Source: Collinsella sp. AK_207A (GTDB lineage Bacteria > Actinomycetota > Coriobacteriia > Coriobacteriales > Coriobacteriaceae). Taken from it: a DNA stretch of 64,000 nt. The stretch lies in NCBI RefSeq assembly GCF_902501965.1, contig NZ_CABWID010000010.1, forward strand, positions 372,001 to 436,000. The letters run 5' to 3'. The notes under the pieces were generated by a model. The model worked only from the letters and a program-made list of their open reading frames with translations. It made no database searches and was not told the origin of the DNA. The translations under genes and the position numbers were made by a program. Positions 1-64,000 of the stretch are shown here, one piece after another (within the stretch, counting starts at the first letter, position 1; the number at the start of each line of letters is the position of its first letter).

Positions 1-273
1 GTGACGGATTCCGGCACGGGTCAGCTCCAGGCCCAGGTGACCTATGACAACGACGCGGCCCCGGTGTTCCAGAACAGTTACGCCGAGCCGCCCAAGGACG
101 ACGGCAAGACGGACGAGCAGCCACCCCAGAAGAAGCAGCCCAAGGACGAGGTCAAGAAAGAGCAGCTGCCCAAGACCAGCGACGACACCATGGTCGGGAT
201 TGTGGCGAGCGTGGTGGTCGCCATCGGCGCGATCGGAGCGGGCGTGGCCCTGTGCCTGAAGGGCCGCAGATAG
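1..273 (+). CDS. C-terminal end of a sortase-anchored pilin-like surface protein (5' truncated)
   Basis: The reading frame is open at base 1, so only the last ~90 residues are present. They begin with a segment of the type seen at the end of Spy0128/FctA-type pilin isopeptide domains (a GQLQAQVTYDNDAAPVFQNSY-like strand, ending near residue 27). A Lys/Asp/Gln-rich spacer follows, then the sorting signal LPKTS at about residue 57, one hydrophobic membrane segment and the charged tail KGRR. A sortase would cut in LPKTS and link the protein to the cell wall. The body of the protein and its true start lie upstream of the window. The sorting signal is seen directly; the pilin-domain identity is inferred from a short stretch. 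Confidence 0.8.
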   Translation: MTDSGTGQLQAQVTYDNDAAPVFQNSYAEPPKDDGKTDEQPPQKKQPKDEVKKEQLPKTSDDTMVGIVASVVVAIGAIGAGVALCLKGRR

Positions 274-353
274 GTAGATAGCTAGGTTTTTCGCGCGGAG
301 CGGGGGAGAGAGCCTCGCCCCGCGCGCCTTTGCACGAGAGGGTTGGAAGTCAC

Positions 354-668
354 ATGGCAAGGCGAGTACGGCTGGTCGTACCCACCGAGGTTCTGGTGCG
401 CGATATCGACATACGCACGCTTGACGCTGTGGACCGTGCCTCCAAGCGCCCCACCCGGCCAGTGAGCATCGCCTCACGCGAGCTGGCCTCCAACGTGGGC
501 GCGAGCGCCGCGACCGTGCATCGCGCCGTGGTCTCCAGCGTGGAGAGCGGCTTTTTGGTCGTGGACGAGCAGCACCTGGAAAACGGCGCACAGCTGGCCA
601 ACACCTACGCGCTCACCAAGCGCGGGCTGGCGGTCCTCGCCGCCGCGCGCGATGCCGGGCTGGTCTGA
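354..668 (+). CDS. Small winged-helix DNA-binding protein, function unknown
   Basis: This encodes about 104 residues. The middle (SIASRELASNVGASAATVHRAV) has the spacing of a helix-turn-helix, and the rest (SSVESGFLVVDEQHL, then ALTKRGLAVLAAARDAGLV) looks like the wing and C-terminal helix of MarR/GntR-like winged-helix proteins. A TTG 24 bases upstream is in frame, but the ATG at 354 is preceded by GAGAGG about 12 bases away and is preferred. It follows the surface protein on the same strand with an 80-base gap, so it could sense or control that gene. No ligand domain is visible. I do not recognise the specific family. Confidence 0.6.
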   Translation: MARRVRLVVPTEVLVRDIDIRTLDAVDRASKRPTRPVSIASRELASNVGASAATVHRAVVSSVESGFLVVDEQHLENGAQLANTYALTKRGLAVLAAARDAGLV

Positions 669-687
669 ACCTGGTACCCTTGCACCT
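667..687 (+). repeat. Copy 1 of a 19-21 bp dispersed repeat
   Basis: This matches the consensus GAACCYGGYACCCTTGCAC, also found at 2138-2158 and 3689-3709. All three copies lie in the same orientation 60-110 bp upstream of a plus-strand gene. No consistent -10 box follows, so a promoter role is not supported. It starts on the stop codon of the preceding gene. Confidence 0.7.
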
Positions 688-778
688 TTTACCGTCCGCT
701 TGCCGCGGCATCGTCTGATTCTGCCAAGTCAGCTTATCGACTATCATATTTGGCAGAAACGAGCGCGATGGGAGATGC

Positions 779-2077
779 ATGAGCGAGACGACGTCCGAGA
801 CGACACCCGAAACCGAATCCACGGCCGTCGACCGCCCCGTCAACGGCCTGAATCCCAACATCCCCACGCCGGAGCAGCAGCGCCGACTGCCGCTGATCGT
901 CAAGATATACGGCGTGCTCTGTCTGGTGATCGGTGTGGTGTCCGTGCCGCTGCTCGCCATCTTCTACACGCTGATCCTGCTGGCCGTCTTCACCAACCCG
1001 GAATACTCGCTTGCCAACTACGACCCCACGTTGACCGTAATCGTGGGCGTCGTCGGCGCCATCCTGGCCCTGGTTGGCTCCGTCGGCCTTATCTACCTGG
1101 GCTGGTCGCTCTTTAAGGACCGGCGCCGCAACGCCGCTATCTGGGCCTACGCGCTCGTGGTCGTCACGCTGGGGCAGCTGCTCTGCGACATCATGCTCGA
1201 TGGCATGGGCACCGAGCTCATCCGCCCGGCCGTGCAGCTGGCCATTCTGCTGGCGCTCTCCGCCACGGTGGACCCATCGCTCAAGCAGGAGCGCGAGCTG
1301 GAGCGCAGACTGAGCGACCTGCAGGACCGCGCCGCCGCCGAGGAGGGCATGCTCGGTCGTGACATCGAGGGCGACGGCTATATCAAGCTGAACTTCTTCA
1401 ACCTGTTCTGGGTGTTCATGATCGCCAGCCTGGTTGGTCTGGTACTGGAGGTCATCTGGCACATGGTGGTGGTCGACCCGGGCGTCTACCAGGACCGCGC
1501 CGGCCTGCTCTTCGGCCCGTTCTCGCCCATCTACGGCGTGGGCGCCGTGCTGCTGACGGCGGCGCTCAACCGGTTCTACCGCGCGAACCCGATCATCATC
1601 TTTTTGGTGAGCGCGGTGATCGGCGGCGTGTTCGAGGCCGCGGTCAGCATGTTCATGCAGCTCTCCTTCGGCGCGGTGGCCTGGGATTACTCCGGTACCA
1701 CCATCTTCGGCTTGGCGGACCCGGTGGCCCTGCTCTTCCAGGGGCGCACGAGCACGCCGTTCGCCTGCATCTGGGGCGCGCTCGGTCTGGTGTGGATCAA
1801 GCTCGTCCTGCCGCGCCTGCTGGACATCATCAACCTCATCCCCTGGAAGATGCGCTACTCGCTGACCACGGTGGTCACCGTGTTTATGCTGGTGAACGCC
1901 GTGATGACGCTGAGCGCGCTGGACTGTTGGTTCGAGCGGGTGAGCGGCATCGAACCCACCTCGCCGGTGGAGGAGTTCTACGCGCGGCACTTCGACGACG
2001 AGTTCATGTCCAATCGGTTTGAGAGCATGACGATTCATCCGAAGGACTCCACACGCGTGAACGCCCACCAGGCTTGA
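779..2077 (+). CDS. CmpB-like putative ABC-transporter integral membrane protein (PF06541-type)
   Basis: A polytopic membrane protein of 432 residues. After a hydrophilic N-terminus (~35 residues) there are about four hydrophobic segments (residues ~40-165), then a charged linker (KQERELERRLSDLQDRAAAE, coiled-coil-like). The C-terminal half resembles the ABC_trans_CmpB family, with segments such as NLFWVFMIASLVGLVLEVIW, LFGPFSPIYGVGAVLLTAAL and a conserved E in GGVFEAAVSMFMQ. Family members are multi-pass proteins of unknown substrate, often without a linked ATPase, and no ATPase gene is next to this one. The start ATG 779 is preceded by GGGAGATGC. A long hairpin (2097-2152) follows the stop. 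The family assignment is fairly sure; the function is unknown. Confidence 0.75.
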   Translation: MSETTSETTPETESTAVDRPVNGLNPNIPTPEQQRRLPLIVKIYGVLCLVIGVVSVPLLAIFYTLILLAVFTNPEYSLANYDPTLTVIVGVVGAILALVGSVGLIYLGWSLFKDRRRNAAIWAYALVVVTLGQLLCDIMLDGMGTELIRPAVQLAILLALSATVDPSLKQERELERRLSDLQDRAAAEEGMLGRDIEGDGYIKLNFFNLFWVFMIASLVGLVLEVIWHMVVVDPGVYQDRAGLLFGPFSPIYGVGAVLLTAALNRFYRANPIIIFLVSAVIGGVFEAAVSMFMQLSFGAVAWDYSGTTIFGLADPVALLFQGRTSTPFACIWGALGLVWIKLVLPRLLDIINLIPWKMRYSLTTVVTVFMLVNAVMTLSALDCWFERVSGIEPTSPVEEFYARHFDDEFMSNRFESMTIHPKDSTRVNAHQA

Positions 2078-2096
2078 TTGCCGCGCCGGCAAGGTG

Positions 2097-2152
2097 AAGG
2101 GTACCGGGTTCGATTACACATCTTCAGACGTGTAATCGAACCCGGCACCCTT
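2097..2152. terminator. Long inverted repeat (23-bp arms, 10-nt loop)
   Basis: The arms at 2097-2119 and 2130-2152 are complementary at 22 of 23 positions around a 10-nt loop. It lies 20 bases after a stop codon and could end transcription, but there is no T-run. The right arm overlaps a copy of the dispersed repeat found at 667 and 3689. Confidence 0.6.
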
Positions 2153-2158
2153 GCACCT
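2138..2158 (+). repeat. Copy 2 of the 19-21 bp dispersed repeat
   Basis: Same consensus as at 667-687, with a C in place of T (GGCACCC). This copy is built into the right arm of the 2097-2152 hairpin. The left arm therefore carries a third, inverted version. Confidence 0.65.
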
Positions 2159-2213
2159 CTAAATGAAACTTGTAGGTTACATCGCCGCCGGGTGACTGAG
2201 CATACTGGACGGC

Positions 2214-3281
2214 ATGAATACGCTGGTCCTTACATCTACCTCGGCCCTTCGGCTCATGCGCGCCGAACGGAGGAGGAACGCTGCCCTGAACTGGAGGGTC
2301 CTGGGTAAGGTAGAGCAACGCCAGGTGCTCAAGGCGTGCGTCCCCAATCCCTCCGACATAGACTTCGAGCTCCTCGAGGCCCTGGGCGCCTGGGAGGGCT
2401 TGGAATCTGAGAAGCTCGAGGTTCTCGTATCCGATGCGTCTCGACGTCGGAATGGCGCTCGCGTCCAATCAACGCTGCGTTCGGGTCCGTTGCCATACGG
2501 CTCGATCGCGCATGTTCGGGAGAACGTTTATTGCGTCACGCCCGCGCACGCCGCGCTGCAGTATTCGTGCGGCCGACCCCTGGGCGAGGTGTTTATGCTG
2601 CTCATGGAGCTGCTGGGGACCTACAGCATGCCCGAGGATTGCACGCTGCACATTGCCTGGGGCGGCTTCTGGCCCTACGACCTGGATGGGAAGGCCGTGG
2701 AGCAGGCGCGGTACAAGTGCGATCCGGCGGTGACCCTGAAAGAGCTCAGGGGCCTGTGCAAGGTGGCGACGGGCAACGTATCCGCAACGTTTCGGAGGGC
2801 GGTCCAACTCGCCGCGGAGGGTTCGGCGTCTCCGGGCGAGTCGGTGATGTTTGGGATGCTGGGCGTTCCCATGCGCTACGGCGGCTTCAACCTGTGCGGG
2901 CTGCCGGGCGGGATGAGGCTGAACAGCCGCGTTGTCTTCGAAGGAAACGCTGTGCGGATGTCGTCGGGTATGCCGTACGCTATCTGCGATGCGGCGGTTC
3001 CGGCTGCACGGGTGGACCTGGAGTACAACGGGTTGGGACACGAGAAGGAAGCGGCCCGCATCCATGATGGCAACCGAAATAACGGCCTCAAGGGCATGGG
3101 GTACACCGTTATGGTTATCAATCGAGACCAGATGCGCGACGTGGTTGCGCTCGAGGCCATCGCGCGGGCGGTGTACAAGGGCGCGGGCAAGCGCATGAGG
3201 TATTGGTCAGGTGGCGTTCGCGTGCGGCAGGCAGCGTGGCTGAACGCGCTCCGCCGCGGCATCGGGCTCAGACCGGTCTAG
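2214..3281 (+). CDS. Hypothetical protein with C-terminal PD-(D/E)XK/DUF559-like nuclease motif
   Basis: 355 residues, soluble, no signal peptide. The N-terminal two thirds resemble AbiEi-type antitoxin/transcriptional-regulator proteins common in gut Actinobacteria in general build only (TPAHAALQYSCGRPLGEVFMLL, with a predicted helical centre). The C-terminal ~80 residues carry a Vsr/DUF559-like pattern: VDLEYNGLGHE, then RIHDGNRNNGLKGMGY and a hydrophobic strand VMVINRDQM. This is the D/E...Y-N-G-x-x-H-E...R...D...R arrangement of small PD-(D/E)XK enzymes. It could be an orphan member of a phage-defence or toxin-antitoxin family, but no partner gene is adjacent. The start ATG 2214 lacks a strong ribosome site. 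The nuclease assignment is an inference from motif spacing. Confidence 0.55.
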   Translation: MNTLVLTSTSALRLMRAERRRNAALNWRVLGKVEQRQVLKACVPNPSDIDFELLEALGAWEGLESEKLEVLVSDASRRRNGARVQSTLRSGPLPYGSIAHVRENVYCVTPAHAALQYSCGRPLGEVFMLLMELLGTYSMPEDCTLHIAWGGFWPYDLDGKAVEQARYKCDPAVTLKELRGLCKVATGNVSATFRRAVQLAAEGSASPGESVMFGMLGVPMRYGGFNLCGLPGGMRLNSRVVFEGNAVRMSSGMPYAICDAAVPAARVDLEYNGLGHEKEAARIHDGNRNNGLKGMGYTVMVINRDQMRDVVALEAIARAVYKGAGKRMRYWSGGVRVRQAAWLNALRRGIGLRPV

Positions 3282-3676
3282 AAGCGGCCTGTTTGTGGCG
3301 GGTTCATGCTCCGCCGAAGCGTTTTTGAAAATAATCGCGGTGAAGCGGTGGTTTTGCACCTGTTTTGTAGAGCGAGCCTCCGCCAAACGCCCGCAGGGCA
3401 GGCTCGAAACGGGGCGCATCTGTATCTTGCCTAAAAGAAAAGGCACAGATAGTTGATAAATGTGTAGTAACGACGCGATTGAAGGAGGCGGGTGAGCCAA
3501 GATGCCATGGTTCATTGCTGTGAACTATACAAAACCGGCACTAAACCACCGCAACTGAAGCAAAAAAACGAAAAAGTACGGCGCGTCCCCATCGCGTCAC
3601 CCATTGTGTCCGATGGTGCAGCCACCGCCCGACCACATAGGGGGCTCCGAGCCCGATTGTGCGCCCAGCCCCCCGC
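3282..3676. other. Gene-free stretch upstream of purF
   Basis: About 395 bases with no convincing gene. A GGAGG at 3482-3487 precedes GTG 3492 and ATG 3502, but the short frames that follow (18-79 codons) have no recognisable content. I see no purine riboswitch core. Confidence 0.4.
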
Positions 3677-3711
3677 GGATGTGCAATTGAACCCGGTACC
3701 CTTGCACATCC
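3677..3711. promoter_or_regulatory. Inverted repeat containing repeat copy 3, upstream of purF
   Basis: The 10-bp arms GGATGTGCAA (3677-3686) and TTGCACATCC (3702-3711) are perfectly complementary. They surround repeat copy 3 (3689-3709), which partly overlaps the right arm. The site ends 54 bases before the purF start. It could be an operator or part of a small mobile palindrome. No protein is known to bind it. Confidence 0.4.
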
Positions 3712-3765
3712 ATGCCATAATGTATCGGTAACGCCTTTTACCTTTACAGACATAGAGGGGATGTC

Positions 3766-5442
3766 ATGTCTCAGGAAACCATTCGCGCGGCGCAGCAGGC
3801 GACCGAGCGGAAGGCGGCGCTTGGCGCTTCGACGGACGACCTTGATCGCGATCAGCTGCACGAGGAGTGCGGTGTTTTCGGTGTGTGGGCACCCGGACGA
3901 GACGTGGCGCGTCTGACCTACTTCGGCCTGCGCGCGCTGCAGCACCGTGGCCAGGAATCCGCCGGCATCGCCGTGGGCGATGGCGGCACCGTGTGGGTGC
4001 GCAAGGACCTCGGCCTGCTCGGCACCGTGTTCTCCGCCGCGGACCTCTCCGCACTCACCGGCCAGCTCGCAGTGGGCCACGTTCGCTACGGCACGGCGGG
4101 TGCCAAGAGCTGGGAGGCCGCACAGCCGCATCTCTCCACCATCAACGACGTCATCATCGCGCTCGCGCACAACGGCACGCTCGTGAATACGGACGAGCTG
4201 CGTCGCCAGCTGATCGAGCTGGGCGTGCCCTTCCTCTCCAACTCCGACTCCGAGGTCGCGGCCAAGCTCATCGGCTACTTCACGCAGCGTACGCACCATC
4301 TGCGCGAGGGCATCCGCAAGACCATGGAACTCGTGCGCGGCGGCTACGCCATGACGCTCATCAACGAGCAGGCGCTCTACGCCTTCCGCGATCCATATGG
4401 CATCCGTCCGCTCGTGCTCGGCCGTCTGGCGGGCATGGGCCTGGACCAGCTGGATCCCAACGCCGTGGCCGCCATGCCCGCCACGGCGGACGACCCGCAC
4501 GCCGATACCGCCGCGCCCGTGGCGAGTGCCGGCGGCTGGGTGGTCGCCAGCGAGACCTGCGCGCTCGACATCGTGGGTGCGGAGTACGTGCGCGACGTGC
4601 GCCCTGGCGAGATCCTGCGCATCAGCGCCGAGGGCCTGGTGTCCGAGCAGGGCGTGCCCCCCATGTTGGAGAGCGCCGAGTGCATCTTCGAGCAGGTCTA
4701 CTTCGCTCGCCCTGACAGCATCATGAACGGCAAGTCCGTGTACGCCTGCCGCTACGACATGGGCCGTCAGCTCGCTCGCGAGGCGCCGGCCGACGTGGAT
4801 ATGGTCATCGGCGTGCCGGACTCCGGTATGCCGCCGGCAGAGGGCTTTGCCCATGAGCTGGGACTGCGCTATGGCGAGGGCCTCATCAAGAACCGCTACG
4901 TGGCCCGTACGTTCATCGAGCCCACGCAGGAGCTCCGCGCCATGGGCGTGCGCATGAAGCTGAACCCCCTCAAGGACAACATCGCCGGCAAGCGCCTGGT
5001 GGTCATCGACGACTCCATCGTGCGCGGCACCACCATGGTGCAGCTGGTGCGGATGCTTCGCGACGCCGGTGCGCGCGAGATCCATGTGCGCATCAACTCG
5101 CCCGAGGTGGTGTGGCCGTGCTTCTACGGCATCGACACAGACGTGCAGAGCCAGCTCATCAGCGCCAACAAGAGCGTGGACGAGATCTGCCGCTTCATCG
5201 GGGCCGATTCGCTCGCGTTCCTCTCGGTGCAGGGCTTGCTGAAGTGCGTGCCGCGCGGCGGGTACTGTACGGCGTGCTTCACCGGCGTGTACCCGGTGGC
5301 CATTCCCGAGAGCTTTGGGCGTGAGAAGTTCATGGACGGTTACCGCCCCGTGAGCCTGACAGCCCAGGAATCGCTGCCAGGCGACGTGGTGGTGGAGAAG
5401 GACCGCGACCGCACCTGGGAGGAAGAGCATCCCGGGGAGTAG
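3766..5442 (+). CDS. purF: Amidophosphoribosyltransferase
   Basis: This catalyses the first committed step of purine synthesis: PRPP plus glutamine gives phosphoribosylamine. The protein has 558 residues. Residues 1-34 form a propeptide that must be removed to expose the catalytic Cys35 (HEECGVFGVW). The class II glutaminase domain runs to about 270 and includes a ~30-residue Ala/Asp-rich insertion near 225-255. The phosphoribosyltransferase domain carries VVIDDSIVRGTTM at about 411-423. Cysteines 265, 452 (WPCFYG), 501 and 504 (YCTACF) sit where the Bacillus-type enzyme binds a [4Fe-4S] cluster, so an oxygen-sensitive Fe-S form is likely. ATG 3766 follows GAGGGGATGTC. purM and purN follow on the same strand. 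Confidence 0.97.
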   Translation: MSQETIRAAQQATERKAALGASTDDLDRDQLHEECGVFGVWAPGRDVARLTYFGLRALQHRGQESAGIAVGDGGTVWVRKDLGLLGTVFSAADLSALTGQLAVGHVRYGTAGAKSWEAAQPHLSTINDVIIALAHNGTLVNTDELRRQLIELGVPFLSNSDSEVAAKLIGYFTQRTHHLREGIRKTMELVRGGYAMTLINEQALYAFRDPYGIRPLVLGRLAGMGLDQLDPNAVAAMPATADDPHADTAAPVASAGGWVVASETCALDIVGAEYVRDVRPGEILRISAEGLVSEQGVPPMLESAECIFEQVYFARPDSIMNGKSVYACRYDMGRQLAREAPADVDMVIGVPDSGMPPAEGFAHELGLRYGEGLIKNRYVARTFIEPTQELRAMGVRMKLNPLKDNIAGKRLVVIDDSIVRGTTMVQLVRMLRDAGAREIHVRINSPEVVWPCFYGIDTDVQSQLISANKSVDEICRFIGADSLAFLSVQGLLKCVPRGGYCTACFTGVYPVAIPESFGREKFMDGYRPVSLTAQESLPGDVVVEKDRDRTWEEEHPGE

Positions 5443-5455
5443 GTCCCGCTGCTCA

Positions 5456-5493
5456 CTCTCAAATATCTCTCAAAACTGAGAGAAATTTGAGAG
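5456..5493. promoter_or_regulatory. AT-rich 17-bp inverted repeat between purF and purM
   Basis: Arms at 5456-5472 and 5477-5493 pair at 16 of 17 positions around the loop AAAC. It stands out in high-GC DNA. There is no T-run, so it is more likely an operator or mRNA structure than a classical terminator. A TACAAT that could be a -10 box for purM lies at 5528-5533. Confidence 0.5.
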
Positions 5494-5573
5494 ATGGCTG
5501 AGAGCGGAATCAGCGTCGCGTCTCTTTTACAATACGGACAGGAATCAGCACGACCACGCGAAAGGGCAGGCAC

Positions 5574-6686
5574 ATGAGCACCAGCGATTCTTCCAAGCAT
5601 GTGACGTACGAGGACGCCGGCGTGGACACCGCCGAGGGCGGCCGCGCGGTGGATGCCATCAAGCAGATGGTTGCCGCAACCAACCGTCCCGAGGTTGTGG
5701 GCGGTATCGGCGGCTTCGGCGGGCTCTTCTCCGCCGCCGCGCTGAAGGACATGGAGGATCCCATCCTCATCTCGGGCACGGATGGCGTAGGCACCAAGCT
5801 CGTGCTCGCCCAGCTGCTGGACCGTCACGAGACGGTGGGCCAGGACCTGGTGGCCATGTGCGTGAACGACATCCTGGCCTCCGGCGCCGAGCCGCTGTTC
5901 TTCCTGGATTACGTGGCCATCGGGCACATCGAGGCCGAGCACATGGCGCAGATCGTGAAAGGCGTGGCCGACGGCTGCAAGTTGGCGGGCTGCGCGCTCG
6001 TGGGCGGCGAGATGGCCGAGCACCCCGGCGTCATGCGCCCGGACGACTACGATTTGGCCGGCTTCACCGTGGGCGTCGTCGATCGCCCCAAGATGCTCGA
6101 TCCCGCTAACGTCCGCCCCGGCGATGTGATCCTGGGCCTGCCGAGCACGGGCATCCATTCCAACGGCTACTCGCTGGTCCGCGCTGTGCTGGGCGTTGAG
6201 GGGCTGGTCCCCGGCACGCCCGGGGCCGCCGCCAAGCGCGCCGAGCTGGAGGCCCCCTGCGAGGAGCTGGGCGGCGCCTCACTCGCCGATGCCCTGCTGG
6301 CGCCCACGCGCATCTACGTGAAGCCGGTACTCAAGCTGCTCGCCGGCGGCGCTCCCGTGCATGCCATCGCGCACATTACGGGCGGCGGTATCACCGAGAA
6401 CCTCAACCGCGCGCTCGCCGCGGACGTAGACGCCGTGGTGGACCGCCGGAGCGACGCCATGGGCTGGGACGTGCCACCCGTCATCGACTACATTCGCCAT
6501 CGCGCGCACCTCACGCCCAACGAGGCCTGCAGGACCTTCAACATGGGCGTGGGCCTGTGCCTCATCGTGGCGCCGGAGGACGAGGCGGCCACCGTGGCGG
6601 CGCTCGAGGAGCTGGGTGAGCATCCGTTCCGCGTGGGTGCCTGCGTGGCCGGTTCGGGCCAGGTACGCTACGCGGACGAGGCGTAG
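5574..6686 (+). CDS. purM: Phosphoribosylformylglycinamidine cyclo-ligase (AIR synthetase)
   Basis: An ATP-dependent enzyme that closes FGAM to AIR in purine synthesis; cytosolic and usually a dimer. The protein has 370 residues, slightly longer than the usual ~345. Family hallmarks are ISGTDGVGTKL near residue 68, CVNDILASGAEPLFFLDY near 96, GGEMAEHPGVM near 143, GVVDRPKML near 164 and the glycine-rich HITGGGITENLNRAL near 265. It lies 131 bases after purF on the same strand, with an inverted repeat and a possible -10 box between, so it may have both read-through and its own promoter. Confidence 0.97.
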   Translation: MSTSDSSKHVTYEDAGVDTAEGGRAVDAIKQMVAATNRPEVVGGIGGFGGLFSAAALKDMEDPILISGTDGVGTKLVLAQLLDRHETVGQDLVAMCVNDILASGAEPLFFLDYVAIGHIEAEHMAQIVKGVADGCKLAGCALVGGEMAEHPGVMRPDDYDLAGFTVGVVDRPKMLDPANVRPGDVILGLPSTGIHSNGYSLVRAVLGVEGLVPGTPGAAAKRAELEAPCEELGGASLADALLAPTRIYVKPVLKLLAGGAPVHAIAHITGGGITENLNRALAADVDAVVDRRSDAMGWDVPPVIDYIRHRAHLTPNEACRTFNMGVGLCLIVAPEDEAATVAALEELGEHPFRVGACVAGSGQVRYADEA

Positions 6687-7015
6687 GCACGCTTCCAGTT
6701 GACTTTCAAGGCTGATTGCTTAAACCGCGGTATCCGGGCGAACCAGGTGCCGCTGTTTGTTTTTGGCGCTTAGGCTGATGGCTCGAGGGGCCTCTCTCCG
6801 TCGGAGCGTCTCTGTGTAGATAGTATGGATACCTGGTCATCGGCTCCATTCTGACGAGCGCAAAAATCGCGTCTCAAAGGAAGCGGCATAAAAGACAGCT
6901 TCGCTGGAATAGGTTGGAACGCGCGCCGCGCCCGCCCCCCGCTATGATGGGGTGAGCAGCCAATTGCCGGGGCCGGTATGCCGCCGGCTATGACGACGAA
7001 ACGGGGAGACGTGCC
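6687..7015. other. Gene-free stretch between purM and purN
   Basis: 329 bases with no supported gene. A TATGAT at 6943-6948 could be a -10 element for purN, though no good -35 is seen. A short GCCGG...CCGGC hairpin lies around 6973-6988. No T-rich terminator is visible after purM. Confidence 0.35.
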
Positions 7016-7840
7016 ATGGATAACGAGACGAAGCGCCTGATCGAGAAGGCCAACCTGAGCCCCGAGGCGGTGCCGAGCGACCTCTTCTTCGGGAACGGGG
7101 CAGAGCGCGAGCTCGACGGCGCCATCCGCCGCGCCGCTGCCTGCGCGGAGGCGCCTGCGCGCGAGGACATCAACGCCATCGAGGCGCGCCGAGCGGACCT
7201 GCGTGCCGCCGCTACGCCGCAGAACCCCGTGCCGCCCGTTAAGATCGCCGTGCTCATCTCGGGTTCGGGCACCAACTTGCAGGCGCTCATCGACCGTATC
7301 GCCGACGGCTCGCTCAACGCGAAGATCGTGCTTGTCGTTGCCAGTCGGCCGAGCGCGAAGGGCCTCAAGCGTGCCGAGGCGGCGGGCATCCAGACAATCA
7401 CGCTCTCCAAAGAGATCTATGCCGATCCGCTCACGGCGGATGAGGTTATCGCCACCGAGGTCTATCGCGCGGGCGCCGAGTTCGTGGTCATGGCGGGTTA
7501 CATGCGCATGGTGCACGCGCCGCTGCTCGCCGCGTTCCCCAACCGCGTGATCAACCTGCATCCGGCGCTTTTGCCGAGTTTCCAGGGCGCGCACGGCATC
7601 GGCGACGCCTTCGCCCGCGGGGTGAAGGTCACGGGCGTGACGGTTCATATCGCCAACGAGGTCTACGACCAGGGGCCGATTCTTGCACAGGAGCCCGTGC
7701 GCGTGGAGGAGGGCTGGACCGTGGACGACCTGGAAGCGGCCATCCACGCGGTGGAGCATCGCCTGTACCCGCAGGTGGTGCAGCTCCTGGCTGAGGGTCG
7801 TATTCATGTGAACGACGACCTGACGGTGCGCGTGGGGTAA
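7016..7840 (+). CDS. purN: Phosphoribosylglycinamide formyltransferase with N-terminal extension
   Basis: Transfers a formyl group from 10-formyl-tetrahydrofolate to GAR in purine synthesis. The catalytic domain starts only at about residue 76 (IAVLISGSGTNLQALI) and contains NLHPALLPSFQG (catalytic Asn/His) near 178 and the conserved Asp in YDQGPI near 217. Residues 1-75 are a charged, mainly helical extension (KRLIEKANLSPEAVPSDLFF, then an Ala-rich stretch) not found in the usual ~200-residue enzyme. The start ATG 7016 follows GGGGAGAC. A start inside the extension is not favoured because no good ribosome site is seen there. The extension's role is unknown. Confidence 0.95.
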   Translation: MDNETKRLIEKANLSPEAVPSDLFFGNGAERELDGAIRRAAACAEAPAREDINAIEARRADLRAAATPQNPVPPVKIAVLISGSGTNLQALIDRIADGSLNAKIVLVVASRPSAKGLKRAEAAGIQTITLSKEIYADPLTADEVIATEVYRAGAEFVVMAGYMRMVHAPLLAAFPNRVINLHPALLPSFQGAHGIGDAFARGVKVTGVTVHIANEVYDQGPILAQEPVRVEEGWTVDDLEAAIHAVEHRLYPQVVQLLAEGRIHVNDDLTVRVG

Positions 7841-7892
7841 CAGCCCGCCGCCTGCGTCGCCGAGCTACTGCCCCGGCCCCGCGCCGCCGACA

Positions 7893-7954
7893 TGCCGAGA
7901 CCGCCCGCTGGGCAGCTGTTTCTATAACGCAGCTGCTCACGGGCGGTCTTGGCA
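7893..7954. terminator. Long hairpin after purN
   Basis: Arms at 7893-7918 and 7930-7954 pair almost throughout (TGCCGAGACCGCCCG against CGGGCGGTCTTGGCA) around an 11-nt loop. It lies between purN and the next gene's ribosome site. No T-run follows, so it may act as a terminator or a mRNA-processing structure. Confidence 0.55.
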
Positions 7955-8005
7955 TACAATAAGAAGTTGCTGTTGAAAATGACTACCCCCTCGAAGGGAC
8001 CTTTG

Positions 8006-9319
8006 ATGAGCCAGAAGCAGAAGAAGAATTCCAAGGTGGCAGGAGCCACGGACGCGAGTGCCAAGGCGGGTACCTCGGCCAAGGGGAAGGACGCTTCCAA
8101 GAGCAAGTCCGCCCAGGTGGCTGAGGCCCGCGCCGAGCGCGCCGCCAAGAAGACCCGTAAGGACAAGGCCAAGAAGACGCTTTCCAAGACGGCCAAGTAC
8201 GTGCTCGTGGCCATCGGTTGCGCGGCCATGCTGCTCTCCGTGTCCGCCATGGCGTGCTCCGGCGTGCTGAACCAGGCCTCCAGCTCCGAGAGTTACAAGC
8301 TCACGGGCGGCGTGGCCGCCACGGTGAACGGCGTGAATATCACCGAGGACACCATCACCAAGCAGATCATGAGCGTGCGCACCCGGGGCGGCTACACCAA
8401 GGACAAGGACTTGGCCCAGTACCTGGTTGACCAGAACACCACGCCCGAGAAGCTGCGCAAGAGCTACATCGAGAGCTACGCCAAGCAGTACCTCTCCGAG
8501 CAGGCTGTCAAGGAGTACAACATCACCGTTTCCGATGCGGACGTGCAGAAGGCCTATGACGACGCGGTAGCGCAGTACGGCGGAAAGGACAGTTTCGAGC
8601 GCATCATCAAGGCGATGGGCTACACCGAGGACACCTACAAGCCGCTGCTGAAGAGTCGGCTCGAGCAGAATAAGCTCAAGGAGAAGGTCGCCCCCGCAAA
8701 GGATGCCACCGATCAGGAGATCCTCGACTACTTCAACCAGAACTTCGATACCTACAACGACGCCCGCCGCTCCGAGAACCTGCTGATCAAGGTGGATTCC
8801 AAGGCGACGGACGAGGAGAAGGCCAAGGCCAAGGAGAAGGCGCAGGAGATTCTGGACAAGATCAACGCCGGCGAGATTTCGTTCGAGGACGCTGTGGCGA
8901 AGTACTCCGAGGATACGGGCTCCAAGGACGACAAGGGCGACGTGGGCTGGGACAAGCTCACGCGCTTCGTGACCGAGTACCAGAGCGCGCTGAACGGCCT
9001 TTCCAAGGATCAGATCTCGGGCGTGGTGGAGACGAACTACGGTTACCATCTCATCAAGTGCACGGACGTCTTCAAGCTGGATGGCAACGCCACGTCTATC
9101 GACCAGCTGCCCGATAAGTTCAAGGACTACATCGGCAACGTGGTGAAGACGCAGACCCAGTCTGCCGCCTACTCCAAGTGGGAGACGGAGTACTTCGACA
9201 AGGCCGATATCAAGATCAACGACATGCCCGAGAACGTGCCGTACAACGTGAGTCTGGACGGCGTGACGCCCACGTCAGAGAAGGGGAGCGCGGCCACGAC
9301 GTCGGGCAGCAACGAGTAG
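8006..9319 (+). CDS. Membrane-anchored parvulin-type peptidyl-prolyl isomerase (SurA/PrsA-like)
   Basis: A foldase expected to help exported proteins fold outside the membrane. The protein has 437 residues. A Lys/Ala-rich cytoplasmic tail (~1-62) leads to one hydrophobic segment (YVLVAIGCAAMLLSVSAMAC, ~65-84). A Cys ends this segment, but the preceding residues fit a lipobox poorly. A SurA-N-like helical region follows (AATVNGVNITEDTI onwards, ~100-245). The parvulin domain (~250-355) includes NLLIKV, EISFEDAVAKYSED and GVVETNYGYHLIKC. The C-terminal Ser/Thr-rich tail looks disordered. ATG 8006 with GAAGGGA six bases upstream is preferred to the TTG at 7949. Promoter elements for this gene are not clear. 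Confidence 0.88.
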   Translation: MSQKQKKNSKVAGATDASAKAGTSAKGKDASKSKSAQVAEARAERAAKKTRKDKAKKTLSKTAKYVLVAIGCAAMLLSVSAMACSGVLNQASSSESYKLTGGVAATVNGVNITEDTITKQIMSVRTRGGYTKDKDLAQYLVDQNTTPEKLRKSYIESYAKQYLSEQAVKEYNITVSDADVQKAYDDAVAQYGGKDSFERIIKAMGYTEDTYKPLLKSRLEQNKLKEKVAPAKDATDQEILDYFNQNFDTYNDARRSENLLIKVDSKATDEEKAKAKEKAQEILDKINAGEISFEDAVAKYSEDTGSKDDKGDVGWDKLTRFVTEYQSALNGLSKDQISGVVETNYGYHLIKCTDVFKLDGNATSIDQLPDKFKDYIGNVVKTQTQSAAYSKWETEYFDKADIKINDMPENVPYNVSLDGVTPTSEKGSAATTSGSNE

Positions 9320-9500
9320 CGCGGTCGCTGCTCCCGCGGGCGGTGCGCGCCGGGCTTCCGGGGTGCCGGCGGGGGCCCGGCCTGCTCGGCCGTGGCTCTG
9401 GCGCGTTGTCGCCGGCGTGCTGGAGCGCGACATGGAACTCGGGGTGGACACGAGCATCATCATTCTAGGATGCAGCCCTGCGCGGTAGATCGGTTATACG

Positions 9501-9535
9501 GGGCGAGCGCTTTCGCAAGACGGAGGCGCTCGCCC
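9501..9535 (+). terminator. Rho-independent-like terminator after the parvulin gene
   Basis: Perfect 10-bp arms GGGCGAGCGC (9501-9510) and GCGCTCGCCC (9526-9535), followed by TTGCTTAT. The rest of the 331-base gap before the next gene holds GC-rich hairpins and a TATAAT at 9599-9604, but no supported gene. Confidence 0.6.
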
Positions 9536-9598
9536 TTGCTTATGCATGGCGGAATGCTCGCATCGCAGCTCAGGCGCGTGCCGCGCGGCAACATCGCG

Positions 9599-9604
9599 TA
9601 TAAT
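9599..9604 (+). promoter_or_regulatory. Likely -10 box of the amino-acid ABC transporter operon
   Basis: TATAAT within CGCGTATAATCAAG, about 47 bases before the ATG. No good -35 hexamer is seen at the usual distance. Confidence 0.45.
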
Positions 9605-9650
9605 CAAGTATTCTCACTGTTATAAAAAACCTCAGAAAAGGAGGCCGTCT

Positions 9651-10382
<732 letters not shown>

Positions 10383-10493
10383 CCCCCTTCGTCCGGTCCG
10401 ACCTGCACCCGTGGCATCAAGCGCAGCCGATTTGCTGAGGGCGCGCCGGAGCCACAGCGGGCCATGCGGGACCACCTGTTTGAAAGGAGAGAT

Positions 10494-11345
10494 ATGACGA
10501 GCACCATGACGCGTCGAGGCTTTCTGGGCCTGACGGGTGCGCTTGCGCTCGGAGCCCTGGCGGGTTGCGGCGCTACCGCGAGTGCCGGCTCAACCGCCGC
10601 CTCCGCGGGTTCCAAGCTCGCCGCCATCCGTTCGCGCGGGCAGTTGAACGCCGGCGTCAAGAAGGACGTGCCCGGCTACGGTTACTTCGACCCCGCCAGC
10701 GGCACCTACCAGGGCATGGAGATCGACCTGTGCTACCAGGTGGCCGCGGCCATCTTCAATACGAGCTACGAGGACGCGCAGAAGCAGGGCCTTGTGGCGT
10801 TTACCGACGTCACGCCCAAGACGCGCGGCCCGCTCATCGACAACGACCAGCTCGACATCGTGTGCGCCACCTACACCATCACCGACGAGCGCAAGAAGAG
10901 CTGGGATTTCTCGCGTCCCTACCGCACGGACTACGTGGGCCTGATGGTTAAGAAGAGCGCCGGCTTCAAGAAGATCGCCGACCTCGACGGCAAGATCATC
11001 GGCGTCTCGCAGGGCGCCACCACACAGGGCCTTGTGGAGCAGATGCTCGTGGACGAGCACATCGACGCCACGCCCGAGTTCCGTGCCTTCTCCGGCTATC
11101 CCATCATCAAGAGCTCGCTCGACGCGGGCAATATCGACTGCTTCGCCATGGACCGCTCCACGCTCTCGGGCTACATGAACGATACGGTCGAGCTGCTCGA
11201 GCCCGACGTGAAGTTCGGCGAGCAGAACTACGGCATCGCCACCAAGATGGGCTCCGACCTCTCGCCGGTGGTCGACCAGGTCGTGGCCGATATGGAGGCG
11301 AGCGGTTGGCTCGCTCAGGAGATCAAGGATTGGGGGCTGGTGTAG
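10494..11345 (+). CDS. Amino-acid ABC transporter substrate-binding lipoprotein (Tat type)
   Basis: An extracytoplasmic receptor of the same importer. The protein has 283 residues. The N-terminus has a twin-arginine motif TRRGFLGL followed by a hydrophobic stretch and lipobox LAGC, so it is probably a Tat-exported lipoprotein. The mature part is a type 2 periplasmic-binding (SBP_bac_3) fold, with GVKKDVPGYGYFDPASGTYQG, EIDLCYQVAAAIF, the R in TPKTRGPLI, and YTITDERKKSWDFSRPY (amino-acid binding loop). GAAAGGAGAG places the start at ATG 10494. The stop abuts the permease start. The exact substrate cannot be told from sequence alone. Confidence 0.9.
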   Translation: MTSTMTRRGFLGLTGALALGALAGCGATASAGSTAASAGSKLAAIRSRGQLNAGVKKDVPGYGYFDPASGTYQGMEIDLCYQVAAAIFNTSYEDAQKQGLVAFTDVTPKTRGPLIDNDQLDIVCATYTITDERKKSWDFSRPYRTDYVGLMVKKSAGFKKIADLDGKIIGVSQGATTQGLVEQMLVDEHIDATPEFRAFSGYPIIKSSLDAGNIDCFAMDRSTLSGYMNDTVELLEPDVKFGEQNYGIATKMGSDLSPVVDQVVADMEASGWLAQEIKDWGLV

Positions 11346-12116
11346 ATGTGGGAGGGCCTCTTCAACGCTGACCGCTGGGCCGCCGCGTTCTCCAACATGG
11401 GCACGTTCTGGGACGGCTTTGGCGTGACGCTCTCCGTGGTTGTGGCCGGCCTCGCGCTCTCGCTCGTGCTGGGTACGCTTCTCGGCGTGTTCTCCACCAC
11501 GCGTTCGCGGGTGCTGCGCGCCGTCTCGCGCGTGTACGTGGAGTTCTACCAGAATACGCCGCTGCCGGTGCAGGTGCTCTTTATGTACATGGCCGGCCCG
11601 CAGTTCCTGCAGGCGATCACCGGCGCCGCGCAGCCGGTTCGCATCGCCCCGTTCGCCCTGGGCGCGCTCGGCGTGGGCCTCTACCATGCGGCCTACATCT
11701 CCGAGGTCATCCGCACGGGTATCGAGGCGGTGCCGCGCGGCCAGATGGAGGCGGCTCAGAGCCAGGGCTTCTCCCGCGTGCAGAGCTACGCCTACATCGT
11801 GCTGCCGCAGACCTTCAAGGTCATTCTGCCGCCGCTTTGCAACCAGGCGCTCAACCTGGTCAAGAACACCTCGGTGCTCGCGCTCGTGGCCGGCGGCGAC
11901 CTCATGTACCGCAGCGATAACTTCGTCTCGCTCTACGGCTACCTGCAGGGCTACATCATCTGCTGCTTCATGTACTTCATCATCTGCTTCCCGCTGGCGC
12001 TGCTCGTGCAGTGGCTCGAGCGCCGGAGCAAAGAGCGTCCGCGTGCCAAGGACATCCCCGGCGTGACGAATGCGGGCGATGCCGACGGTGCGGCCATGGC
12101 TGGAGAGGGGGTGTAG
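11346..12116 (+). CDS. Amino-acid ABC transporter permease (HisM/GlnP type), first subunit
   Basis: An inner-membrane subunit of 256 residues with about five hydrophobic segments. The EAA coupling motif is present: RTGIEAVPRGQMEAAQSQGF near 120-140, followed by VLPQTFKVILPPLCNQ. The ATG directly follows the binding-protein stop (TAG ATG), which implies translational coupling. The last ~30 residues (KERPRAKDIPGVTNAGDADG) form a polar cytoplasmic tail. A 41-bp stretch of this gene (11800-11840) closely matches a fragment at 16427-16467. Confidence 0.92.
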   Translation: MWEGLFNADRWAAAFSNMGTFWDGFGVTLSVVVAGLALSLVLGTLLGVFSTTRSRVLRAVSRVYVEFYQNTPLPVQVLFMYMAGPQFLQAITGAAQPVRIAPFALGALGVGLYHAAYISEVIRTGIEAVPRGQMEAAQSQGFSRVQSYAYIVLPQTFKVILPPLCNQALNLVKNTSVLALVAGGDLMYRSDNFVSLYGYLQGYIICCFMYFIICFPLALLVQWLERRSKERPRAKDIPGVTNAGDADGAAMAGEGV

Positions 12117-12119
12117 CCG

Positions 12120-12758
12120 ATGGATATCTTCAACGCGACTAACCTGGTCTACATCATGGGCGGCTTCGTCAAGACCATCCAGATCTCGGTGCTCGCCATC
12201 ATCTTCTCCATCGTGTTGGGTACCGTCCTCGCGCTGGTGAAGAGCTACGGCCCGCGCCCACTGCGCTGGCTGGTGTCCGCCTACATCGAGCTGTTCCGCT
12301 GCACGCCCAACCTGCTGTGGATCCTGTTCATCTACTTCACCGTGCAGGGGTCGGATATTCTCATCTCCACGCTGGCGTTCACGCTGTTCACGAGCGCGGT
12401 GATGGCTGAGATCGTTCGCGGCGGCCTGAACGCGGTGCCCGCCGGGCAGTTCGAGGCGGCCCGGAGCCAGGGTTTCGGCTTCTTCGGCACCATGGGCTAC
12501 ATCATCTTGCCGCAGACGTTTCGCACCATCATTCCGGCGCTGTTCAGCCAGTGCACCACGGTGATCAAGGACAGCTCGTACCTCTCGGGCATCAACGTGG
12601 CGGAGTTCATGTACACCACCAACGTGGTGATGGCGCATGCGGTGGAGCTGAACCAGGTGCTCATGCTCTACGGATTCGTGTTCCTGCTGTACTTCGCGCT
12701 GAACTTTGGCATCTCGCTTCTGGTGCGCGCCTACCAGCGCCGCGTCGTGGCTGCCTAG
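12120..12758 (+). CDS. Amino-acid ABC transporter permease, second subunit
   Basis: The partner permease of 212 residues. It has an N-terminal membrane helix, then AYIELFRCTPNLLWILFIYF, and the EAA loop GGLNAVPAGQFEAARSQGF near 100-120 followed by ILPQTFRTIIPALFSQ. It starts three bases after the first permease's stop, so the two are co-translated and should form the heterodimeric pore served by the ATPase at 9651. A small hairpin (12770-12798) follows. Confidence 0.92.
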   Translation: MDIFNATNLVYIMGGFVKTIQISVLAIIFSIVLGTVLALVKSYGPRPLRWLVSAYIELFRCTPNLLWILFIYFTVQGSDILISTLAFTLFTSAVMAEIVRGGLNAVPAGQFEAARSQGFGFFGTMGYIILPQTFRTIIPALFSQCTTVIKDSSYLSGINVAEFMYTTNVVMAHAVELNQVLMLYGFVFLLYFALNFGISLLVRAYQRRVVAA

Positions 12759-12769
12759 CAACGGAAACG

Positions 12770-12798
12770 CGGTACGTTGGGACGCGTCCAGCGTACCG
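12770..12798 (+). terminator. Hairpin between the permease and kinase-like genes
   Basis: CGGTACG (12770-12776) pairs with CGTACCG (12792-12798), with further inner pairing (GGACG/CGTCC). Only ATTTGGGG follows, so it is probably a partial terminator or attenuator. Confidence 0.4.
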
Positions 12799-12818
12799 AT
12801 TTGGGGAAGGAGGCCCAT

Positions 12819-13538
12819 ATGGGCGCCATCAAGGATCGCATCGAGGCGCGCGTGGCAGATGTCCACGCCGCCGCGCTGGCCGGTCAGCCGGTCGTCATCA
12901 CCATCGCGCGCGACTTTGGTGCCGAGGGGCACGAGATCGGCAAGATGCTCGCCCTCGAGCTGGGGATTCCGCTGTACGACAACGAGATTCTCGTGCGAAG
13001 CGCCCTGCGCGCCCATGAGAGCGTGGACATGATGGCCGCCTACGACGAGAAGCTCGCGGCCGAGACCGCGGCCTTCCTGCCCGATCGCGTGGATGCGCGC
13101 ACCACCTCCGACCGACTCTTCCGCTCCATGACGCAGGTGATCCTGGACCTGGGTGCCAGCCAGAGCTGCATCATCGAGGGCCGCCTCTCCGACTACCTGC
13201 TGCGCCACAACCCCAATCACATCGCGGTGCTCGTGACGGCCCCGCTCGAGGCCCGCGTGGAGATCGTGCGCAAGAAGCGCGGCCTCAACAAGAAGAAGGG
13301 CCTCAAGCTCGTCAAGCAGATGCAGAAGGACCGCGAGCTCTTCTACAAGCGCTACTCCGCCGGCAAGTGGAAGATGACGAGCGGCAAGGACCTGGTGGTG
13401 AACCGCGCCAAGCTGGGCCGCGAGGGCTGCGTGGCTGTGATAGCCGCAGCGTATCGCGCCAAGCTGGCGGAGGTGGCGCACGCGGAGGCGGAAGAGAGCG
13501 CCGTCGCTTCGTCCGAGGCGGTTCCCGAAACGGAGTAG
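12819..13538 (+). CDS. Cytidylate-kinase-like protein
   Basis: 239 residues of the cytidylate kinase-like family (PF13189 type), related to but distinct from Cmk. The phosphate-binding region reads VVITIARDFGAEGHEIGKML near residues 27-46, followed by ELGIPLYDNEIL. The lid/basic region RKKRGLNKKKGLKLVKQMQ lies near 150. The nucleotide substrate of this family is not established. GGAAGGAGG at 12805-12813 selects ATG 12819 over the longer frame from 12777. The C-terminal tail is Glu/Ala-rich. Its last nine codons and downstream DNA are duplicated at about 16462. Confidence 0.8.
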   Translation: MGAIKDRIEARVADVHAAALAGQPVVITIARDFGAEGHEIGKMLALELGIPLYDNEILVRSALRAHESVDMMAAYDEKLAAETAAFLPDRVDARTTSDRLFRSMTQVILDLGASQSCIIEGRLSDYLLRHNPNHIAVLVTAPLEARVEIVRKKRGLNKKKGLKLVKQMQKDRELFYKRYSAGKWKMTSGKDLVVNRAKLGREGCVAVIAAAYRAKLAEVAHAEAEESAVASSEAVPETE

Positions 13539-13701
13539 CCCGGTCTCACGGAAACCTCCAAGACAGCTAAAGACAGATGGAGCAGATCCTGCGCATATCG
13601 GCGATATGGAGGTCGATATGCGCAGGATTCGTTACATCTGCGGCGGGGAAACCACTCGACAGATACAGGTCCCTGAACTGCTCGGATAATCGGTATTATG
13701 A
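13501..13701 (+). repeat. Left copy of a ~200-bp direct repeat flanking the LuxR cassette
   Basis: From the 3' end of the kinase-like gene through the 75-bp hairpin repeat to the CGGTATTA motif, this sequence recurs at about 16450-16654 with roughly one difference per ten bases. Together the copies bracket the toxin remnant and the regulator genes. Confidence 0.8.
13569..13643 (+). repeat. 75-bp hairpin repeat, copy 1
   Basis: It begins AAAGACAGA and ends CATCTGCGG. Inside is a perfect 15-bp stem: ATCCTGCGCATATCG (13586-13600) against its complement at 13614-13628, with a 13-nt loop. Equal-length copies lie at 16525-16599 and 18057-18131. Confidence 0.85.
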
Positions 13702-13765
13702 GGACGACGAGTTGGTGATCGCCCATATCTTCCACCAGAGCCGGGACTACGCTCGCCTCGTGTAG
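13685..13765 (+). pseudogene. C-terminal remnant of a RelE/ParE-type toxin
   Basis: The frame ending at TAG 13763-13765 reads YYEDDELVIAHIFHQSRDY followed by ARLV. This matches the last strand and tail of RelE/ParE-family toxins (a ...V-x-I-x-x-I-x-H-x-x-R-D pattern). Everything upstream of this piece is the hairpin repeat, so the gene lacks its N-terminal two thirds, and no antitoxin is present. A terminator follows at 13771-13800. The identification rests on about 24 residues. Confidence 0.5.
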
Positions 13766-13770
13766 ATGCG

Positions 13771-13800
13771 AGGGGACCGGGTGCAGAGCCCGATCCCCTT
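13771..13800 (+). terminator. Terminator after the toxin remnant
   Basis: AGGGGACCGGG (13771-13781) pairs with CCCGATCCCCTT (13789-13800), followed by GAGTTTCTT. The remaining ~230 bases before the small membrane protein hold a TAGAAT (13954-13959) that could be a -10 box, but no supported gene. Confidence 0.55.
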
Positions 13801-14031
13801 GAGTTTCTTGCGAGAAATGCCGAAAAAACACCTCCGGATGGCTCTAAAACAGAAATCATCAGGGGCGTATGACAGACAAAGTACCAGCTCGATGCAAGAC
13901 TGGGGTCAATGGCGAAGGCGCTGAGACGGAAGGAGGAGCGGGTTGTTGGTGTGTAGAATACGTGGTGGCGCTGTACGGATTTGCGAGTTCGTGGCCGCGC
14001 CATCCCGTGTGGCTTCGTGTTGGGAGGCGTC

Positions 14032-14193
14032 ATGTTCTTGAACTCTATGGAAGTCCTTTCACTGGTATATGCGGGCATTATCTGGCTCCTTCCCCATGTC
14101 GTTCTGCTTCTCTTGGTCTACGTCGTCGTGCGGTTTGCAGTGCGGCGCGAGTTGAGAGCTTGGACAGGCGCCGGGGACGAGCATGAAGGATGA
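14032..14193 (+). CDS. Small membrane protein preceding the LuxR regulator
   Basis: 53 residues. One long hydrophobic stretch (VYAGIIWLLPHVVLLLLVYV, ~residues 12-35) is followed by basic residues (RFAVRRELR) and an acidic tail, so it is a single-pass or hairpin membrane peptide. GGGAGG at 14022-14027 supports ATG 14032. Its end overlaps the start of the regulator by 11 bases, which suggests joint translation and a possible partnership. No family is recognised. Confidence 0.6.
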   Translation: MFLNSMEVLSLVYAGIIWLLPHVVLLLLVYVVVRFAVRRELRAWTGAGDEHEG

Positions 14194-16426
14194 GGTGTGG
14201 TCGTCCACGTCGGTAGACAAGCGAGAAGTGCTTGAGGGCGGGCGACTGGTTGGCCTGTTTTCGCTGTTACTCCCCTTCGCCCTTCTGCTTGCGATTGTCC
14301 TCTTCTCCCTATCGCCTTGTGATGACGGCATATTCAAGCTATCGGATGCATCGGTATGCGGGCTGTTTCTCTCGGTTTCCATCGTTGCCGTTCGTGCAAG
14401 GAGCGGTGTTCGAGGCCGTGGGTTTGACCCTTCTTTCTGGCTGGCGATTGCAGCTATGGTGCTGCTGGTCTTTGGCTATTGGCGCGAGCCAGTTGTGTAT
14501 ATCGCTTCTGTCTGCCTTATGGTCGCCGCTTTTCTTCTGGTGCGAGGCATGTTGCTCGTCATAAAGAAACCCTTTGCGCGCCGCTGTCGGGCTCATAGCG
14601 ATGCCCGCGCGCTCAAGGTTCCGGCTGCGGTTTGTTTGGCCGTACTGGCGGCCCTCGACTTTCTTGGCATCGAGCGTCTTCATGGCTTTGCGTGTTTTCC
14701 AGGGGATGGGAGTGAGGCGAGGACTGCGGTCGCGCTCGGTGCGTGTCTCATGACTATCGCAGGTGCGCGTCTTTTGGGTCGCATCGAGAGGGAGATGGCC
14801 GCGCCATCATGTTTTAGGGTGGACACCGCGGGCACCAAGATGCTGGCAACGAAAGGTTCGTCTTCTTGCAAAAGGAAGAGATCCCATACGGCTGTTCACA
14901 ATCTTCTTGAACGCTTAGATACCTCGTTCTCTCCGCGAGAGAATCGGGTGGCTGAACTCATCCTTCTCGGAGAGAGCATGAACGATATAGCGCGAAGGCT
15001 CGGGTTATCGAAGGCGACGGTTGGAACCTATGCGGTGCGCGTATACAGGAAGAGCGGGGTCGAGAATCGAGCAGAGTTCTATGGACTCGCACAATCTTAT
15101 GCCAAAAGCGTGGAGGAGGGCTCGGCCCTGGGGCATGATGAGGAACCCGGCGATGGAGGCGTTAGTGACGGTTTGTTCAGCGGGACCTCATTCCTTCACG
15201 ATGCGAGGATGGCTATCGGCGAGTTGGCGGGTCTCGCTGCGACGTGTCTATTCGCCCATCTCTTTCTCACCCTCATCGCGAGTCTATGCGGAATGGCTGT
15301 ACCTTGTCAGGTTCGATGGCCGCAAACCATCCTTTTGCTGCCCCTGTTCACCCTGCTGGGCTTCATCGGCACCTCGTTTGCTCTTAATCGGGTGGTTCAC
15401 ACCCTGATTGCTCGTCCCTTATGCATTCAGGGCAGCATAAGGGCTGCGGTCGCAGGAGCCAGACGGTCCTTTAAGGCAACGGCAGTACTGCTGATGCCCA
15501 CGCCCGTTCTCGTCCTTGGATATCTCGTCTTTCTGGAGAGGTCAACGTTCGCCGCGTTTGTTGTCGAATGCGGTTTGTCATGTGCTGCTCTACTTGCCTT
15601 GGGGTTGGGGCTCATCGTTGCGGCGATAGGGTTGCCCGCCCTCAGCACCGCGCGGCTTGGCCCCTCATGTACGTATGTGGTCGTAGGACTGACCATGCTT
15701 GCCTTGCAGCTCTCGGGCCCTATTCTTGTCGTCGAAGCACTGCTCGCCGTCGCCCTCCTGATGGCGGCATCCCTGTTGGGCGGATACGCTCCCAGGGAGG
15801 TGCTATCGAATCCAGAGGGCCACTTCTTTCTCGCTCCGCACCAAGCACTTGCAGCGCTCTCCTTGGGAAGCCTGTTCTGGGGAGGCGCGGATATTCTGCC
15901 CGGCTCGCTTCGATTGATCTGGATGACATTGAATGCGTCCCTGCTCTGCGTTTGGATGATGAAAGCGGGTGTTAGGCTGGATGCCGAGGGCATTCTCGTT
16001 GCGACACCCGTCCTCGCGGCGCTTGCATTGGGCGCCGTGGCCGTTTCTGCTCTGCTTGCATGGACGGCGCGCATCTTTGTAACCGAAGCGCCTTTCTGCT
16101 TCATCCTCACTGTTGCGGTAAGCTGGCGCATCCTGTTTCAGTATTTGGCGGATTGCGAACGAAGGAAGGCGCTTCTGACCGACCTCGATCGTGATGTGCT
16201 GGACCGGGCGCTCTTCAACGAGGGACTAACGGAGCAAGAGCGGCGTATCGCCCTCCTTGCGGCAAGAGGCTTGACTGCTCGACAGATGGCGGACGACTGC
16301 CACGTCTCAAAATGCACGGTCTATACGCACATCAGGCATATCTATGCGAAGCTCTCAGTGCATGATCGTGTCTCGCTTGCGGCGAAGGTGGATGATGTGT
16401 ACAGGGCGGAAGTGGATCGTACGTAG
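14183..16426 (+). CDS. Membrane-bound LuxR-family regulator with two HTH domains
   Basis: 747 residues. Order: about six hydrophobic segments (~20-200), LuxR-type HTH 1 (SFSPRENRVAELILLGESMN..IARRLGLSKATVGTYAVRVY, ~245-305), a second membrane block of about eight to ten segments (~345-660), and a C-terminal LuxR HTH 2 (LTEQERRIALLAARGLTARQ..., ~681-735). Membrane LuxR proteins with one C-terminal HTH are common in Coriobacteriia; this looks like two such units fused in tandem. It should regulate transcription in response to a membrane or extracellular signal; targets are unknown. Third-position GC is lower than in neighbouring genes and it lies between direct repeats, which suggests transfer. 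Confidence 0.8.
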   Translation: MKDEVWSSTSVDKREVLEGGRLVGLFSLLLPFALLLAIVLFSLSPCDDGIFKLSDASVCGLFLSVSIVAVRARSGVRGRGFDPSFWLAIAAMVLLVFGYWREPVVYIASVCLMVAAFLLVRGMLLVIKKPFARRCRAHSDARALKVPAAVCLAVLAALDFLGIERLHGFACFPGDGSEARTAVALGACLMTIAGARLLGRIEREMAAPSCFRVDTAGTKMLATKGSSSCKRKRSHTAVHNLLERLDTSFSPRENRVAELILLGESMNDIARRLGLSKATVGTYAVRVYRKSGVENRAEFYGLAQSYAKSVEEGSALGHDEEPGDGGVSDGLFSGTSFLHDARMAIGELAGLAATCLFAHLFLTLIASLCGMAVPCQVRWPQTILLLPLFTLLGFIGTSFALNRVVHTLIARPLCIQGSIRAAVAGARRSFKATAVLLMPTPVLVLGYLVFLERSTFAAFVVECGLSCAALLALGLGLIVAAIGLPALSTARLGPSCTYVVVGLTMLALQLSGPILVVEALLAVALLMAASLLGGYAPREVLSNPEGHFFLAPHQALAALSLGSLFWGGADILPGSLRLIWMTLNASLLCVWMMKAGVRLDAEGILVATPVLAALALGAVAVSALLAWTARIFVTEAPFCFILTVAVSWRILFQYLADCERRKALLTDLDRDVLDRALFNEGLTEQERRIALLAARGLTARQMADDCHVSKCTVYTHIRHIYAKLSVHDRVSLAAKVDDVYRAEVDRT

Positions 16427-16467
16427 GTGGTGCCGAAGACCTTCAAGGTCATCCTGCCGCCGCTTTG
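16427..16467 (+). pseudogene. 41-bp fragment resembling an ABC permease gene
   Basis: It matches 11800-11840 in the first permease at 38 of 41 positions (GACCTTCAAGGTCAT, CTGCCGCCGCTTTG). It joins directly to a copy of the kinase-like gene's end. It may come from this permease or from a paralogue, since the encoded LPxTFKVILPPL motif is common. Confidence 0.6.
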
Positions 16468-16654
16468 TCCGAGGCGGTTCCCGAAACGGAGTAGCTCGGT
16501 CTCACGGAAACCTCCAAGACAGCCAAAGACAGACGTAGCAGATCCTGCGCATATCGGCGATTTGAAGGTCGATATGCGCAGGATTCGTCACATCTGTGGC
16601 AGGGAAACCAATCGACAGATGCAGGTTCCCGAACTGTTCGAAAATCGGTATTAA
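16450..16654 (+). repeat. Right copy of the ~200-bp direct repeat
   Basis: This repeats 13501-13701, including the nine C-terminal codons and stop of the kinase-like gene, the CGGTCTCACGGAAACCTCC spacer and the 75-bp hairpin. It then runs into a tandem duplication of an ATCGGTATTA-containing segment (16643-16698). The rest of the gap to 16750 is AT-rich and probably holds the promoter of the ATPase gene. Confidence 0.8.
16525..16599 (+). repeat. 75-bp hairpin repeat, copy 2
   Basis: Stem arms at 16542-16556 and 16570-16584 are identical to copy 1. Differences lie mainly in the loop and outer ends. Confidence 0.85.
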
Positions 16655-16750
16655 AATAATCGGAAAAACCGGAACAGATGATTCGGAAAATCGGTATTAT
16701 GCAAGTTAGACGGTAATATCTATCTTAGTGCTAAGACCGGTGGTGAGACC

Positions 16751-18058
16751 ATGGAATCGGTGCGACCCGTGGGGTACCTTCCTCGGACGGTGGATGCCAA
16801 AGTCGAGCGCTTCTTGCGTGTGTTTGGGGCCGTTGAACTCGCCGGTACCAAATGGTGCGGGAAGACATGGACGGCTCTTGAGCACGCGGCAAGCGTCAGC
16901 TATGTAGACGAGTTCCTCGCGCTCGCGCAGGACGACCCTTCCGCCATGCTTATCGGCGACCATCCTCACGTTATCGACGAGTGGCAGCTTGTGCCTCAGA
17001 TTTGGGATGTGGTTCGTCACGAGATCGATCGCACGAGAGGGCTGCGCGGGGGCTGGATCCTAACGGGATCATCGACGCCGCTGAAGAAAGGCACGACACC
17101 GGCCGCCATGCCAAACCATAGCGGTGCGGGACGCATAGGACGCATTCGCATGTATCCGATGACGCTTCAAGAGAGCGGAGATTCTACGGGCAGTGTATCG
17201 CTTGCGGGCCTGTTCAGCGGGACGTTTGCGCCCGAGCAGCGTGCGACGGACGCTCGCGAGCTCGTTGACATCGCCTGTCGAGGTGGCTGGCCTGAGGCTC
17301 TTGGGCTGTCTGCCGACGATGCCCAGCTCATCGCCCGCGAGTACATGCGCGTGCTCAGAGCCGAGAGCGTGCCGCGCCAGGGTAAGGATGCGGGCGTGGC
17401 TCAGCGCCTGCTCTTCTCGCTCGCGCGCAATCTTGGACAGTCTGTCACGTATAAGACGATTAAGGCCGATACGGCCAATGAGGCACTGAGTCTGCCCATG
17501 CTGACCGTGGACGAAAAAACGATTCGCTCATATCTTGAGCTTCTCAAGGCGTTGTTTATCGTGGAGGAGATTCCGGGCTGGATGCCGCCGGCGCGCTCTC
17601 CCAAGCGGGTTACATCAAAGCCTAAGCGGTACTTTGCCGATCCTTCGCTTGCGGTGGCGACGCTTGCGATGTCCCCCGAGTCCCTCATGGCCGACTGGCA
17701 GACGTTCGGCCTTGTATTCGAGAATCTCGTTATCCGCGACCTGCTCGTATATGCGCAGGCCATGGAGTCCGCCGGCGACGTTCCCGTTCGCTATTACCGC
17801 GACGATTCCGGACTTGAGGTCGATGCCATTATCGAGCTGGCCGATGGTCGATGGGCCGCGTTTGAGATCAAGACGAGTGAGGCCAAGGCGGAAGAGGGGA
17901 TTGCGAACCTGAAACGCCTCCGCGATAAGCTGACGCGCAACGCGCGTGCGAGGACGCGGAAACCTGAGTTCATGGCGGTTATCACGGGCGTTTCGCAGTA
18001 TGCACGCCGCGTGGAGGATGGAATCTACGTCATCCCGATTCGCTGTCTCGGCGCATAA
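16751..18058 (+). CDS. AAA-family ATPase with DUF4143 domain
   Basis: 435 residues of the AAA_14/DUF4143 class. Walker A is GTKWCGKT near residue 36, Walker B HVIDEWQ near 78 and a sensor-like GGWILTGSS near 100. The C-terminal DUF4143 region includes FENLVIRDLLVYAQA and the restriction-like fold YYRDDSGLEVDAIIELADG followed by FEIK near 370. Such proteins are widespread in gut bacteria, often in variable regions; their biological role is not settled. The start ATG 16751 follows GGTGGTGAG. It sits between hairpin repeat copies 2 and 3, the third of which begins on its stop codon. Confidence 0.85.
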   Translation: MESVRPVGYLPRTVDAKVERFLRVFGAVELAGTKWCGKTWTALEHAASVSYVDEFLALAQDDPSAMLIGDHPHVIDEWQLVPQIWDVVRHEIDRTRGLRGGWILTGSSTPLKKGTTPAAMPNHSGAGRIGRIRMYPMTLQESGDSTGSVSLAGLFSGTFAPEQRATDARELVDIACRGGWPEALGLSADDAQLIAREYMRVLRAESVPRQGKDAGVAQRLLFSLARNLGQSVTYKTIKADTANEALSLPMLTVDEKTIRSYLELLKALFIVEEIPGWMPPARSPKRVTSKPKRYFADPSLAVATLAMSPESLMADWQTFGLVFENLVIRDLLVYAQAMESAGDVPVRYYRDDSGLEVDAIIELADGRWAAFEIKTSEAKAEEGIANLKRLRDKLTRNARARTRKPEFMAVITGVSQYARRVEDGIYVIPIRCLGA

Positions 18059-18131
18059 AGACAGACGAAGCAGATCCTGCGCATATCGGCGATATGGAGG
18101 TCGATATGCGCAGGATTCGTTACATCTGCGG
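18057..18131 (+). repeat. 75-bp hairpin repeat, copy 3
   Basis: Stem arms at 18074-18088 and 18102-18116 are identical to the other copies. Similarity ends at CATCTGCGG. It lies between the convergent ATPase and nfnB genes. Confidence 0.85.
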
Positions 18132-18180
18132 AGAGGAAAGCGTGCCGCGACCGCTTGACAGGCGAACGGCTCAACCAAAA

Positions 18181-18210
18181 GGGCGCTCGGAACCGAAGCT
18201 CCGAGCGCCC
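18181..18210 (-). terminator. Rho-independent terminator of nfnB
   Basis: Perfect 11-bp stem (GGGCGCTCGGA against TCCGAGCGCCC) with an 8-nt loop. On the minus strand it is followed by TTTTGG, 30 bases past the nfnB stop. Confidence 0.85.
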
Positions 18211-18241
18211 TCGCGTACCGGTTTGCACGGTCGCGCCCCGG

Positions 18242-19693
18242 CTACTCTGCCAGCAGCGTCTCAGCGATGCTTGCGGCGGCCTTCTTGCCGGCACCCATGG
18301 CCAGGATGACCGTGGCCGCGCCGGTGACGATGTCGCCGCCGGCCCACACGCGCGGATTGCTCGTGCGGCCGTTCTCGTCGGCCTCGATGAGACCCCACTT
18401 GTTCAGCTCGACATCGGCGCAGAGCTTCGCGAACGGGTTCGCGCGCGTGCCGATGGCGGTGATGGCCACGTCGCAGGGGATCTCGAACTCGGAACCCTCG
18501 ATCGGCTGCGGGCGACGACGACCGCTCGCGTCCGGCTCGCCGAGCTCCATGCGCTGCAGGCGCACCTTGGCCACGGAGGCGCTGCGGCCCTGGCCGTCGT
18601 CGATGAACTCCAGCGGCGCCACGAGCTCGAGGAACTTGATGCCCTCTTCCTTGGCGTGGTGCACCTCGGCCAGACGGGCGGGCATCTCGGCCTCGGTACG
18701 ACGGTAGGCCAGCGTGACCTCCTCGGCGCCCAGGCGCAGCGCGGTACGAGCGGCGTCCATGGCCACGTTGCCGCCGCCAAAGATCACCACGTGCTTGCCG
18801 TGGCGGATGGGCGTGTCGTACTCGGGGAAGTTGTACGCGTGCATCAGGTTGGAGCGCGTGAGGTACTCGTTGGCGGTGTAGATGCCGGGCAGGTTCTCGC
18901 CGGGCACGTTCAGGAAGTTGGGCAGGCCCGCACCCACGGCCATGTAGAGCGCGTCGAAGCCCTCGTCGTTGAAGAGCTCGTCGGCGTCGAATAGGCGGCC
19001 GGCTACGGAGTTGTACTCAAAGTGGACGCCCAGGTCCTCGAGGCTGGCGATCTCGTGCTTCACGATGGCCTTGGGCAGACGGAACTCGGGGATGCCGTAG
19101 GTCAGCACGCCGCCGCCGGTGAAGAACGCCTCGAACACGGTGACGTCGAAGCCCTCGCGCGCGAGGGCGCCGGCGCAGGCGATGCCGGACGGGCCGGAGC
19201 CCACCACGGCGACCTTCTTGCCGTTCTTGGGCTTGCAGACGGGCGCCTGGCCCACCTCGTCGGCCATGTCGCCGAGCATGCGCTCGAGCTGGCCGATGGC
19301 CACGGGCTCGCCCTTACGGCCGAGGATGCACTTGCCCTCGCACTGGTTCTCCTGCGGGCACACGCGGCCGCAGATACTCGGGAGCAGGTTGTCGTCCTTG
19401 ATGGTGGCAAGCGCGCCGCCCCAGTCCTCGGCGCGGATCTGCTCGATGAACTGCGGGATATGCACGCCCACGGGGCAGCCGTCCATGCAGAAGGGCTTCT
19501 TGCAGTCCAGGCAGCGGTTGGCCTCGGCGATGGCGTCGGCCTTGGTGAAGCCGTTGTCGACCGGACGAAAATCGCGAGCACGCTCGGCCGCCAGCTCCTC
19601 GTTGGGGGCGGTGCGCGGCGCGCGCGTGGGACGGTACTTCTTAGGGGCGGCAGCCGAATCGGCGGCCGCGGCGTTCTTTACTTCCTGTGACAT
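18242..19693 (-). CDS. nfnB: NADPH-side subunit of NfnAB / glutamate-synthase small-subunit-like flavoprotein
   Basis: 483 residues. The N-terminal two [4Fe-4S] clusters are coordinated by CLDCKKPFCMDGCPVG (~60-75) and CGRVCPQENQCEGKC (~108-122). They are followed by FAD-binding GSGPSGIACAGALA (~165), an NADP-binding GGGNVAMDAARTALRLG (~300) and the closing TGAATVILAMGAGKKAA. This fold is shared by GltD, SudA and NfnB. The adjacent upstream gene is the FNR-like NfnA partner with no glutamate synthase large subunit nearby, so the electron-bifurcating NADH-dependent ferredoxin:NADP oxidoreductase role is most likely. The start overlaps the end of nfnA by 16 bases. GltD or sulfide dehydrogenase annotations are alternatives. 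Confidence 0.85.
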   Translation of the reverse strand: MSQEVKNAAAADSAAAPKKYRPTRAPRTAPNEELAAERARDFRPVDNGFTKADAIAEANRCLDCKKPFCMDGCPVGVHIPQFIEQIRAEDWGGALATIKDDNLLPSICGRVCPQENQCEGKCILGRKGEPVAIGQLERMLGDMADEVGQAPVCKPKNGKKVAVVGSGPSGIACAGALAREGFDVTVFEAFFTGGGVLTYGIPEFRLPKAIVKHEIASLEDLGVHFEYNSVAGRLFDADELFNDEGFDALYMAVGAGLPNFLNVPGENLPGIYTANEYLTRSNLMHAYNFPEYDTPIRHGKHVVIFGGGNVAMDAARTALRLGAEEVTLAYRRTEAEMPARLAEVHHAKEEGIKFLELVAPLEFIDDGQGRSASVAKVRLQRMELGEPDASGRRRPQPIEGSEFEIPCDVAITAIGTRANPFAKLCADVELNKWGLIEADENGRTSNPRVWAGGDIVTGAATVILAMGAGKKAAASIAETLLAE

Positions 19694-20520
19694 GCGCAGG
19701 CCTCCTCCTCGTAGTGCTGCTTGGACACGGCTTCCTCGGCACGATAGGTGCCCTGGCGACGACCGAGGTCGTCCCAGTCAACCTTGGTGGCGTCGAAGTC
19801 CGGGCCGTCCACGCAGGCAAACTTGGTGGCGCCGCCGACCTCAACGCGGCAGCAACCGCACATGCCGGTACCGTCGACCATGATGGGGTTCAGGCTGGCG
19901 ATGATGGGCACGTTGTACTTCTCGCAGGTGAGGGTGGAGAACTTCATCATCGGCACGGGGCCCACGCAGAACGCCTGGTCCACCTCGCCGGCCTGGCAGA
20001 GGCGCTCGAGCGGAGCGGTGACCACGCCCTGCTCGCCGTAGGAGCCATCGTCGGTGGTGATGAAGAGGTTCTTGAGCGGCAGCGCGCGGAACTGGTCCTC
20101 GAGCAGCAGGAGGTCCTTGGTGCGAGCGCCCATGATGACGCTCACCTCCTTACCGGCCTCGCACTGCGTGCGCGCCACGGGATAGGCGATGGCGAGGCCA
20201 ACGCCGCCGCCCAGGATGACCACGCGGTCGCCCTCAATCTCGGTGGGGCAACCCAGCGGGCCAACAACATCCTGCAGGTAATCGCCCTCGTTGAGCTTGG
20301 ACAGGCACTCCGTGGTCTTACCGATGACCATGAAGATGAACTCGATCCAGCCCTCCTCGGCATTCCAGTTGGCAAAGGTGAACGGGACGCGCTCGCCCGT
20401 CTCGTCGATTCGCACCATGAGGAACTGGCCGGCGTGCGCCGCCTTGGCCATCCTCGGCGCGTGGACGCGGAACTCGAAGACCTTCTCCGAGAACTGCGTC
20501 TTCTTCAGAATTTTGAACAT
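19678..20520 (-). CDS. nfnA: FNR-like subunit of NfnAB (ferredoxin-NADP reductase/SudB type)
   Basis: 280 residues. N-terminal FAD-binding region (FEFRVHAPRMAKAAHAGQFL, then ERVPFTF near 57), NAD(P)-binding part (VVILGGGVGLAIAYPVA near 110) and a [2Fe-2S] centre in GMCGCCRVEVGG plus a later Cys (~225-240). In NfnA this subunit oxidises NADH and bifurcates electrons to ferredoxin and NfnB. The start ATG 20520 has GAGAGGGG upstream on the minus strand; the longer open frame to 20715 is non-coding. A TATACT (20559-20564, minus) may be its -10 box. Pairing with nfnB supports the call. Confidence 0.85.
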   Translation of the reverse strand: MFKILKKTQFSEKVFEFRVHAPRMAKAAHAGQFLMVRIDETGERVPFTFANWNAEEGWIEFIFMVIGKTTECLSKLNEGDYLQDVVGPLGCPTEIEGDRVVILGGGVGLAIAYPVARTQCEAGKEVSVIMGARTKDLLLLEDQFRALPLKNLFITTDDGSYGEQGVVTAPLERLCQAGEVDQAFCVGPVPMMKFSTLTCEKYNVPIIASLNPIMVDGTGMCGCCRVEVGGATKFACVDGPDFDATKVDWDDLGRRQGTYRAEEAVSKQHYEEEACACHRK

Positions 20521-20859
20521 GAGACCCCTCTCTGTTCGTCCAACAGGCAGACGGGCCAAGTATACCGCGCTGGTAGTGAGGTATGGGAGCGTACGCAAGG
20601 CAATCTCATTCAACGGTGGGGGCGTCTTCGACGGATGACATGCTCGGGTGTGCGCGGATGCGCGAAAAGGGGGTCTGTATGATGGTGTCTCGGCAACGGG
20701 ATTCGGCCGAAACATCCTTGATCAAACCTGAAGATGGAGGGATACAGTCAAATCATGTGTCTCGGGGCGTTCCGCGGCTCGGTGAACAACGGCGAGGCTG
20801 TGCCGTATGCCTACCATGAGAGTGACACGGGCACAACGGCCCGATTCGCCTGATACGAC
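20521..20859. other. Gene-free stretch upstream of nfnA
   Basis: About 340 bases. Apart from the likely nfnA -10 box near 20560, nothing is supported. A 78-codon plus-strand frame (20583-20819) has no ribosome site or recognisable content. Confidence 0.4.
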
Positions 20860-20887
20860 GAAGGGCGGTCCCGCGGGGCCGCCCTTC
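20860..20887. terminator. GC-rich hairpin downstream of pth
   Basis: GAAGGGCGG (20860-20868) pairs with CCGCCCTTC (20879-20887). It lies about 60 bases past the pth stop in the minus direction. There is only a weak T tract. Confidence 0.5.
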
Positions 20888-20948
20888 TGCATGTACGTGG
20901 TTGAGACGCCCGCGATCCCGCCGTTGGGATCTGCGCGCTGCTGGCTAC

Positions 20949-21578
20949 CTAGTGCCTGCCGTTGCTCGCGGCACCGCCGTTCACGTGGTCGCGGGCGAAG
21001 ATGACGCCGCGCGTGATGGCAAGACCCGCTGCGTCGGCCGCACGCCCGCAGGTCTCGGCAAACGCCTCGGCCTCCTTGGGGCGGAACTGCTTGAGCACGA
21101 AGTCGGCCACCTGCATGCGTCCCGGGGGCTCGCCGATGCCCACGCGGATACGGCTGAAGTCGCGGCTGCCGAGCTTGTCGATGATGCTGCGGAGCCCGTT
21201 GTGGCCGGCGTGTCCGCCGCCGACCTTCACACGCACGTCACCCTCGGGGATGTCCAGCTCGTCGTGGATGACGAGCACCTCGTTGGCGGCGATGCCATAC
21301 TCACGGCAGAGCTTGGAGATGGGCCCGCCGCTCGTGTTCATAAAGGACTGCGGCTTGACGAGCACGACCTCGCGGCGCCCGCCTTCGGCTTCGGCGTCTG
21401 CCACGTTGATGACGGCGACCTCGGCGCCCAGCTGGTTCTTCCAGTAACTCACGCCCGCCTGCCGCGCCAGCGCGTCCACCGAGCAGAACCCGGCGTTATG
21501 CCGCGTCTGCGCGTATTCCTCACCAGGGTTGCCCAACCCTGCGACCATGCGAATCTTTCCCGGCTGCACTGCCGCCAT
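20949..21578 (-). CDS. pth: Peptidyl-tRNA hydrolase
   Basis: Frees tRNA from peptidyl-tRNAs that drop off ribosomes. The protein has 209 residues, close to the usual ~190. It has VAGLGNPGEEYAQTRHNAGF with the catalytic His near residue 27, then KPQSFMNTSGG near 80, IHDELDIPEGDVRVKVGGGH near 105 and HNGLRSI. AAGGGAG upstream of ATG 21578 (minus strand) fixes the start. The gene is divergent from glmU; the space between them holds a large palindrome. Confidence 0.95.
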   Translation of the reverse strand: MAAVQPGKIRMVAGLGNPGEEYAQTRHNAGFCSVDALARQAGVSYWKNQLGAEVAVINVADAEAEGGRREVVLVKPQSFMNTSGGPISKLCREYGIAANEVLVIHDELDIPEGDVRVKVGGGHAGHNGLRSIIDKLGSRDFSRIRVGIGEPPGRMQVADFVLKQFRPKEAEAFAETCGRAADAAGLAITRGVIFARDHVNGGAASNGRH

Positions 21579-21663
21579 GCGACTCCCTTCGTCAACGTTT
21601 CCGCCGACCATCATACCTGCAGCGGGGTTTTCGGTCATTATCTTGTGAGGAAAGAGCCGCGAC

Positions 21664-21775
21664 CCCGTGGCGTCCGGGGCATGGCCTGCGCGATTTCTGA
21701 GCGAACTGCGGAAACGGCGAGGCTGTTTTCCAGTCTCGCGAAGCTGAGCGTAGGCCATGCCCCGGACGCCACGGG
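21664..21775. repeat. Palindrome A: 28-bp unique arms around a conserved 56-nt loop
   Basis: Arms at 21664-21691 and 21748-21775 are complementary at every position except one G-T pair. The loop 21692-21747 is nearly identical to the reverse complement of the loop of palindrome B (24377-24431), although the arms are unrelated. It lies between divergent genes, so it cannot serve as a terminator for either. Confidence 0.85.
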
Positions 21776-21872
21776 CCTGAGCTCCTTTTGCGAACCCTGC
21801 CGCCTCAAAGCCGGATGCCGTGCAAGCTGCGCTATCATCGGGGGGCAATGCACACCACCCGTAGGGGAGCAT

Positions 21873-23267
21873 ATGGACGCTACCGCTATCGTTCTCGCTG
21901 CTGGCGAGGGCACTCGTATGAAGTCCAACCATGCCAAGGTCTCGCATAAGATCCTGGGCAAGCCGATGATTCAGTGGGTTGTTGATGCCGCCATCGCCGC
22001 TGACTGCGCGCGCGTGGTCGTGGTCGTGGGCAGCCATGCGGACGAGGTCCGTGCGCTGCTCGACGCCGCCTATACGGATTCCCAGGTGCCCGTCGAGGCC
22101 GTGGAGCAGGCCGAGCGTCTGGGCACCGGGCATGCGGTGCGCGTGGCGCTGGATGCCTGCGGCATTTCCGCCGGCCCCGTCGTGATCCTGAACGGCGACC
22201 TGCCGCTCGTGCGCCCGGAGACCATCGCCCAGTTCGCCGCTTCCGTGGCAGACGGTTCCACGGCGGCGACCATCTTCACCTGCACGCCGCCCGATCCCTT
22301 TGGCTTCGGCCGCTTGGTGCTGGACGAGACGGGTGCCGTGATCCGCAACATCGAGCAGAAGGACTGCACGCCCGAGCAGGCTGCCACGCTCACCGAGTGT
22401 AACGCCGGCTGCTATGCCTTCGACGGCGAGCTGCTTGCCCGCTACATCGGCGAGGTGGGCTGCGAGAACGCGCAGCACGAGTGCTACCTGCCCGACATGA
22501 TGGAGATCCTGCGCGAGCACGGGCATCGCGTGTCCATCTTCCACGTTGACGACTACCGCGAGGGCCTGGGTGTGAACTCCCGTGCCCAGCTCGCCCAGAT
22601 CACGGCCATCGCCCGTGATCGCATCAACGATCGTCTCATGGCCGAGGGCGTCACGTTCATCGATCCTACCCAGGCGTGGATCAGCCCCGATTCCACCATC
22701 GGCCGCGACACCGTGGTGTGGCCGCAGACGCACCTGATCGGCGCCTGCACGGTGGGCGAGGATTGCCAGCTGGGTCCCAACACGCGTCTCACCAACGTGC
22801 GCGTGGGCAACGCCTGCACGCTCGACGAGGTTGTGGGCATCGACGTCACGCTCGAGAACACTATTTCCTGCGGACCGCGTGCCTACCTGCGTCCCGGCAC
22901 GCATGTGCTGGACGGCGCCCACGTGGGTACGCACGTTGAGATCAAGAATTCCACGATCGGTGAGGGCAGCAAGGTGCCGCACCTCTCCTACATCGGCGAC
23001 ACGCAGATGGGTGCGGGCGTGAACATCGGCGCCGGCTCCATTACCTGCAACTACGACGGCAAGCGCAAGAACCGCACCACCATCGGCGACCGTGCGTTCA
23101 TCGGTTCCGATACCATGATGGTGGCGCCCGTGAACATCGGTGACGACGTTATCGTGGGCGCGAGCAGCTGCATTACCAAGGATGTTCCCGATGGGGCGCT
23201 CGCGCTCGAGCGTTCTCAGCAGCGTATCATTGAGGGCTACACCGCGGCGAGGCGCGCGCGGCAGTAA
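21873..23267 (+). CDS. glmU: Bifunctional UDP-GlcNAc pyrophosphorylase / GlcN-1-P acetyltransferase
   Basis: Makes UDP-N-acetylglucosamine, the precursor of peptidoglycan, from GlcN-1-P, acetyl-CoA and UTP. The protein has 464 residues. The N-terminal uridyltransferase domain has VLAAGEGTRMKS near 7-18, LGTGHAVRVAL near 84 and ILNGDLPLV near 104. The C-terminal left-handed beta-helix (from ~255) contains hexapeptide repeats and acetyltransferase residues in GVNIGAGSITCNYDGKRKN. ATG 21873 follows TAGGGGAGC. prs follows 54 bases downstream. glmS is elsewhere in the window (49708). Confidence 0.96.
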   Translation: MDATAIVLAAGEGTRMKSNHAKVSHKILGKPMIQWVVDAAIAADCARVVVVVGSHADEVRALLDAAYTDSQVPVEAVEQAERLGTGHAVRVALDACGISAGPVVILNGDLPLVRPETIAQFAASVADGSTAATIFTCTPPDPFGFGRLVLDETGAVIRNIEQKDCTPEQAATLTECNAGCYAFDGELLARYIGEVGCENAQHECYLPDMMEILREHGHRVSIFHVDDYREGLGVNSRAQLAQITAIARDRINDRLMAEGVTFIDPTQAWISPDSTIGRDTVVWPQTHLIGACTVGEDCQLGPNTRLTNVRVGNACTLDEVVGIDVTLENTISCGPRAYLRPGTHVLDGAHVGTHVEIKNSTIGEGSKVPHLSYIGDTQMGAGVNIGAGSITCNYDGKRKNRTTIGDRAFIGSDTMMVAPVNIGDDVIVGASSCITKDVPDGALALERSQQRIIEGYTAARRARQ

Positions 23268-23321
23268 GGATTTCCGGCCGCCCGCCGGAGCATGTTGGCA
23301 TCAACAGAAGGAGAAGGGGCA

Positions 23322-24305
23322 ATGCCGACCATCGATCTGAAGAAGTCTTTGAGCGTGTACAAGAGCTTGCGTGTGTTCTCTGGTTCCTCGAACCGTCCGC
23401 TCGCGGAGAAAATCGCCGCCGAGCTGGGGGTGGAACTCGCGCCCATCACGCTCGAGCAGTTCGCGAACGGCGAGATCTACGCCCGCTACGACGCGACCAT
23501 CCGCGGCGCCGACGTGTTCTTCATCCAGTCCGTGTCCGGCCGCGTAAACGACATGCTCATGGAGCTGCTCATTGCCACCGATGCCGCCAAGCGCGCCTCC
23601 GCCCGCAGCATCACCGCCGTCATCACGCACTACGGCTACGCCCGCCAGGACCGCAAGGCCGGCCCCCGCGAGCCCATCACCGCACGCCTGGTGGCCAACC
23701 TGCTCGAGTGTGCCGGCGTGGACCGCATCATCACGCTTGACCTGCACCAGGGCCAGATTCAGGGCTTCTTCGATATTCCGGTGAACCACCTGTCGGCCCT
23801 GCCGCTCTTTGCCGACTACTACAACGATATGAACTTCGACACCGACAACCTCGTTGTCGTGTCGCCCGACGTGGGTCGCGCCAAGGCTGCCAAGAAGCTG
23901 TCCGACATGCTGGGCTGCTCCATCGCCATCGCCCACAAGGGCCGTCCGCGCCACAACGCCGCTGAGGTCATGGGTATCATCGGCGACATCGAGGGCAAGA
24001 CCTGCGTCATCAACGACGACATGATCGACACCGCAGGCACCCTGTGCGCGAGCGTCCGCGAGCTGAAGAAGATGGGTGCCGGCGACATCTACGTGTGCGC
24101 CACGCATGGTATCTTCTCCGGCCCCGCGATCGAGCGCCTGAACGACGCGCCCATTGTGGAATGCGTGGTCACGGATGCCATTCCCGTGCAGACGGGTGGC
24201 AAGATCAAGACCATCTCCGTGGCGGGCGAGTTTGCCGGCGCCATTGCCGCTGTGTACAACGAGGAGTCCGTGTCGCTGCTTGTCGGCGGCGACTTCGCGA
24301 TGTAG
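23322..24305 (+). CDS. prs: Ribose-phosphate pyrophosphokinase (PRPP synthase)
   Basis: Makes PRPP from ribose-5-phosphate and ATP, feeding purF and other pathways. The protein has 327 residues, class I type. It has FSGSSNRPLAEKIAAELG near 15, HYGYARQDRKAGPREPI near 105 (ATP/flexible loop), DLHQGQIQGFF near 140, VVVSPDVGRAKAAKKL near 175 and the PRPP loop VINDDMIDTAGT near 228. GAAGGAGAAGGGG upstream supports ATG 23322. It probably shares a transcript with glmU. Palindrome B follows the stop. Confidence 0.96.
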   Translation: MPTIDLKKSLSVYKSLRVFSGSSNRPLAEKIAAELGVELAPITLEQFANGEIYARYDATIRGADVFFIQSVSGRVNDMLMELLIATDAAKRASARSITAVITHYGYARQDRKAGPREPITARLVANLLECAGVDRIITLDLHQGQIQGFFDIPVNHLSALPLFADYYNDMNFDTDNLVVVSPDVGRAKAAKKLSDMLGCSIAIAHKGRPRHNAAEVMGIIGDIEGKTCVINDDMIDTAGTLCASVRELKKMGAGDIYVCATHGIFSGPAIERLNDAPIVECVVTDAIPVQTGGKIKTISVAGEFAGAIAAVYNEESVSLLVGGDFAM

Positions 24306-24331
24306 GTTCGCTGGGACCTGACTGACCTCTG

Positions 24332-24476
24332 GCCCGCCCCGTGCATCCCTCGGGTCGGTCGCCGTTTACCCTGCACTCAGCTTTGCGAGACTGGAAACGG
24401 CTTTGCCGTTTTCGCAGTTCGCTCAGAAATCGTGCAGGTTGAACGGCGACCGACCCGAGGGATGCACGGGGCGGGC
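24332..24476. repeat. Palindrome B: 45-bp unique arms around the conserved loop
   Basis: Arms at 24332-24376 and 24432-24476 differ at only three positions. The 55-nt loop (24377-24431) is the reverse complement of palindrome A's loop with about five substitutions and one deletion. It lies between prs and the lipoprotein gene on the same strand. Confidence 0.85.
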
Positions 24477-24516
24477 TTGTTCGTTCGGTTCCGCTCGCGT
24501 GAAAGAGAAGGGGGCT

Positions 24517-26322
24517 GACGTGGCTGATACGATGACGGTTTCTCGGCGTGAAGCGCTGGGGCTGGTCGCGGCGGCCGGGTTGATGCCCTTGGCGGGCTGT
24601 GCGGGGCGTTCGGGTGAGAGCGGGTCTCGATCGGAGGGCGCTCGCCCGAGGGATGTCGCGTTGACGGATGCGCAAGCGGCTTTCTCGGAGAGCTATACGG
24701 CGTGGCGGGGGTATGCCAGCACGGCTGCGATGAGCGTGGTGCCGGGGGCGGTGCCGGTGTCTGCGCCGGTGCTGGAAAAGACCGCATGGGCGCTTGCCGC
24801 TGATAGGGAGACGCGGTTGCTCGCGTTGCGGCAGCGGGGCCAGGCAACCTGGCTGTACGTTGCCGCTCGTCAGGGGATTGCTGCATATAGCACGGTTGCT
24901 GGGCCTGATGCGGCGGATGGCGTCTCGCTCGCGTCGATCGATCTTGGCGCTGCGGTGGCCGGGGTGGGCGGCGCGGCGTTTGTCGATGCCGTTTTGGCGG
25001 TGCCGCTGTGCGATGGCAGCGTGGTCGTGCTGGACGAGGACCTCAAGCGCATCTGGCAAAGCGAGCCCATGGCACTGCCTTCCGGTGCCGCTGTGTGGGA
25101 TGCGACCACTCAGGTGGTGGGGGATGACGATGCCGTTGCGGTGGCGTTCTCGGCCGACGCGGACGGCGTGCGCACCGTTGCCCTGGTGTCGCTCTCCGCG
25201 CTGGACGGCAGCGTGCGCTGGTCTCGGCGCTACGAGGTGGCGCTGCCCGCCGAAGGTGCCGCGGTACCGTTTGCCTCGCCCGCGCTCTTTGAGTGCCAAG
25301 GGGCGCTCCTGCTGTCTGACGGTGTGTCTATGCTGCGGTTTCTGCATGAGGAAGCTGGAAGCGGGCTCGGGTCGGGCGATGAGGGCGATGTGGCGGAGTC
25401 GGTGTTCGACCTCTCAGGCGACGGCGTGGCGCAGGTGCGCGTAGCGCAGATTCCAAATGGGTTGGCAAGTGCCCCGCCGTTTCTGTTTACGGCGTTCGAT
25501 GTGGCGGCCGGCCGCTTGCGGGCGGGCGTTGCTTCGGCAGACGTGGCTGCTGAGTCGTACCAGGTGCTGACCTCGCTCGATCTGGACGCCGGTGCCGCGC
25601 TTGCGGATCCCGTGTTCCTGGGCGGTCAGGCGCAGCTCGTTGCGGTGGCGTCGGACGGCTCCGGCGACGTGGCGGTTGCCCGCCTGCTCCTGCCCGCTCG
25701 GCCGGATGAGGGTTTGCAGCTTGCCGGGGCGGTGCAGTTTTCAGGGTTCGATACCGCACATGAGGCGTGCCAGCTCGCAACCGCCTATGGCGAGCGCGCG
25801 GCGGAGGCGTGCGCGGACGTGCTCATGCTCGATGCCCGCGGGACGCTTGTTCGCGCTCGCTATGCGGCGGGCGACCTGACGGGGGACGGAGCGAAGCCCA
25901 AGATTGATATGCTCCATGTTCCTGCGCAGGCGGCAGCTTCGGACGCGGACCCTGCCGCGTCGACGCTCCTGGCGGACCGGAGTGGCGTGGTGTTCTACGT
26001 TGCGGCCGATGGCGGGCCGGACGTCAGCGCGAATACCGGGGTTCGCGTGGTGGCGCTCGCGCCCGACGAGGACCATGCCGTTGCCACGGATGTGGGCGGG
26101 GCGACCGGTCTCGATACGCTGGGCGGGGCCCTTACCGGCATCAGCTTGCCTACGGGCACCAGCTTGGGTGCGGGCGCCCTGGTGTTCGCGTTGGGGTTCG
26201 GTGCCTACGCGTACATCCGCAACCGGGGCGGCCGGGCGGCGCGCGACGAGGGTCTGGACGAGTGGCGGCGCGAGCATGATGGTTCGGCAGCGGATCGGCG
26301 CGGCAGGGGTCGGCGCCCATGA
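24517..26322 (+). CDS. Tat-type lipoprotein with a C-terminal membrane segment, ECF operon-linked
   Basis: 601 residues. The N-terminus has SRREALGLVAAAGLMPLAGC, a twin-arginine signal ending in a lipobox. The long middle has repeated hydrophobic strands and DGSVVVLDEDLKRIW- and ALDGSVRWSRRYE-like motifs, reminiscent of PQQ/quinoprotein-like beta-propellers. Near the C-terminus is a hydrophobic segment (GAGALVFALGFGAYAYIRN) with basic residues after it. GAAGGGG six bases before GTG 24517 sets the start. Its stop overlaps the ecfT start (ATGA), so it belongs to the transporter operon and may be an extracellular accessory factor. The propeller fold is an inference. Confidence 0.7.
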   Translation, partial: DVADTMTVSRREALGLVAAAGLMPLAGCAGRSGESGSRSEGARPRDVALTDAQAAFSESYTAWRGYASTAAMSVVPGAVPVSAPVLEKTAWALAADRETRLLALRQRGQATWLYVAARQGIAAYSTVAGPDAADGVSLASIDLGAAVAGVGGAAFVDAVLAVPLCDGSVVVLDEDLKRIWQSEPMALPSGAAVWDATTQVVGDDDAVAVAFSADADGVRTVALVSLSALDGSVRWSRRYEVALPAEGAAVPFASPALFECQGALLLSDGVSMLRFLHEEAGSGLGSGDEGDVAESVFDLSGDGVAQVRVAQIPNGLASAPPFLFTAFDVAAGRLRAGVASADVAAESYQVLTSLDLDAGAALADPVFLGGQAQLVAVASDGSGDVAVARLLLPARPDEGLQLAGAVQFSGFDTAHEACQLATAYGERAAEACADVLMLDARGTLVRARYAAGDLTGDGAKPKIDMLHVPAQAAASDADPAASTLLADRSGVVFYVAADGGPDVSANTGVRVVALAPDEDHAVATDVGGATGLDTLGGALTGISLPTGTSLGAGALVFALGFGAYAYIRNRGGRAARDEGLDEWRREHDGSAADRRGRGRRP

Positions 26323-27188
26323 GCGAATCCGTCCGCCACGCCGCCTTCGATACCGCGCACCCCGTGGTGCCGGCCGTCTACCTGGTCCTGACCCTGGGCA
26401 TGACGATGTTCTGCCTGCAGCCCGTGCTCATTCTGCTGTCGCTTGCGGGCGCGTTTCTGTACGGTGCGCGCACGGTGGGGTGGAGACGGTGCGTGGGCTC
26501 CCTGCGCTGGCAGCTGCCCGTCGTGCTCCTGATCGCGGGGTTGAATCCGCTGTTCTCGGCCTCGGGCTCCACGGAGCTGTTTCGGCTGGGGGGTTGCTCG
26601 GTGTACGCGGAGAGCCTCTGCTTCGGCGCTGCCATGGGAGGTTTGTTCATCGCGAGCGTGCTGTGGTTCCAAGCGGGTTCGCGCATGCTCTCGTTCGACC
26701 GGGTGATGGCGCTGCTGGGAAACGCGATGCCGACCACGGCGCTCATGGTCTCCATGTGCATGCGGCTGATTCCGCGCTTTGTGCGGCAAGGCCGCACGAT
26801 CCTCGCGGTGCAGCGCGCGTCTCAACCGCGCGAGATGACGGCGGCCGAGCGCTTGCGGGGCCGGCTCCGCGCGTCGAGCGTGCTCATGGGGTGGACCATG
26901 GAGGATTCGCTCGAGACGGCGGACGCCATGCGGGCGCGGGGATGGGAGGCCCGCGTGCGTCGGAGCACCTACACGCGTTTCCGCTTTACGGCTCGGGATG
27001 GTCTGTCGCTTGCGGCGCTGCTGGTAGCGGGCACGGTTTGCTGCCTGCTCGGGTACGCAGCCACGGCGCAGTTCTCGTTCTACCCTCGGATGAGCCAGCT
27101 CCTCGCCTGGTGGGGGTACGCGCCCATCGCTCTTTGGATGCTGCTTCCCACCCTGTTGCTCGTACGTGCCGAAAGGAGGTTCTCGTGA
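26319..27188 (+). CDS. ecfT: ECF transporter T component
   Basis: The transmembrane coupling subunit of an energy-coupling-factor vitamin or metal importer. The protein has 289 residues with about five to six hydrophobic segments. The conserved coupling region reads RGRLRASSVLMGWTMEDSLE followed by TADAMRARGW (~185-210), which contacts the ATPases. It overlaps the lipoprotein gene by four bases and the ATPase gene by three (stop TGA inside GTGAGC), typical of tightly coupled translation. Confidence 0.9.
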   Translation: MSESVRHAAFDTAHPVVPAVYLVLTLGMTMFCLQPVLILLSLAGAFLYGARTVGWRRCVGSLRWQLPVVLLIAGLNPLFSASGSTELFRLGGCSVYAESLCFGAAMGGLFIASVLWFQAGSRMLSFDRVMALLGNAMPTTALMVSMCMRLIPRFVRQGRTILAVQRASQPREMTAAERLRGRLRASSVLMGWTMEDSLETADAMRARGWEARVRRSTYTRFRFTARDGLSLAALLVAGTVCCLLGYAATAQFSFYPRMSQLLAWWGYAPIALWMLLPTLLLVRAERRFS

Positions 27189-28648
27189 GCGCTCACGTCG
27201 ATTTCACTCGGGCAGATGCGGCGGCCTCGACCGTCCCCTGTCTACCCGCTCTCGAGGTCGAGGATCTCTCGTTCACCTATCCGGGTGCCGAGGCTCCCGT
27301 GCTGAACAGTCTTTCCTGGGAGGTTCCCGAGGGATCGTTCGCCCTGCTCGTGGGTGGTACCGGCAGCGGCAAGTCCACCTTGCTCTCGCTGTTGAAGCCA
27401 GAGATCGCACCGACGGGCGAGCGCGAGGGACGCCTGCTCGTGCTTGGCCGGCCGGTGTCGGACTATACGCCTGCTCAGTCCGCGCGCGCCATCGGCTACG
27501 TGTTTCAGAACCCCGACAACCAGCTCGTGTGCGAGAGCGTGTGGCATGAGATGGCGTTCTGCCTGGAAAACCTGGGGATGGAGCAGGGCGCCATGCGGCG
27601 CCGCGTGGCCGAGACCAGCTACTTCCTCGGCATGGAGGACTGGTTCCGGCACGATGTGGACACGCTTTCGGGCGGGCGCAAGCAGCTGCTGGCGCTGGCG
27701 TCCACGCTTGCCGTGCAGCCGCGCATCCTGCTGCTCGACGAGCCGACGGCGCAGCTCGATCCCATTGCTGAGAAGAACTTCCTGCACGCGCTCTTCCGTG
27801 TGAACCGTGAGCTGGGGTGCACGGTGGTCGTGGCGACGCATCAGCCGCGGGCGATGGTCGATTACGCGACCTGCGCGTTCCGGCTGTCCGGGGGCGCGTT
27901 GACGCGGGTGGACGACCTGGAGGCCCTGCGCGAGCGCGCGGCGCTGCTGCCGCGGGTGCCCGCTGCGGGGGAGGAAGGTGCAGGCGCCGGCCGAGTGGCC
28001 GTGGAGCTGCGCCGGGCGTGGTTTCGCTACGATCGCGGCGACGATTGGGTGCTTCGGAATCTCGACCTTTCCGTGCGTGCCGGGCGCATCCACGCGCTCG
28101 TGGGCGGCAACGGATGCGGCAAGTCCACGCTGCTCTCGCTCATGGCGGGGGTGCGCCGCCTGGATCTGGGCAAGCTTGTCTGTGCGGAGCGGGCTCGCGC
28201 GCTGCTGCCTCAGGACCCCCATGCGCTCTTTGCCGAGGAAACGGTAGATGCGGAGCTCATGGAGTGGGCGTCTGCTGCGGGGTACGGTCAGCGCGAGGCG
28301 AACGAGATGCTCGATGCGCTCGGGCTCGGGGCATGCGCGGCGCTTCATCCCTACGATCTGTCCGGGGGTCAGCAGCAGCTGCTCGCGCTCGGCAAACTCT
28401 TGCTCACCAAGCCGCGCTTGCTGTTGCTCGACGAGCCGACGAAGGGCCTCGACCTGCCCGCGCGTCGTGCCATCGCGCAGCTGTTGCGGGAGCAGGGGGA
28501 CGCCGGCGTCACGATGGTGGTGGCTACGCACGACCTCGACTTTGTGAGCCAGGTTGCCGACGACGTTTCCATGGTGTTCGACGGCGAGATCGCGTGCACG
28601 GCACCTCGAGAGGAGTTCTTCCGCGGCAATGTGTACTACCGACCCTAA
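27185..28648 (+). CDS. ecfA: ECF transporter ATPase, two fused nucleotide-binding domains
   Basis: 487 residues with two ABC ATPase domains in one chain (EcfA1-EcfA2 fusion). Domain 1: GGTGSGKST near 58, Q-loop YVFQNPDNQLV near 108, LSGGRKQLLAL near 162, ILLLDEPTAQLDP near 180. Domain 2: GGNGCGKST near 308, LSGGQQQLLAL near 395, LLLLDEPTKGLDL near 416. It powers the T and S components on either side. GTG 27185, preceded by AAAGGAGG, is the start; it overlaps the ecfT stop. Confidence 0.9.
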   Translation: MSAHVDFTRADAAASTVPCLPALEVEDLSFTYPGAEAPVLNSLSWEVPEGSFALLVGGTGSGKSTLLSLLKPEIAPTGEREGRLLVLGRPVSDYTPAQSARAIGYVFQNPDNQLVCESVWHEMAFCLENLGMEQGAMRRRVAETSYFLGMEDWFRHDVDTLSGGRKQLLALASTLAVQPRILLLDEPTAQLDPIAEKNFLHALFRVNRELGCTVVVATHQPRAMVDYATCAFRLSGGALTRVDDLEALRERAALLPRVPAAGEEGAGAGRVAVELRRAWFRYDRGDDWVLRNLDLSVRAGRIHALVGGNGCGKSTLLSLMAGVRRLDLGKLVCAERARALLPQDPHALFAEETVDAELMEWASAAGYGQREANEMLDALGLGACAALHPYDLSGGQQQLLALGKLLLTKPRLLLLDEPTKGLDLPARRAIAQLLREQGDAGVTMVVATHDLDFVSQVADDVSMVFDGEIACTAPREEFFRGNVYYRP

Positions 28649-29396
28649 CGCTTCCGGCGCAGGTGGCGCGGTCCGCTTGCGCGCGCGGCTGTGCCGTGGG
28701 TTCCTCGATGCGCTCGAGGTTCCTTTGCTGCTGGCGGTACCTTTGGTGATGACGGCGATGCTGTTGCTCGGGGTGCCGAACGCTGCTGGATTTATGTTGC
28801 TCGTGGTGGCGTTGGTGCTGCTGCTCTTCTTTGCCGGGTACGAGGCGGGGCGTCCGGCGCTCAGGCAGATCATGCCCACGCTCGTGCTGGCGTCGATCGC
28901 CGCCGCCGGACGCATCCTGTTCGCGTCCGTGCCCGACCTCAAGCCCGTCTCGGCCATCGCCATCATCGCGGGTGCGACGCTGGGCAGGAGAAACGGGTTC
29001 ATGGTCGGCGCGCTGGCGGCGCTCACGAGCAACTTCTTCTTTGGCCAGGGCATGTGGACGCCCTGGCAGATGTACGCCTGGGGCCTGGTGGGGTATCTGG
29101 GCGGCGTGCTCGCCGACGCCGGCGCCTTTGCGCGCCGGGACGGGTCGGTGCACCTGTCCGCGCTGCTGGTTTTTGGCTCGGCGTCCGGGTTGATTTTCGG
29201 CGCGATCATCAACGCGTACGACATCATCGGTTTCGTACAGCCGCTGACTGCGGCGGGCGCGGTGGCGAGGCTCGCCTCGGCCCTGCCGTTCGACGTGCTG
29301 CACGGTGTGGCGACGAGCGCGTTTCTCGCCGTGCTCTACGTGCCGTGGACGCGCCGCATCGCCCGAGTGGTCCGCAAGTACGGCCTTCGGAGCTGA
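28629..29396 (+). CDS. ECF transporter S component, substrate unknown
   Basis: 255 residues, about six membrane segments. The core resembles substrate-binding S proteins (ECF_trnsprt type): GRILFASVPDLKPVSAIAII, then GATLGRRNGFMVGALAALTS and FFFGQGMWTPWQM, followed by an AWGLVGYLGG motif. S components bind a vitamin or similar micronutrient and dock onto EcfT/EcfA. No riboswitch is visible upstream, so the ligand cannot be inferred. ATG 28629 overlaps the ecfA end by 20 bases; its ribosome site (GAGGAG at 28610) is rather far. It is the last gene before the large repeat array. Confidence 0.75.
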   Translation: MCTTDPNASGAGGAVRLRARLCRGFLDALEVPLLLAVPLVMTAMLLLGVPNAAGFMLLVVALVLLLFFAGYEAGRPALRQIMPTLVLASIAAAGRILFASVPDLKPVSAIAIIAGATLGRRNGFMVGALAALTSNFFFGQGMWTPWQMYAWGLVGYLGGVLADAGAFARRDGSVHLSALLVFGSASGLIFGAIINAYDIIGFVQPLTAAGAVARLASALPFDVLHGVATSAFLAVLYVPWTRRIARVVRKYGLRS

Positions 29397-29460
29397 CTGT
29401 GCGGCTGCTCGGACGTCATCGCGGTCAGGGTTCGGACCCGCGGCTGGACCTGTGCCAAGT

Positions 29461-29478
29461 CCTGGACCTGTGTCCAGG
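29461..29478 (+). terminator. Short hairpin after the ECF operon
   Basis: CCTGGAC and GTCCAGG form a perfect 7-bp stem with a 4-nt loop. It sits immediately before the first unit of the repeat array. No T-run follows. Confidence 0.4.
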
Positions 29479-29480
29479 CA

Positions 29481-29856
29481 GTTGCTAAGCAGGTCGTCCG
29501 GGAAGGGCGGGCAGTTGCTAAGCAGCTCTTCCGGGAAGGGGCGGTTGCTAAGCATACAGTCCACGAAGGGTGGGCGGTTGCTAAGCACGCTTTCCACGAA
29601 GAGAAGGTTGCTAAGCAGAACCACCTCGAAGGGGGCGGTTGCAAAGCAGATTGACCGCGAAGGGAAGCTTGCTAAGCAAATCGTCCACGAATGGGCTGTT
29701 TTTCGCCCCTTGATGGCAGATGTGCTTAGCAACTCCCAGTTGGTGGCATAGCTGCTTAGCAACCGCCCTCTTCCCGGAAGAGCTGCTTAGCAACCGCCCT
29801 CTTCCCGGAAGAACTGCTTAGCAACGCCCCTCTCGGTGGCAGATGTGCTTAGCAAC
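29481..29856. repeat. Convergent array 1 of GTTGCTAAGCA units (7 forward, 5 inverted)
   Basis: Forward units start at 29481, 29514, 29544, 29577, 29607, 29638 (variant) and 29668 (variant). Inverted units (TGCTTAGCAAC) start at 29723, 29753, 29784, 29815 and 29846. Spacing is 30-33 bp throughout. The ~20-bp spacers are also related (a CCACGAAGGG-like core). The centre (29690-29716) holds GGGC...GCCC around a T-run. No gene fits; frame is not kept between units. The 634-base gap 29397-30030 holds this array and otherwise nothing recognised. Confidence 0.9.
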
Positions 29857-30030
29857 TGCCCAACAATCAGCGCCCAGCGCCCAGCGTCCAGTGGGCCGTC
29901 GGGTTTGTCCGATTGTGCGGCGCACCCCTTCCGAGTCTCATTGCCTAGAACGTCTGCTCGCGGGTAGGATAAACGGGATTCAGATTGACGCGTGACGCGT
30001 TCGACCATGCCACCCCCCATCGGAGGTTCC

Positions 30031-32040
30031 ATGCACGGAGATACCATCCTGCTCATGACGTTTGTCCTGGCGCTCGTCGCCGCCTTTGCCGGCGGCCTCG
30101 TCGCCCGCGCCCTGCGCCTTCCGCCCATCGTGGGCTATCTGGTCGGCGGCCTGGTGGTGGGTCCGTTCACGCCCGGCTTTATCGGCGATTCCGATGCCAT
30201 GAGCCAGCTTTCCGAGATCGGCGTCATGTTCATGATGTTCGGCACGGGCCTGCACTTTTCCTTAAAGGATCTTTTCGAGGTTAAGGGCGTGGCGGTTCCC
30301 GGCGCTGTGTTGCAGATCGCAGCTGGTACCTGCGCGGGCTACGGCCTCGCCATAGCGTTTGGCTGGGAGCCCGCCGCCGGCGTGATGCTCGGCCTTTCCG
30401 TGTCTATCGCCTCGACCGTGGTGCTCATCAAGAACCTCACGGACGCCGGCCTCTACCAGACGCAGGGTGGCCGCATCGCAACGGGCTGGCTCATCGTGGA
30501 GGATCTGGCGACGGTCCTCATCTTGGTCGTGCTTCCCGTGGTGTTTGGTCCGGGGGAGATTTCCGGCGTGGAGCTGGCGGCGGAGCTGGGCCTCGCGCTC
30601 GGCAAGACCATGGCCTTCGTGGCGCTCATGCTCGTGGTGGGCTCGCGCGTGCTCCCCTGGCTGCTTGCCCGTATCGCGCGCTTCTGCCCTCGCGAGCTCT
30701 TCCAGCTCGCGGTAGTGGTCATCGCACTGGGTACGGCGATGCTCGCGTCGGCGCTTTTCGACCTCTCCGTGGCGCTTGGCGCCTTCTTGGCGGGCGTGGT
30801 GGTTTCCGGTTCCAAGCTCAGCCATCGCGTGGCGGCTGAGGCCATTCCCTTTCAAGACCTCTTTTCTATCATCTTCTTCGCGAGCGTGGGCATGATGGTC
30901 AATCCGTTCGTGCTGGCGGCGCACCTGCCCGAGCTCGCCATGCTCGTGGCGCTCATCATGGTGGGTAAGTGGCTCATCAACATGGTGCTAGGCGTGCTGC
31001 TCTCCGCCGGTCTGCGCGAAAGCCTGACCATCGGCGCCGGTCTCTCGCAGATCGGCGAGTTCTCGTTCCTCATCGGTCAGACGGGCATGGCGCTGGGCGT
31101 GCTCTCGGCCGACCAGTACAGCCTGATTCTGGGCGGCGCCGTGGTGTCCATCGCACTGAACTCCTTTGTGTTCAAGGGCGTGGCGCCGCTCGAGCGCGCC
31201 ATGCGACGCCATCCGCGACTCGTGGGGCTCTACGAGCGCCATGCGACGCAGTTCGAGCCGCCGGCCGAGGGTATGGAGGGTCACGTGGTCGTGGTGGGCT
31301 ACGGCCAAGCGGGCGGCTGCGTGGCGGACGTCCTTGCGGATCTGGACGTTCCCTGCCTGGTGGTTGAGCGCGATCTGGACAGCGCCGAGGAGGCGGAGGC
31401 CGCAGGGCTCGAGGTACTGATGGGCGACGCCGCCAATTCCGAGATTCTCAAGCACGCGAGCTTGGAACACGCCAAGCTGCTGGTCATCACCACGAGCGGT
31501 GAGTCCTCGGCCGAGAAGATCGCCCACGACGCGCGCGCCGTGAACCCGAACCTCACGATCATCGGTCGTGCGGAAACCGAGGACGGTGTTCGCGACCTCG
31601 CGGCGGCAGGTGTGGCCGAGGTGGTGCGCCCGCAGCTGGAAGGCGGCATCGAGCTCATGCGCCACACCCTGCTCGACCTGGGCTATCGTCCGCGCCAGAT
31701 TCAGGGCTACGTGAACGATTTGCGCGAGAGCGGCTACGAGGCCATGGGCGAGGACGCCCGCGTCAAGCGTTCACGCGCCATCGAGCGCTTGGTGGCGGGT
31801 TTGGCCGACGCGGACATCCGCTGGGTGCGCGTGGAGGACGCGGGCGAGGCGGCCGGCCGCACCCTCGCCGAGATCGACCTGCGCGCCCGCACGGGCGCCA
31901 GCGTGGTGGCTTTCCGCCACGACGGTCAGGTCCTGCCCCTCGTAGACCCTGACGCCAAACTCTGCCCCGGTGACTGCCTTGCCCTCATGGGCGCCGACGA
32001 AGACGTGGAAGCGGCCGAGAAGCTCCTGGCAGGGGAGTAA
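30031..32040 (+). CDS. CPA2-family cation:proton antiporter with TrkA-N and TrkA-C domains (KefB-like)
   Basis: 669 residues. The first ~385 form about 12 membrane segments of the Na+/H+ exchanger fold (RLPPIVGYLVGGLVVGPF near 30; GWLIVEDLATVLILV near 150 with the ion-binding Asp). Then comes a TrkA-N (RCK) NAD-binding domain beginning HVVVVGYGQAGGCVADVLAD near 417, and a TrkA-C domain near 600-665. Such proteins move K+ or Na+ against H+ under nucleotide control. CGGAGG upstream supports ATG 30031; the longer frame from 29992 lacks a ribosome site. Palindrome D follows. Confidence 0.88.
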   Translation: MHGDTILLMTFVLALVAAFAGGLVARALRLPPIVGYLVGGLVVGPFTPGFIGDSDAMSQLSEIGVMFMMFGTGLHFSLKDLFEVKGVAVPGAVLQIAAGTCAGYGLAIAFGWEPAAGVMLGLSVSIASTVVLIKNLTDAGLYQTQGGRIATGWLIVEDLATVLILVVLPVVFGPGEISGVELAAELGLALGKTMAFVALMLVVGSRVLPWLLARIARFCPRELFQLAVVVIALGTAMLASALFDLSVALGAFLAGVVVSGSKLSHRVAAEAIPFQDLFSIIFFASVGMMVNPFVLAAHLPELAMLVALIMVGKWLINMVLGVLLSAGLRESLTIGAGLSQIGEFSFLIGQTGMALGVLSADQYSLILGGAVVSIALNSFVFKGVAPLERAMRRHPRLVGLYERHATQFEPPAEGMEGHVVVVGYGQAGGCVADVLADLDVPCLVVERDLDSAEEAEAAGLEVLMGDAANSEILKHASLEHAKLLVITTSGESSAEKIAHDARAVNPNLTIIGRAETEDGVRDLAAAGVAEVVRPQLEGGIELMRHTLLDLGYRPRQIQGYVNDLRESGYEAMGEDARVKRSRAIERLVAGLADADIRWVRVEDAGEAAGRTLAEIDLRARTGASVVAFRHDGQVLPLVDPDAKLCPGDCLALMGADEDVEAAEKLLAGE

Positions 32041-32119
32041 CCCAGGGCATCGACCGCCCTGCGTTAGCCCCGGTTGGCTCCAACCCCGACTCTCCTCCCC
32101 TTCGAGCGCAGCGAGCGAA

Positions 32120-32238
32120 GGGCCCGCGTGTGGGCGGAGTCCGGTGCCGGGCCTATGCTCCCGCGCGCAGTTCGGCGAAGCCGCTGTTTGAGCACGGGAT
32201 CATATGCCCGGCACCGGACTCCGCCCACACGCGGGCCC
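32120..32238. repeat. Palindrome D: perfect 33-bp arms with a variant loop
   Basis: Arms at 32120-32152 and 32206-32238 are fully complementary. The 53-nt loop has GCGCAGTTCG and GCTGTTTGAGC pieces that resemble the loops of palindromes A-C, but it is more divergent. It lies between convergent genes and may also act as a bidirectional terminator. Confidence 0.8.
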
Positions 32239-32252
32239 GACAGGTAGCCGAG

Positions 32253-33068
32253 CTACAGCTCGATCTCCAACGTGACGGGGCAGTGGTCACTGCCGAAGAT
32301 GTCGCTCCGAATGCCCGCGCTCTTCACGGCGCTCGCAATCGAATCGCTCACCAAAAAGTAGTCGATGCGCCAGCCCGCGTTGTTCTTCCGCGCGTTGAAG
32401 CGGTAGCTCCACCAGCTGTAGGCGCCCGTCTCGTCCGGGTGCAGCGAGCGGAACGTGTCCGTGTAGCCCGCATCGAGCAGCTCACCGAACTTACCGCGCT
32501 CCTCGTCCGAGAACCCGGCGTTGCCGGCGTTGCTCTTGGGATTCTTGAGGTCGATCTCGTTGTGCGCCACGTTGAAGTCGCCGCAGGTGACGATAGGCTT
32601 GTCCGTCTCCTTCTCCAAACCGCGCAAAAAGCCGCGGTAGGCGTCGTCCCAGGCCATGCGCACGTCGATGCGGGCGAGCTCGTTCTGCGCGTTGGGCGTG
32701 TAGACGTCTACGAACCAGAAGCGGTCGAACTCCAGGGCGCAGACGCGGCCCTCGGTAGCCGCCGCGGCCACCAGGTCGCGCGCGTCATCGCTTGCAAATT
32801 CCAGCACGCTGTCGGCATGGCGCACCGAGATCGGAGTCTCGCGGCTGAACACCGCCGTGCCCGAGTATCCCTTGCGCTCGGCGTAGCTCCAGGTCTGCGT
32901 GTAGCCGGGAAGATCGACCTCCACCTGGCCCTCTTGCAGCTTGGTCTCCTGCAGGGCGAGGACGTCGGCGTCAAGCTCCGCGGCCACCTCGGCAAAGCTT
33001 GGCTCCTTCTTCATGACGGCGCGCAGCCCGTTGACGTTCCACGAAGCGAACGTATAGGTATTCGACAT
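32253..33068 (-). CDS. xth: Exodeoxyribonuclease III
   Basis: An AP endonuclease and 3'-5' exonuclease of base-excision repair. The protein has 271 residues, the usual size. It contains FASWNVNGLRA near 7-17, LQETKLQEG near 40, the catalytic Tyr/Asp region DVYTPNA near 105, CGDFNVAHNEIDL near 150, WRIDYFLVS near 230 and the terminal GSDHCPVTLEIEL (Asp/His of the active site). AAAGGAG precedes ATG 33068 on the minus strand. Confidence 0.95.
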   Translation of the reverse strand: MSNTYTFASWNVNGLRAVMKKEPSFAEVAAELDADVLALQETKLQEGQVEVDLPGYTQTWSYAERKGYSGTAVFSRETPISVRHADSVLEFASDDARDLVAAAATEGRVCALEFDRFWFVDVYTPNAQNELARIDVRMAWDDAYRGFLRGLEKETDKPIVTCGDFNVAHNEIDLKNPKSNAGNAGFSDEERGKFGELLDAGYTDTFRSLHPDETGAYSWWSYRFNARKNNAGWRIDYFLVSDSIASAVKSAGIRSDIFGSDHCPVTLEIEL

Positions 33069-33252
33069 GCTTCTCCTTTAGATACGGTGCGTAGCGCCCG
33101 CGGGGGCGACGAATCGCAGCCTATGGTAGCCCATGGCACCCGTCTGCGGCTTCAGTTTGGGCTTCGGCCTTCCGCTCTCTTTGTGCCCGCCGTGTTGCGT
33201 GCTCGTCCTGCGGCTACAATGAGTAAGATTGCACAAATGCGAAAGGACCTCC

Positions 33253-35016
33253 ATGGCGAACGACACCAAAACCTGGCGCTGCGGCAAGTTCGAGCTCAAG
33301 TTCGACCGTCCGCGCATCATGGGAGTGCTGAACGTCACACCCGACTCCTTTTCCGATGGCGGCGAGCACCTGGACAAGGACGTCGCTATCGCCCATGGAC
33401 TGAAGATGCTGGACGAGGGCGCGGATATCATCGACGTGGGCGGCGAGTCCACGCGGCCTGGCTTCACGCCCGTTTCGGCCGATGTCGAGGCCAAGCGCGT
33501 GCTGCCCGTGGTGCGAGCGCTCGTGCAGAAGGGTGCCATCGTCTCCATCGACACGCGTCACGTGGACGTGGCCAAGGCCGCGGTGCGCGTGGGCGCGAGC
33601 ATCGTGAACGACGTGACGGGCTTCACCGACCCCAAGATGGTCGAGTTCGTGAAGAACAGCACCTGCGGCCTCATCGTCATGCACGCGGGCGACCCGCTCG
33701 AGGGCGAGGCGCCGCGTCGGCACACCGCCGTGCAGCTCGACACCTCGGCCGCGGCCTTTGCGGCCGAGCGCGCCCGCGAGGTGGAGGAGGGCACGGCTCC
33801 CAAGGGTCGCTTGGGCAAGAGCCGTATCGCCCCGGCGGGTGAGCGCAAGCTTGCGGGCGGGGCAGTGCAGCCGCCGCTGCCGTTTGCCGACATGCCAGCG
33901 CCCAATGGGTCAGAGGCCGCTGAAGCTGTCGATGACGCTATCGCCGCGACCGCGGAGGCTGGCTCCTTCAGCAAGACCCCCGATCAGGTTTCCGCCGAGA
34001 TCGAGCTCACCGCCGACGCTCTGGTTGCCCAGGACGAGCGCGCCATGCCGAAGGACGAGCTGGCGAGCATCATGGCCCGTTCCGCGCGTCGCGATGCCGC
34101 GACCGTGCCGACCTCGCAGCTCCGGCGCTTCACGCTGCCGGATTCCGCTCCCATCATGCGTCGCGTGATGGGCTTCCTCTCCGACCAGGCGCGCTCGCTC
34201 GTGCATGCCGGGGTGGATCGCAGCCGCATTTGCATCGATCCGGGTCCTGGTTTTGGCAAGGACGCCAACGAGGATATCGTCATTCAGCGCGAGACCGCCA
34301 AGCTGGCCTCGCTCGGCTATCCGCTCATGTGCGCCGTTTCGCGCAAGCGTTTCGTGGGCGCCATCTCCGGCGTGGAGCAGGCTGCCAAACGCGACGCGGC
34401 CACCTTCGGCGTGTGCCTGGGGGCCATCCAGCTGGGTGCCAACGTGGTGCGCGTGCACAACGTGTCGGGGTTCGCGCAGTTCCTGAACGGGTATTGGGCC
34501 ATCGCCCGCCCGCAGCCGCGTCGCGCGTTCGTGGCGCTCGGTTCCAACATGGGCCAGCGGGTGGATAACATCCGCGCCGCCAAGCAGCTCATCGCCGAGA
34601 TCCCCATGACCTGCGTTTCAAGCTGCTCGCGCATCTACGAGAGCGAGCCCGCCTACGAGCAGCGTCAGGAGCCGTTCGCCAACGCGGTGATCGAAATCAA
34701 GACGGAGCTGGCCCCGCTGATCCTTTTGGACGAGCTGCTGAACGTTGAGAAGCGCCTGGGCCGCAAGCGCGGCCGGGGGACGCGTCCCAACGGGCCGCGC
34801 GTGATCGACTGCGACCTCATCTGGATGGACGGCGAGGTTCACGGCGGTGACAAGCTGCAGCTCCCGCATCCCGGCTTGGGTGAGCGCGACTTCGTGCTCG
34901 TGCCGCTCGAGGACCTCATGCACAACCCGGCGCGGTTCTTCCGCTTTGAGGGTGTGGACGTGAAGGAGCCGGAGGAGCGCTACGGCCACGTGATCGGCGA
35001 GCTCGGTACGCTCTAG
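33253..35016 (+). CDS. folP: Dihydropteroate synthase fused to HPPK, with a ~150-residue insertion
   Basis: 587 residues for two consecutive folate steps. The DHPS part starts IMGVLNVTPDSFSDGG (~18-33) with DVGGESTRPGF near 70 and IVNDVTGF near 118, then reaches VMHAGDP near 142. Residues ~145-297 are an Ala/Glu-rich, low-complexity insert absent from standard enzymes. DHPS then resumes at IMRRVMGFLSDQA with CIDPGPGFGKD near 330 and VSRKRF near 365. HPPK (FolK) follows from ~425: FVALGSNMGQRVDN, GRKRGRGTRPNGPRVIDCDL and LQLPHPGL. AAAGGACCTCC supports ATG 33253. Whether the insert alters folding or sulfonamide binding is unknown. Confidence 0.92.
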   Translation: MANDTKTWRCGKFELKFDRPRIMGVLNVTPDSFSDGGEHLDKDVAIAHGLKMLDEGADIIDVGGESTRPGFTPVSADVEAKRVLPVVRALVQKGAIVSIDTRHVDVAKAAVRVGASIVNDVTGFTDPKMVEFVKNSTCGLIVMHAGDPLEGEAPRRHTAVQLDTSAAAFAAERAREVEEGTAPKGRLGKSRIAPAGERKLAGGAVQPPLPFADMPAPNGSEAAEAVDDAIAATAEAGSFSKTPDQVSAEIELTADALVAQDERAMPKDELASIMARSARRDAATVPTSQLRRFTLPDSAPIMRRVMGFLSDQARSLVHAGVDRSRICIDPGPGFGKDANEDIVIQRETAKLASLGYPLMCAVSRKRFVGAISGVEQAAKRDAATFGVCLGAIQLGANVVRVHNVSGFAQFLNGYWAIARPQPRRAFVALGSNMGQRVDNIRAAKQLIAEIPMTCVSSCSRIYESEPAYEQRQEPFANAVIEIKTELAPLILLDELLNVEKRLGRKRGRGTRPNGPRVIDCDLIWMDGEVHGGDKLQLPHPGLGERDFVLVPLEDLMHNPARFFRFEGVDVKEPEERYGHVIGELGTL

Positions 35017-35033
35017 ACCGGCCGGCTAGCCTG

Positions 35034-35069
35034 GAGGGGCAGCGCGGGGGAAGCCTCGCGGCGCCCCTC
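35034..35069. terminator. Bidirectional hairpin between folP-folK and coaX
   Basis: GAGGGGC (35034-35040) pairs with GCCCCTC (35063-35069), with further CGCGG/CCTCGCG pairing inside. It lies between two convergent stop codons. Confidence 0.55.
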
Positions 35070-35088
35070 GTCAACGGATCTGCCGTAC

Positions 35089-35862
35089 CTATTCCTGCAT
35101 CCGTTCCCAGATGAGGCGAATGCCCTGGAGCGTGAGCTGCTGGTCCACGTGGTCGAAGACCTCGGTGCAGTTTGCTACCACGCCGGCAAGGCCGCCCGTG
35201 GCGATGACCTGCGCGTTGCGCCCGGTCTCACCCAGCTCGCGCCGGATGCGCCCGACCAGGCCCTCGGCCATGGCGGCGGTTCCCATGACGATGCCAACCT
35301 GCACGGCTTCGACCGTGTTCCGCCCGATGGCGTGCGCGGGCACCTCCATCGGCACGCTCGCAAGCTTTGCCGCGCGCGAGGAGAGGGCGTCCATGGAGAT
35401 TCCGATGCCGGGGGCGATGGCGCCGCCGATGTAGTAGCCGCGCGCATCCACCACGTCGAGGTTGGTGGCGGTGCCGAAATCGACCACGATGCTCGGCGCC
35501 CCGTAGAGCTCCGCGGCGGCCACCGCGTTGGCGATGCGGTCCGCGCCCACCTCGGCGGGATGGGGCGCATCCACCTTCGTGACCGCGGCCGTATCGGACC
35601 CAACCTGCACGAAGGGGACGCCCAGCTGTACCGCCACCCCGCGCCACTCGCGCAGGAGCTGCGGCACCACGCCCGCAAACGCCAGGGCGCTCACCTGCGC
35701 GAGCGAGATCCCATACATCTGGAAGTAACCGAGGAGCCGCACGTGCAGCTCGTCCTTGGTGAAGGTGTGGTCGGTGGGCATCCGCCACGACTGCACGAGC
35801 TCGCTGCCGTTAAAGAGGCCGATCGCGGTCTGGGTGTTTCCCAGGTCTATGGCAAGCAGCAT
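35089..35862 (-). CDS. coaX: Type III pantothenate kinase
   Basis: Catalyses the first step of coenzyme A synthesis. The protein has 257 residues, typical. N-terminal phosphate loop LLAIDLGNTQTAIGLF (~2-17), then VPQLLREW near 67, the catalytic Asp region GADRIANAVAA near 105 and VVDFGTATNLDVVD near 125, and GGAIAPGIGISMDAL near 145. CoaX needs a monovalent cation and is not feedback-inhibited by CoA. The start is ATG 35862 on the minus strand with GGAGAAA upstream. It diverges from ccmE. Confidence 0.95.
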   Translation of the reverse strand: MLLAIDLGNTQTAIGLFNGSELVQSWRMPTDHTFTKDELHVRLLGYFQMYGISLAQVSALAFAGVVPQLLREWRGVAVQLGVPFVQVGSDTAAVTKVDAPHPAEVGADRIANAVAAAELYGAPSIVVDFGTATNLDVVDARGYYIGGAIAPGIGISMDALSSRAAKLASVPMEVPAHAIGRNTVEAVQVGIVMGTAAMAEGLVGRIRRELGETGRNAQVIATGGLAGVVANCTEVFDHVDQQLTLQGIRLIWERMQE

Positions 35863-35990
35863 GACGATTTCTCCAGAATGGTTCTCAATTACTTACATTT
35901 CACGGCATCTGCCTGCGGCCATTGTATACTGTCACCTATCTGTGACGCGCGGATTTCCCGCCTCGTCCAGAGAAGGAGGAGCTCGTACTC

Positions 35991-36659
35991 ATGAACAAGA
36001 AAGCCAAGCGTCGCCTGATCGTTGTGGGCGGCATCATCGTTATCGCCATGCTTGTGATCGTTGCGGTTGCCGGCTCCGGCGGTGCCGCATCGTCCCTTTC
36101 CATCTCCGACGTTTTGAGCGGTGACTACGAGGGCAAGAAGGTCCAGGTGACGGGCTCCGTGGTGGCCGATTCGGTGAGCGCCAAAGGCTCGACGGCCGAG
36201 TTCAAGATCCAGCCCGAAGACGGTGACGCCTCGCAGCAGCTCGCGGTGAGCTACTCGGGTGCGCTGCCGGCAACGTTCGGTGCCGGCGTGGTGGCCATCT
36301 GCACCGGCACGGTAACCAACGGCACGCTCGATGCCTCCGAGATGGTGACCAAGTGTCCCTCCAAGTACGAGAGCGCCGAGGGTTCGCTCACGGTGAAGGG
36401 CCTGAAGGACCAGGCGAGCACGCTCACCGGGGCCGACGTGAAGGTCTGCGGCTACGTGCGCGGCCAGATCAACGGCGCCGATGCGGATTACCGCTTCACC
36501 ATCGAAAGCCAGGGCGAGAAGATGAACGTCGTCTACGACGGCGGCTTGGACGACAACATCAAGGATGGCACCGCGCTCGTCATCGCCGGACAGCTCGACT
36601 CGGACGGCAACTTCCATGCCAGCGAGCAGCCGAGCATCGACTCATCTGTGAAGGAATAG
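35991..36659 (+). CDS. ccmE: CcmE-like haem chaperone, CxxxY variant
   Basis: 222 residues. A basic N-terminus and one membrane helix (LIVVGGIIVIAMLVIVAVAG, ~9-28) are followed by an OB-fold-like region (KKVQVTGSVVADSV...) in which Cys122-Pro-Ser-Lys-Tyr126 replaces the usual HxxxY haem-binding motif. A CxxxY form is known from CcmE of some archaea and delta-proteobacteria. An extra C-terminal OB-like segment (VKVCGYVRGQIN onward, ~150-215) makes it longer than usual. It should take haem from CcmC/CcmAB and pass it to CcmF. AAGGAGGAG supports ATG 35991; TATACT at 35925-35930 may be the -10 box. Confidence 0.82.
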   Translation: MNKKAKRRLIVVGGIIVIAMLVIVAVAGSGGAASSLSISDVLSGDYEGKKVQVTGSVVADSVSAKGSTAEFKIQPEDGDASQQLAVSYSGALPATFGAGVVAICTGTVTNGTLDASEMVTKCPSKYESAEGSLTVKGLKDQASTLTGADVKVCGYVRGQINGADADYRFTIESQGEKMNVVYDGGLDDNIKDGTALVIAGQLDSDGNFHASEQPSIDSSVKE

Positions 36660-36667
36660 CCCGTCAG

Positions 36668-36800
36668 GTCCGTTCGCCCGCGCGTCGCAGCGCATGCCCG
36701 AAGCGACACTCCACAGCGAACTGAGCGAGCGACGAAGTCGTTTGCCGGTCTCGCGAGGACTGAACGTAGGGCATCCGCTGCGATGCGCGGGCAAACGGAC
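36668..36800. repeat. Palindrome C: 32-bp unique arms around a related loop
   Basis: Arms at 36668-36699 and 36769-36800 pair at all but three positions (two of them G-T). The 69-nt loop shares AGCGAACTG and GGTCTCGCGAGG-type pieces with palindromes A and B. It lies between ccmE and ccmF on one strand. Confidence 0.75.
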
Positions 36801-36845
36801 CGGCGACTTTGGTGCGGCACGCGATAGGGAAAGGAAATCAACCTG

Positions 36846-39047
36846 ATGATCTCTACCATAGGTAATGTTTTGCAGGTCGTGGCGCTGATCGTGTCGGCGA
36901 TCGCGGCCATCTCGCTCGTTGCGGGCGCGCGCGGCCACCATGAGGGGCTGGTCAACGCCGGCTACTTGATGGTGTTCGGCAACGCCATCGCGCTGACGGC
37001 GTGCCTGGGGCTCATCCTCGTCTGCTTCCTTACGGAGAACTACAGCATCGCGTACGTGGTCTCCAATTATCCGAGCACTACGAGCGCGCTCAAGCCGCTC
37101 TACCTGGTCTCCGCCGTGTGGGCCGGGCGCCAGGGATCGCTGCTGCTGTGGACGTGGCTCATCTCGCTCTATGCCGCCGTGGTCGCGTGGAAGCGCATGC
37201 ACGTGACGGACGACCTCTCTTCCGTGGCCCTCGGCGTGACCGAGGTCATCGTCGCGCTCTTCCTCTGCACGCTCGTCTTCTCGGATTCCAATAACCCCTT
37301 CATGCCCACGGCCTCGGAGTACCTGAACGCCGATGGCACGCTGGCGCAGCGGGTGGGCGGCATGAACCCGCTGCTCATGCACTGGGCGATGATCCTGCAT
37401 CCGCCTGCAACGTTCATCGGCTATGCCGGATGCGCCCTGCCCTTTGCCTACGCCATGGCGGCGATCATCACGGGCGACCTTTCCGCTCGTTGGGTTGAGC
37501 TCGCCGACCGCCTGGCTATTTTCAGCTTCATCTTCCTGACCATCGGCATGTCGCTCGGCGCCGTGTGGGCCTACGTGGTGCTCGGCTGGGGCGGCTTCTG
37601 GGGCTGGGACGCCGTGGAGAACGCGAGTCTCTTCAGCTGGCTCACCGCGGTGGCGATGATCCACAGCTTCACGATGTACCGCAAGCATGGCATCTTCCGC
37701 CGGTGGAGCATGTTCGCCGCGACCATCACCTTCATCTTCGTGGTGCTCGGCACGTTCATCACCCGTTCCGGTCTGGTGCAGTCCGTGCACGCCTTTGCCC
37801 AGGACCAGGTCTCCACCTACCTCTTCCTGGCGATCATGGTGGTCGCGGCGCTCGCGTTCCTCATCGGCCTGCTTTACCGCAACGCCGAGTTCGGCGAGGA
37901 CGACGACCAGATCGAGTCGCTCTTCTCCAAGAACGGCTCTTACTTCATCACCAACCTGGTGATGATCGTGGCTGCGGTGCTCTGCGCCTACCTGACCGTC
38001 TCGAGCGCGCTGCCCAGCTGGATGCCGCTTGGCGGGTCCGTGGTGGCTGCGGGTGCCTTCAACGCGGTGGCGCGTCCCGTTGGCACGCTGTTCTGCCTGC
38101 TCATGGCCGTGTGCCCCATGCTTGGTTGGCGCAAGACCGACGGTGCCAAGTTCGCCCGCAACATGCGCGTGCCGGCGATTCTGGGCGCGGTGCTGTTCGT
38201 TGCGCTCATGGTGCTCTTTGTGACGAAGCTCGCACCCGAGTACGACGCCATCGTGGCGGCCGGCGGAGACGCGGCGACCACGCTCACCGAGCAGGGCCCG
38301 CGCATCTACTACTTCGCGCTCACCGTGGTGGCCTTTGCCGCCGCGTCGCTGCTCTTTGCCAGCTCGGCGTACCTGCTTGCGCGCGGCGTGGGCGCGCGTC
38401 GTCGCAACAAGGGCGAGAACGCGCTTGCTGCCCTGGTCAACCTGTTCCGTCGGTCCCCCGCGCAGGCCGGTGGCTATCTTACGCACCTGAGTGTGGCGAT
38501 CGTGCTGGTGGGCCTGGTGGGCTCGAGCATGTACGTGCGCGAGCAGACGCTCAACCTCACCGCCACGGCTGGGGAGAGCGGCCAGGTGGGTGCCTACACC
38601 CTGACGTACGAGGACGGGCGCGAGTACTCCACCACCGGCAACAACAAGCTCAAGGAGATCACGCTCAAGGTGACGGATGCCTCGGGCAAGGAACTCGGCA
38701 CGCTCAAGCCCTCGCTTGAGGTGAGCGCCACCAACACCGGTCAGCAGACCCTGCACGCCGGCGTGCTCACGTTCCCGGGCGAGGACCTGTTCGTGGCCTT
38801 CCAGGGTCTGAACGCCGACGGCTCGCTTTCCGTTCACGTGAAGGTGAACCCGCTCATCCTACTCAACTGGATCGGCGGCGGCGTCGCCGTGCTGGGTATC
38901 GTGCTGGCGTTTGCGCCGCGTCGTGCCACGCCGCTGCTGGCGGCCGATGAGCGCGTTCGCGTTGAGGCGGCTGAGGAAGAGGCCGTTCGGGCCGAGCGTG
39001 CGCAGGTGCGCACCAAGCGCCGGGCGCGTCCGAGGAAGAAGTCCTAG
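36846..39047 (+). CDS. ccmF: Cytochrome c haem lyase subunit CcmF
   Basis: A large membrane protein of 733 residues with about 15 hydrophobic segments. The periplasmic haem-handling WWD domain is GWGGFWGWDAVENASLFSW near 247-265. It also has AVWAGRQGSLLLWTWLI near 95 and the conserved His residues in MLHWAM-like (LLMHWAMILHPPA near 175) and FVVLGTFITRSGLVQSVHAFA near 298. A periplasmic loop (~570-660) precedes the last membrane helix, and the C-terminus is rich in Arg/Lys. CcmF joins haem from CcmE to apocytochrome c. CcmH and CcmG are not in the window. Confidence 0.9.
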   Translation: MISTIGNVLQVVALIVSAIAAISLVAGARGHHEGLVNAGYLMVFGNAIALTACLGLILVCFLTENYSIAYVVSNYPSTTSALKPLYLVSAVWAGRQGSLLLWTWLISLYAAVVAWKRMHVTDDLSSVALGVTEVIVALFLCTLVFSDSNNPFMPTASEYLNADGTLAQRVGGMNPLLMHWAMILHPPATFIGYAGCALPFAYAMAAIITGDLSARWVELADRLAIFSFIFLTIGMSLGAVWAYVVLGWGGFWGWDAVENASLFSWLTAVAMIHSFTMYRKHGIFRRWSMFAATITFIFVVLGTFITRSGLVQSVHAFAQDQVSTYLFLAIMVVAALAFLIGLLYRNAEFGEDDDQIESLFSKNGSYFITNLVMIVAAVLCAYLTVSSALPSWMPLGGSVVAAGAFNAVARPVGTLFCLLMAVCPMLGWRKTDGAKFARNMRVPAILGAVLFVALMVLFVTKLAPEYDAIVAAGGDAATTLTEQGPRIYYFALTVVAFAAASLLFASSAYLLARGVGARRRNKGENALAALVNLFRRSPAQAGGYLTHLSVAIVLVGLVGSSMYVREQTLNLTATAGESGQVGAYTLTYEDGREYSTTGNNKLKEITLKVTDASGKELGTLKPSLEVSATNTGQQTLHAGVLTFPGEDLFVAFQGLNADGSLSVHVKVNPLILLNWIGGGVAVLGIVLAFAPRRATPLLAADERVRVEAAEEEAVRAERAQVRTKRRARPRKKS

Positions 39048-39131
39048 GCATATGAGATTGCGGGGCCGACCGGCCCGGCTTGCTGGCCGGGTTCGATTGG
39101 CCCCGTTTGACTTGAGGAAAGGGAGCTCGAG

Positions 39132-39311
39132 ATGCTCGATCCGTTTGGCGGTGTGGTCCACGCGCCCGAGGAACTCGATGCCATGATGGCCGAGGAGGCG
39201 TCGCTGGCCGAGGCCGCGCTGCGTGCTGCGGATGCCGCGCGCGCGGCGCACGCCGCGGCGGAGGACGCCGCGGCAGCTGCCGGCGCTGGAGTTGCCGATG
39301 CTCGTGCGTGA
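39132..39311 (+). CDS. 59-residue Ala-rich protein between ccmF and ccmA
   Basis: Begins MLDPFGGVVHAPEELDAMMA and continues as an Ala/Glu/Asp-rich helix (EAALRAADAARAAHAAAEDA). No membrane segment is visible. AAAGGGAG at 39117-39124 is well placed for ATG 39132. The end overlaps the ccmA start by 14 bases, suggesting translational coupling. Its place in the haem-export cluster hints at a small accessory role. No family is recognised. Confidence 0.55.
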   Translation: MLDPFGGVVHAPEELDAMMAEEASLAEAALRAADAARAAHAAAEDAAAAAGAGVADARA

Positions 39312-40035
39312 CGCCGTCGGTCCCGCGGTTGAGGCGCACGGGCTCGTCAAGCAGTTCGGCGACCGCCGCGCCCTAGACGGCGTGGACCTTGCGCTTCCCC
39401 GTGGGTCCTTCCTCTCCATCTTTGGCCCCAACGGCGCCGGCAAGACGACGCTTCTTCGTCAGCTCGCCCTGCTCGCCCGTCCCACCCGCGGCGAGCTGCA
39501 TATCCTCGGCGTGGACGCGCTCGAGGAGCCGGATGTCCTGCGCTCGCGCATCGGGCTCATCTCGCACAAGTCCATGCTCTACGGCGATCTGACCGCCCAC
39601 GAGAATCTGGAATTCTTCGCCTCGCTCTATGGCGAGCCGGATCAGGCCCGCATCGACGAGCTGCTGCGGTTGGTGGAGCTCGATCACCGTCGCAACGACC
39701 CTGTGCGAACCTACTCGCGCGGCATGCAGCAGCGCCTCTCCATCGCCCGCGCGCTGGTGAACGATCCCGACTTGGTGCTGCTCGACGAGCCGTACTCCGG
39801 CCTTGACCCGCACGCCGCCGAGCTCTTCGACCGGCTCATCGGCCGCGTGCGCGAAGACGGCTGCAACCGCACGTTCATCATGGTGAGCCACGATCTCGCT
39901 AAGGGCTACGCGCTGTGCAGCCACGCGCTCATCCTTGCGCGCGGCCAGGTGGTGGTCTGCGCGGAGAAGCAGGGCATCGATGCCGCCGCGTTCAAGGACC
40001 TGTACCTGGCAACCGTCGGCATGGGGGTGGCGTAG
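39298..40035 (+). CDS. ccmA: Haem exporter ATPase CcmA
   Basis: ABC ATPase of the CcmABCD complex that releases holo-CcmE. The protein has 245 residues. Walker A is GPNGAGKTT near 47, the Q-loop LISHKSMLYGDLTAHENLEF near 92, signature YSRGMQQRLSIARAL near 142 and Walker B LVLLDEPYSGLDP near 160, with the switch His in VSHDLAKGYAL. The longer open frame from 39223 has no ribosome site; ATG 39298, coupled to the small ORF before it, is preferred. The ccmB start follows directly. Confidence 0.9.
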   Translation: MLVRDAVGPAVEAHGLVKQFGDRRALDGVDLALPRGSFLSIFGPNGAGKTTLLRQLALLARPTRGELHILGVDALEEPDVLRSRIGLISHKSMLYGDLTAHENLEFFASLYGEPDQARIDELLRLVELDHRRNDPVRTYSRGMQQRLSIARALVNDPDLVLLDEPYSGLDPHAAELFDRLIGRVREDGCNRTFIMVSHDLAKGYALCSHALILARGQVVVCAEKQGIDAAAFKDLYLATVGMGVA

Positions 40036-40764
40036 ATGAGAATCGTTGACTCCGCGCGGCCGAAGGGGCTGTCTTCGCTCGCCCAGTACCGCGCCCTGCT
40101 GTTGAAGGATCTGCGGCAGGAGATTCGCACGCGCGAGATGCTCACCTCCATGGCGGTGTACGCGCTGCTGGTGCTCACCATTTACGGCGCCGCGCTTTCG
40201 CAGGTGGGCGATAAGATCCAGGTGGTCTCGTTTGCGGGCGGGCTGCTGTGGGCGCTCATCATCTTCACGAGCCTGCTGGGACTCAACCGGAGCTTCAGCC
40301 ACGAGACGGAGTCCGGCTGCCTAGAGGGCATTCTGCTCGCACCGGTGGACCGCGCGATCATCTTCCTGGCCAAGGCGACCTCGAACCTCATCTTCCTGGT
40401 TGCCGTCGAGGTGCTCGTGCTTCCGCTCTTCTTTCTGTTTTTCCTTTCCGGCGCGGATCTGGCGGGAACGACGTTCTACATCGCTTTGCCGCTGCTCATC
40501 GGTACGGTGGGCGTTGCCGGTGTGGGCACGCTGCTCTCGACCATGACCATCGACACGCGCGGCCGCGATGTGCTCTTGGCCATTCTCTTCATTCCCGTGG
40601 CATTCCCGCTGGTCTACGCTTGCGTTTCCGCGACGACGGTTGCGTTTATGGGTGTGGAGGGAACGTTTGGCACGTTTTGGACCTCGTGCGCGGTGGCCGC
40701 GGCGTACGACGTGATCATGATCGCAGCCGCCTGGGGGCTCTACGAGTTTGCCGTTGATTCGTAG
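40036..40764 (+). CDS. ccmB: Haem exporter membrane protein CcmB
   Basis: 242 residues, six membrane segments. Family features are LLLKDLRQEIRTREML near 22-37, LLWALIIFTSLLGLNRSFSHE with the conserved acidic patch ETESGCLEGILLAPVDR near 95-115, and late segments VLLAILFIPVAFPLVYA. It pairs with CcmA. Its ATG immediately follows the ccmA stop. Confidence 0.9.
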   Translation: MRIVDSARPKGLSSLAQYRALLLKDLRQEIRTREMLTSMAVYALLVLTIYGAALSQVGDKIQVVSFAGGLLWALIIFTSLLGLNRSFSHETESGCLEGILLAPVDRAIIFLAKATSNLIFLVAVEVLVLPLFFLFFLSGADLAGTTFYIALPLLIGTVGVAGVGTLLSTMTIDTRGRDVLLAILFIPVAFPLVYACVSATTVAFMGVEGTFGTFWTSCAVAAAYDVIMIAAAWGLYEFAVDS

Positions 40765-40773
40765 GCTCCGCGC

Positions 40774-40779
40774 TACAAT
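40774..40779 (+). promoter_or_regulatory. Possible -10 box before ccmC
   Basis: TACAAT 40 bases before the ccmC start. A TTGATT (40754-40759) is only 14 bases upstream, so the promoter is uncertain. Confidence 0.3.
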
Positions 40780-40818
40780 GGCTACTACCTTCCCGTCTTG
40801 AAGAACGAAAGGATAATC

Positions 40819-41664
40819 GTGCGTTCCAAAGCCGATAAGCTCGTGCCCGTGCTGCTTGTGCTGGGCGGACTGCTCACGCTCGCAGACATCGTGTGGGCAT
40901 TCACGCTCTCGCCGCTCGTGCAGGGAGCCGTGCTCGATGAGCCCGTGGTGATCGCCGGACATATGGTGACCACCAAGCTGCTGTTCAGCCAGAAGATCTT
41001 CTACCTGCATGTGCCGGTCGCCGTGGCGTCGTTCGTCGCCATGGCCGTCTCGTGTTTCCATGCCGTGCGGTTCCTGATGACCAAGGACCGCGCTCACGAC
41101 CTTAAGTCGCACACCGCCATGCAGGTGACGTTCGTGTTCGTGCTGGCAACCATGGTTTCCGGCGTAATCTGGACACGTCTTGACTGGAACGTGTGGTGGA
41201 CGTGGGAGCCGCGCCTGACCACGTACTTCATCCTGATGCTGCTCGTGATGGCCTACTTCATCCTGCGAAACGCCATCGACGACCCGGAGCGTCGCGCGCG
41301 CTTCTGCGCGGTGTTCGGCATCGTGGCATTTGTGGACGCGCCCATCTCGTTCATGGTGACTCGCGTAATTCCTTCGTCCATTCATCCTGTGGTGTTCCGC
41401 ACCGACAGCGGTTTGCCGCCGATGATGCTCGTTCCGTTCCTGCTGGGCATGTTCGGCATGCTGATGGTGTGCATCGCCATCTACGTGCTTGCGGTTCGCG
41501 TGAACGAGCAGGCTGTGGTGGTGGAAGAGCTAAAGGAGCGGCTCGAGGAGCGCGACGCTTCGCGTCAGGTTGCCGTGGCCGATGAGGCGCTGGCCCGCCT
41601 GCGCGCCCAGGGCGAGAAGCTTTCCGCGGCTGAGGCTGATGACGATTCCAAGAAGGAGAACTAA
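40819..41664 (+). CDS. ccmC: Haem exporter protein CcmC
   Basis: 281 residues, six membrane segments. The haem-binding WWD-type loop is DWNVWWTWEPRLTTYF near 122-137, with His residues in FYLHVPVAVASF and SIHPVVF on either side. CcmC loads haem onto CcmE. A polar tail (~235-281, EELKERLEERDASRQ) is longer than usual. GTG 40819 with AAAGGA five bases upstream is preferred over TTG 40798. ccmD follows three bases later. Confidence 0.88.
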   Translation: MRSKADKLVPVLLVLGGLLTLADIVWAFTLSPLVQGAVLDEPVVIAGHMVTTKLLFSQKIFYLHVPVAVASFVAMAVSCFHAVRFLMTKDRAHDLKSHTAMQVTFVFVLATMVSGVIWTRLDWNVWWTWEPRLTTYFILMLLVMAYFILRNAIDDPERRARFCAVFGIVAFVDAPISFMVTRVIPSSIHPVVFRTDSGLPPMMLVPFLLGMFGMLMVCIAIYVLAVRVNEQAVVVEELKERLEERDASRQVAVADEALARLRAQGEKLSAAEADDDSKKEN

Positions 41665-41667
41665 CGC

Positions 41668-41853
41668 ATGGATGCCATTCTTTCCGAGGTCTACTCGACC
41701 GTCCTTCCGGTTGCTCCGTACGTGCTCGTGGCTTATGTGGGCATATGGCTCGTGCTGTTTGCGTTCATCGCTATGCTGCGGGGCAAGCAGAAGCGCACCG
41801 CTGCGGACATCGACGCGTTGAAGAAGGCGCTTGAGAGCCGCGAGGAGCGGTAG
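41668..41853 (+). CDS. ccmD: CcmD-like small haem exporter protein
   Basis: 61 residues: a short N-terminus, one membrane helix (YVLVAYVGIWLVLFAFIAML, ~18-37) and a basic/charged cytoplasmic tail (RGKQKRTAADIDALKKALES). This is the build of CcmD, which holds CcmABC and CcmE together. It is the last gene of the ccm cluster. The call relies on size, topology and position rather than on strong sequence motifs. Confidence 0.75.
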   Translation: MDAILSEVYSTVLPVAPYVLVAYVGIWLVLFAFIAMLRGKQKRTAADIDALKKALESREER

Positions 41854-41909
41854 GGGCGTCGTTCGGGACCTGCCGGTGTGCTGTCGGCGGTGCCGGGGGC
41901 GAACCATCG

Positions 41910-42117
41910 CGATACTTTATCGGTTTTGCCGGCCAATGCAAAAAGGGGAGCGATACTTTATCGCTTTTCAGGCGAGCTGCGAGTAGCCCGCTGGTCTCTG
42001 ACCTAGAAACTGCAGGTAAAGCAACTGCGATATTCGCCTCTATTCAGGAAGCGCTTGGATAATCGATAAAGTATCGTTGACTTTTTCAAGCAGGGACCCT
42101 GAACCGATAAACTATCG
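41910..42117. repeat. Convergent set of four CGATA-N3-TATCG palindromes
   Basis: CGATACTTTATCG lies at 41910-41922 and 41951-41963. Its complement form CGATAAAGTATCG is at 42064-42076, and CGATAAACTATCG at 42105-42117. Each pair is spaced exactly 41 bp and the pairs face each other. The stretch 41854-42289 holds no supported gene. Confidence 0.8.
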
Positions 42118-42289
42118 TGCAGATTTGTTCGCGCGGGCGAGCCTAAGCGCGCTCGCAGGCCCCCAGTGGAGCGGTGAAGCGGATGCAGTGAACCGTAATG
42201 CGTCGAATTGTGGAGACGCTGCGATTCGGTTGCGCTCTGCGCGCGTCCAACGTAATATACTATCTCGCGCATGAGATGCGCCCAGACAT

Positions 42290-42366
42290 TGCGGGGTGGA
42301 GCAGTCTGGTAGCTCGCCGGGCTCATAACCCGGAGGTCGTAGGTTCAAATCCTGCCCCCGCGACCA
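42290..42366 (+). tRNA. Initiator tRNA-Met (anticodon CAT)
   Basis: 77 nt including an encoded CCA. The anticodon stem has the three G-C pairs of initiators (CCGGGCTCATAACCCGG). The D-arm is AGCAGTCTGGTAGCTC and the T-loop TTCAAAT. Position 1 is T opposite G72, a weak pair in place of the usual initiator mismatch. A terminator follows. Confidence 0.93.
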
Positions 42367-42376
42367 AGAACTTGCA

Positions 42377-42405
42377 GGCCAGTCGCTTATGCGGCTGGCC
42401 TTTTT
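42377..42405 (+). terminator. Rho-independent terminator of the tRNA gene
   Basis: GGCCAGTCGC and GCGGCTGGCC pair around TTAT, followed by TTTTT. Confidence 0.85.
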
Positions 42406-42409
42406 CTTG

Positions 42410-42451
42410 TTGTGGCAGCCTGTTTTGGGGCTTGTGGCAGAATTGTGGCAG
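42410..42451 (+). repeat. Three TTGTGGCAG direct repeats next to the tRNA
   Basis: Copies at 42410-42418, 42432-42440 and 42443-42451. Lying between the tRNA and an integrase remnant, they may be recombinase arm or core sites of a former integrated element. Confidence 0.5.
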
Positions 42452-42454
42452 TTA

Positions 42455-42720
42455 ACCATGGCAAAAAATGAGAATCGAGCAGCGGGAAGCAGGCTGAAGA
42501 TGTCCTTCGGCACGGCCGCTTTTTCGCCCCAGTCCTCCGAAGAACCGCCGTCGTCTCCCGGTAGGAAGTGCGAGTAGGTCTTGTAGGTAATCTCGATGCT
42601 CTCGTGGCCCAGACGGGCGAAGTCGCTGCAGAACATGGGCGTGCCCTCGTCCTGCTCGATGTCGTTGTACATCAGGCGGTAGAGTTGGACCTGCTTGTGG
42701 TGGCGCAGGAACTCGACTGT
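42455..42720 (-). pseudogene. Tyrosine recombinase (integrase) remnant
   Basis: The minus-strand frame reads VEFLRHHKQVQLYRLMYNDI, then EQDEGTPMFCSDFARLGHES and IEITYKTYSHFLPGDD. The LGHxSIxxTxxTYSH block is the C-terminal catalytic part of phage-type integrases, including the Tyr. The segment with the first catalytic Arg and the HxxR box is missing, as if deleted between PMFC and SDFARLGH. An in-frame stop (42721-42723) lies upstream. The natural C-terminus is unclear because the frame runs on into the tRNA. It fits an element once inserted at the tRNA-Met gene. Confidence 0.7.
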
Positions 42721-42811
42721 TTATGACATCGTAGTTGGTGTCAACTACGGCGCGGTCGTTAATGCTGCTGCGGCGGCCATGGTTTATTCGAAGGCGGTTG
42801 CCATCGAGTAA
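42716..42811 (+). pseudogene. 3' fragment of a small Ala/Val/Asn-rich peptide gene
   Basis: The frame ending TAA 42809-42811 reads DIVVGVNYGAVVNAAAAAMV and continues YSKAVAIE. It has no start codon and is cut on the 5' side by the integrase remnant. The composition recalls tails of some ribosomally made peptide precursors, but the call is weak. Confidence 0.3.
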
Positions 42812-42872
42812 TATCCATTTGGTTCAATTCGATTGTGAATGCGCAACCAGAATGGAAAGCAGGGGTGGTCTT

Positions 42873-43166
42873 GTGGATATAGAGAATGCTGTCTGTTTGA
42901 TGACTTCGATTGCCTTGATTGCCCTTTCAATCCAATACAGAAGAGGGAGATGGCTCTGCTCAATTGCTGGATATGATGTCACAAAAAGAGAGAGCGGACT
43001 TGATACGCGTGCTTATGCAAAGCGGATTTCTTCTATGACGTTATGGATGGGGCTGTTGTTTTTCTTGTGGGCAGTAGAGGGATGGGCACGCAATTGCAAT
43101 GCCAGTGTTTTTGAAGTTTTGGTTCTGCTTCTATTTTCTTGGCCTCTTTGTCATTCGTGCGACTAG
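42873..43166 (+). CDS. Small membrane protein, DUF3784-like
   Basis: 97 residues with an N-terminal membrane helix (CLMTSIALIALSIQY), a motif WLCSIAGYDVTKRESGLDTR resembling DUF3784 (W-L-x-x-G-Y-N-x-x-x-K), and two further hydrophobic segments (MTLWMGLLFFLWAV; VFEVLVLLLFSWPL). AGGGGTGG five bases before GTG 42873 is the best start; ATG 42852 is possible. GC content is clearly lower than the genome average, as in the rest of this island. Function unknown. Confidence 0.5.
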   Translation: MDIENAVCLMTSIALIALSIQYRRGRWLCSIAGYDVTKRESGLDTRAYAKRISSMTLWMGLLFFLWAVEGWARNCNASVFEVLVLLLFSWPLCHSCD

Positions 43167-43172
43167 TTAGGT

Positions 43173-43565
43173 TTGTGTTTTCGAGGCGATAGCCAGCGGA
43201 AGTGGGATGGACGACGAAATGGACCAATACAGCCAATCGTCAAAGTTGATAGGGTCGGCTTAACAGATTTGTTCGAGGGCATATCCGTATCGGGGAATAG
43301 GTTCTATGTTGTTGAGCACTTATTCGCATCGGGTAAAGTGAGTCAAGATTATCGAGGATCATTGAGGCTTCTGCATCTTGGGGAGTCTGTGGCGCAATCT
43401 GATCTAAAACCATTTTCTGAGCTGATTCAGCTTTTAGCGGATGCCGGAATTGTTATTCCGGAAGACGGAATTGGCGCGTCGTGCAAGACCCAAGCTTCAT
43501 CATGGCGCATACCGACGAGCCGATGTTCTACGACGAAGAGCTTGGGCTGTACGTGCTCGGGGTGA
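43173..43565 (+). pseudogene. Low-GC ORF of uncertain status
   Basis: Up to 130 codons from a weak TTG start. A plausible segment runs from VGLTDLFEGISVSGNRFYVV to SELIQLLADAGIVIPEDG, which has the look of a small helical/winged domain. The last ~30 codons (CKTQASSWRIPTSRC...) are out of frame relative to a high-GC coding stretch that begins there, so this is probably two gene fragments joined. Not recognised. Confidence 0.3.
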
Positions 43566-43630
43566 GGCATTTCGGGACGGCGTGGAGCCTCGCTCCCGCC
43601 CCAGATAATCGCTCGTCATGCGCGCCTTAT
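43478..43630 (+). pseudogene. High-GC 3' gene fragment ending near a terminator
   Basis: In a different frame from the preceding ORF, the sequence reads VQDPSFIMAHTDEPMFYDEE, then LGLYVLGVRHFGTAWSLAPA. Third-position GC is high, as in native genes. No start is visible and the frame runs through the terminator at 43631, so it is a cut fragment. The family is not recognised. Confidence 0.35.
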
Positions 43631-43665
43631 GGGTGCGGCGAGAAATCGCCGCACCCTTCCTTTTT
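43631..43665 (+). terminator. Strong rho-independent terminator
   Basis: GGGTGCGGCGA (43631-43641), loop GAAA, TCGCCGCACCC (43646-43656), then TTCCTTTTT. It is a good plus-strand terminator. Confidence 0.85.
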
Positions 43666-43694
43666 CGCGCGATGCATCTGGCGCGGAGGTTGAT

Positions 43695-43733
43695 AAAAAA
43701 GCGGGGCGCGGGCGTTTATTCCCTGCGCCCCGC
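43695..43733 (-). terminator. Rho-independent terminator of the LPXTG protein gene
   Basis: GCGGGGCGC (43701-43709) pairs with GCGCCCCGC (43725-43733). On the minus strand it is followed by TTTTTT (43695-43700). Confidence 0.85.
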
Positions 43734-43764
43734 AAAAGACGGATTAAGGTTGTGTAAGCCGCGT

Positions 43765-45974
43765 CTATTCGTCGGGGTCCTTTCGCCGCTTCAAGGTGAT
43801 TGTCAATGCAATACAGGCTGCAAGGGAGAATAACAGCATGGAACCCCAAAACGCAGTATGGGTGCTGTCGCCCGTTTGAGGTAGGCCGGTTGTCATGTTT
43901 TGGTTGACGTCGCCATGATCCTTTGTACTTCCGCTGCCGCCAATATAACTCCAAGCTGCCGTGATCGTCGTGTCGGCTGCGGGCATGGTAAAGGTAGTGC
44001 TTGCGCTGGAAGCGTCGGCAAAGCTGCCGCCGTTTGAGGAGGTCCACCCGTCAAAGCGGTAATTGCTGCGGCTTCCCGCGTCGATATTGATAACCGCGCC
44101 CTCGGCATATGCACCACCTGTTGTGCTGCCGCTGCCGCCGTTTAAGTCAACGGTAAGGGTATAGGTGTCCGGCGTTGCCTCAACGACGGAAAAGGAAAGG
44201 GCAACCTGTGCGCTGGCACCATCACTGCCGGAAATGGCGAGCGTTTCCTCATAATCTTTCACGCCAAGCCCGGTGTTCGGCTGGACGGTAAAGGTCGCCG
44301 TACCGTTATCTGTTGCAAGGGTAGCGGTGCCATTGGTAAAACCCTCTCCCGCGGTAATGGCATAGTTCGTGCTGCTCGGCAAAGTTACCGTTACAGCTTG
44401 GTTGCCCGTATCGGTGAGCTTTACCGTCCGCATGTTAGGCGCGGTTTCATAACCCACCGTTTTACTGCCAAAGATCAACGTCGCCGGGGAAGCGGAGATG
44501 CCGTAGCTGGGCGCGACATAAGCGGGTATTTCGATTTTCAGTTCGTCGCTCACATTCCCCGCCGCGTCCTTTGCCACGATGTAAATATCCTTTGCACCCG
44601 CACCCGAAAGGTTCGCAAGAGAAAGGATATTCTCGCCGCTGGCACAGGAAGTTCCCGCCCCGGTGGTGGTAATCTCCGACTCGGCTGCGTCGCTGTCCAC
44701 AACAGCATAATAATAGCTGCCCGCTTCACTGCTGGTAAACTGCACCGTTGCGGCGGTTTCGCTCTGGCGGATCGTGCTGCCCGGTGTCAGCGTGGGCGCG
44801 GTGGTATCTCTGGTTACAGTAAGCGTAACAGGGTCAAATTCGCTGGCGTAGTCGGTCTTGTAGTCGCCGTTGCACTGCTCGCTGAACACATATAGGGTAT
44901 AGCTTCCGGGCGCAAGGCCGGTTGGAATGGTAAGGGTTACCGTCCCGCTTTCTCCGCTCGGCTTCGCCACTCTGCCGTAATACTTTGCGCCGTTTTCGTC
45001 CGCAAGGATGACGGAGATATATTCATTTGTGCCGGTGGTCGACCCGGTGTACTTCAGCGTAATGGTATCGCCGGGCTTGCCGCTGGCGGTTGTTCCTGTA
45101 ACGGCGAAATTGCGGCTGTTGTCTTTCAGTGTCAGTTTCCAGTCGTTGCCGTTATAATCGCCAACCTTATTCAGCCCGTCCGGCTTGCCGCCTACGACGG
45201 CAGATGTGAAGAGGACAGATGTCAGATCTATATTAAAAGCGGGGCGAGCAGCCCGGGCAGCGTCTACGATGCCGAAGAGCACAATACCATAGGGGTCGAC
45301 CGCGCCCGCAACGCTCGTGCTGCCCGCGTGAGGCGAGCGGAGCCACCACACAGCGGGGCCGCCGTCGACAAATGTCGCCGCCAGCCCCGGCGCTTTGCTA
45401 TAACTTCCAACAAGATTCGTAAGTTCCCGGACGGACAGGAAAAACATCTTATCGTTTGAGGTCAAGCTGCTTGTGCCCCAGTTATTAGAATATAAGTTGC
45501 TCTCTTCATTGTCCGTCTTTTTCACACCCAGCATTGCGCCCTGCTCTGTCAGGGAAAAGTATGATGAATTGGTTGCAAAAGTGCGGCACCACTTTTGCGC
45601 GTCGCTATGCTGCCACTCATTCGGATCGGTCTGTCCATCACCATCGTCGCTATTCCGTGCGGCTTCAAACTGAACACCTTTTGCGAGCAGATGTTCCGAC
45701 AGCAATAACATTCCGGCTGTGCTGCCGTTATTTGCCTTGTCCGCGTCTAGAACACGCCATTTGATGGGTGTTTCTCCGTTTTACCGAAATAGATATAACT
45801 GTTTGGGATGTAGAATTTACCGTTACTGTCGGTGTGTGCGGACGGGTCTTTTATCCCGCTTGTGCCCAGCATAATGGTTTTGTCGCCGTCCGCCGCAAAC
45901 GCCGCTGTGGGCATAAGCCCAATAACAAAGCAGATTGCAAGCAGCAAACTCAGTATTCTGCATTTTGGCTTCAT
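43765..45974 (-). pseudogene. LPXTG surface protein gene with a frameshift near its 5' end
   Basis: The start ATG 45974 (GGGAGGGC upstream) gives a signal peptide ILSLLLAICFVIGLMPTAAF, then KFYIPNSYIYFGK. There the frame breaks at an A4 run (T4 at 45779-45782 on the plus strand). Adding one A restores YFGKNGETPIKWRVLDADKA and joins to the long frame (45711-43765). The product has a DUF6273-like domain (LLLSEHLL...SDAQKWCRTFA), Ig-like modules, an InlB-type repeat (YRFDGWTSSNGGSF) and the anchor LPQTG plus membrane helix and KRRKDPDE. Codon use and lower GC suggest a Firmicute-like origin. It is either a pseudogene, phase-variable, or a sequencing error. Confidence 0.85.
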
Positions 45975-46001
45975 TTTATGCCCTCCCGTCCTTTTCCTCA
46001 C

Positions 46002-46262
46002 ACCATTAGTTATACTCTATCATGGAATAATCTCCCTGTGGCTACTTTAACCCACTGGTTGTATTTTTGTCCGCATGCGCGCCTACCATCCCCTTGAGAA
46101 CATCCATCTCCGAGTCGGGAGGCGCGGCATGATGGGCGCGATGGGGCACGGGCGGCCGGGGGAGCTAGATCATCTGGCGGTGTCGGCGACGCTGATTGGC
46201 TATGGACCATGACGAGAGTGAGCCTAATGGCCCTGCGGCTGTTATCGCAAGTAAAACCTATG
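46002..46262. other. Boundary region between the accessory island and larE
   Basis: 261 bases without a supported gene. GC rises again from about 46070. A 45-codon frame (46075-46212) has no recognised content and may be a gene scrap. Confidence 0.35.
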
Positions 46263-46293
46263 GTGGTGCGTTGGGGCGGCCCCGTCGCACCAC
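46263..46293. terminator. Hairpin after larE
   Basis: GTGGTGCG (46263-46270) pairs with CGCACCAC (46286-46293), with inner GGGGC/CCCCG pairing. It lies just past the larE stop on the minus strand, and T-rich DNA follows in both directions. Confidence 0.6.
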
Positions 46294-46300
46294 TTTTCTG

Positions 46301-47095
46301 TTAGTTCATTGCGCCGTGGACGTAAGGCGTGGCCTCGGGATTGATGTGCTCGGCGCCGTGGGCCCGAAGCTCGGGGATGATGTGCGCCATGCCGCCAAGT
46401 GCTTCCAGGCGTTTGAGATCCTCGGGCGCGGCGGTCACCTGGGCTACACCGTCCGCGAGCCGCACGCGAACCTGGCAAAGCCCCAAACTACGCAGGTAGT
46501 CCTCGCACGCGCGGACGACCTCCAGCTTCTCGCGCGAAAGCGCCTCGCCGCATGGGATGCGCGTGGCCAGGCAGGCGCCCGCCGGCATGTTCCACACGGG
46601 GATATCCCAGGAGCGCAGCAGCTCGCGCTCCTCATTCTTATGCCAGCCTGCTTCCAGGAGCGGGGAGCGCACGCCGAGCTCGTCCACCGCGCGCATGCCG
46701 GGCCGATAATCCCCCGCGTCATCGGCATTGCTGCCGTCGATGACGGTGTTGTAGCCGCGTGCCGTCGCCTCCGCCACGATGCGCCCAAAGCCCAGGTGCT
46801 TGCAGTGATAGCAGCGGTCGGTGGGGTTCGCGGCAACCTCGGGCGCGTCGAGCGGATTAACCTTCAGTTCTAGAACGGGTAGGCCGAAGGTGTCTCGCTG
46901 CGCTTGGAACGAGATTTGTTCGGGTGTGCCGATGAGCGGCGTGGTCAGGTGCACGAGCAGGGCGTCTTCCGGCATGCAGCGGCTGAGCACGCGTGCGAGA
47001 AACGTGCTGTCCACGCCGCCGGAAAAGCCGAGCGCTACGCGGCCGTACGAACGCAGGAGCTGCTCGAGTTCCAAGAGCTTCTCGTTGTGGTCCAT
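46301..47095 (-). CDS. larE: ATP-dependent sacrificial sulfur transferase LarE
   Basis: 264 residues. The PP-loop ATPase motif is GFSGGVDSTFLAR near 23-35, followed by PTDRCYHCKHLGFGRI near 90-105 and AGACLATRIPCGEALSREKL near 170-190, where family members carry the sulfur-donating cysteine(s). LarE adds sulfur during synthesis of the nickel-pincer cofactor of lactate racemase and related enzymes. larA, larB and larC are not in the window, so its partner is unknown. The start is ATG 47095 on the minus strand. Confidence 0.88.
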   Translation of the reverse strand: MDHNEKLLELEQLLRSYGRVALGFSGGVDSTFLARVLSRCMPEDALLVHLTTPLIGTPEQISFQAQRDTFGLPVLELKVNPLDAPEVAANPTDRCYHCKHLGFGRIVAEATARGYNTVIDGSNADDAGDYRPGMRAVDELGVRSPLLEAGWHKNEERELLRSWDIPVWNMPAGACLATRIPCGEALSREKLEVVRACEDYLRSLGLCQVRVRLADGVAQVTAAPEDLKRLEALGGMAHIIPELRAHGAEHINPEATPYVHGAMN

Positions 47096-47258
47096 GATCC
47101 TCCCCCTGTGGTATCAGCCCGGTCATGGTACCCATTGCCCGCACCAATCGGCGGCGCGCGGGCCATCTTCTTGCGGCATAATGACGGCGTTTGTGCATCG
47201 CGGCTGATGCGGCTCCAGCCGACGCGATTCCGGATACGAACGGGGAAGGGGAGCGGAT

Positions 47259-47933
47259 ATGCTCAAGGCGGTCATCTTCGACATGGACGGCACGCTGATC
47301 GATAGCGAGCGACTCGGGCGCAGGGCCTGGCATCAGGCGGCCCAGGAGCTCGGTTGCAGCGATGTCATCACCGACGACCTGCTCGTTACGTTTACCGGAC
47401 TGCAGCCGGCGCCCGTCAAGGCGCTGCTCGTGGAAGCGGTGGGTAGCGAAGAGCTGGCCAACCGCCTGCTCGAGCGCTCGTCCGACATCCGCGTGAACGA
47501 GTTGGCGCCGACAGAGCTCGAGCCCAAGGCGGGCGCACGCAAGGTGCTTGCGGACTTGAAGGCCCTGGGGATTCATCGCGCACTGGCGACTTCGACCGTA
47601 CGCCCCGCGGCGCTCCGCAGCTTGGACCTTGCGGGGTTGAACGGCCAGCTCGATTCCATCACCACGGGCGACGAGTGCGAGCACGGCAAACCCGCTCCGG
47701 ACATTTTCTTGCTCGCGGCGAGTCGCGCCGGGGCCGCGCCCGAGGAATGCGCCGTGGTGGAGGACTCACCAAACGGTGCTCGCGCTGGTCACACGGCTGG
47801 TATGGCCGTCTACTTCGTTCCGGATCTCATTGCGCCCACGGACGAGGTGCGGGGCTTGGCAACCGAGGTGCTTCCATCGCTGAACGAGCTGATACCCGCC
47901 CTTGAGTCGCGGTTCGGGGCCTTGGGTGAGTAG
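47259..47933 (+). CDS. HAD-family hydrolase, beta-phosphoglucomutase-like
   Basis: 224 residues. Motif I is FDMDGTLIDSE (residues 7-17), a helical cap follows (~18-90), motif II is ATSTVRP near 110, and the Lys/acidic motifs are HGKPAPDIFLLAA near 145 and VVEDSPNGARAG near 167. This subfamily includes phosphoglucomutases and sugar-phosphate phosphatases; the substrate cannot be fixed from sequence. GGGGAAGGGGAG precedes ATG 47259. Convergent array 2 follows the stop. Confidence 0.85.
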   Translation: MLKAVIFDMDGTLIDSERLGRRAWHQAAQELGCSDVITDDLLVTFTGLQPAPVKALLVEAVGSEELANRLLERSSDIRVNELAPTELEPKAGARKVLADLKALGIHRALATSTVRPAALRSLDLAGLNGQLDSITTGDECEHGKPAPDIFLLAASRAGAAPEECAVVEDSPNGARAGHTAGMAVYFVPDLIAPTDEVRGLATEVLPSLNELIPALESRFGALGE

Positions 47934-47989
47934 GGCAGCCGTTGGCCGGATGAGGCCGCTGCGTGCCGGGGTCTCAGAATGCCGGGGAC

Positions 47990-48208
47990 GTTGCTAAGCA
48001 GACTCTCCACCCAGGGGGACGTTGCTAAGCAAACTGACCACCCAGAGGGACGTTGCTAAGCAAACTGACCACCTAGATACATTTGCTAAGCAGATTTGCC
48101 TCCAAGGGCGCTAAAACGGGCTCTTCGTGGCAGATATGCTTAGCAACCGCCTTCTGGTGGCGGGACTGCTTAGCAACCGCCCCGTGAGTGGCAGGACTGC
48201 TTAGCAAC
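47990..48208. repeat. Convergent array 2 of GTTGCTAAGCA units (4 forward, 3 inverted)
   Basis: Forward units start at 47990, 48021, 48052 and 48082 (variant TTTGCTAAGCA). Inverted units start at 48137, 48167 and 48198. Spacing is 30-31 bp. The centre (48093-48136) resembles that of array 1 next to the first inverted unit (TGGCAGATATGCTTAGCAAC). The 455-base gap 47934-48388 holds only this array and a possible -10 box (TAGAAT, 48329-48334) for the LacI gene. Confidence 0.9.
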
Positions 48209-48388
48209 CGCCGGAAGCCGCGCAGCCAGCGCGACAACGCAGACAGCGCGACCTGCGCAGCCAGCGTCGTCGGCGCCGGAGACCGGGCAACCTCGCGGAA
48301 CACGAAGCTCACAACTGAATCCCTGTGGTAGAATCCCAGCGCAATTGAAGCGCATCAATGGCAAACGGTCGAGCAGGGGAGGCTACCT

Positions 48389-49480
48389 GTGGCAAAGGTC
48401 ACCATTCAGGACGTGGCTCGCGAGGCGGGGGTGGCGCTCGGCACCGTGTCCAACGTGCTCAATCATCCCGAGAAGGTCAAGCCCGCCACCATGCGGCTCG
48501 TGCGCGACGCTATGGATCGCCTGGGCTACGCGCCCAACCAGAGCGCCCGCCTGCTCGCCGGCGGCCAGCAGCGCATTTTCGGACTCGTGCTTCCCCGTCT
48601 CGGTCACGGGTTCTCGTTGCAGATTTCGAGCGGGGCGGAAGCCGAGGCGCTGCGCCACGGCTACGATCTGCTCATCGCCAACGCTGACGACGATGATGCC
48701 CGCAGCGACCGCTACGCGCGCCTGTTCGCCGGCATGCAGGTGGCGGGCATCCTGGTCCAGCCGCTCGCCGAGCGCGATTGGCGCCCGCCCGCGGCCCCCG
48801 TCACTGGAGACGCCAACATTCCCATCGTCTACCTGGGCATTCAGAGCGATGAGCCCGGTTGGTTCGCGGCGGCTGACAACGGGGCGCAGGGTCGCCTCAT
48901 CGCCGAGCACGCCATCGAGCGCGGCGCCCACCACGTGGCGGTGTTCGGCAAGGCCGAGACCATCCGCAGGGCGCAGCGAGCCGCCGGAATCGGAGCGGTG
49001 GCAGAGGACAATCCCTCAGTCCGCTTTGAGTTCTTGGACGAAGGCACCTGGGACCGCGCGCACGACGGGTACGAGATCGGCCGCCGCCTTGCCAAGCGTC
49101 CGGTGGACGAGCGCCCCGACTTCGTGATCGCGCTCACCGACGCCTTGGCCACGGGCGCCATCACCGGCATACAGTCCGCGGGTCTCTCGGTGCCGGACGA
49201 CATCATGGTGGCAGGCGGCGACGGAAACCCGCTCGCGTGGACGGGCGGCGTGTCGCTGACGACGGTGGTGCCCCTGGGGTACGAGGTGGGCCGTCGCGGC
49301 GTGCAGTCGCTGGTGGAGCAGGGCGAGATGGAGCGCCGCGCGCGTAAGACGGGCAAGCCGGTGGACCGTACCGTCAACCACCAGGCGCTGGTGCGTCCGT
49401 TCCTGCTCGCTCGCACGAGTACGGGCGTCTTCACGCGCTCTGCCAGCGATTACGAGATGGACCTGGGCGCCCACCTCTAG
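48389..49480 (+). CDS. LacI-family transcriptional regulator
   Basis: 363 residues. The N-terminal HTH and hinge read VTIQDVAREAGVALGTVSNV, with LNHPEKVKPATMRLVRDAMD following and LGYAPNQSARLLAGG at ~45-60. A periplasmic-binding-like sugar sensor domain fills residues ~62-345, including IPIVYLGIQSD, GRLIAEHAIERGAHHVAVF and VPDDIMVAGGDGNPLAW. The start is GTG 48389 after GGGAGGC. No sugar operon is adjacent (glmS follows), so the target is unknown. Confidence 0.9.
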   Translation: MAKVTIQDVAREAGVALGTVSNVLNHPEKVKPATMRLVRDAMDRLGYAPNQSARLLAGGQQRIFGLVLPRLGHGFSLQISSGAEAEALRHGYDLLIANADDDDARSDRYARLFAGMQVAGILVQPLAERDWRPPAAPVTGDANIPIVYLGIQSDEPGWFAAADNGAQGRLIAEHAIERGAHHVAVFGKAETIRRAQRAAGIGAVAEDNPSVRFEFLDEGTWDRAHDGYEIGRRLAKRPVDERPDFVIALTDALATGAITGIQSAGLSVPDDIMVAGGDGNPLAWTGGVSLTTVVPLGYEVGRRGVQSLVEQGEMERRARKTGKPVDRTVNHQALVRPFLLARTSTGVFTRSASDYEMDLGAHL

Positions 49481-49588
49481 GCACTACAAGCCGCAGCGCC
49501 CGTCAGCGCCCGCTTCCACCCATACTGGTATTTCAATGAAGTGACCACGATGGGCTCGCCGCGGCACGGGCCGGGAGGGTGCGTTCGC

Positions 49589-49594
49589 TACAAT
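49589..49594 (+). promoter_or_regulatory. Likely -10 box of glmS
   Basis: TACAAT about 114 bases before the ATG; no convincing -35. No glmS ribozyme core is seen in the leader. Confidence 0.35.
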
Positions 49595-49707
49595 GAACCG
49601 CGTTGGCGAACCCGCCCGACGTGCTCGGACCGCCCGACGCGCACACCCATCCGGCGCGGCGCCGCCATCTGCTTGCTATCTGTCCGCCTACCTCAAGGAG
49701 CGACTCT

Positions 49708-51585
<1,878 letters not shown>

Positions 51586-51610
51586 GCGCGGGGCAATCGG
51601 GCTCGTTGCA

Positions 51611-51652
51611 CCGCGCGACCGGTCTTCTCTTTATGGAGGGCCGGTCGCGCGG
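51611..51652. terminator. Bidirectional terminator between glmS and the GntR gene
   Basis: CCGCGCGACCGG and CCGGTCGCGCGG form a perfect 12-bp stem with an 18-nt loop, followed by TGTTTTCTT on the plus strand. The stop codons converge here. Confidence 0.8.
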
Positions 51653-51662
51653 TGTTTTCTTC

Positions 51663-52382
51663 TTACGCGAGCGTCACGTCGTGCAGCTCGTAGCGGTTTC
51701 CGACGTTTCGCGAGATGGAATACTCAAATGGGACGCCACTGTCGAGGAAGCCGACCTGCTCCAGCTCGAGCAAGGGGGCTCCGGTGGGAACCTGCAGCCG
51801 CTCGGCTTCCTCCTCGGTGGCGGGAACCGCCCGGATGATGCGGTGGAAGCTGGAGATCTTGAGCCCCAGCTCGTTTTGGATATAGCTGTAGACGGACCCG
51901 TAGAGGTTCTTCTTCTTAAAGCCGGGGATGAGGTCGAGCGGCATGTACGTGTACTCGATGACGATGGGCGTGCCGTCCAGCACGCGCACGCGGCAGTCGA
52001 AGTAGGCAAAGTCGTCGGCATCCAGGTTGAGCTGGCGGGCGATGCCCGCGGGTGGATTCACTATCTTGAAGTCGTAGACGACCGATTCGACTTTCTGACC
52101 CTGGTGCTCGGAAGTGAAGCCGCCCGCGCGGTCCGAGCGCCCGCCGGAGACCGCGTCGAGCGCCATGCCGGCGGCTTCCTTGACATACGTGCCGGAGCCT
52201 CGTCGGCTCGTGACCAGGCCGTCCTCGGTCATGCGCTCGATGGCGCGGCGCACGGTGATCTTGCTCACGCCATAGAGGTCGCAGAACTCCACCACGGTGG
52301 GGAGCTTCTCGCCGGGCTTGAGGGTGCCGTCCTCGATGCTGCGGCGAATGTCGGCGGCTATGACTTCGTACTTGGGGATCAT
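51663..52382 (-). CDS. GntR-family regulator with UTRA domain
   Basis: 239 residues. The winged helix covers ~1-70 (IAADIRRSIEDGTLKPGEKL, then YGVSKITVRRAIERMTEDGL and RRGSGTYV). The UTRA ligand-binding domain runs ~90-235 (YDFKIVNPPAGIARQLNL, then PIVIEYTYMPLDLIPGF and the terminal FEYSISRNVGNRYEL). It diverges from the GH1/PTS operon and very probably represses it until a phospho-beta-glucoside binds. The start ATG 52382 (minus) has GAGGTGCCC upstream; a longer frame to 52520 covers the intergenic promoter region and is rejected. Confidence 0.88.
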   Translation of the reverse strand: MIPKYEVIAADIRRSIEDGTLKPGEKLPTVVEFCDLYGVSKITVRRAIERMTEDGLVTSRRGSGTYVKEAAGMALDAVSGGRSDRAGGFTSEHQGQKVESVVYDFKIVNPPAGIARQLNLDADDFAYFDCRVRVLDGTPIVIEYTYMPLDLIPGFKKKNLYGSVYSYIQNELGLKISSFHRIIRAVPATEEEAERLQVPTGAPLLELEQVGFLDSGVPFEYSISRNVGNRYELHDVTLA

Positions 52383-52510
52383 CGGGCACCTCATCTCAAT
52401 TGCGATCAGCATAGCGCGAAAACCTTCGCACATTGCAGGGGCGGACGCTTTATCTCCTCCGTTTTCGTTTACCCAATAAATAATACCGCGAGCAAAGAAC
52501 TCAAAAAACG

Positions 52511-52539
52511 CTTCACGCAAAAAATTAAAGCGCTATAAT
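52511..52539 (+). promoter_or_regulatory. Promoter of the beta-glucoside operon
   Basis: TTCACG (52512-52517), 16-bp spacer and TATAAT (52534-52539), about 80 bases before the GH1 start, in an AT-rich divergent region. ATAATA near 52480 gives a possible minus-strand -10 (TATTAT) for the GntR gene. Confidence 0.6.
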
Positions 52540-52619
52540 CCATATCGACAAGCGCGACACATCCTATGAAAGGAAGCGTCGCACGGGTCGAACCACCTCA
52601 GACAAGCCAGGGAGGACAG

Positions 52620-54020
52620 ATGGAGCAATTCACCCTGCCCGATGATTTCTTCTTCGGCGCGGCCATGTCGGGCCCGCAGACCGAGGGCGAGTGGAACACG
52701 GGCGGCAAGCTCGAGAACCTATGGGACACCTGGTCCCAGGAGAACCTCTCCGACTTCTACAACCGCGTGGGTAGCTACGCGGGCAACGCCTTTATGGCCA
52801 AGTACCAGGAAGACCTGCGGATCATGGCCGATCTTGGCCTGACTACTTACCGCACCTCCATCCAGTGGAGCCGCCTTCTCGACGAGGACGGCAACATCAA
52901 TCCCGAGGGTGCTGCCTGGTACCACGAGCTTTTCCGCGCTTCGCGCGAGGCCGGGCTCGAGTGCTTCGTCAACCTGTACCACTTTGACATGCCGACCTTC
53001 CTGTTCCGCCGAGGTGGCTGGGAGAGCCGTGAGGTTGTTGAGGCCTATGCCGCCTACGCCGCCAAGGCCTTTGCCGAGTTCGGCCAGGAGGTCAAGCACT
53101 GGTTCACATTCAACGAGCCCACGGTCGAGCCCGAGCAGCGCTTCCAGGCGGGCGTCTGGTATCCCAAGCTGCACGACTTTGGTCGCGCTCGCGTGGTGCA
53201 GTACCACATCTCGGTTGCGCATGCGCTGGCCACGGCCAACTTCCGCGCCGCGCAGGCCGACGGCACGGTGCGCGCCGACGCCAAGATCGGTCTCATCAAC
53301 GCCTTCACCCCTACGTACACGCGCGAGAATCCCACGCCCGAGGACCTTGAGGCCGTGCGCATGATGGGCGGCATCAACAACCGCTGGTGGCTCGACCTCA
53401 TCACCAAGGGTGAACTGCCCGTCGACGTACTCGACACCCTCGCCGAGAACGGCGTGCACCTGCCCATTCGTCCGGGCGATGCAGAGATCCTCAAGCAGGG
53501 TGTCGTCGACTGGCTCGGCTGCAACTACTATCACCCCACGCGCGTGCAGGCGCCGGCGAGTAAGGTGGACGAGTACGGTCTGCCGCGCTTTGCGGACGAG
53601 TACGTGTGGCCCGATGCCGTGATGAACGAGAGCCGCGGCTGGGAGATCTACCCCGAGGGCCTCTACGACTTTGGCATCGATGTGCGCGACAACTACCCCG
53701 GTCTGGAGTGGTTCGTGTCCGAGTCCGGCATGGGCGTCATGGACGAGCACCTGCACCGCGGGGACGACTACCGCATCGAGGACCCGTACCGCGTGGACTT
53801 CGTGCGCGGTCACCTGGAGGCTCTCGCCCGCGCCATCGAGGCGGGTTCGCCCTGCAAGGGCTACCACTATTGGGGCCTTATCGACAACTGGAGCTGGTCC
53901 AACGCATTCAAGAACCGTTACGGCTTCGTTGAGGTTGACCTCATGGACGGCTATAAGCGCCGTCTCAAGCGCTCGGCCGACTGGCTGCGCGAGGTGGCTA
54001 CCACGCACGTGGTGAAGTAG
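52620..54020 (+). CDS. Glycoside hydrolase family 1, probable 6-phospho-beta-glucosidase
   Basis: 466 residues. Begins FTLPDDFFFGAAMSGPQTEG as GH1 enzymes do. The acid/base Glu166 is in WFTFNEP and the nucleophile Glu368 in FVSESGMG (a variant of the usual TENG). GYHYWGLIDNWSWSNAFKNR near 418 is a typical C-terminal motif. Its place ahead of three PTS genes implies that it cuts phosphorylated disaccharides from the PTS to glucose and glucose-6-phosphate. GGGAGG eight bases upstream sets ATG 52620. Confidence 0.92.
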   Translation: MEQFTLPDDFFFGAAMSGPQTEGEWNTGGKLENLWDTWSQENLSDFYNRVGSYAGNAFMAKYQEDLRIMADLGLTTYRTSIQWSRLLDEDGNINPEGAAWYHELFRASREAGLECFVNLYHFDMPTFLFRRGGWESREVVEAYAAYAAKAFAEFGQEVKHWFTFNEPTVEPEQRFQAGVWYPKLHDFGRARVVQYHISVAHALATANFRAAQADGTVRADAKIGLINAFTPTYTRENPTPEDLEAVRMMGGINNRWWLDLITKGELPVDVLDTLAENGVHLPIRPGDAEILKQGVVDWLGCNYYHPTRVQAPASKVDEYGLPRFADEYVWPDAVMNESRGWEIYPEGLYDFGIDVRDNYPGLEWFVSESGMGVMDEHLHRGDDYRIEDPYRVDFVRGHLEALARAIEAGSPCKGYHYWGLIDNWSWSNAFKNRYGFVEVDLMDGYKRRLKRSADWLREVATTHVVK

Positions 54021-54035
54021 CAGCAAGAACAAGCC

Positions 54036-54070
54036 GCGGGACGGGTGTCGCAATGCCGCGCCCGCCCCGC
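54036..54070 (+). terminator. Hairpin between GH1 and EIIC genes
   Basis: GCGGGACGGG (54036-54045) pairs with CCCGCCCCGC (54061-54070) with one mismatch. With no T-run, it may lower read-through or protect the upstream mRNA. Confidence 0.4.
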
Positions 54071-54130
54071 GCAAAACACAGGAACGTGCCGGGCGAACAG
54101 GAGTCCCGGACGGATAGGGAAGGAGCCATA

Positions 54131-55495
54131 ATGGCCGAAGGAAAGGGACAGGCGTTCCTCGACAAATTCGCCGAGGTATCCGCCAGGGTGGGCAACCAGG
54201 TCCACCTGCGCACCCTGCGCGACGCGTTTGCCACCATCATGCCGCTGTACATCCTGGCGGGCATCGCGGTCCTGGTGAACAACGTGGTGTTCGCCTACAT
54301 CTGGGGAGACACGGGCTTTGCGCCCAACGCCGAGGTGCTGGCGAACGTCCAGACCTGGGGTTCCGCGCTGACGCTCGGCACCCTCAACGTGTCCGCGCTG
54401 ATCCTGGCGGGCCTCATCGGCTACTGCCTGGCGCGCAACGAGCGCTTCGACAACCCGCTGGCCTGCGTGGTCGTGGGCATCTCCGCGCTCGTCATCATGA
54501 TGCCGCAGACGGTCACCGCGAACCTGGCCGCCACCTCGCCGCTGCTGACCGATAAGGTCACCTCCGCAGCTGTGACCGGCGCGCTGTCCACCGCCAACAC
54601 GGGCACCAACGGCCTGTTCGGCGCCATCCTGATCGGCCTTGCCGCCGTGACGGTGTTCATCAAGATCTCCGGCGTGGAGAAGCTCAAGGTCAACCTGGGC
54701 GAGGGCGTGCCCCCTGCGGTTGCCAACTCCTTCAACGTCATGATCCCGATGCTGCTCTCCCTCTCCATCTTCGGTGTGGTCTCCGCCGTGCTCGCCGTGG
54801 CGTTCTCCACCGACCTGATGACCATCATCTCCACGTTCATCTCCACCCCGCTCAAGGGCATCATGAACGCTGGCCCGTGGGCCGTCGTGCTCATCTACAC
54901 CCTGGCGAACCTGCTCTTCTGCCTGGGCATCCACCAGTCCACCATCTCCGGCGTGCTGCTTGAGCCGATCCTCACCATGCTCATCGTGGACAACATGGCC
55001 ACCTTCGCCGCCGGCCAGCCCATCCCGGCCGACCACTACATGAACATGCAGATCATCAACTCCTTCGCCCTCATCGGCGGTTCTGGCTGCACCTTCATGC
55101 TGCTGCTCGACACCTTCCTGTTCTCCAAGAGCAAGACGAGCAAGACCGTTGCCAAGATGGCCATCCTGCCCGGTCTGTTCAACATCAACGAGCCGGTTAT
55201 CTACGGTTACCCCATCGTGTACAACCTGCCGCTGATCATCCCGTTCGTCATCGTCCCGGATATCTTCATCGCCGCCACCTACGGCCTGACCTGCGCCGGC
55301 ATCATCGGGCCCTGCGTTGCCCAGGTGCCCTGGACCACGCCTCCTGTGATCTCCGCGCTGCTCGCCACGGGCATGGATTGGCGCGCCGCCGTGTGGCAGA
55401 TCATCGAGATCATCATCGGTATGGCCATCTACCTGCCCTTTATGAAGGCTTCCGAGCGCGCCCAGGAGCTGCAGGTTGAGGAGCTCGAGGCGTAA
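54131..55495 (+). CDS. celB: PTS lactose/cellobiose-type EIIC permease
   Basis: 454 residues with about ten membrane segments. It is the sugar-translocating subunit of a lactose/cellobiose-family PTS. Family features are the N-terminal RTLRDAFATIMPLYILAGI, the segment LFCLGIHQSTISGVLLEPIL near 265 and the hallmark GLFNINEPVIYGYPIVYN near 355. GGAAGGAG before ATG 54131 is a good ribosome site. EIIB and EIIA are encoded separately downstream, giving a complete split EII. Confidence 0.9.
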   Translation: MAEGKGQAFLDKFAEVSARVGNQVHLRTLRDAFATIMPLYILAGIAVLVNNVVFAYIWGDTGFAPNAEVLANVQTWGSALTLGTLNVSALILAGLIGYCLARNERFDNPLACVVVGISALVIMMPQTVTANLAATSPLLTDKVTSAAVTGALSTANTGTNGLFGAILIGLAAVTVFIKISGVEKLKVNLGEGVPPAVANSFNVMIPMLLSLSIFGVVSAVLAVAFSTDLMTIISTFISTPLKGIMNAGPWAVVLIYTLANLLFCLGIHQSTISGVLLEPILTMLIVDNMATFAAGQPIPADHYMNMQIINSFALIGGSGCTFMLLLDTFLFSKSKTSKTVAKMAILPGLFNINEPVIYGYPIVYNLPLIIPFVIVPDIFIAATYGLTCAGIIGPCVAQVPWTTPPVISALLATGMDWRAAVWQIIEIIIGMAIYLPFMKASERAQELQVEELEA

Positions 55496-55534
55496 GGCTC
55501 GCGCTAGGAACGCCAAGGGAACGTCTGCTTGGAA

Positions 55535-55568
55535 CGGTGGCAGGGTTGGAACGGCAGCCTTGCCACCG
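55535..55568 (+). terminator. Hairpin between EIIC and EIIB genes
   Basis: CGGTGGCAGG (55535-55544) pairs with CCTTGCCACCG (55558-55568). A TACAAT at 55593-55598 could be a -10 box for a separate EIIB-EIIA transcript. Confidence 0.45.
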
Positions 55569-55636
55569 CGCTGGCGGACGTGATTCGCTGGGTACAATGG
55601 AGGGGTCGCCGTGGCCCCGGTTAGAAGGGAACCACC

Positions 55637-55942
55637 ATGAAGAAGATACTTCTTTGCTGCAACGCCGGCATGTCCACCAGCCTGCTGGTGCAGAAGATGC
55701 AGAAGGACGCCGCTGCTCGCGGGCTTGAGGTCACCATCGAGGCCCGTCCGCTGAACGAGGCCATGGATCATCTTGACGACGCGTCCATCGTGCTGCTCGG
55801 GCCCCAGATCGGCTACGCCAAGGGCGACTTCGAGAAGGCCTGCGCGGGCAAGAACATTCCCGTGGACGTCATTCCCATGGCCGACTACGGTCGCATGAAT
55901 GCCGCCAAGATCATCGACGGCGCGCTCGCCAAGATCGGCTAG
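55637..55942 (+). CDS. celA: PTS lactose/cellobiose-type EIIB
   Basis: 101 residues. It receives phosphate from EIIA on Cys8 in LLCCNAGMSTSLLVQKM and passes it to the sugar bound by EIIC. PQIGYAKGDFEKAC near 55 and MADYGRMNAAKII near 83 fit the family. The AAGGGAACCACC leader supports ATG 55637. Confidence 0.93.
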   Translation: MKKILLCCNAGMSTSLLVQKMQKDAAARGLEVTIEARPLNEAMDHLDDASIVLLGPQIGYAKGDFEKACAGKNIPVDVIPMADYGRMNAAKIIDGALAKIG

Positions 55943-55951
55943 GTGCGGAAC

Positions 55952-56296
55952 ATGGCTATGGAGGACCTGGAAGCCCTGCAGATGACCTGCTTCGAGATCA
56001 TTAGCTACGTGGGTACGGCCAAGAGCTGCTACATCAATGCGGTCGAGGCGGCCAAGAAGGGCGATTTCGATGGCGCCGCCGACCTGATGAAGCAGGGCGA
56101 CGAGGCGTACAACGGCGGGCACGACGTGCACATGAAGCTGCTGCAAGCCGACGCCGCGGATGAGCGCGAGCCGGTTGCCCCGCTCATCCTGCTGCACGCC
56201 GAGGACCAGATGGCCGGCACCGAGATCGTCAAGCTCATGGCCAAGAACCTGATCGATGTGGAGCGGGAGCTCCAAGAACTTCGTTCCCAGCGCTAG
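55952..56296 (+). CDS. celC: PTS lactose/cellobiose-type EIIA
   Basis: 114 residues, three-helix bundle. His82 in LLHAEDQMAG corresponds to the phosphorylated His78 of LacF (MMHGQDH), and Asp85 to its metal ligand. MTCFEIISYVGTAKSCYINA near 10 matches the first helix. The exact start is uncertain: ATG 55952 or the GTG at 55943, just after the EIIB stop. It ends the operon; a strong terminator follows. Confidence 0.9.
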   Translation: MAMEDLEALQMTCFEIISYVGTAKSCYINAVEAAKKGDFDGAADLMKQGDEAYNGGHDVHMKLLQADAADEREPVAPLILLHAEDQMAGTEIVKLMAKNLIDVERELQELRSQR

Positions 56297-56318
56297 ATCG
56301 GGCCAAGCAGCCGAGATA

Positions 56319-56461
56319 AACGCTTAAGTGTAGAGTTTTGGATGCCGTTGCCTGATAGGGCAATAGGTACAACAAGAAACCCGCAGGTCAGGGGCCTGCG
56401 GGTTTCTTGTTGTATGGCTGGTTACAGGGACGGGCGCGGTAAAACTCTACACTTTAGCGTT
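56319..56461. repeat. Outer 21-bp inverted repeat enclosing a terminator
   Basis: Arms at 56319-56339 and 56441-56461 (AACGCT...GTGTAGAGTTTT and complement) differ at one position and enclose 101 bp. The inner hairpin is at 56369-56413. Confidence 0.75.
56369..56413. terminator. Bidirectional terminator with a perfect 19-bp stem
   Basis: Arms 56369-56387 and 56395-56413 are fully complementary (core AAACCCGCAGG/CCTGCGGGTTT) with a 7-nt loop. A/T-rich flanks suit both directions. It separates the convergent EIIA and nitroreductase genes. Confidence 0.85.
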
Positions 56462-56491
56462 CTTCTCCCACGCGGGGTGTGCGCTGGCCGG

Positions 56492-57022
56492 TTAATCGAC
56501 CCAGATGACGTTCTCCTTGCGGGGTTTTGCCAAGGGCGCGGGCGCACCGGCGGGTGCGTAGCCCAGGATGCAGTGACCGATGCCGCGGAGCGAACCGTCG
56601 GCGGGCAGCCCCCATTGGCTCAGGAGCTCGCGCCCCTCGGCGGAGTCGAACTCCTCCTCTGCACGGTGGATCCAGCAGCTCTCCACACCCAGCGCGTGCG
56701 CGGCGTTCATCAGGTTGCCGAGAGCGAGCGCGCCGTCGTCCTGCGAGGTGGGAACCTGATTGTCTACCAGCACCACGATGACTGCGGGCGCCTCGTAGAA
56801 CGGGTCTGCGCTGCTGCCCATGATGGCTGCGTTCATGCGGGAGAGGCGGTCGCGCGTGGCGCGGTCGGTCACCACGACGAAGTGGACGGGCTGGCGACCC
56901 ATACCGCTGGGGGCAAATCGGCCGGCCTCGACGACCTTCTCGAGCGTTTCCCGGTCGACCGGTCGATCGGGGTCGTACGCGCGGCAGCTGCGGCGGGTAA
57001 GTAGGGTTTCGTAGGTATCCAT
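56492..57022 (-). CDS. Nitroreductase-family FMN protein
   Basis: 176 residues. TRRSCRAYDPDRPVDRETLE near 9-28 carries the Arg residues that bind FMN phosphate; APSGMGRQPVHFVVV near 38-52 is the classic second motif. QDDGALALGNLMNAAHALG near 95 and the late GIGHCILGYAP complete the fold. It reduces an unknown substrate with NAD(P)H. AAAGGAG precedes ATG 57022 on the minus strand. Confidence 0.9.
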   Translation of the reverse strand: MDTYETLLTRRSCRAYDPDRPVDRETLEKVVEAGRFAPSGMGRQPVHFVVVTDRATRDRLSRMNAAIMGSSADPFYEAPAVIVVLVDNQVPTSQDDGALALGNLMNAAHALGVESCWIHRAEEEFDSAEGRELLSQWGLPADGSLRGIGHCILGYAPAGAPAPLAKPRKENVIWVD

Positions 57023-57145
57023 GGCGATCTCCTTTGCCGGTTGACGTGCCCACGCTGTTATACCCAAGCCGGAACCATCCACGGTCGTCCGTGTATCCTT
57101 GTGCGGTGATGGCGCAGCGAAGGTCGCGAAGGTGAAAGGCGAACC

Positions 57146-57982
57146 ATGGCAATCAAGCTCATCCTCTCCGATATAGACGCGACGATCCTGCCTGCGGGCG
57201 AGAAGCAGGTGTCCGAGCGTACCGTGGCTGCCTTCCACGCAGCGCTCGACGCGGGTATCGCGATCGGTCCCTGCAGCGGACGGAGTTTCGCGCAGATTCC
57301 ACCGTTCTTTGGCGGAGACACCGCGTGCTGCGCCACGGCCATCGCCACGAACGGACTGCAGGCATACGCAGATGGCCGGAAGGTGATGGAGAGGACGCTC
57401 ACCGCTCCGGTGGTCGAACGCCTGCGCGACGTGGTCGACGGCGTGCCAGGCGCGGGATTCATCTGCTTTGACGGGACCACACCGCTCCTCATGACGGGTG
57501 AGCGGGGCGACCTCGCCGCCGCGCGCGACGCACTCGCTAAGACCTTCCCCGCGTATGCGGAGTGCTGCGTGCCCACGTCCGAGATCCCGAGTTTTCCGGT
57601 GATCAAGGCCAACGTGTTCACCGGGGGCACCGTTGAGGACGCCAATGCCCTGCAGCGGCTCGTGGAGGGCGTCGTACCCGAGGTCTCGCTCGACCGCGCT
57701 TACCCGTGCTACTTCAACGTCATGACGCGCGGGTGGAACAAGGGCGAGGCGGTTCGCTGGCTCTGCAGACATTTAGGCGTGGGGCTCGATGAGGTGGTCG
57801 TCTTCGGCGACGGCACCAACGACCTCTCCATGCTGCGCGTGGTGGAGCATTCCGTTGCGGTGGCCAACGCGGTTCCCGAGGTGACTGAAACGGCGCGCTG
57901 GCATATCGGGGCCTGCGCGGACGATGCGGTTGCCGCGGCTGTTGAGGAGCTGGCGGCGGGGGAGTGGCCGTTTACCGCGTGA
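57146..57982 (+). CDS. Cof-type HAD-family phosphatase
   Basis: 278 residues. Motif I is LSDIDATILP near residue 7 (Asp nucleophile, DxDxT), motif II CSGRSF near 43 and motif IV VVFGDGTNDLSMLRVVEHSV near 220, with the conserved KGEAVRWL before it. The cap domain between is of the Cof (C2B) type. Members dephosphorylate sugar phosphates or cofactors; the substrate here is unknown. ATG 57146 follows GAAGGTGAAAGG. It diverges from the nitroreductase. Confidence 0.88.
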   Translation: MAIKLILSDIDATILPAGEKQVSERTVAAFHAALDAGIAIGPCSGRSFAQIPPFFGGDTACCATAIATNGLQAYADGRKVMERTLTAPVVERLRDVVDGVPGAGFICFDGTTPLLMTGERGDLAAARDALAKTFPAYAECCVPTSEIPSFPVIKANVFTGGTVEDANALQRLVEGVVPEVSLDRAYPCYFNVMTRGWNKGEAVRWLCRHLGVGLDEVVVFGDGTNDLSMLRVVEHSVAVANAVPEVTETARWHIGACADDAVAAAVEELAAGEWPFTA

Positions 57983-58204
57983 TGCGGCGTACGGGATTCG
58001 CCATACGCGAGGGGCGCAATCGGTCCATTCTCAGCGACCGCTGCTCGACCAAACGGGCCGTCGGCCAATTTGTCTGCATAATCTCGCATCCGTAAGGGTT
58101 AATTGAAGACAACGGATTGATTCAGCGCCGAGGTTGCCCGATGCGGATGGCGTCCGATGCCGTTCGGTGCGAGCCTGCCGGCGCGCGAACTCAGGGAGGT
58201 CTCC

Positions 58205-58516
58205 ATGGGAGTGAAGGCAGACGATACCCTTGCGGTAGATTTCGAGGAGCTCCTTGCGTACCTGCGCTCCAAGACGCGCGTGTTCATGGACGTGGACGGC
58301 CATGAGTACTACGTCACCCACACCGATGGGTACTGGCGCGTGCAGGACTGCGAGAAGCTCAACCCGATGGGTCGGTTCACCGACTGCTCCGAGCTCGTCA
58401 CCACGCTTTCCGAGCTGATCGAGCTTCCCTGGCTGGATGGCAAGTCGATTCACGATCTGTGCCGCGACGCCACCTTCCACGAGTCTATTCAGGAGGGCTG
58501 GGTCCGTCCCGAATAA
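58205..58516 (+). CDS. Small conserved-looking hypothetical protein
   Basis: 103 residues, soluble and acidic. Sequence such as YLRSKTRVFMDVDGHEYYVT, then YWRVQDCEKLNPMGRFTDCS suggests a small alpha/beta fold. No motif I recognise. GGGAGG six bases before ATG 58205 and a terminator after the stop indicate a real gene. Confidence 0.65.
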   Translation: MGVKADDTLAVDFEELLAYLRSKTRVFMDVDGHEYYVTHTDGYWRVQDCEKLNPMGRFTDCSELVTTLSELIELPWLDGKSIHDLCRDATFHESIQEGWVRPE

Positions 58517-58578
58517 CGGTATCCGGTGCGGCGCCTTGGCGCGTCGGCGCATGGATCTACGTAAACGTTTCCCCTAAC

Positions 58579-58603
58579 CGGTGCCCCGTCTGACGGGGCA
58601 CCG
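58579..58603 (+). terminator. Rho-independent terminator
   Basis: Perfect 11-bp stem CGGTGCCCCGT/ACGGGGCACCG with a 3-nt loop, followed by TGTTTTGTG. Confidence 0.85.
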
Positions 58604-58665
58604 TGTTTTGTGTGACAATCGGCGCAGGCGGAAGGTCCGCCGGTCAACGGCAAAGGAGGCAATCC

Positions 58666-59046
58666 ATGGCGATCGAGGCAATCGTATCCGACAAGGCGCC
58701 GGCAGCGCTTGGCCCTTATTCTGCAGGTACGCGTGCGGGTAACGTGATTCATGTTTCCGGACAGCTGGGCATCTTGCCCGAGACAGGCGAGTTCGCGGGC
58801 GAGGACGTTGCCGCGCAGACGCGTCAGAGCCTGACTAACATCAAGAACATTCTTGAGACCGCCGGCGCTTCCATGGCAAACGTGGCCGAGACGACGGTGC
58901 TCCTGGACGACATCAACGACTTCGCGGCGATGAACGAGGTCTACGCCGAGTTCTTCGAGGCTCCCTATCCGGCCCGCGCCGCCTTTGAGGCTGCTGCCAT
59001 TCCCAAGGGTGCCAAGGTCGAGATCAAGGTCGTCGCCTACCTGTAG
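58666..59046 (+). CDS. ridA: RidA-family reactive intermediate deaminase
   Basis: 126 residues. Hydrolyses reactive enamine/imine intermediates such as 2-aminoacrylate released by PLP enzymes. It has APAALGPYSAGTRAGN near 11, VSGQLGILPETGEF near 30, the catalytic Arg in YPARAAFEAAAIPKGA near 103 and the closing VEIKVVAYL. AAAGGAGG precedes ATG 58666. A trimer is expected. Confidence 0.93.
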   Translation: MAIEAIVSDKAPAALGPYSAGTRAGNVIHVSGQLGILPETGEFAGEDVAAQTRQSLTNIKNILETAGASMANVAETTVLLDDINDFAAMNEVYAEFFEAPYPARAAFEAAAIPKGAKVEIKVVAYL

Positions 59047-59145
59047 GCGCACGTGGTACAACGGGACAGTCCCAACGTACAAACAACCCCCTATACTTAT
59101 AAGAGCCTGGTGCGCCGGAGTCGTTTCGGCACACCACGCTCCTGC

Positions 59146-59173
59146 TTGACATCATCCGAAACCGGACTAAACT
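59146..59173 (+). promoter_or_regulatory. Promoter of the MarR-ABC exporter operon
   Basis: TTGACA (59146-59151), 16-bp spacer, TAAACT (59168-59173). This is the best promoter in the window. Confidence 0.7.
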
Positions 59174-59184
59174 GGTTGTATGAC

Positions 59185-59200
59185 AGTCCGGATTCGGACT
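59185..59200. promoter_or_regulatory. Probable MarR operator
   Basis: AGTCCGGATTCGGACT is an inverted repeat with perfect 6-bp arms, 12 bases past the -10 box. The promoter spacer also contains GGACT. A MarR dimer bound here would block transcription of its own operon. Confidence 0.5.
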
Positions 59201-59227
59201 TTTTTATGCGAGGTGCGAGGAGGGACC

Positions 59228-59764
59228 ATGGCGGAGGATATCGAGAGCCCGGCGGCGCTGGATTACCTCTACAACGCCGCGGACAAGCTGTACATGCAGT
59301 TTGCCCGCAGCTGCGGGCTCTCCACCTGCGCATATTGGATGCTCTACGACCTGACCCGCGCCGGCGGCGAGGCGTCGCTGCGCGATATCTGCGATTCCTG
59401 GGCGTATAGCAAGCAGACCATCAACTCCGCGCTGAAGAGTCTGGAGGGACGGGGGCTCATCGAGCTCTTTTTCTGCGAGGGGAGCAGGAAGAACAAGGGC
59501 GCGCGCTTGACGGATGCCGGCCATGCGTTCACCGGCATCAACGTTGAGCCCGCCATGAAGGCCGAGCGGCACGCGTTTCTCTCGCTCGACGCGAGCGAGC
59601 GGGCGACGCTGCTTCGGCTCACGCGCAAGTACACGCAGGCTCTTGAGGTGGAGTTTCGCGAGATGGCGAAGCGCGACGACGCGGCCATGACAGCCGCTTC
59701 TGATGAACGTCCGGGCGAGGGGGCCATGGCGGACCCCGGCGCCGTCCCGCGCCCGGCGCCCTAG
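59228..59764 (+). CDS. MarR-family transcriptional regulator
   Basis: 178 residues. Winged helix: STCAYWMLYDLTRAGGEASL near 35-55, recognition region RDICDSWAYSKQTINSALKS near 58-78, and wing EGSRKNKGARLTDAG near 90-105. The C-terminal ~25 residues are Pro/Ala-rich and probably disordered. It is the first gene before two ABC exporter subunits and presumably represses them until a toxic ligand binds. GGAGGGACC sets ATG 59228. Confidence 0.88.
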   Translation: MAEDIESPAALDYLYNAADKLYMQFARSCGLSTCAYWMLYDLTRAGGEASLRDICDSWAYSKQTINSALKSLEGRGLIELFFCEGSRKNKGARLTDAGHAFTGINVEPAMKAERHAFLSLDASERATLLRLTRKYTQALEVEFREMAKRDDAAMTAASDERPGEGAMADPGAVPRPAP

Positions 59765-59834
59765 GGCATTTTCCGTGGCGCCCGCCGCATAACCAAATCG
59801 ATTTCACCCCGCATCTAAGACGAAGGAGCAGCCG

Positions 59835-61664
59835 ATGGCGCAGGAAGCCGCCGCTACGAATAGGCAAGAAGCAGGAGTCGAGCAGGAGGACTACACCCTG
59901 CGGGACTCCCTGCGTCTGCTTGCGCGGCTCATCAAACCCTACCGCCGCCTTGCGTTGGCGACGGCGGTGGCCCTCATCTTCGACATGACGGGCATGCTCT
60001 ACGTGCCAACAGAGCTTTCCGCCATGATTAACGCGGCCCTGTCGCCGAACGGATCGACCGACCTCCTCGTTCACGGCGTTCGCATGCTCGTGGCGTCCAT
60101 CTGCGGGTCTGGTGGTGCCATCACGGCCATCTACCTGGCCTCCAAGCTTGCCGCCAACGTGGGGCGCGACATGCGTATGGCGGTGTACGAGGCGTCGCTC
60201 GCGTACTCTGGTTCCGACTTTGAGCGCTTTGGCACCGGTTCCATGATCACGCGCACGCTCTCGGACGCCAACGTGGTGCAGCAAACGCTTGCCATGGGAA
60301 TCATCATGATCCTGCCGGTGCCGGTAATGAGCGTTATCGCTGTGGGACTGGCGTTCTCCATCGACGCGGTCATGGGCTGGCTGCTTTTGACGGTGACGCT
60401 CGCCGTGGTGGCGGTCTCCGTGGTGACCGTGAAGGTCTCAGCGCCCATCTTCACGCGCCTGCAGGCCTTCATCGACCGTATGAACGTGCGCCTGCGCGAG
60501 ACCATAACCGGCGTGCGCGTGGTGCGGGCCTTTGGGCGCGAGGAGGTGGCCAAACACGAGCTGGACCGCACGTTCTCGGACTACGCCGATAACGCCATCC
60601 GCGTGAACCTCATGTTCTCGACGGCGGATTCGCTCACGTTCTTCCTGATGAACGGGGTCGAGGTGCTCGTCATTTGGCTGGGTGCCGACCGCGTGGGCAC
60701 GCATGCCATGCAGATCGGCTCCATCACGGCGCTGATCGAGTACGCCATGCTCATCATGTTCTTCTACATGATGGCCCAATTCGCCATGCTCTCGGTGCCG
60801 CGCGCGCTGGCGTGCCTTGGTCGCGCGAGCCAGGTGGTCGACCTGGCGCCCGAGGTGGGGGACCCGGCGACGCCGGCGGTGCTGGGCGAGGGGGGCGCGG
60901 GTGAGCGCGCAAGCGCCCACGCGGAGGTGGCGCGCTTTGACCACGTCTCGCTCCGTTTTCACGATGCGGACGAGGATACTCTGCACGACCTGGACTTCTC
61001 CCTGCGACGCGGCGAGACTTGCGCCATCATCGGCAACACGGGTTCCGGCAAATCCACCATCGCCAAGATGCTCCTGCGCTTCCACGACGTGACGGCCGGC
61101 CGGTTGCTGTTCGGCGGCGTGGACGTGCGCGAGCTCACGCAGGCGGACCTGCGGGCGCGCATCTCCTATGTGCCCCAGAAGGCGTGGCTCTTCTCGGGGA
61201 CCATTGCGGAGAACCTGCGCCATGGCGATGCGTATGCTACGGATGAGCATCTCTGGCATGCGGTCGACACGGCTCAGGGGGCCTTCGTGCACGAGTTGCC
61301 CGAGGGGCTGGCCACGCGCGTCTCGCAGGGCGGTACCAATTTCTCCGGCGGGCAGCGACAGCGCCTGGCCATTGCCCGCGCGCTCGTGCGCCGCGCCGAC
61401 CTCTACATCTTTGACGACAGCTTCTCCGCACTGGACTTCAAAACGGATGCGGCGCTGCGCCACGCGCTCAAGGACGAGCTGAAGGACGCCGCGGTGCTCA
61501 TTATCGCCCAGCGCGTGAGCACGATTGCCCATGCGGACCAGATCGTCGTGCTGAACGAGGGTGAGGTGGTCGGCGTGGGTACGCATGAGCAGCTGATGGA
61601 GGAGTGCCCCACGTACCGGGCCATCGCGGACTCTCAGGCTAGGAAGGAGGAGAGCCATGTCTAG
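59835..61664 (+). CDS. ABC exporter subunit with a degenerate catalytic site (heterodimer half 1)
   Basis: 609 residues: six membrane helices (~30-330) then the ATPase. Walker A is GNTGSGKST near 400, signature FSGGQRQRLAIARAL near 501 and Walker B LYIFDDSFSALD near 524, where Asp replaces the catalytic Glu. This is the pattern of the non-catalytic half of heterodimeric exporters such as BmrCD, LmrCD and TM287/288. The next gene overlaps by 8 bases and supplies the canonical half. Probable role: multidrug or peptide/lipid export. Confidence 0.9.
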   Translation: MAQEAAATNRQEAGVEQEDYTLRDSLRLLARLIKPYRRLALATAVALIFDMTGMLYVPTELSAMINAALSPNGSTDLLVHGVRMLVASICGSGGAITAIYLASKLAANVGRDMRMAVYEASLAYSGSDFERFGTGSMITRTLSDANVVQQTLAMGIIMILPVPVMSVIAVGLAFSIDAVMGWLLLTVTLAVVAVSVVTVKVSAPIFTRLQAFIDRMNVRLRETITGVRVVRAFGREEVAKHELDRTFSDYADNAIRVNLMFSTADSLTFFLMNGVEVLVIWLGADRVGTHAMQIGSITALIEYAMLIMFFYMMAQFAMLSVPRALACLGRASQVVDLAPEVGDPATPAVLGEGGAGERASAHAEVARFDHVSLRFHDADEDTLHDLDFSLRRGETCAIIGNTGSGKSTIAKMLLRFHDVTAGRLLFGGVDVRELTQADLRARISYVPQKAWLFSGTIAENLRHGDAYATDEHLWHAVDTAQGAFVHELPEGLATRVSQGGTNFSGGQRQRLAIARALVRRADLYIFDDSFSALDFKTDAALRHALKDELKDAAVLIIAQRVSTIAHADQIVVLNEGEVVGVGTHEQLMEECPTYRAIADSQARKEESHV

Positions 61665-63543
61665 CGAGAACGAGCGCGTGCAGGTGGGTGACGCGCGGGG
61701 CGATGAGCGGCGTGCCGCGCAGGTCGCCGCGCAAACCGCCGCGCAAGCTGCCGCGACGGAAGAGGTCGAGGTGCCCGCGGACGCCCTCGGCACGGCATGG
61801 CGCCTCTGGGAGGCAGCGGCCGGCATGCGTTGGCGTCTGGTGGTGGCCGCGCTCTCGGCGGTGGGCTTCGTGGTGTTCAGCCTGGCCGCCCCCGCCTACA
61901 GCGCCTATCTGCTCGACCTGCTCTGGGGTCGTATCCAGGCGATGTTCGAGCGCGGCGAGGGCTTTGTCGTCACCATGGAGACCGGCGGGCGCGAAATCGT
62001 AATCTACCTGGTGATCTGGACCATCGCCTGGGTTTTCTACACCGTCCAGGCCATGGTGATGTCGAGCTTTGCCGAGCGTCTGAACCTGAGCCTGCGCAAC
62101 CGCATCGCGGCCAAGCTCGAGCGCCTGCCGCTGCGCTATTACGACGCACGGCAGCCGGGCGATACCATCAGCCGCGCCACGAACGACCTGGACAAGGTGT
62201 CCGAGGTCCTGCAGCGCGGCGTGCTGCAGCTGATTATCGCCGTCCTCATGCTCACGGGCGCCGTCATCATGATGGCTCGCTACAACCTGCTGCTCACGAG
62301 CGTGTACGTGTTCTTCATGCTGCTCTCGTTCGCTGCGACGAAGGTTATCGCGGCCCGCACGCTCAGCATCGCCTCCGCGCGGCAGGCGGCCGTGGGCAAG
62401 CTGACGAGCAGCGTCGAGGAGGCCTATAGCGGGCGCGCCGTCATCAAGGCGTTCGGCCGCGAGCAGGCGAGTGCCGCGGAGATGCGTGCCGCCGCCGAGG
62501 AGCTGGCGCGCACGAGCACGATCGCGGACTCGCTGACCAATGCGGCGGGGCCGGCTATTCGCTTCCTGGGGCGTATCGCGCTCGTGATCATCGGCATGAT
62601 GGCGGGCGGCATGCTCGTGGCGGGGCGGCTGACCGTCGGCGTGTTCCAGGCGTTTTTCCAGTACGTCAACACAGCATCCGAGCCCCTGACGCAGATGTCC
62701 ATGACCATCAACATGCTCCAGGGGGCGCTTGCCGCTGCCGAGCGCGTGTTCCGCCTGCTCGACGAGGAGGAGGTTGAACCCGACCCCGCGCAGCCGGCCG
62801 AGTTGCCGCGCAACGTGGAGGGCCGCGTGGCCTTTGAGCATGTGCGCTTTGGCTACGAAGCGAAGAAGCCGCTCATGCGCGACGTGTCGCTCGTGGCGGA
62901 GCCGGGCCAGAAGGTGGCCATCGTGGGCGCGACCGGCGCGGGCAAGACGACGCTCATCAACCTGCTCATGCGCTTCTACGAAATCGACGGCGGCCGCATC
63001 ACGCTCGACGGCGTGGATACGCGGCGGCTGACGCGGGCCGATCTGCGGCGGCAGTTCGGCATGGTGCTGCAGGACGCCTGGCTCTTTGAGGGGACCATTG
63101 CGGAGAACATCGCGTACGGATGTCCCGGTGCTTCGCGCGACGAGGTGGTGGCCGCCGCCAAGGCGGCGCACGTGGACTTCTTCGTGCACACGCTGCCCCA
63201 GGGATACGACACCATGCTCTCAGGTGACGCGGAGAGCATCAGTCAGGGCCAGCGCCAGCTGCTGACCATCGCCCGCGCCATGCTCTGCGATCCGGCGATC
63301 CTCATTTTGGACGAGGCTACGAGCAGCGTGGACACGCGGACCGAGCAGGCGATTGTGCGCGCCATGGAGGCGCTCATGTACGGGCGCACGAGCTTTGTGA
63401 TCGCGCACCGGCTCTCGACGATCGTGGACGCCGACCTGATCCTGGTGATGGACCACGGCAACATCGTGGAGCAGGGAACCCACGAGGAACTGCTCGCCGC
63501 GGACGGCGCGTACGCGGAGCTGTACAACAGCCAGTTCTCGTAG
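61657..63543 (+). CDS. ABC exporter subunit with canonical catalytic site (heterodimer half 2)
   Basis: 628 residues. The N-terminal ~45 residues are Ala/Gln-rich and polar. Six membrane helices follow (~60-360), then the ATPase with Walker A GATGAGKTT near 425, a SISQGQRQLLTIARAM signature near 527 (SQGQ variant) and Walker B ILILDEATSSVD near 548 with an intact Glu. The SQGQ/FDDS combination across the two subunits is typical of heterodimeric type IV exporters. GAAGGAGGAG precedes ATG 61657. It is the end of the MarR operon. Confidence 0.9.
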   Translation: MSSENERVQVGDARGDERRAAQVAAQTAAQAAATEEVEVPADALGTAWRLWEAAAGMRWRLVVAALSAVGFVVFSLAAPAYSAYLLDLLWGRIQAMFERGEGFVVTMETGGREIVIYLVIWTIAWVFYTVQAMVMSSFAERLNLSLRNRIAAKLERLPLRYYDARQPGDTISRATNDLDKVSEVLQRGVLQLIIAVLMLTGAVIMMARYNLLLTSVYVFFMLLSFAATKVIAARTLSIASARQAAVGKLTSSVEEAYSGRAVIKAFGREQASAAEMRAAAEELARTSTIADSLTNAAGPAIRFLGRIALVIIGMMAGGMLVAGRLTVGVFQAFFQYVNTASEPLTQMSMTINMLQGALAAAERVFRLLDEEEVEPDPAQPAELPRNVEGRVAFEHVRFGYEAKKPLMRDVSLVAEPGQKVAIVGATGAGKTTLINLLMRFYEIDGGRITLDGVDTRRLTRADLRRQFGMVLQDAWLFEGTIAENIAYGCPGASRDEVVAAAKAAHVDFFVHTLPQGYDTMLSGDAESISQGQRQLLTIARAMLCDPAILILDEATSSVDTRTEQAIVRAMEALMYGRTSFVIAHRLSTIVDADLILVMDHGNIVEQGTHEELLAADGAYAELYNSQFS

Positions 63544-63675
63544 CGGGTGGCATTGGGTTGCGTTGCGGGGCGGGCGAGACGCTGGGGCTAGCCCCCAACC
63601 TACCGTTCACCCCAATATGATGTTAAAAAGGTGGCATATCTGGCTCGACCCATGAACGTGGACGCCATTCTGTGC

Positions 63676-63726
63676 TATATATGAGCCATCTGCACATGAA
63701 CGCCGCGGGGGCGCCTCTCCGCGGCG
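63676..63726 (+). promoter_or_regulatory. Possible cydA promoter and leader hairpin
   Basis: TATATA (63676-63681) is a candidate -10 box without a clear -35. Downstream CGCCGCGG (63701-63708) and CCGCGGCG (63719-63726) form a leader hairpin just before the ribosome site. Upstream at about 63583-63594 is the palindrome GGGGCTAGCCCC, possibly the end of the exporter operon. Confidence 0.4.
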
Positions 63727-63755
63727 CTGCTCGCACAAGGGGAGGGGTGATGCGC

Positions 63756-64000
63756 ATGGGCTGGCTGAACGATCCCGTCGTCCTGGCTCGCATCCAGTTT
63801 GGTTTAACTGCGCTCTATCACTACATCTTTGTTCCGGTGTCCATTGGCGTCGGCCTGGTCACGGCCGTCATGGCGTCCAAGTGGTACCGCGACGGCTCCA
63901 AGGAGAACGACGCCGCGCTGCGCTTCTGGGTCCGCCTCTACGCCATCAACTTCGCCGTTGGCGTGGCCACGGGCATCACCATGGAGTTCCAGTTCGGTAC
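63756..64000 (+). CDS. cydA: Cytochrome bd quinol oxidase subunit I, 5' part
   Basis: Cut by the window end. The ~81 residues present read MGWLNDPVVLARIQFGLTAL, then YHYIFVPVSIGVGLVTAVMA and a second segment YAINFAVGVATGITMEFQFG, matching the start of CydA. The His in YHYIFVP is the haem b595 ligand in this family. AAGGGGAGGGG at 63738-63748 suits ATG 63756; ATG 63750 is too close. CydAB reduces oxygen with high affinity, useful to an anaerobe for respiration or oxygen defence. Confidence 0.92.
   Translation, partial: MGWLNDPVVLARIQFGLTALYHYIFVPVSIGVGLVTAVMASKWYRDGSKENDAALRFWVRLYAINFAVGVATGITMEFQFG

Follow-up and report, generated by a model that had tools for sequence, protein, structure and literature searches.

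The window analysed here, a stretch of 64,000 nucleotides from the genome of Collinsella sp. AK_207A, contains two intergenic arrays of a short, oriented motif (Table 1). Array 1 lies between genes for a transporter component and an ion exchanger, and array 2 between those for a hydrolase and a regulator. A sequence-only reading had described array 1 as twelve near-identical 11-bp units, seven in one orientation followed by five inverted, and motif matching with GTTGCTAAGCA bears out this description. The 30-33 bp spacing that it reported also holds: successive units follow at 33, 30, 33, 30, 31 and 30 bp on the left, the central step is 55 bp, and the units on the right follow at 30, 31, 31 and 31 bp, around a centre that reads GGGCTGTTTTTCGCCC. 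The number of motif matches in the window was reached in none of 100 dinucleotide-preserving shuffles. No T-tailed terminator was found between array 1 and its upstream gene, or between array 2 and its own upstream gene.

Table 1. Coordinates of the arrays, their flanking genes and the transposase gene discussed in the text (window positions unless a contig or locus is named)
Feature	Position	Strand	Remark
Gene upstream of array 1, ECF-transporter S-component-like	28629..29396	+	stop 85 bp before array
Array 1, 7 forward + 5 reverse units around dyad	29481..29856	.	
Array 1 unit GTTGCTAAGCA	29481..29491	+	exact
Array 1 unit GTTGCTAAGCA	29514..29524	+	exact
Array 1 unit GTTGCTAAGCA	29544..29554	+	exact
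Array 1 unit GTTGCTAAGCA	29577..29587	+	exact
Array 1 unit GTTGCTAAGCA	29607..29617	+	exact
Array 1 unit GTTGCAAAGCA	29638..29648	+	1 mismatch
Array 1 innermost left unit CTTGCTAAGCA	29668..29678	+	1 mismatch
Array 1 66-bp palindromic core, two facing modules, 16-bp centre	29668..29733	.	ungapped 12-core alignment, covariation, model hit
Array 1 innermost right unit	29723..29733	-	exact
Array 1 unit	29753..29763	-	exact
Array 1 unit	29784..29794	-	exact
Array 1 unit	29815..29825	-	exact
Array 1 unit	29846..29856	-	exact
Gene downstream of array 1, Na+/H+ exchanger with TrkA domains	30007..32040	+	
Gene upstream of array 2, HAD hydrolase	47259..47933	+	stop 57 bp before array
Array 2, 4 forward + 3 reverse units	47990..48208	.	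geometry as array 1 (31, 31, 30, central 55, 30, 31)
Array 2 66-bp palindromic core	48082..48147	.	core alignment, model hit
Gene downstream of array 2, LacI-family regulator	48389..49480	+	
Single-copy Y1 transposase gene	C16:12714-13007; L179 3214-3507		palindrome nearby: GTGGTACA...TGTACCAC; also GTGGTACATTGGGAC...GTCCCACTGTACCAC

The 2.1 Mb genome carries 62 exact copies of GTTGCTAAGCA, 31 per strand. With units of one or two mismatches counted as well to complete the arrays, 61 of these copies fall in 12 arrays, and the remaining one lies within a coding gene. The geometry of the arrays is strikingly rigid. In all 12, the units run forward and then reverse, pointing at the centre, and the innermost facing units start 55 bp apart, which gives a core of 66 bp. 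Wherever an outer unit is present, the first lies exactly 30 bp beyond the innermost one (23 of 23 sides). The other 45 spacings measure 28-34 or 41-42 bp, with none at 35-40 bp. These values, together with the fixed steps of 30 and 55 bp and those of 30-31 bp in a relative described below (G082), place the sites in helical phase. The 41-42-bp steps trace to only about four independent events, so that helical phasing is supported, rather than proven, by this genome alone; a Rayleigh test on the spacings leaves periods of 10 and 11 unseparated, is inflated by duplicated units, and is not used as proof.

Could the fixed 30-bp step simply be the result of recent copying? From one array to another, the first spacers share only about half of their sequence, which argues otherwise. 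Information content in the outer units is 1.5-2.0 bits per column for the box TTGCTAAGCA and 0.3-1.3 for most spacer columns; the unit consensus is GTTGCTAAGCAga..tgCCaccaag. The spacers, which had been taken for degenerate repeats, are indeed related to one another.

The 66-bp cores of the 12 arrays align without gaps, and their two arms covary, with matched changes in 11 of the 26 column pairs and a covariation score that no shuffle reached. When 40 cores from five genomes are combined, 22 of the 26 pairs have matched changes (220 cells versus 82 expected), and the score is reached by 0 of 500 shuffles. The outer arms behave differently. Mirrored outer spacers are alike at 0.314, compared with 0.311 for spacers of other arrays, while spacers and modules within one arm are more alike (0.466) than those of different arrays (0.311). 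Since mirror spacers are unmatched and same-arm spacers are alike, the outer arms have the look of oriented modules multiplied in tandem. The description of the two halves of array 1 as mutual reverse complements, which would allow the whole array to fold on itself, therefore stands in part: its RNA folds much better than shuffled sequences (z = -16), but covariation between arms is confined to the 66-bp core, and the outer spacers do not follow. A single selected RNA hairpin spanning the whole array is rejected by the same mirror-arm comparison. For the core, that comparison gives p = 0.05 with loop columns included; these columns bias the test, and we have relied on column-pair covariation instead.

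How widely is this layout shared? The tandem 11-mer pattern was found by exact-motif search in none of 44 same-genus genomes, and the 11-mer array was absent from class-wide samples, where the one match outside its own genome is a lone palindromic pair in G298. An exact match in Streptococcus is unrelated coding sequence, phage matches are AT-rich tandem repeats with another period, and searches of phage and plasmid collections gave no similarity to the arrays. A covariance model of the core, however, matched elements elsewhere in the family, in other genera. One genome of another genus (G082) has 16 elements with CTTCTTATGCAGAATGGACGC-like modules, whose cores again measure 66 bp; an outer module stands at 30-31 bp on 30 of their 32 sides, with match scores of 14-21 versus 13 or less at random positions. 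The arrays of G276 carry a GCATGCATTTTCG-like module, and in G298 and G117 most elements are single cores, with a centre of 17 bp. The model built from five genomes matched 9 of 400 Coriobacteriia genomes at E <= 1e-5, 8 of them in this family and 1, a weak match, outside it; element counts per genome from this search are lower limits, at most 13 candidates having been scored in each. The combined alignment omits hairpins of the AAAGCG class, which the first core model had picked up; they are long hairpins that may have no relation to the element. Given that G082 keeps the core and the outer spacing with a different motif, the layout has been conserved through a turnover of the sequence. Relatives thus do not carry the motif randomly scattered: the 11-mer array is absent from them, and the architecture is present with other sequences. 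A comparison of sequence alone, and not of geometry, can miss repeat families of this kind.

Selection on an RNA structure and selection on DNA should leave different traces in the mismatched pairs. Non-Watson-Crick pairs in the 40 cores number 34 G.U versus 28 A.C, and elements in tandem contexts, read in the direction of transcription, have 11 G.U and 11 A.C (a small sample overall, in which both strands may be transcribed between convergent genes). A strand-specific RNA structure should favour G.U, and the lack of any excess suggests that selection acts on DNA. In this genome, a T run of four or more after the inner stem is present on 2 of 24 strands only, though some elements of relatives do have a T-tract after the stem. 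The scarce T-tracts and the missing G.U excess together point to selection or mutation on DNA. Rfam found only tRNA in the window at the gathering threshold, and with E allowed to reach 1 at ten element loci, the only matches besides tRNA were to eukaryotic miRNAs, below threshold and of a sort that any long hairpin gives.

The arrays might also be a product of mutation with no function: slippage would multiply the modules, and template switching within the palindrome would keep the core arms matched. The greater likeness of modules within an arm (0.466 versus 0.311) is what local duplication predicts, a matched change in the two arms (TAG..CTA to TAT..ATA) separates L155 from its orthologue L163, and the equal numbers of G.U and A.C fit a DNA process. 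Mutation of this kind nevertheless leaves unexplained why 11 bp in each module are near-fixed beside diverging spacers, why the first spacing is exactly 30 bp on 23 of 23 sides, and why the same spacing recurs with another motif in another genus, and we regard it as a highly improbable account.

The position of the arrays raises the question of transcription termination. Gene calls from a simple hexamer model place 4 of the 12 between convergent genes, about 6 in tandem contexts and 1 or 2 between divergent genes; the divergent context of L041 is doubtful, involving a small plus-strand reading frame without a clear start in the frame examined. Of the 12 facing gene 3' ends at a distance of up to 120 bp from an array, 11 have no T-tailed terminator before it, while 24 of 64 control ends have one, a comparison that is suggestive only because the search lengths were unequal. 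Base rates for gene context were taken from about 150 kb of the same genome. Perhaps, then, these elements terminate transcription in both directions or insulate 3' ends, acting as RNA hairpins in which the core is the stem on either strand and the outer repeats are by-products or strengthen it. The 3' end of purB is consistent with this idea: most genomes of the family have a strong T-tailed terminator there, none was found before the array in G000, an element occupies the place in G298 and G117 too, and the G117 element itself scores as a terminator. Most elements in relatives sit between convergent genes or behind a gene, and we also count in favour that intrinsic terminators evolve by compensatory change, as one study describes (PMC5381666). 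The 3' ends of murG proved useless as a terminator control, with a terminator in only 3 of 29 relatives.

Several features are hard to reconcile with an RNA terminator. These are the T runs on just 2 of 24 strands, the lack of a G.U excess even in the transcribed direction (11 versus 11), and outer arms that do not match their mirror arms. Moreover, the gene in front of the L042 array has a terminator of its own, two arrays are 330-361 bp from the nearest facing 3' end, the L038 array seemingly lies between divergent genes, and the 30-31-bp outer spacing is left unexplained. On these grounds we consider such a terminator or insulator rather unlikely. The early proposal of a large terminator thus finds no support in the T-tracts and wobble pairs, and a role in termination or insulation is retained because the arrays often stand at 3' ends lacking an ordinary terminator.

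The distribution of the elements also bears on whether they are mobile. Array subfamilies (35/36, 33a/41 and 32/38) occur at unrelated sites, and the orthologous sites in same-genus genomes are without arrays. In G298, two near-identical elements with a shared flank bracket a 10-kb insert, and at the same chromosomal site, elements bracket different cargo in G298 (L252/L253) and G117 (L254). Two arrays of the present genome bracket a 339-aa ORF, which has no Pfam match, between a luxR-type gene and purB (L033 5132-6810). The subfamilies and the cargo-bracketing elements show dispersal or recombination, by whatever mechanism. All of this could be expected of mobile or selfish palindromes of the REP or MITE kind, which a transposase or recombination would spread and which would have no function in the host, and the related subfamilies at scattered sites agree with the initial suggestion of a non-autonomous mobile element. 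A link to a transposase, however, was not found. The only Y1 (REP-type) transposase gene of the genome adjoins another palindrome and not an array unit, which led us to reject an association of the arrays with it; the Y1 genes of relatives are flanked by repeats other than the array element, and no Y1 gene was found in G298 despite 13 element matches. In addition, neither fixed element ends nor target duplications were seen, the copy number is only 12, and the spacing is kept despite diverged spacers, as selfish decay would not do. We therefore think it quite unlikely that the arrays are simply mobile or selfish repeats. As a separate observation, the Y1 genes of relatives (L183 3621, L184 3717, L187 2398) are followed by GGGGACGNGTTC...GAACNCGTCCCC palindromes, apparently their own REP family.

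The interpretation that we favour, tentatively and at somewhat short of an even chance, is that the arrays are a dyad-symmetric, helically phased DNA platform for a putative sequence-specific DNA-binding protein, often at gene 3' ends. A multi-site platform on one face of the helix had been among the roles first suggested, and it gains from a geometry that is fixed to the base and recurs with another motif in another genus. Each module of about 30 bp, consisting of the TTGCTAAGCA box and a weaker box CCAC.AAG, would be one oriented site, and two modules facing each other across the 16-bp centre would form the 66-bp palindromic core with its fixed geometry. Tandem duplication would add further modules on the outside, of which only those in phase with the helix, at about three or four turns, would be kept. 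The putative protein could spread cooperatively outward from the core, and the complex, lying between genes and often just past their 3' ends, could act as a block to transcription, as an insulator or as an organiser of the chromosome. The layout would be under constraint, and the sequence would turn over within each genome. We infer protein binding, its cooperativity and any effect on transcription or chromosome structure; the copy number, the fixed geometry, the phasing, the covariation of the core and the architecture conserved across genera with a different motif are the observations behind the platform.

The main weakness of the platform is that correlated changes in the core arms are better explained by a hairpin, or by palindrome-correcting mutation, than by independent sites. 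Nor would an old, conserved DNA-binding protein be expected to have a motif that differs between genomes, unless the specificity of the protein shifts fast as well, and the 3'-end position without an ordinary terminator, true of most arrays, also fits termination and so counts against the platform. It is possible, though on balance doubtful, that one Coriobacteriia family has in these arrays a class of chromosomal DNA element not described before, with a 66-bp palindromic core, phased outward modules and a fast-evolving putative reader protein. The recognised sequence would then turn over in concert within each genome while the architecture is kept between genera, as when a site family and its reader co-evolve. 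If the platform is real, this lineage would have a system for organising the chromosome or insulating transcription that has gone unrecognised; from genus to genus the system would retain its layout and change its sequence code, and dispersed sites would have undergone an unusual concerted evolution with their reader protein.

How do the arrays compare with known systems? They belong broadly with interspersed palindromic repeats, and fail the features tested for REP elements (tag and transposase) and for terminators (T-tract). Like REP/BIME elements they are intergenic and palindromic, have a genome-specific sequence, often lie at 3' ends and combine several units. The REP/BIME unit, however, is tagged by GTAG or CGTC (PMC3733652), and the array unit consensus has neither tag. 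The array units are also without a Y1 transposase link, they form 30-bp tandem modules with one orientation switch and a fixed 66-bp core, and they occupy about 12 loci in this genome, not hundreds. Intrinsic bidirectional terminators share the palindromic core, the compensatory changes and the frequent position behind genes and between convergent ones, but the arrays have few T-tracts, no wobble excess, phased outer modules and at least one seemingly divergent site.

Iteron, operator and ParB/ParR-type arrays consist of repeated, short, oriented sites in helical phase, which can seed a cooperative nucleoprotein complex, and the present arrays resemble them in these sites. They differ in being dispersed over the chromosome and in switching orientation at a fixed core, and no replication, partition or repressor protein gene was noticed adjoining them. 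DNA uptake sequences occur at very high dispersed copy numbers; the array word is likewise genome-specific and short, with inverted pairs at gene ends, but its 61 11-mers are confined to 12 arrays and none is dispersed singly. CRISPR arrays have direct repeats of 21 bp or more and unrelated spacers, whereas here the conserved part is 11 bp, the spacers are related and the orientation switches, as had been pointed out from the start. In the limited set of literature searched, there was no description of such arrays in these bacteria.

Other repeats were met near the arrays or in the same searches. A palindrome class of 65-66 bp, AAAGCGTNNCAC...GTGNNACGCTTT, without outer modules, occurs in G082 (L140, L145), G276 (L151-L153) and G013 (L168, L169); its ends are A-rich and T-rich as in bidirectional terminators, and it is possibly related to the core. 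Repeats of GAGTTGTGAACGC in both orientations adjoin two arrays (L039 4845, 4934; L040 5149, 5224, 5270). Within the window, three near-identical hairpins, GCAGATCCTGCGCATATCGGCGATATGGAGGTCGATATGCGCAGGATTCGTTACATCTGC, at about 13607, 16563 and 18095 are possibly leaders or operator sites. A second type of inverted array, with CTCTCAAAT/CTCTCAGAT units and a period of about 11 bp, lies just past a gene, and similar arrays in two same-genus genomes stand at the far end of their antiporter locus (window 5441-5511; L075 at about 3598; L083 at about 114).

Follow-up and report, generated by a model that had tools for sequence, protein, structure and literature searches.

Palindrome C, which lies between ccmE and ccmF in the 64,000-nt stretch of Collinsella sp. 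AK_207A DNA analysed here (the window), is best read, with confidence close to even, as one member of a family of scattered hairpins that would usually serve as mRNA 3′-end elements. Its members, present in multiple copies in several bacterial groups, fold as one long stem that holds a conserved, asymmetric core. The element at the ccm locus is composed of the following parts:

36667..36699, + strand, 5′ arm of palindrome C, 33 nt (sequence and arm pairing)
36700..36723, + strand, conserved 5′ core strand of C, GAAGCGACACTCCACAGCGAACTG (alignment of C-type copies)
36724..36746, + strand, variable apical hairpin of C, termed P3 (RNAalifold and fold)
36747..36768, + strand, conserved 3′ core strand of C, GGTCTCGCGAGGACTGAACGTA (alignment of C-type copies)
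36769..36801, + strand, 3′ arm of palindrome C, 33 nt (sequence and arm pairing)

The two arms pair over 33 columns, comprising 30 Watson–Crick pairs, one G·T pair, and two other mismatches, and enclose a loop of 69 nt (36700–36768). Folded as RNA, C reaches −89.9 kcal/mol (z-score, −8.9), with none of 200 shuffled sequences folding equally well, and the fold z-score as DNA is −5.6. The palindrome reported at this site by the first-pass annotation is real by its 33-nt arms, 69-nt loop, and RNA fold z-score, and the loop is indeed longer than those of palindromes A (56 nt) and B (55 nt), by 13–14 nt against the 13 nt claimed. The assertion that the three loops have words in common stood in part: all three palindromes carry an exact AGCGAACTG (B on the minus strand), whereas TCTCGCGAGG is exact in C only, having one mismatch in A and two in B (the latter by reading the sequence). 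In the window, AGCGAACTG has three matches against 0.79 expected, a number reached by 4 of 100 shuffles, and TCTCGCGAGG with at most one mismatch has eight against 10.85 expected. Short loop words by themselves are weak evidence for kinship; it is the whole element that places C beyond chance, through its fold relative to shuffles, 15 other loci in the genome, and a covariance model, R1, that recovers A and B. The other hairpins of the window concerned are as follows:

21664..21775, + strand, palindrome A, short-loop variant (arms 21664–21691/21748–21775, 56-nt loop)
24332..24476, − strand, palindrome B, short-loop variant (arms 24332–24376/24432–24476, 55-nt loop)
32120..32238, + strand, possible degenerate fourth member D (27.9 bits with R1 and 20.9 bits with R3, both weak)

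A BLAST search with C located 16 places in the genome including C itself, the 15 others at E values of 1e-24 to 7e-9, and a search with A located 14 places including A and B, with C not among them (E ≤ 0.001). R1 was built from 17 C-type copies and therefore contains C by construction, but neither A nor B. It scored C at 111.7 bits, A at 83.3, and B at 63.8 in the window, the next hairpin (32120–32238) reaching 27.9, and its 35 rows for the genome, reverse-strand echoes among them, come down to 21 separate places. The 17 C-type copies align almost gap-free in the layout variable arm, CCCGAAGCGACACTCCGCAGCGAACTG, variable hairpin, CAGTCTCGCGAGGACTGAGCGnAGGG, matching arm, with about 15–22 pairs in the arms of most copies, and RNAalifold assigns 39 pairs to them, 21 of which show at least one double compensatory change, in support of the fold. 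C had been described as a diverged member of the family of A and B. Membership is borne out by BLAST and by the recovery of A and B with R1, but C is not diverged, as its loop type is the commonest; from the R1 scores in the window and the prevalence of the C-type loop (17 aligned copies), C is the typical form, and A and B are shortened variants. The recovery of C by a structure-aware search, to which the first-pass annotation had tied its membership, gave a divided result: a BLAST search that used only A misses C at E ≤ 0.001, whereas R1, made without A and B, recovers both. With R3, a model from 22 copies of other species containing no sequence from the source species, C ranks first in the window (21.7 bits; E, 0.003), ahead of further long hairpins that reach 20.9 and 19.4 bits, a small margin attributable to the difference of own-type loops from the loops of other species. 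Hairpin D has 50-nt arms that are 92% complementary, lies 14 nt from the stop codon of a minus-strand ORF (32253–33068), and may be a decayed fourth family member. Clusters of inverted repeats with GTTGCTAAGCA at 29477–29862 and 47983–48208 constitute a separate repeat family.

The position of the copies relative to genes was surveyed for 107 copies (21 from the own genome, 46 from other Collinsella, and 40 from other genera of Coriobacteriales), using gene calls from ORFs and GC frame, a rough method. In 94 of them the core runs antisense to a gene that ends close by, with its stop codon no more than 43 nt off (in one copy the two overlap by 8 nt), the median distance to the stop codon among the Coriobacteriales copies being 19 nt; one of the remainder has stops on both sides, six are sense, and six are neither. 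The 25 copies from Krumholzibacteriota are distributed similarly (15 antisense, 4 both, 0 sense-only, and 6 neither). Opposite-strand pairs less than 600 bp apart are arranged minus-then-plus in 12 of 12 cases among the listed rows, judged by eye (own C15, G068, G069, G098, G082, G809, two in G828, two in G817, G825, and G837), the order expected for convergent genes, and there is one close pair on the same strand, in G021. Over 60 copies, T makes up 34% of nucleotides 1–4 and 41% of nucleotides 5–8 on the mRNA side of the stem; the corresponding figures for the opposite flank are 17% and 15%. The flanking genes looked at are ordinary chromosomal genes; those adjoining own copies encode LeuA, a sigma-70 factor, Hsp90, a histidine kinase, and FolD as identified by Pfam, and GroEL, an aldolase, IlvC, SerC, and GrpE as named by eye. 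At groEL, aldolase, and usp (named by eye), the element is kept across species with differing arms. A groEL-like gene of Atopobiaceae (L216) likewise ends at a copy of the element.

Several copies depart from this arrangement. Palindrome A is flanked by two ORFs read away from each other (by eye, pth-like and glmU-like) and not by a gene 3′ end; B keeps to the arrangement, its core being antisense to an ORF, prs-like by eye, that ends at 24305. The sense exceptions are C and five others. In three loci of Peri-/Peregrinibacteria (L171, L224, and L233), the hairpin is in frame within a queG-like gene, where it contributes ~25 extra residues ahead of the CGSC motif; the stretch with the hairpin has some 30 residues, compared with about 8 in the best-matching solved relative.

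The setting of C in a ccm operon, as proposed earlier, was confirmed by Pfam for both neighboring genes:

35991..36659, + strand, ccmE (PF03100), stop codon 7 nt ahead of C
36846..39047, + strand, ccmF (PF01578 and PF16327), start 44 nt past C

The gene order from ccmE continues with ccmF, an ABC ATPase, CcmB, and a second cytochrome-c-assembly protein. Relative to ccmE, C has the sense orientation, i.e., it is inverted with respect to 94 of the 107 copies and is one of the six inverted ones. It has no T-rich tail in either direction, and a consensus-based terminator scan called no site at A, B, or C. A search for ccmF gave matches in 15 of 43 genomes including the source, one by a 25-base match only. 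The ccmE–ccmF spacer could be delimited in 12 relatives, where it measures 76–295 nt and holds ordinary hairpins; the end of ccmE was not found in G057. The broader model R2 has no match to the family core at ccmE–ccmF in any of these 12 relatives, and the matches of a relaxed core pattern in 3 of the 12 spacers are treated as chance because R2 lists none there. The suggestion that C affects the coupling of ccmE with ccmF is, on these sequence comparisons, not specially favoured. Upstream in the window, ORF 33229–35016 has pterin-binding (DHPS-type) and HPPK domains and is a fused folate gene.

Outside the source genome, the feature common to all groups is the core ACAUUCCGCAG–hairpin–CGAGGACGU, enclosed by nearly perfect arms that are specific to each locus, and it was found in Collinsella, Coriobacteriales, Krumholzibacteriota, a few Patescibacteria, UBP16, and Mogibacterium. 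R1 matched 7 of 39 genomes including the source genome, the best score in the 38 relatives being 56 bits, and R2 matched 39 of 43 Collinsella genomes. R3 gave matches in 68 of 197 genomes of Coriobacteriales, where weak matches may be plain hairpins since R3 gives such hairpins about 20 bits, in 12 of 296 genomes of the phylum Actinomycetota, in 4 of 286 genomes of the phylum of the Peregrinibacteria genome, and in 25 of 80 Krumholzibacteriota genomes. A scan with the pattern AACATTCCGCAG-N5-35-CGAGGACGTT retrieved 78 stretches against about one expected by our own estimate, mostly from Collinsella, Enorma, Atopobiaceae, Slackia, and other Coriobacteriia. Nine come from elsewhere (four Peri-/Peregrinibacteria, three Krumholzibacteriia, UBP16, and Mogibacterium), and eight of these are enclosed by long hairpins, the exception being L202. 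For the twelve chosen pattern loci, the 11 genomes covered (all except that of L221) have 1–10 R3 matches each. C had no match in plasmids and phages. A phage origin was rejected, as the eight viral pattern matches do not form the hairpin; a viral search with a 17-base word gave six matches, near chance by our own estimate.

The arm sequence of C is unique, as had been claimed, yet the 16 own arms compared keep a faint similarity (45.5% identity at positions 8–16 versus 36.7% when shuffled; 0 of 500 shuffles). The simple arm rule yielded no arms from five own and two relatives' copies, and poor arms from one own copy. The flank words ACGCAGG and GTGGGA/ATGGGA are each present at 21 of 107 copies, compared with 0.5% and 1.1% of control windows, and together with the arm similarity they favour copying of the whole hairpin over insertion of a core into old terminators. 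In G021 and G047 (L144, L146, L147, and L149), copies at different genes have similar whole arms, unlike the own-species copies. A comparison of 12 groEL orthologues found four substitutions made on both sides of the stem, an indel that both arms share, and two changes to G·U only, with mixed outermost pairs; in seven usp orthologues the arms are almost unchanged, which speaks against a purely mutational view. The set grp3 mixes at least two loci and was left out of the orthologue comparisons. In Krumholzibacteriota, 18 of 24 copies have perfect arms, with 775 Watson–Crick pairs against 9 mismatches in total (24 of 25 copies; the minus-strand L380, whose arms do not pair, was omitted).

Wobble pairs were tallied by strand, with 4 of the 107 copies dropped. 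A reading in which arm wobble proves the RNA strand was rejected, because the conserved core inflates the tally of 221 versus 88; once it is left out, the antisense copies give 82 versus 66 (p, 0.22), and the arms, lacking a strand preference in wobble, give no sign of RNA-level selection. P3 has more G·U on the mRNA strand (31 versus 10; p, 0.0015, a generous value as the copies are related). The stem of the queG-like group has several G·U and no A·C on the sense strand, which speaks for RNA at these copies. The concerted change of the arms with little wobble suggests correction by template switching, a process described as homogenising the arms of inverted repeats (PMC8604942, PMC7202029). 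Template switching is inferred here because a single mismatch should hardly affect the RNA folding of a stem as stable as −137 kcal/mol. Mismatches in the core, by their persistence across phyla, are probably selected.

In the usual orientation, the transcribed strand would present ACGUCCUCG–P3–CUGCGGAAUGU within the stem and act as an intrinsic terminator or a hairpin protecting the 3′ end, with the core possibly serving as a site for recognition by a protein or an RNase. The element would spread by copying of the whole hairpin, and the arms would then drift in concert as template switching corrects one arm against the other, so that each locus acquires near-perfect arms of its own while the core is held by selection. 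C belongs to a subfamily that multiplied in the source species and, inverted in the ccm operon, is most likely non-terminating and tolerated. The weak U-rich tail and the lack of terminator calls at A, B, and C speak against a 3′-end role, as does the arm wobble without strand preference; the location of A between divergent genes, the six sense copies, and the in-frame copies in queG-like genes do not fit a terminator. More broadly, and tentatively, the copies may represent a cross-phylum, self-spreading class of gene-end hairpins, in which a core of ~20 nt would recruit a widespread bacterial factor, either to the 3′ ends of mRNA or to single-stranded DNA, and arms matching those of no other copy would evolve pairwise by template switching. 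Most unexpected are the cross-phylum spread and the way in which the two arms evolve as a pair.

In a different account, a small mobile DNA hairpin (MITE- or REP-like) has its core read by a mobilising enzyme on single-stranded DNA and gene 3′ ends are tolerated landing sites. The fixed orientation of the copies, together with the occupation of the same gene 3′ ends across species, is hard to square with mere tolerance; moreover, the flanks show no target duplication by eye, C is without matches in plasmids or phages, and the viral pattern matches examined are not hairpins. The account is unlikely on balance, even with the species-specific burst of one loop type (17 aligned copies; at most 56 bits in 38 relatives), the patchy distribution across phyla, the in-frame copies in queG-like genes, the place of A between divergent genes, and the arm wobble without strand bias in its favour. 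That the core was instead inserted into the loops of older ordinary terminators, the arms being the old terminator stems, would agree with the plain GC-rich hairpins without core at the ilvC and ccmE–ccmF sites of relatives, whose stems are too diverged for comparison; we regard it as improbable, given the greater-than-shuffled similarity of own arms, the flank words shared beyond the arms, and the similar whole arms at different G047 genes.

Long duplexes with conserved internal loops, some of them within co-directional gene pairs, could also be expected of a processing element, in which RNase III cuts the duplex at a site set by the internal loops of the core and linked genes receive different mRNA lifetimes; at C, ccmE would be uncoupled from ccmF. 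No RNA-level constraint on the arms is seen and the ccm spacers of relatives have plain hairpins, making this reading quite improbable. Chance, i.e., an ordinary palindrome having short words in common with A and B, would be compatible with the near-chance rates of these words and with the absence of C from the BLAST results with A alone, but it is contradicted by the genome-wide family (BLAST, alignment, covariation, R1, and pattern scan) and has next to no probability.

If the preferred reading as a dispersed 3′-end hairpin is true, gut Coriobacteriia and unrelated phyla have, close to housekeeping genes (GroEL-, aldolase-, IlvC-, Hsp90-, and sigma-factor-like), an element that Rfam does not contain, and two questions would become testable: what reads the core, and whether the near-perfection of the arms comes from selection on RNA or from mutational correction. 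It would also be a caution that paired substitutions in long stems, normally taken as evidence of a functional RNA, may be products of template switching. In Rfam 15, the window matched tRNA only, C had no match at E ≤ 5, and at 12 other loci searched with E ≤ 10 the FMN riboswitch was the one model to attain its cut-off, the other listed matches, mostly of miRNA type, staying below theirs. A published description of the hairpin family was not found in the open-access literature searched. Readings as kink-turn, attC, or CsrA site, weighed on their consensus features, were dropped.

Intrinsic terminators likewise have a GC-rich hairpin soon after the stop codon and a T-enriched tail on the mRNA side, whereas the family has a far longer stem, conserved internal loops, and a weak tail. 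REP/BIME elements are hairpin repeats, many of them at gene 3′ ends; the family also consists of hairpin repeats, but REPs are not known to have, as it does, conserved internal loops enclosed by arms that differ from copy to copy. Pneumococcal and MITE-like repeats are recognised by sequence shared over the whole repeat; in contrast, the family has locus-specific near-perfect arms, shares only the inner core, and spans phyla. Skipping-rope RNA is a similar element, but this candidate was rejected, as no Rfam model matched the copies at 12 loci and none was met in the open-access literature searched. Collinsella-1 (RF01700, named in PMC2864571) was also rejected, having no match to the window, C, or the 12 loci. 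Palindromic candidate RNAs are known from gut microbes (PMC8040213), none of those named in the part of that paper drawn on being tied to the hairpin family. SPRITE, described as rho-independent-terminator-like (PMC10969869), BOX, RUP, and MITE-like repeats are, like the family, short repeats dispersed in chromosomes (PMC10969869, PMC3049150). The coding palindromes of nematomorph mitochondria are among the near-perfect inverted repeats whose arms are homogenised by template switching, and the parts of those papers used here mention no shared conserved core such as the family has (PMC8604942, PMC6649704). Rickettsia palindromic elements include a palindromic element in frame in a protein gene (PMC10969869) and, likened by description, resemble the three queG-like cases, whereas nearly all copies of the family lie outside genes.
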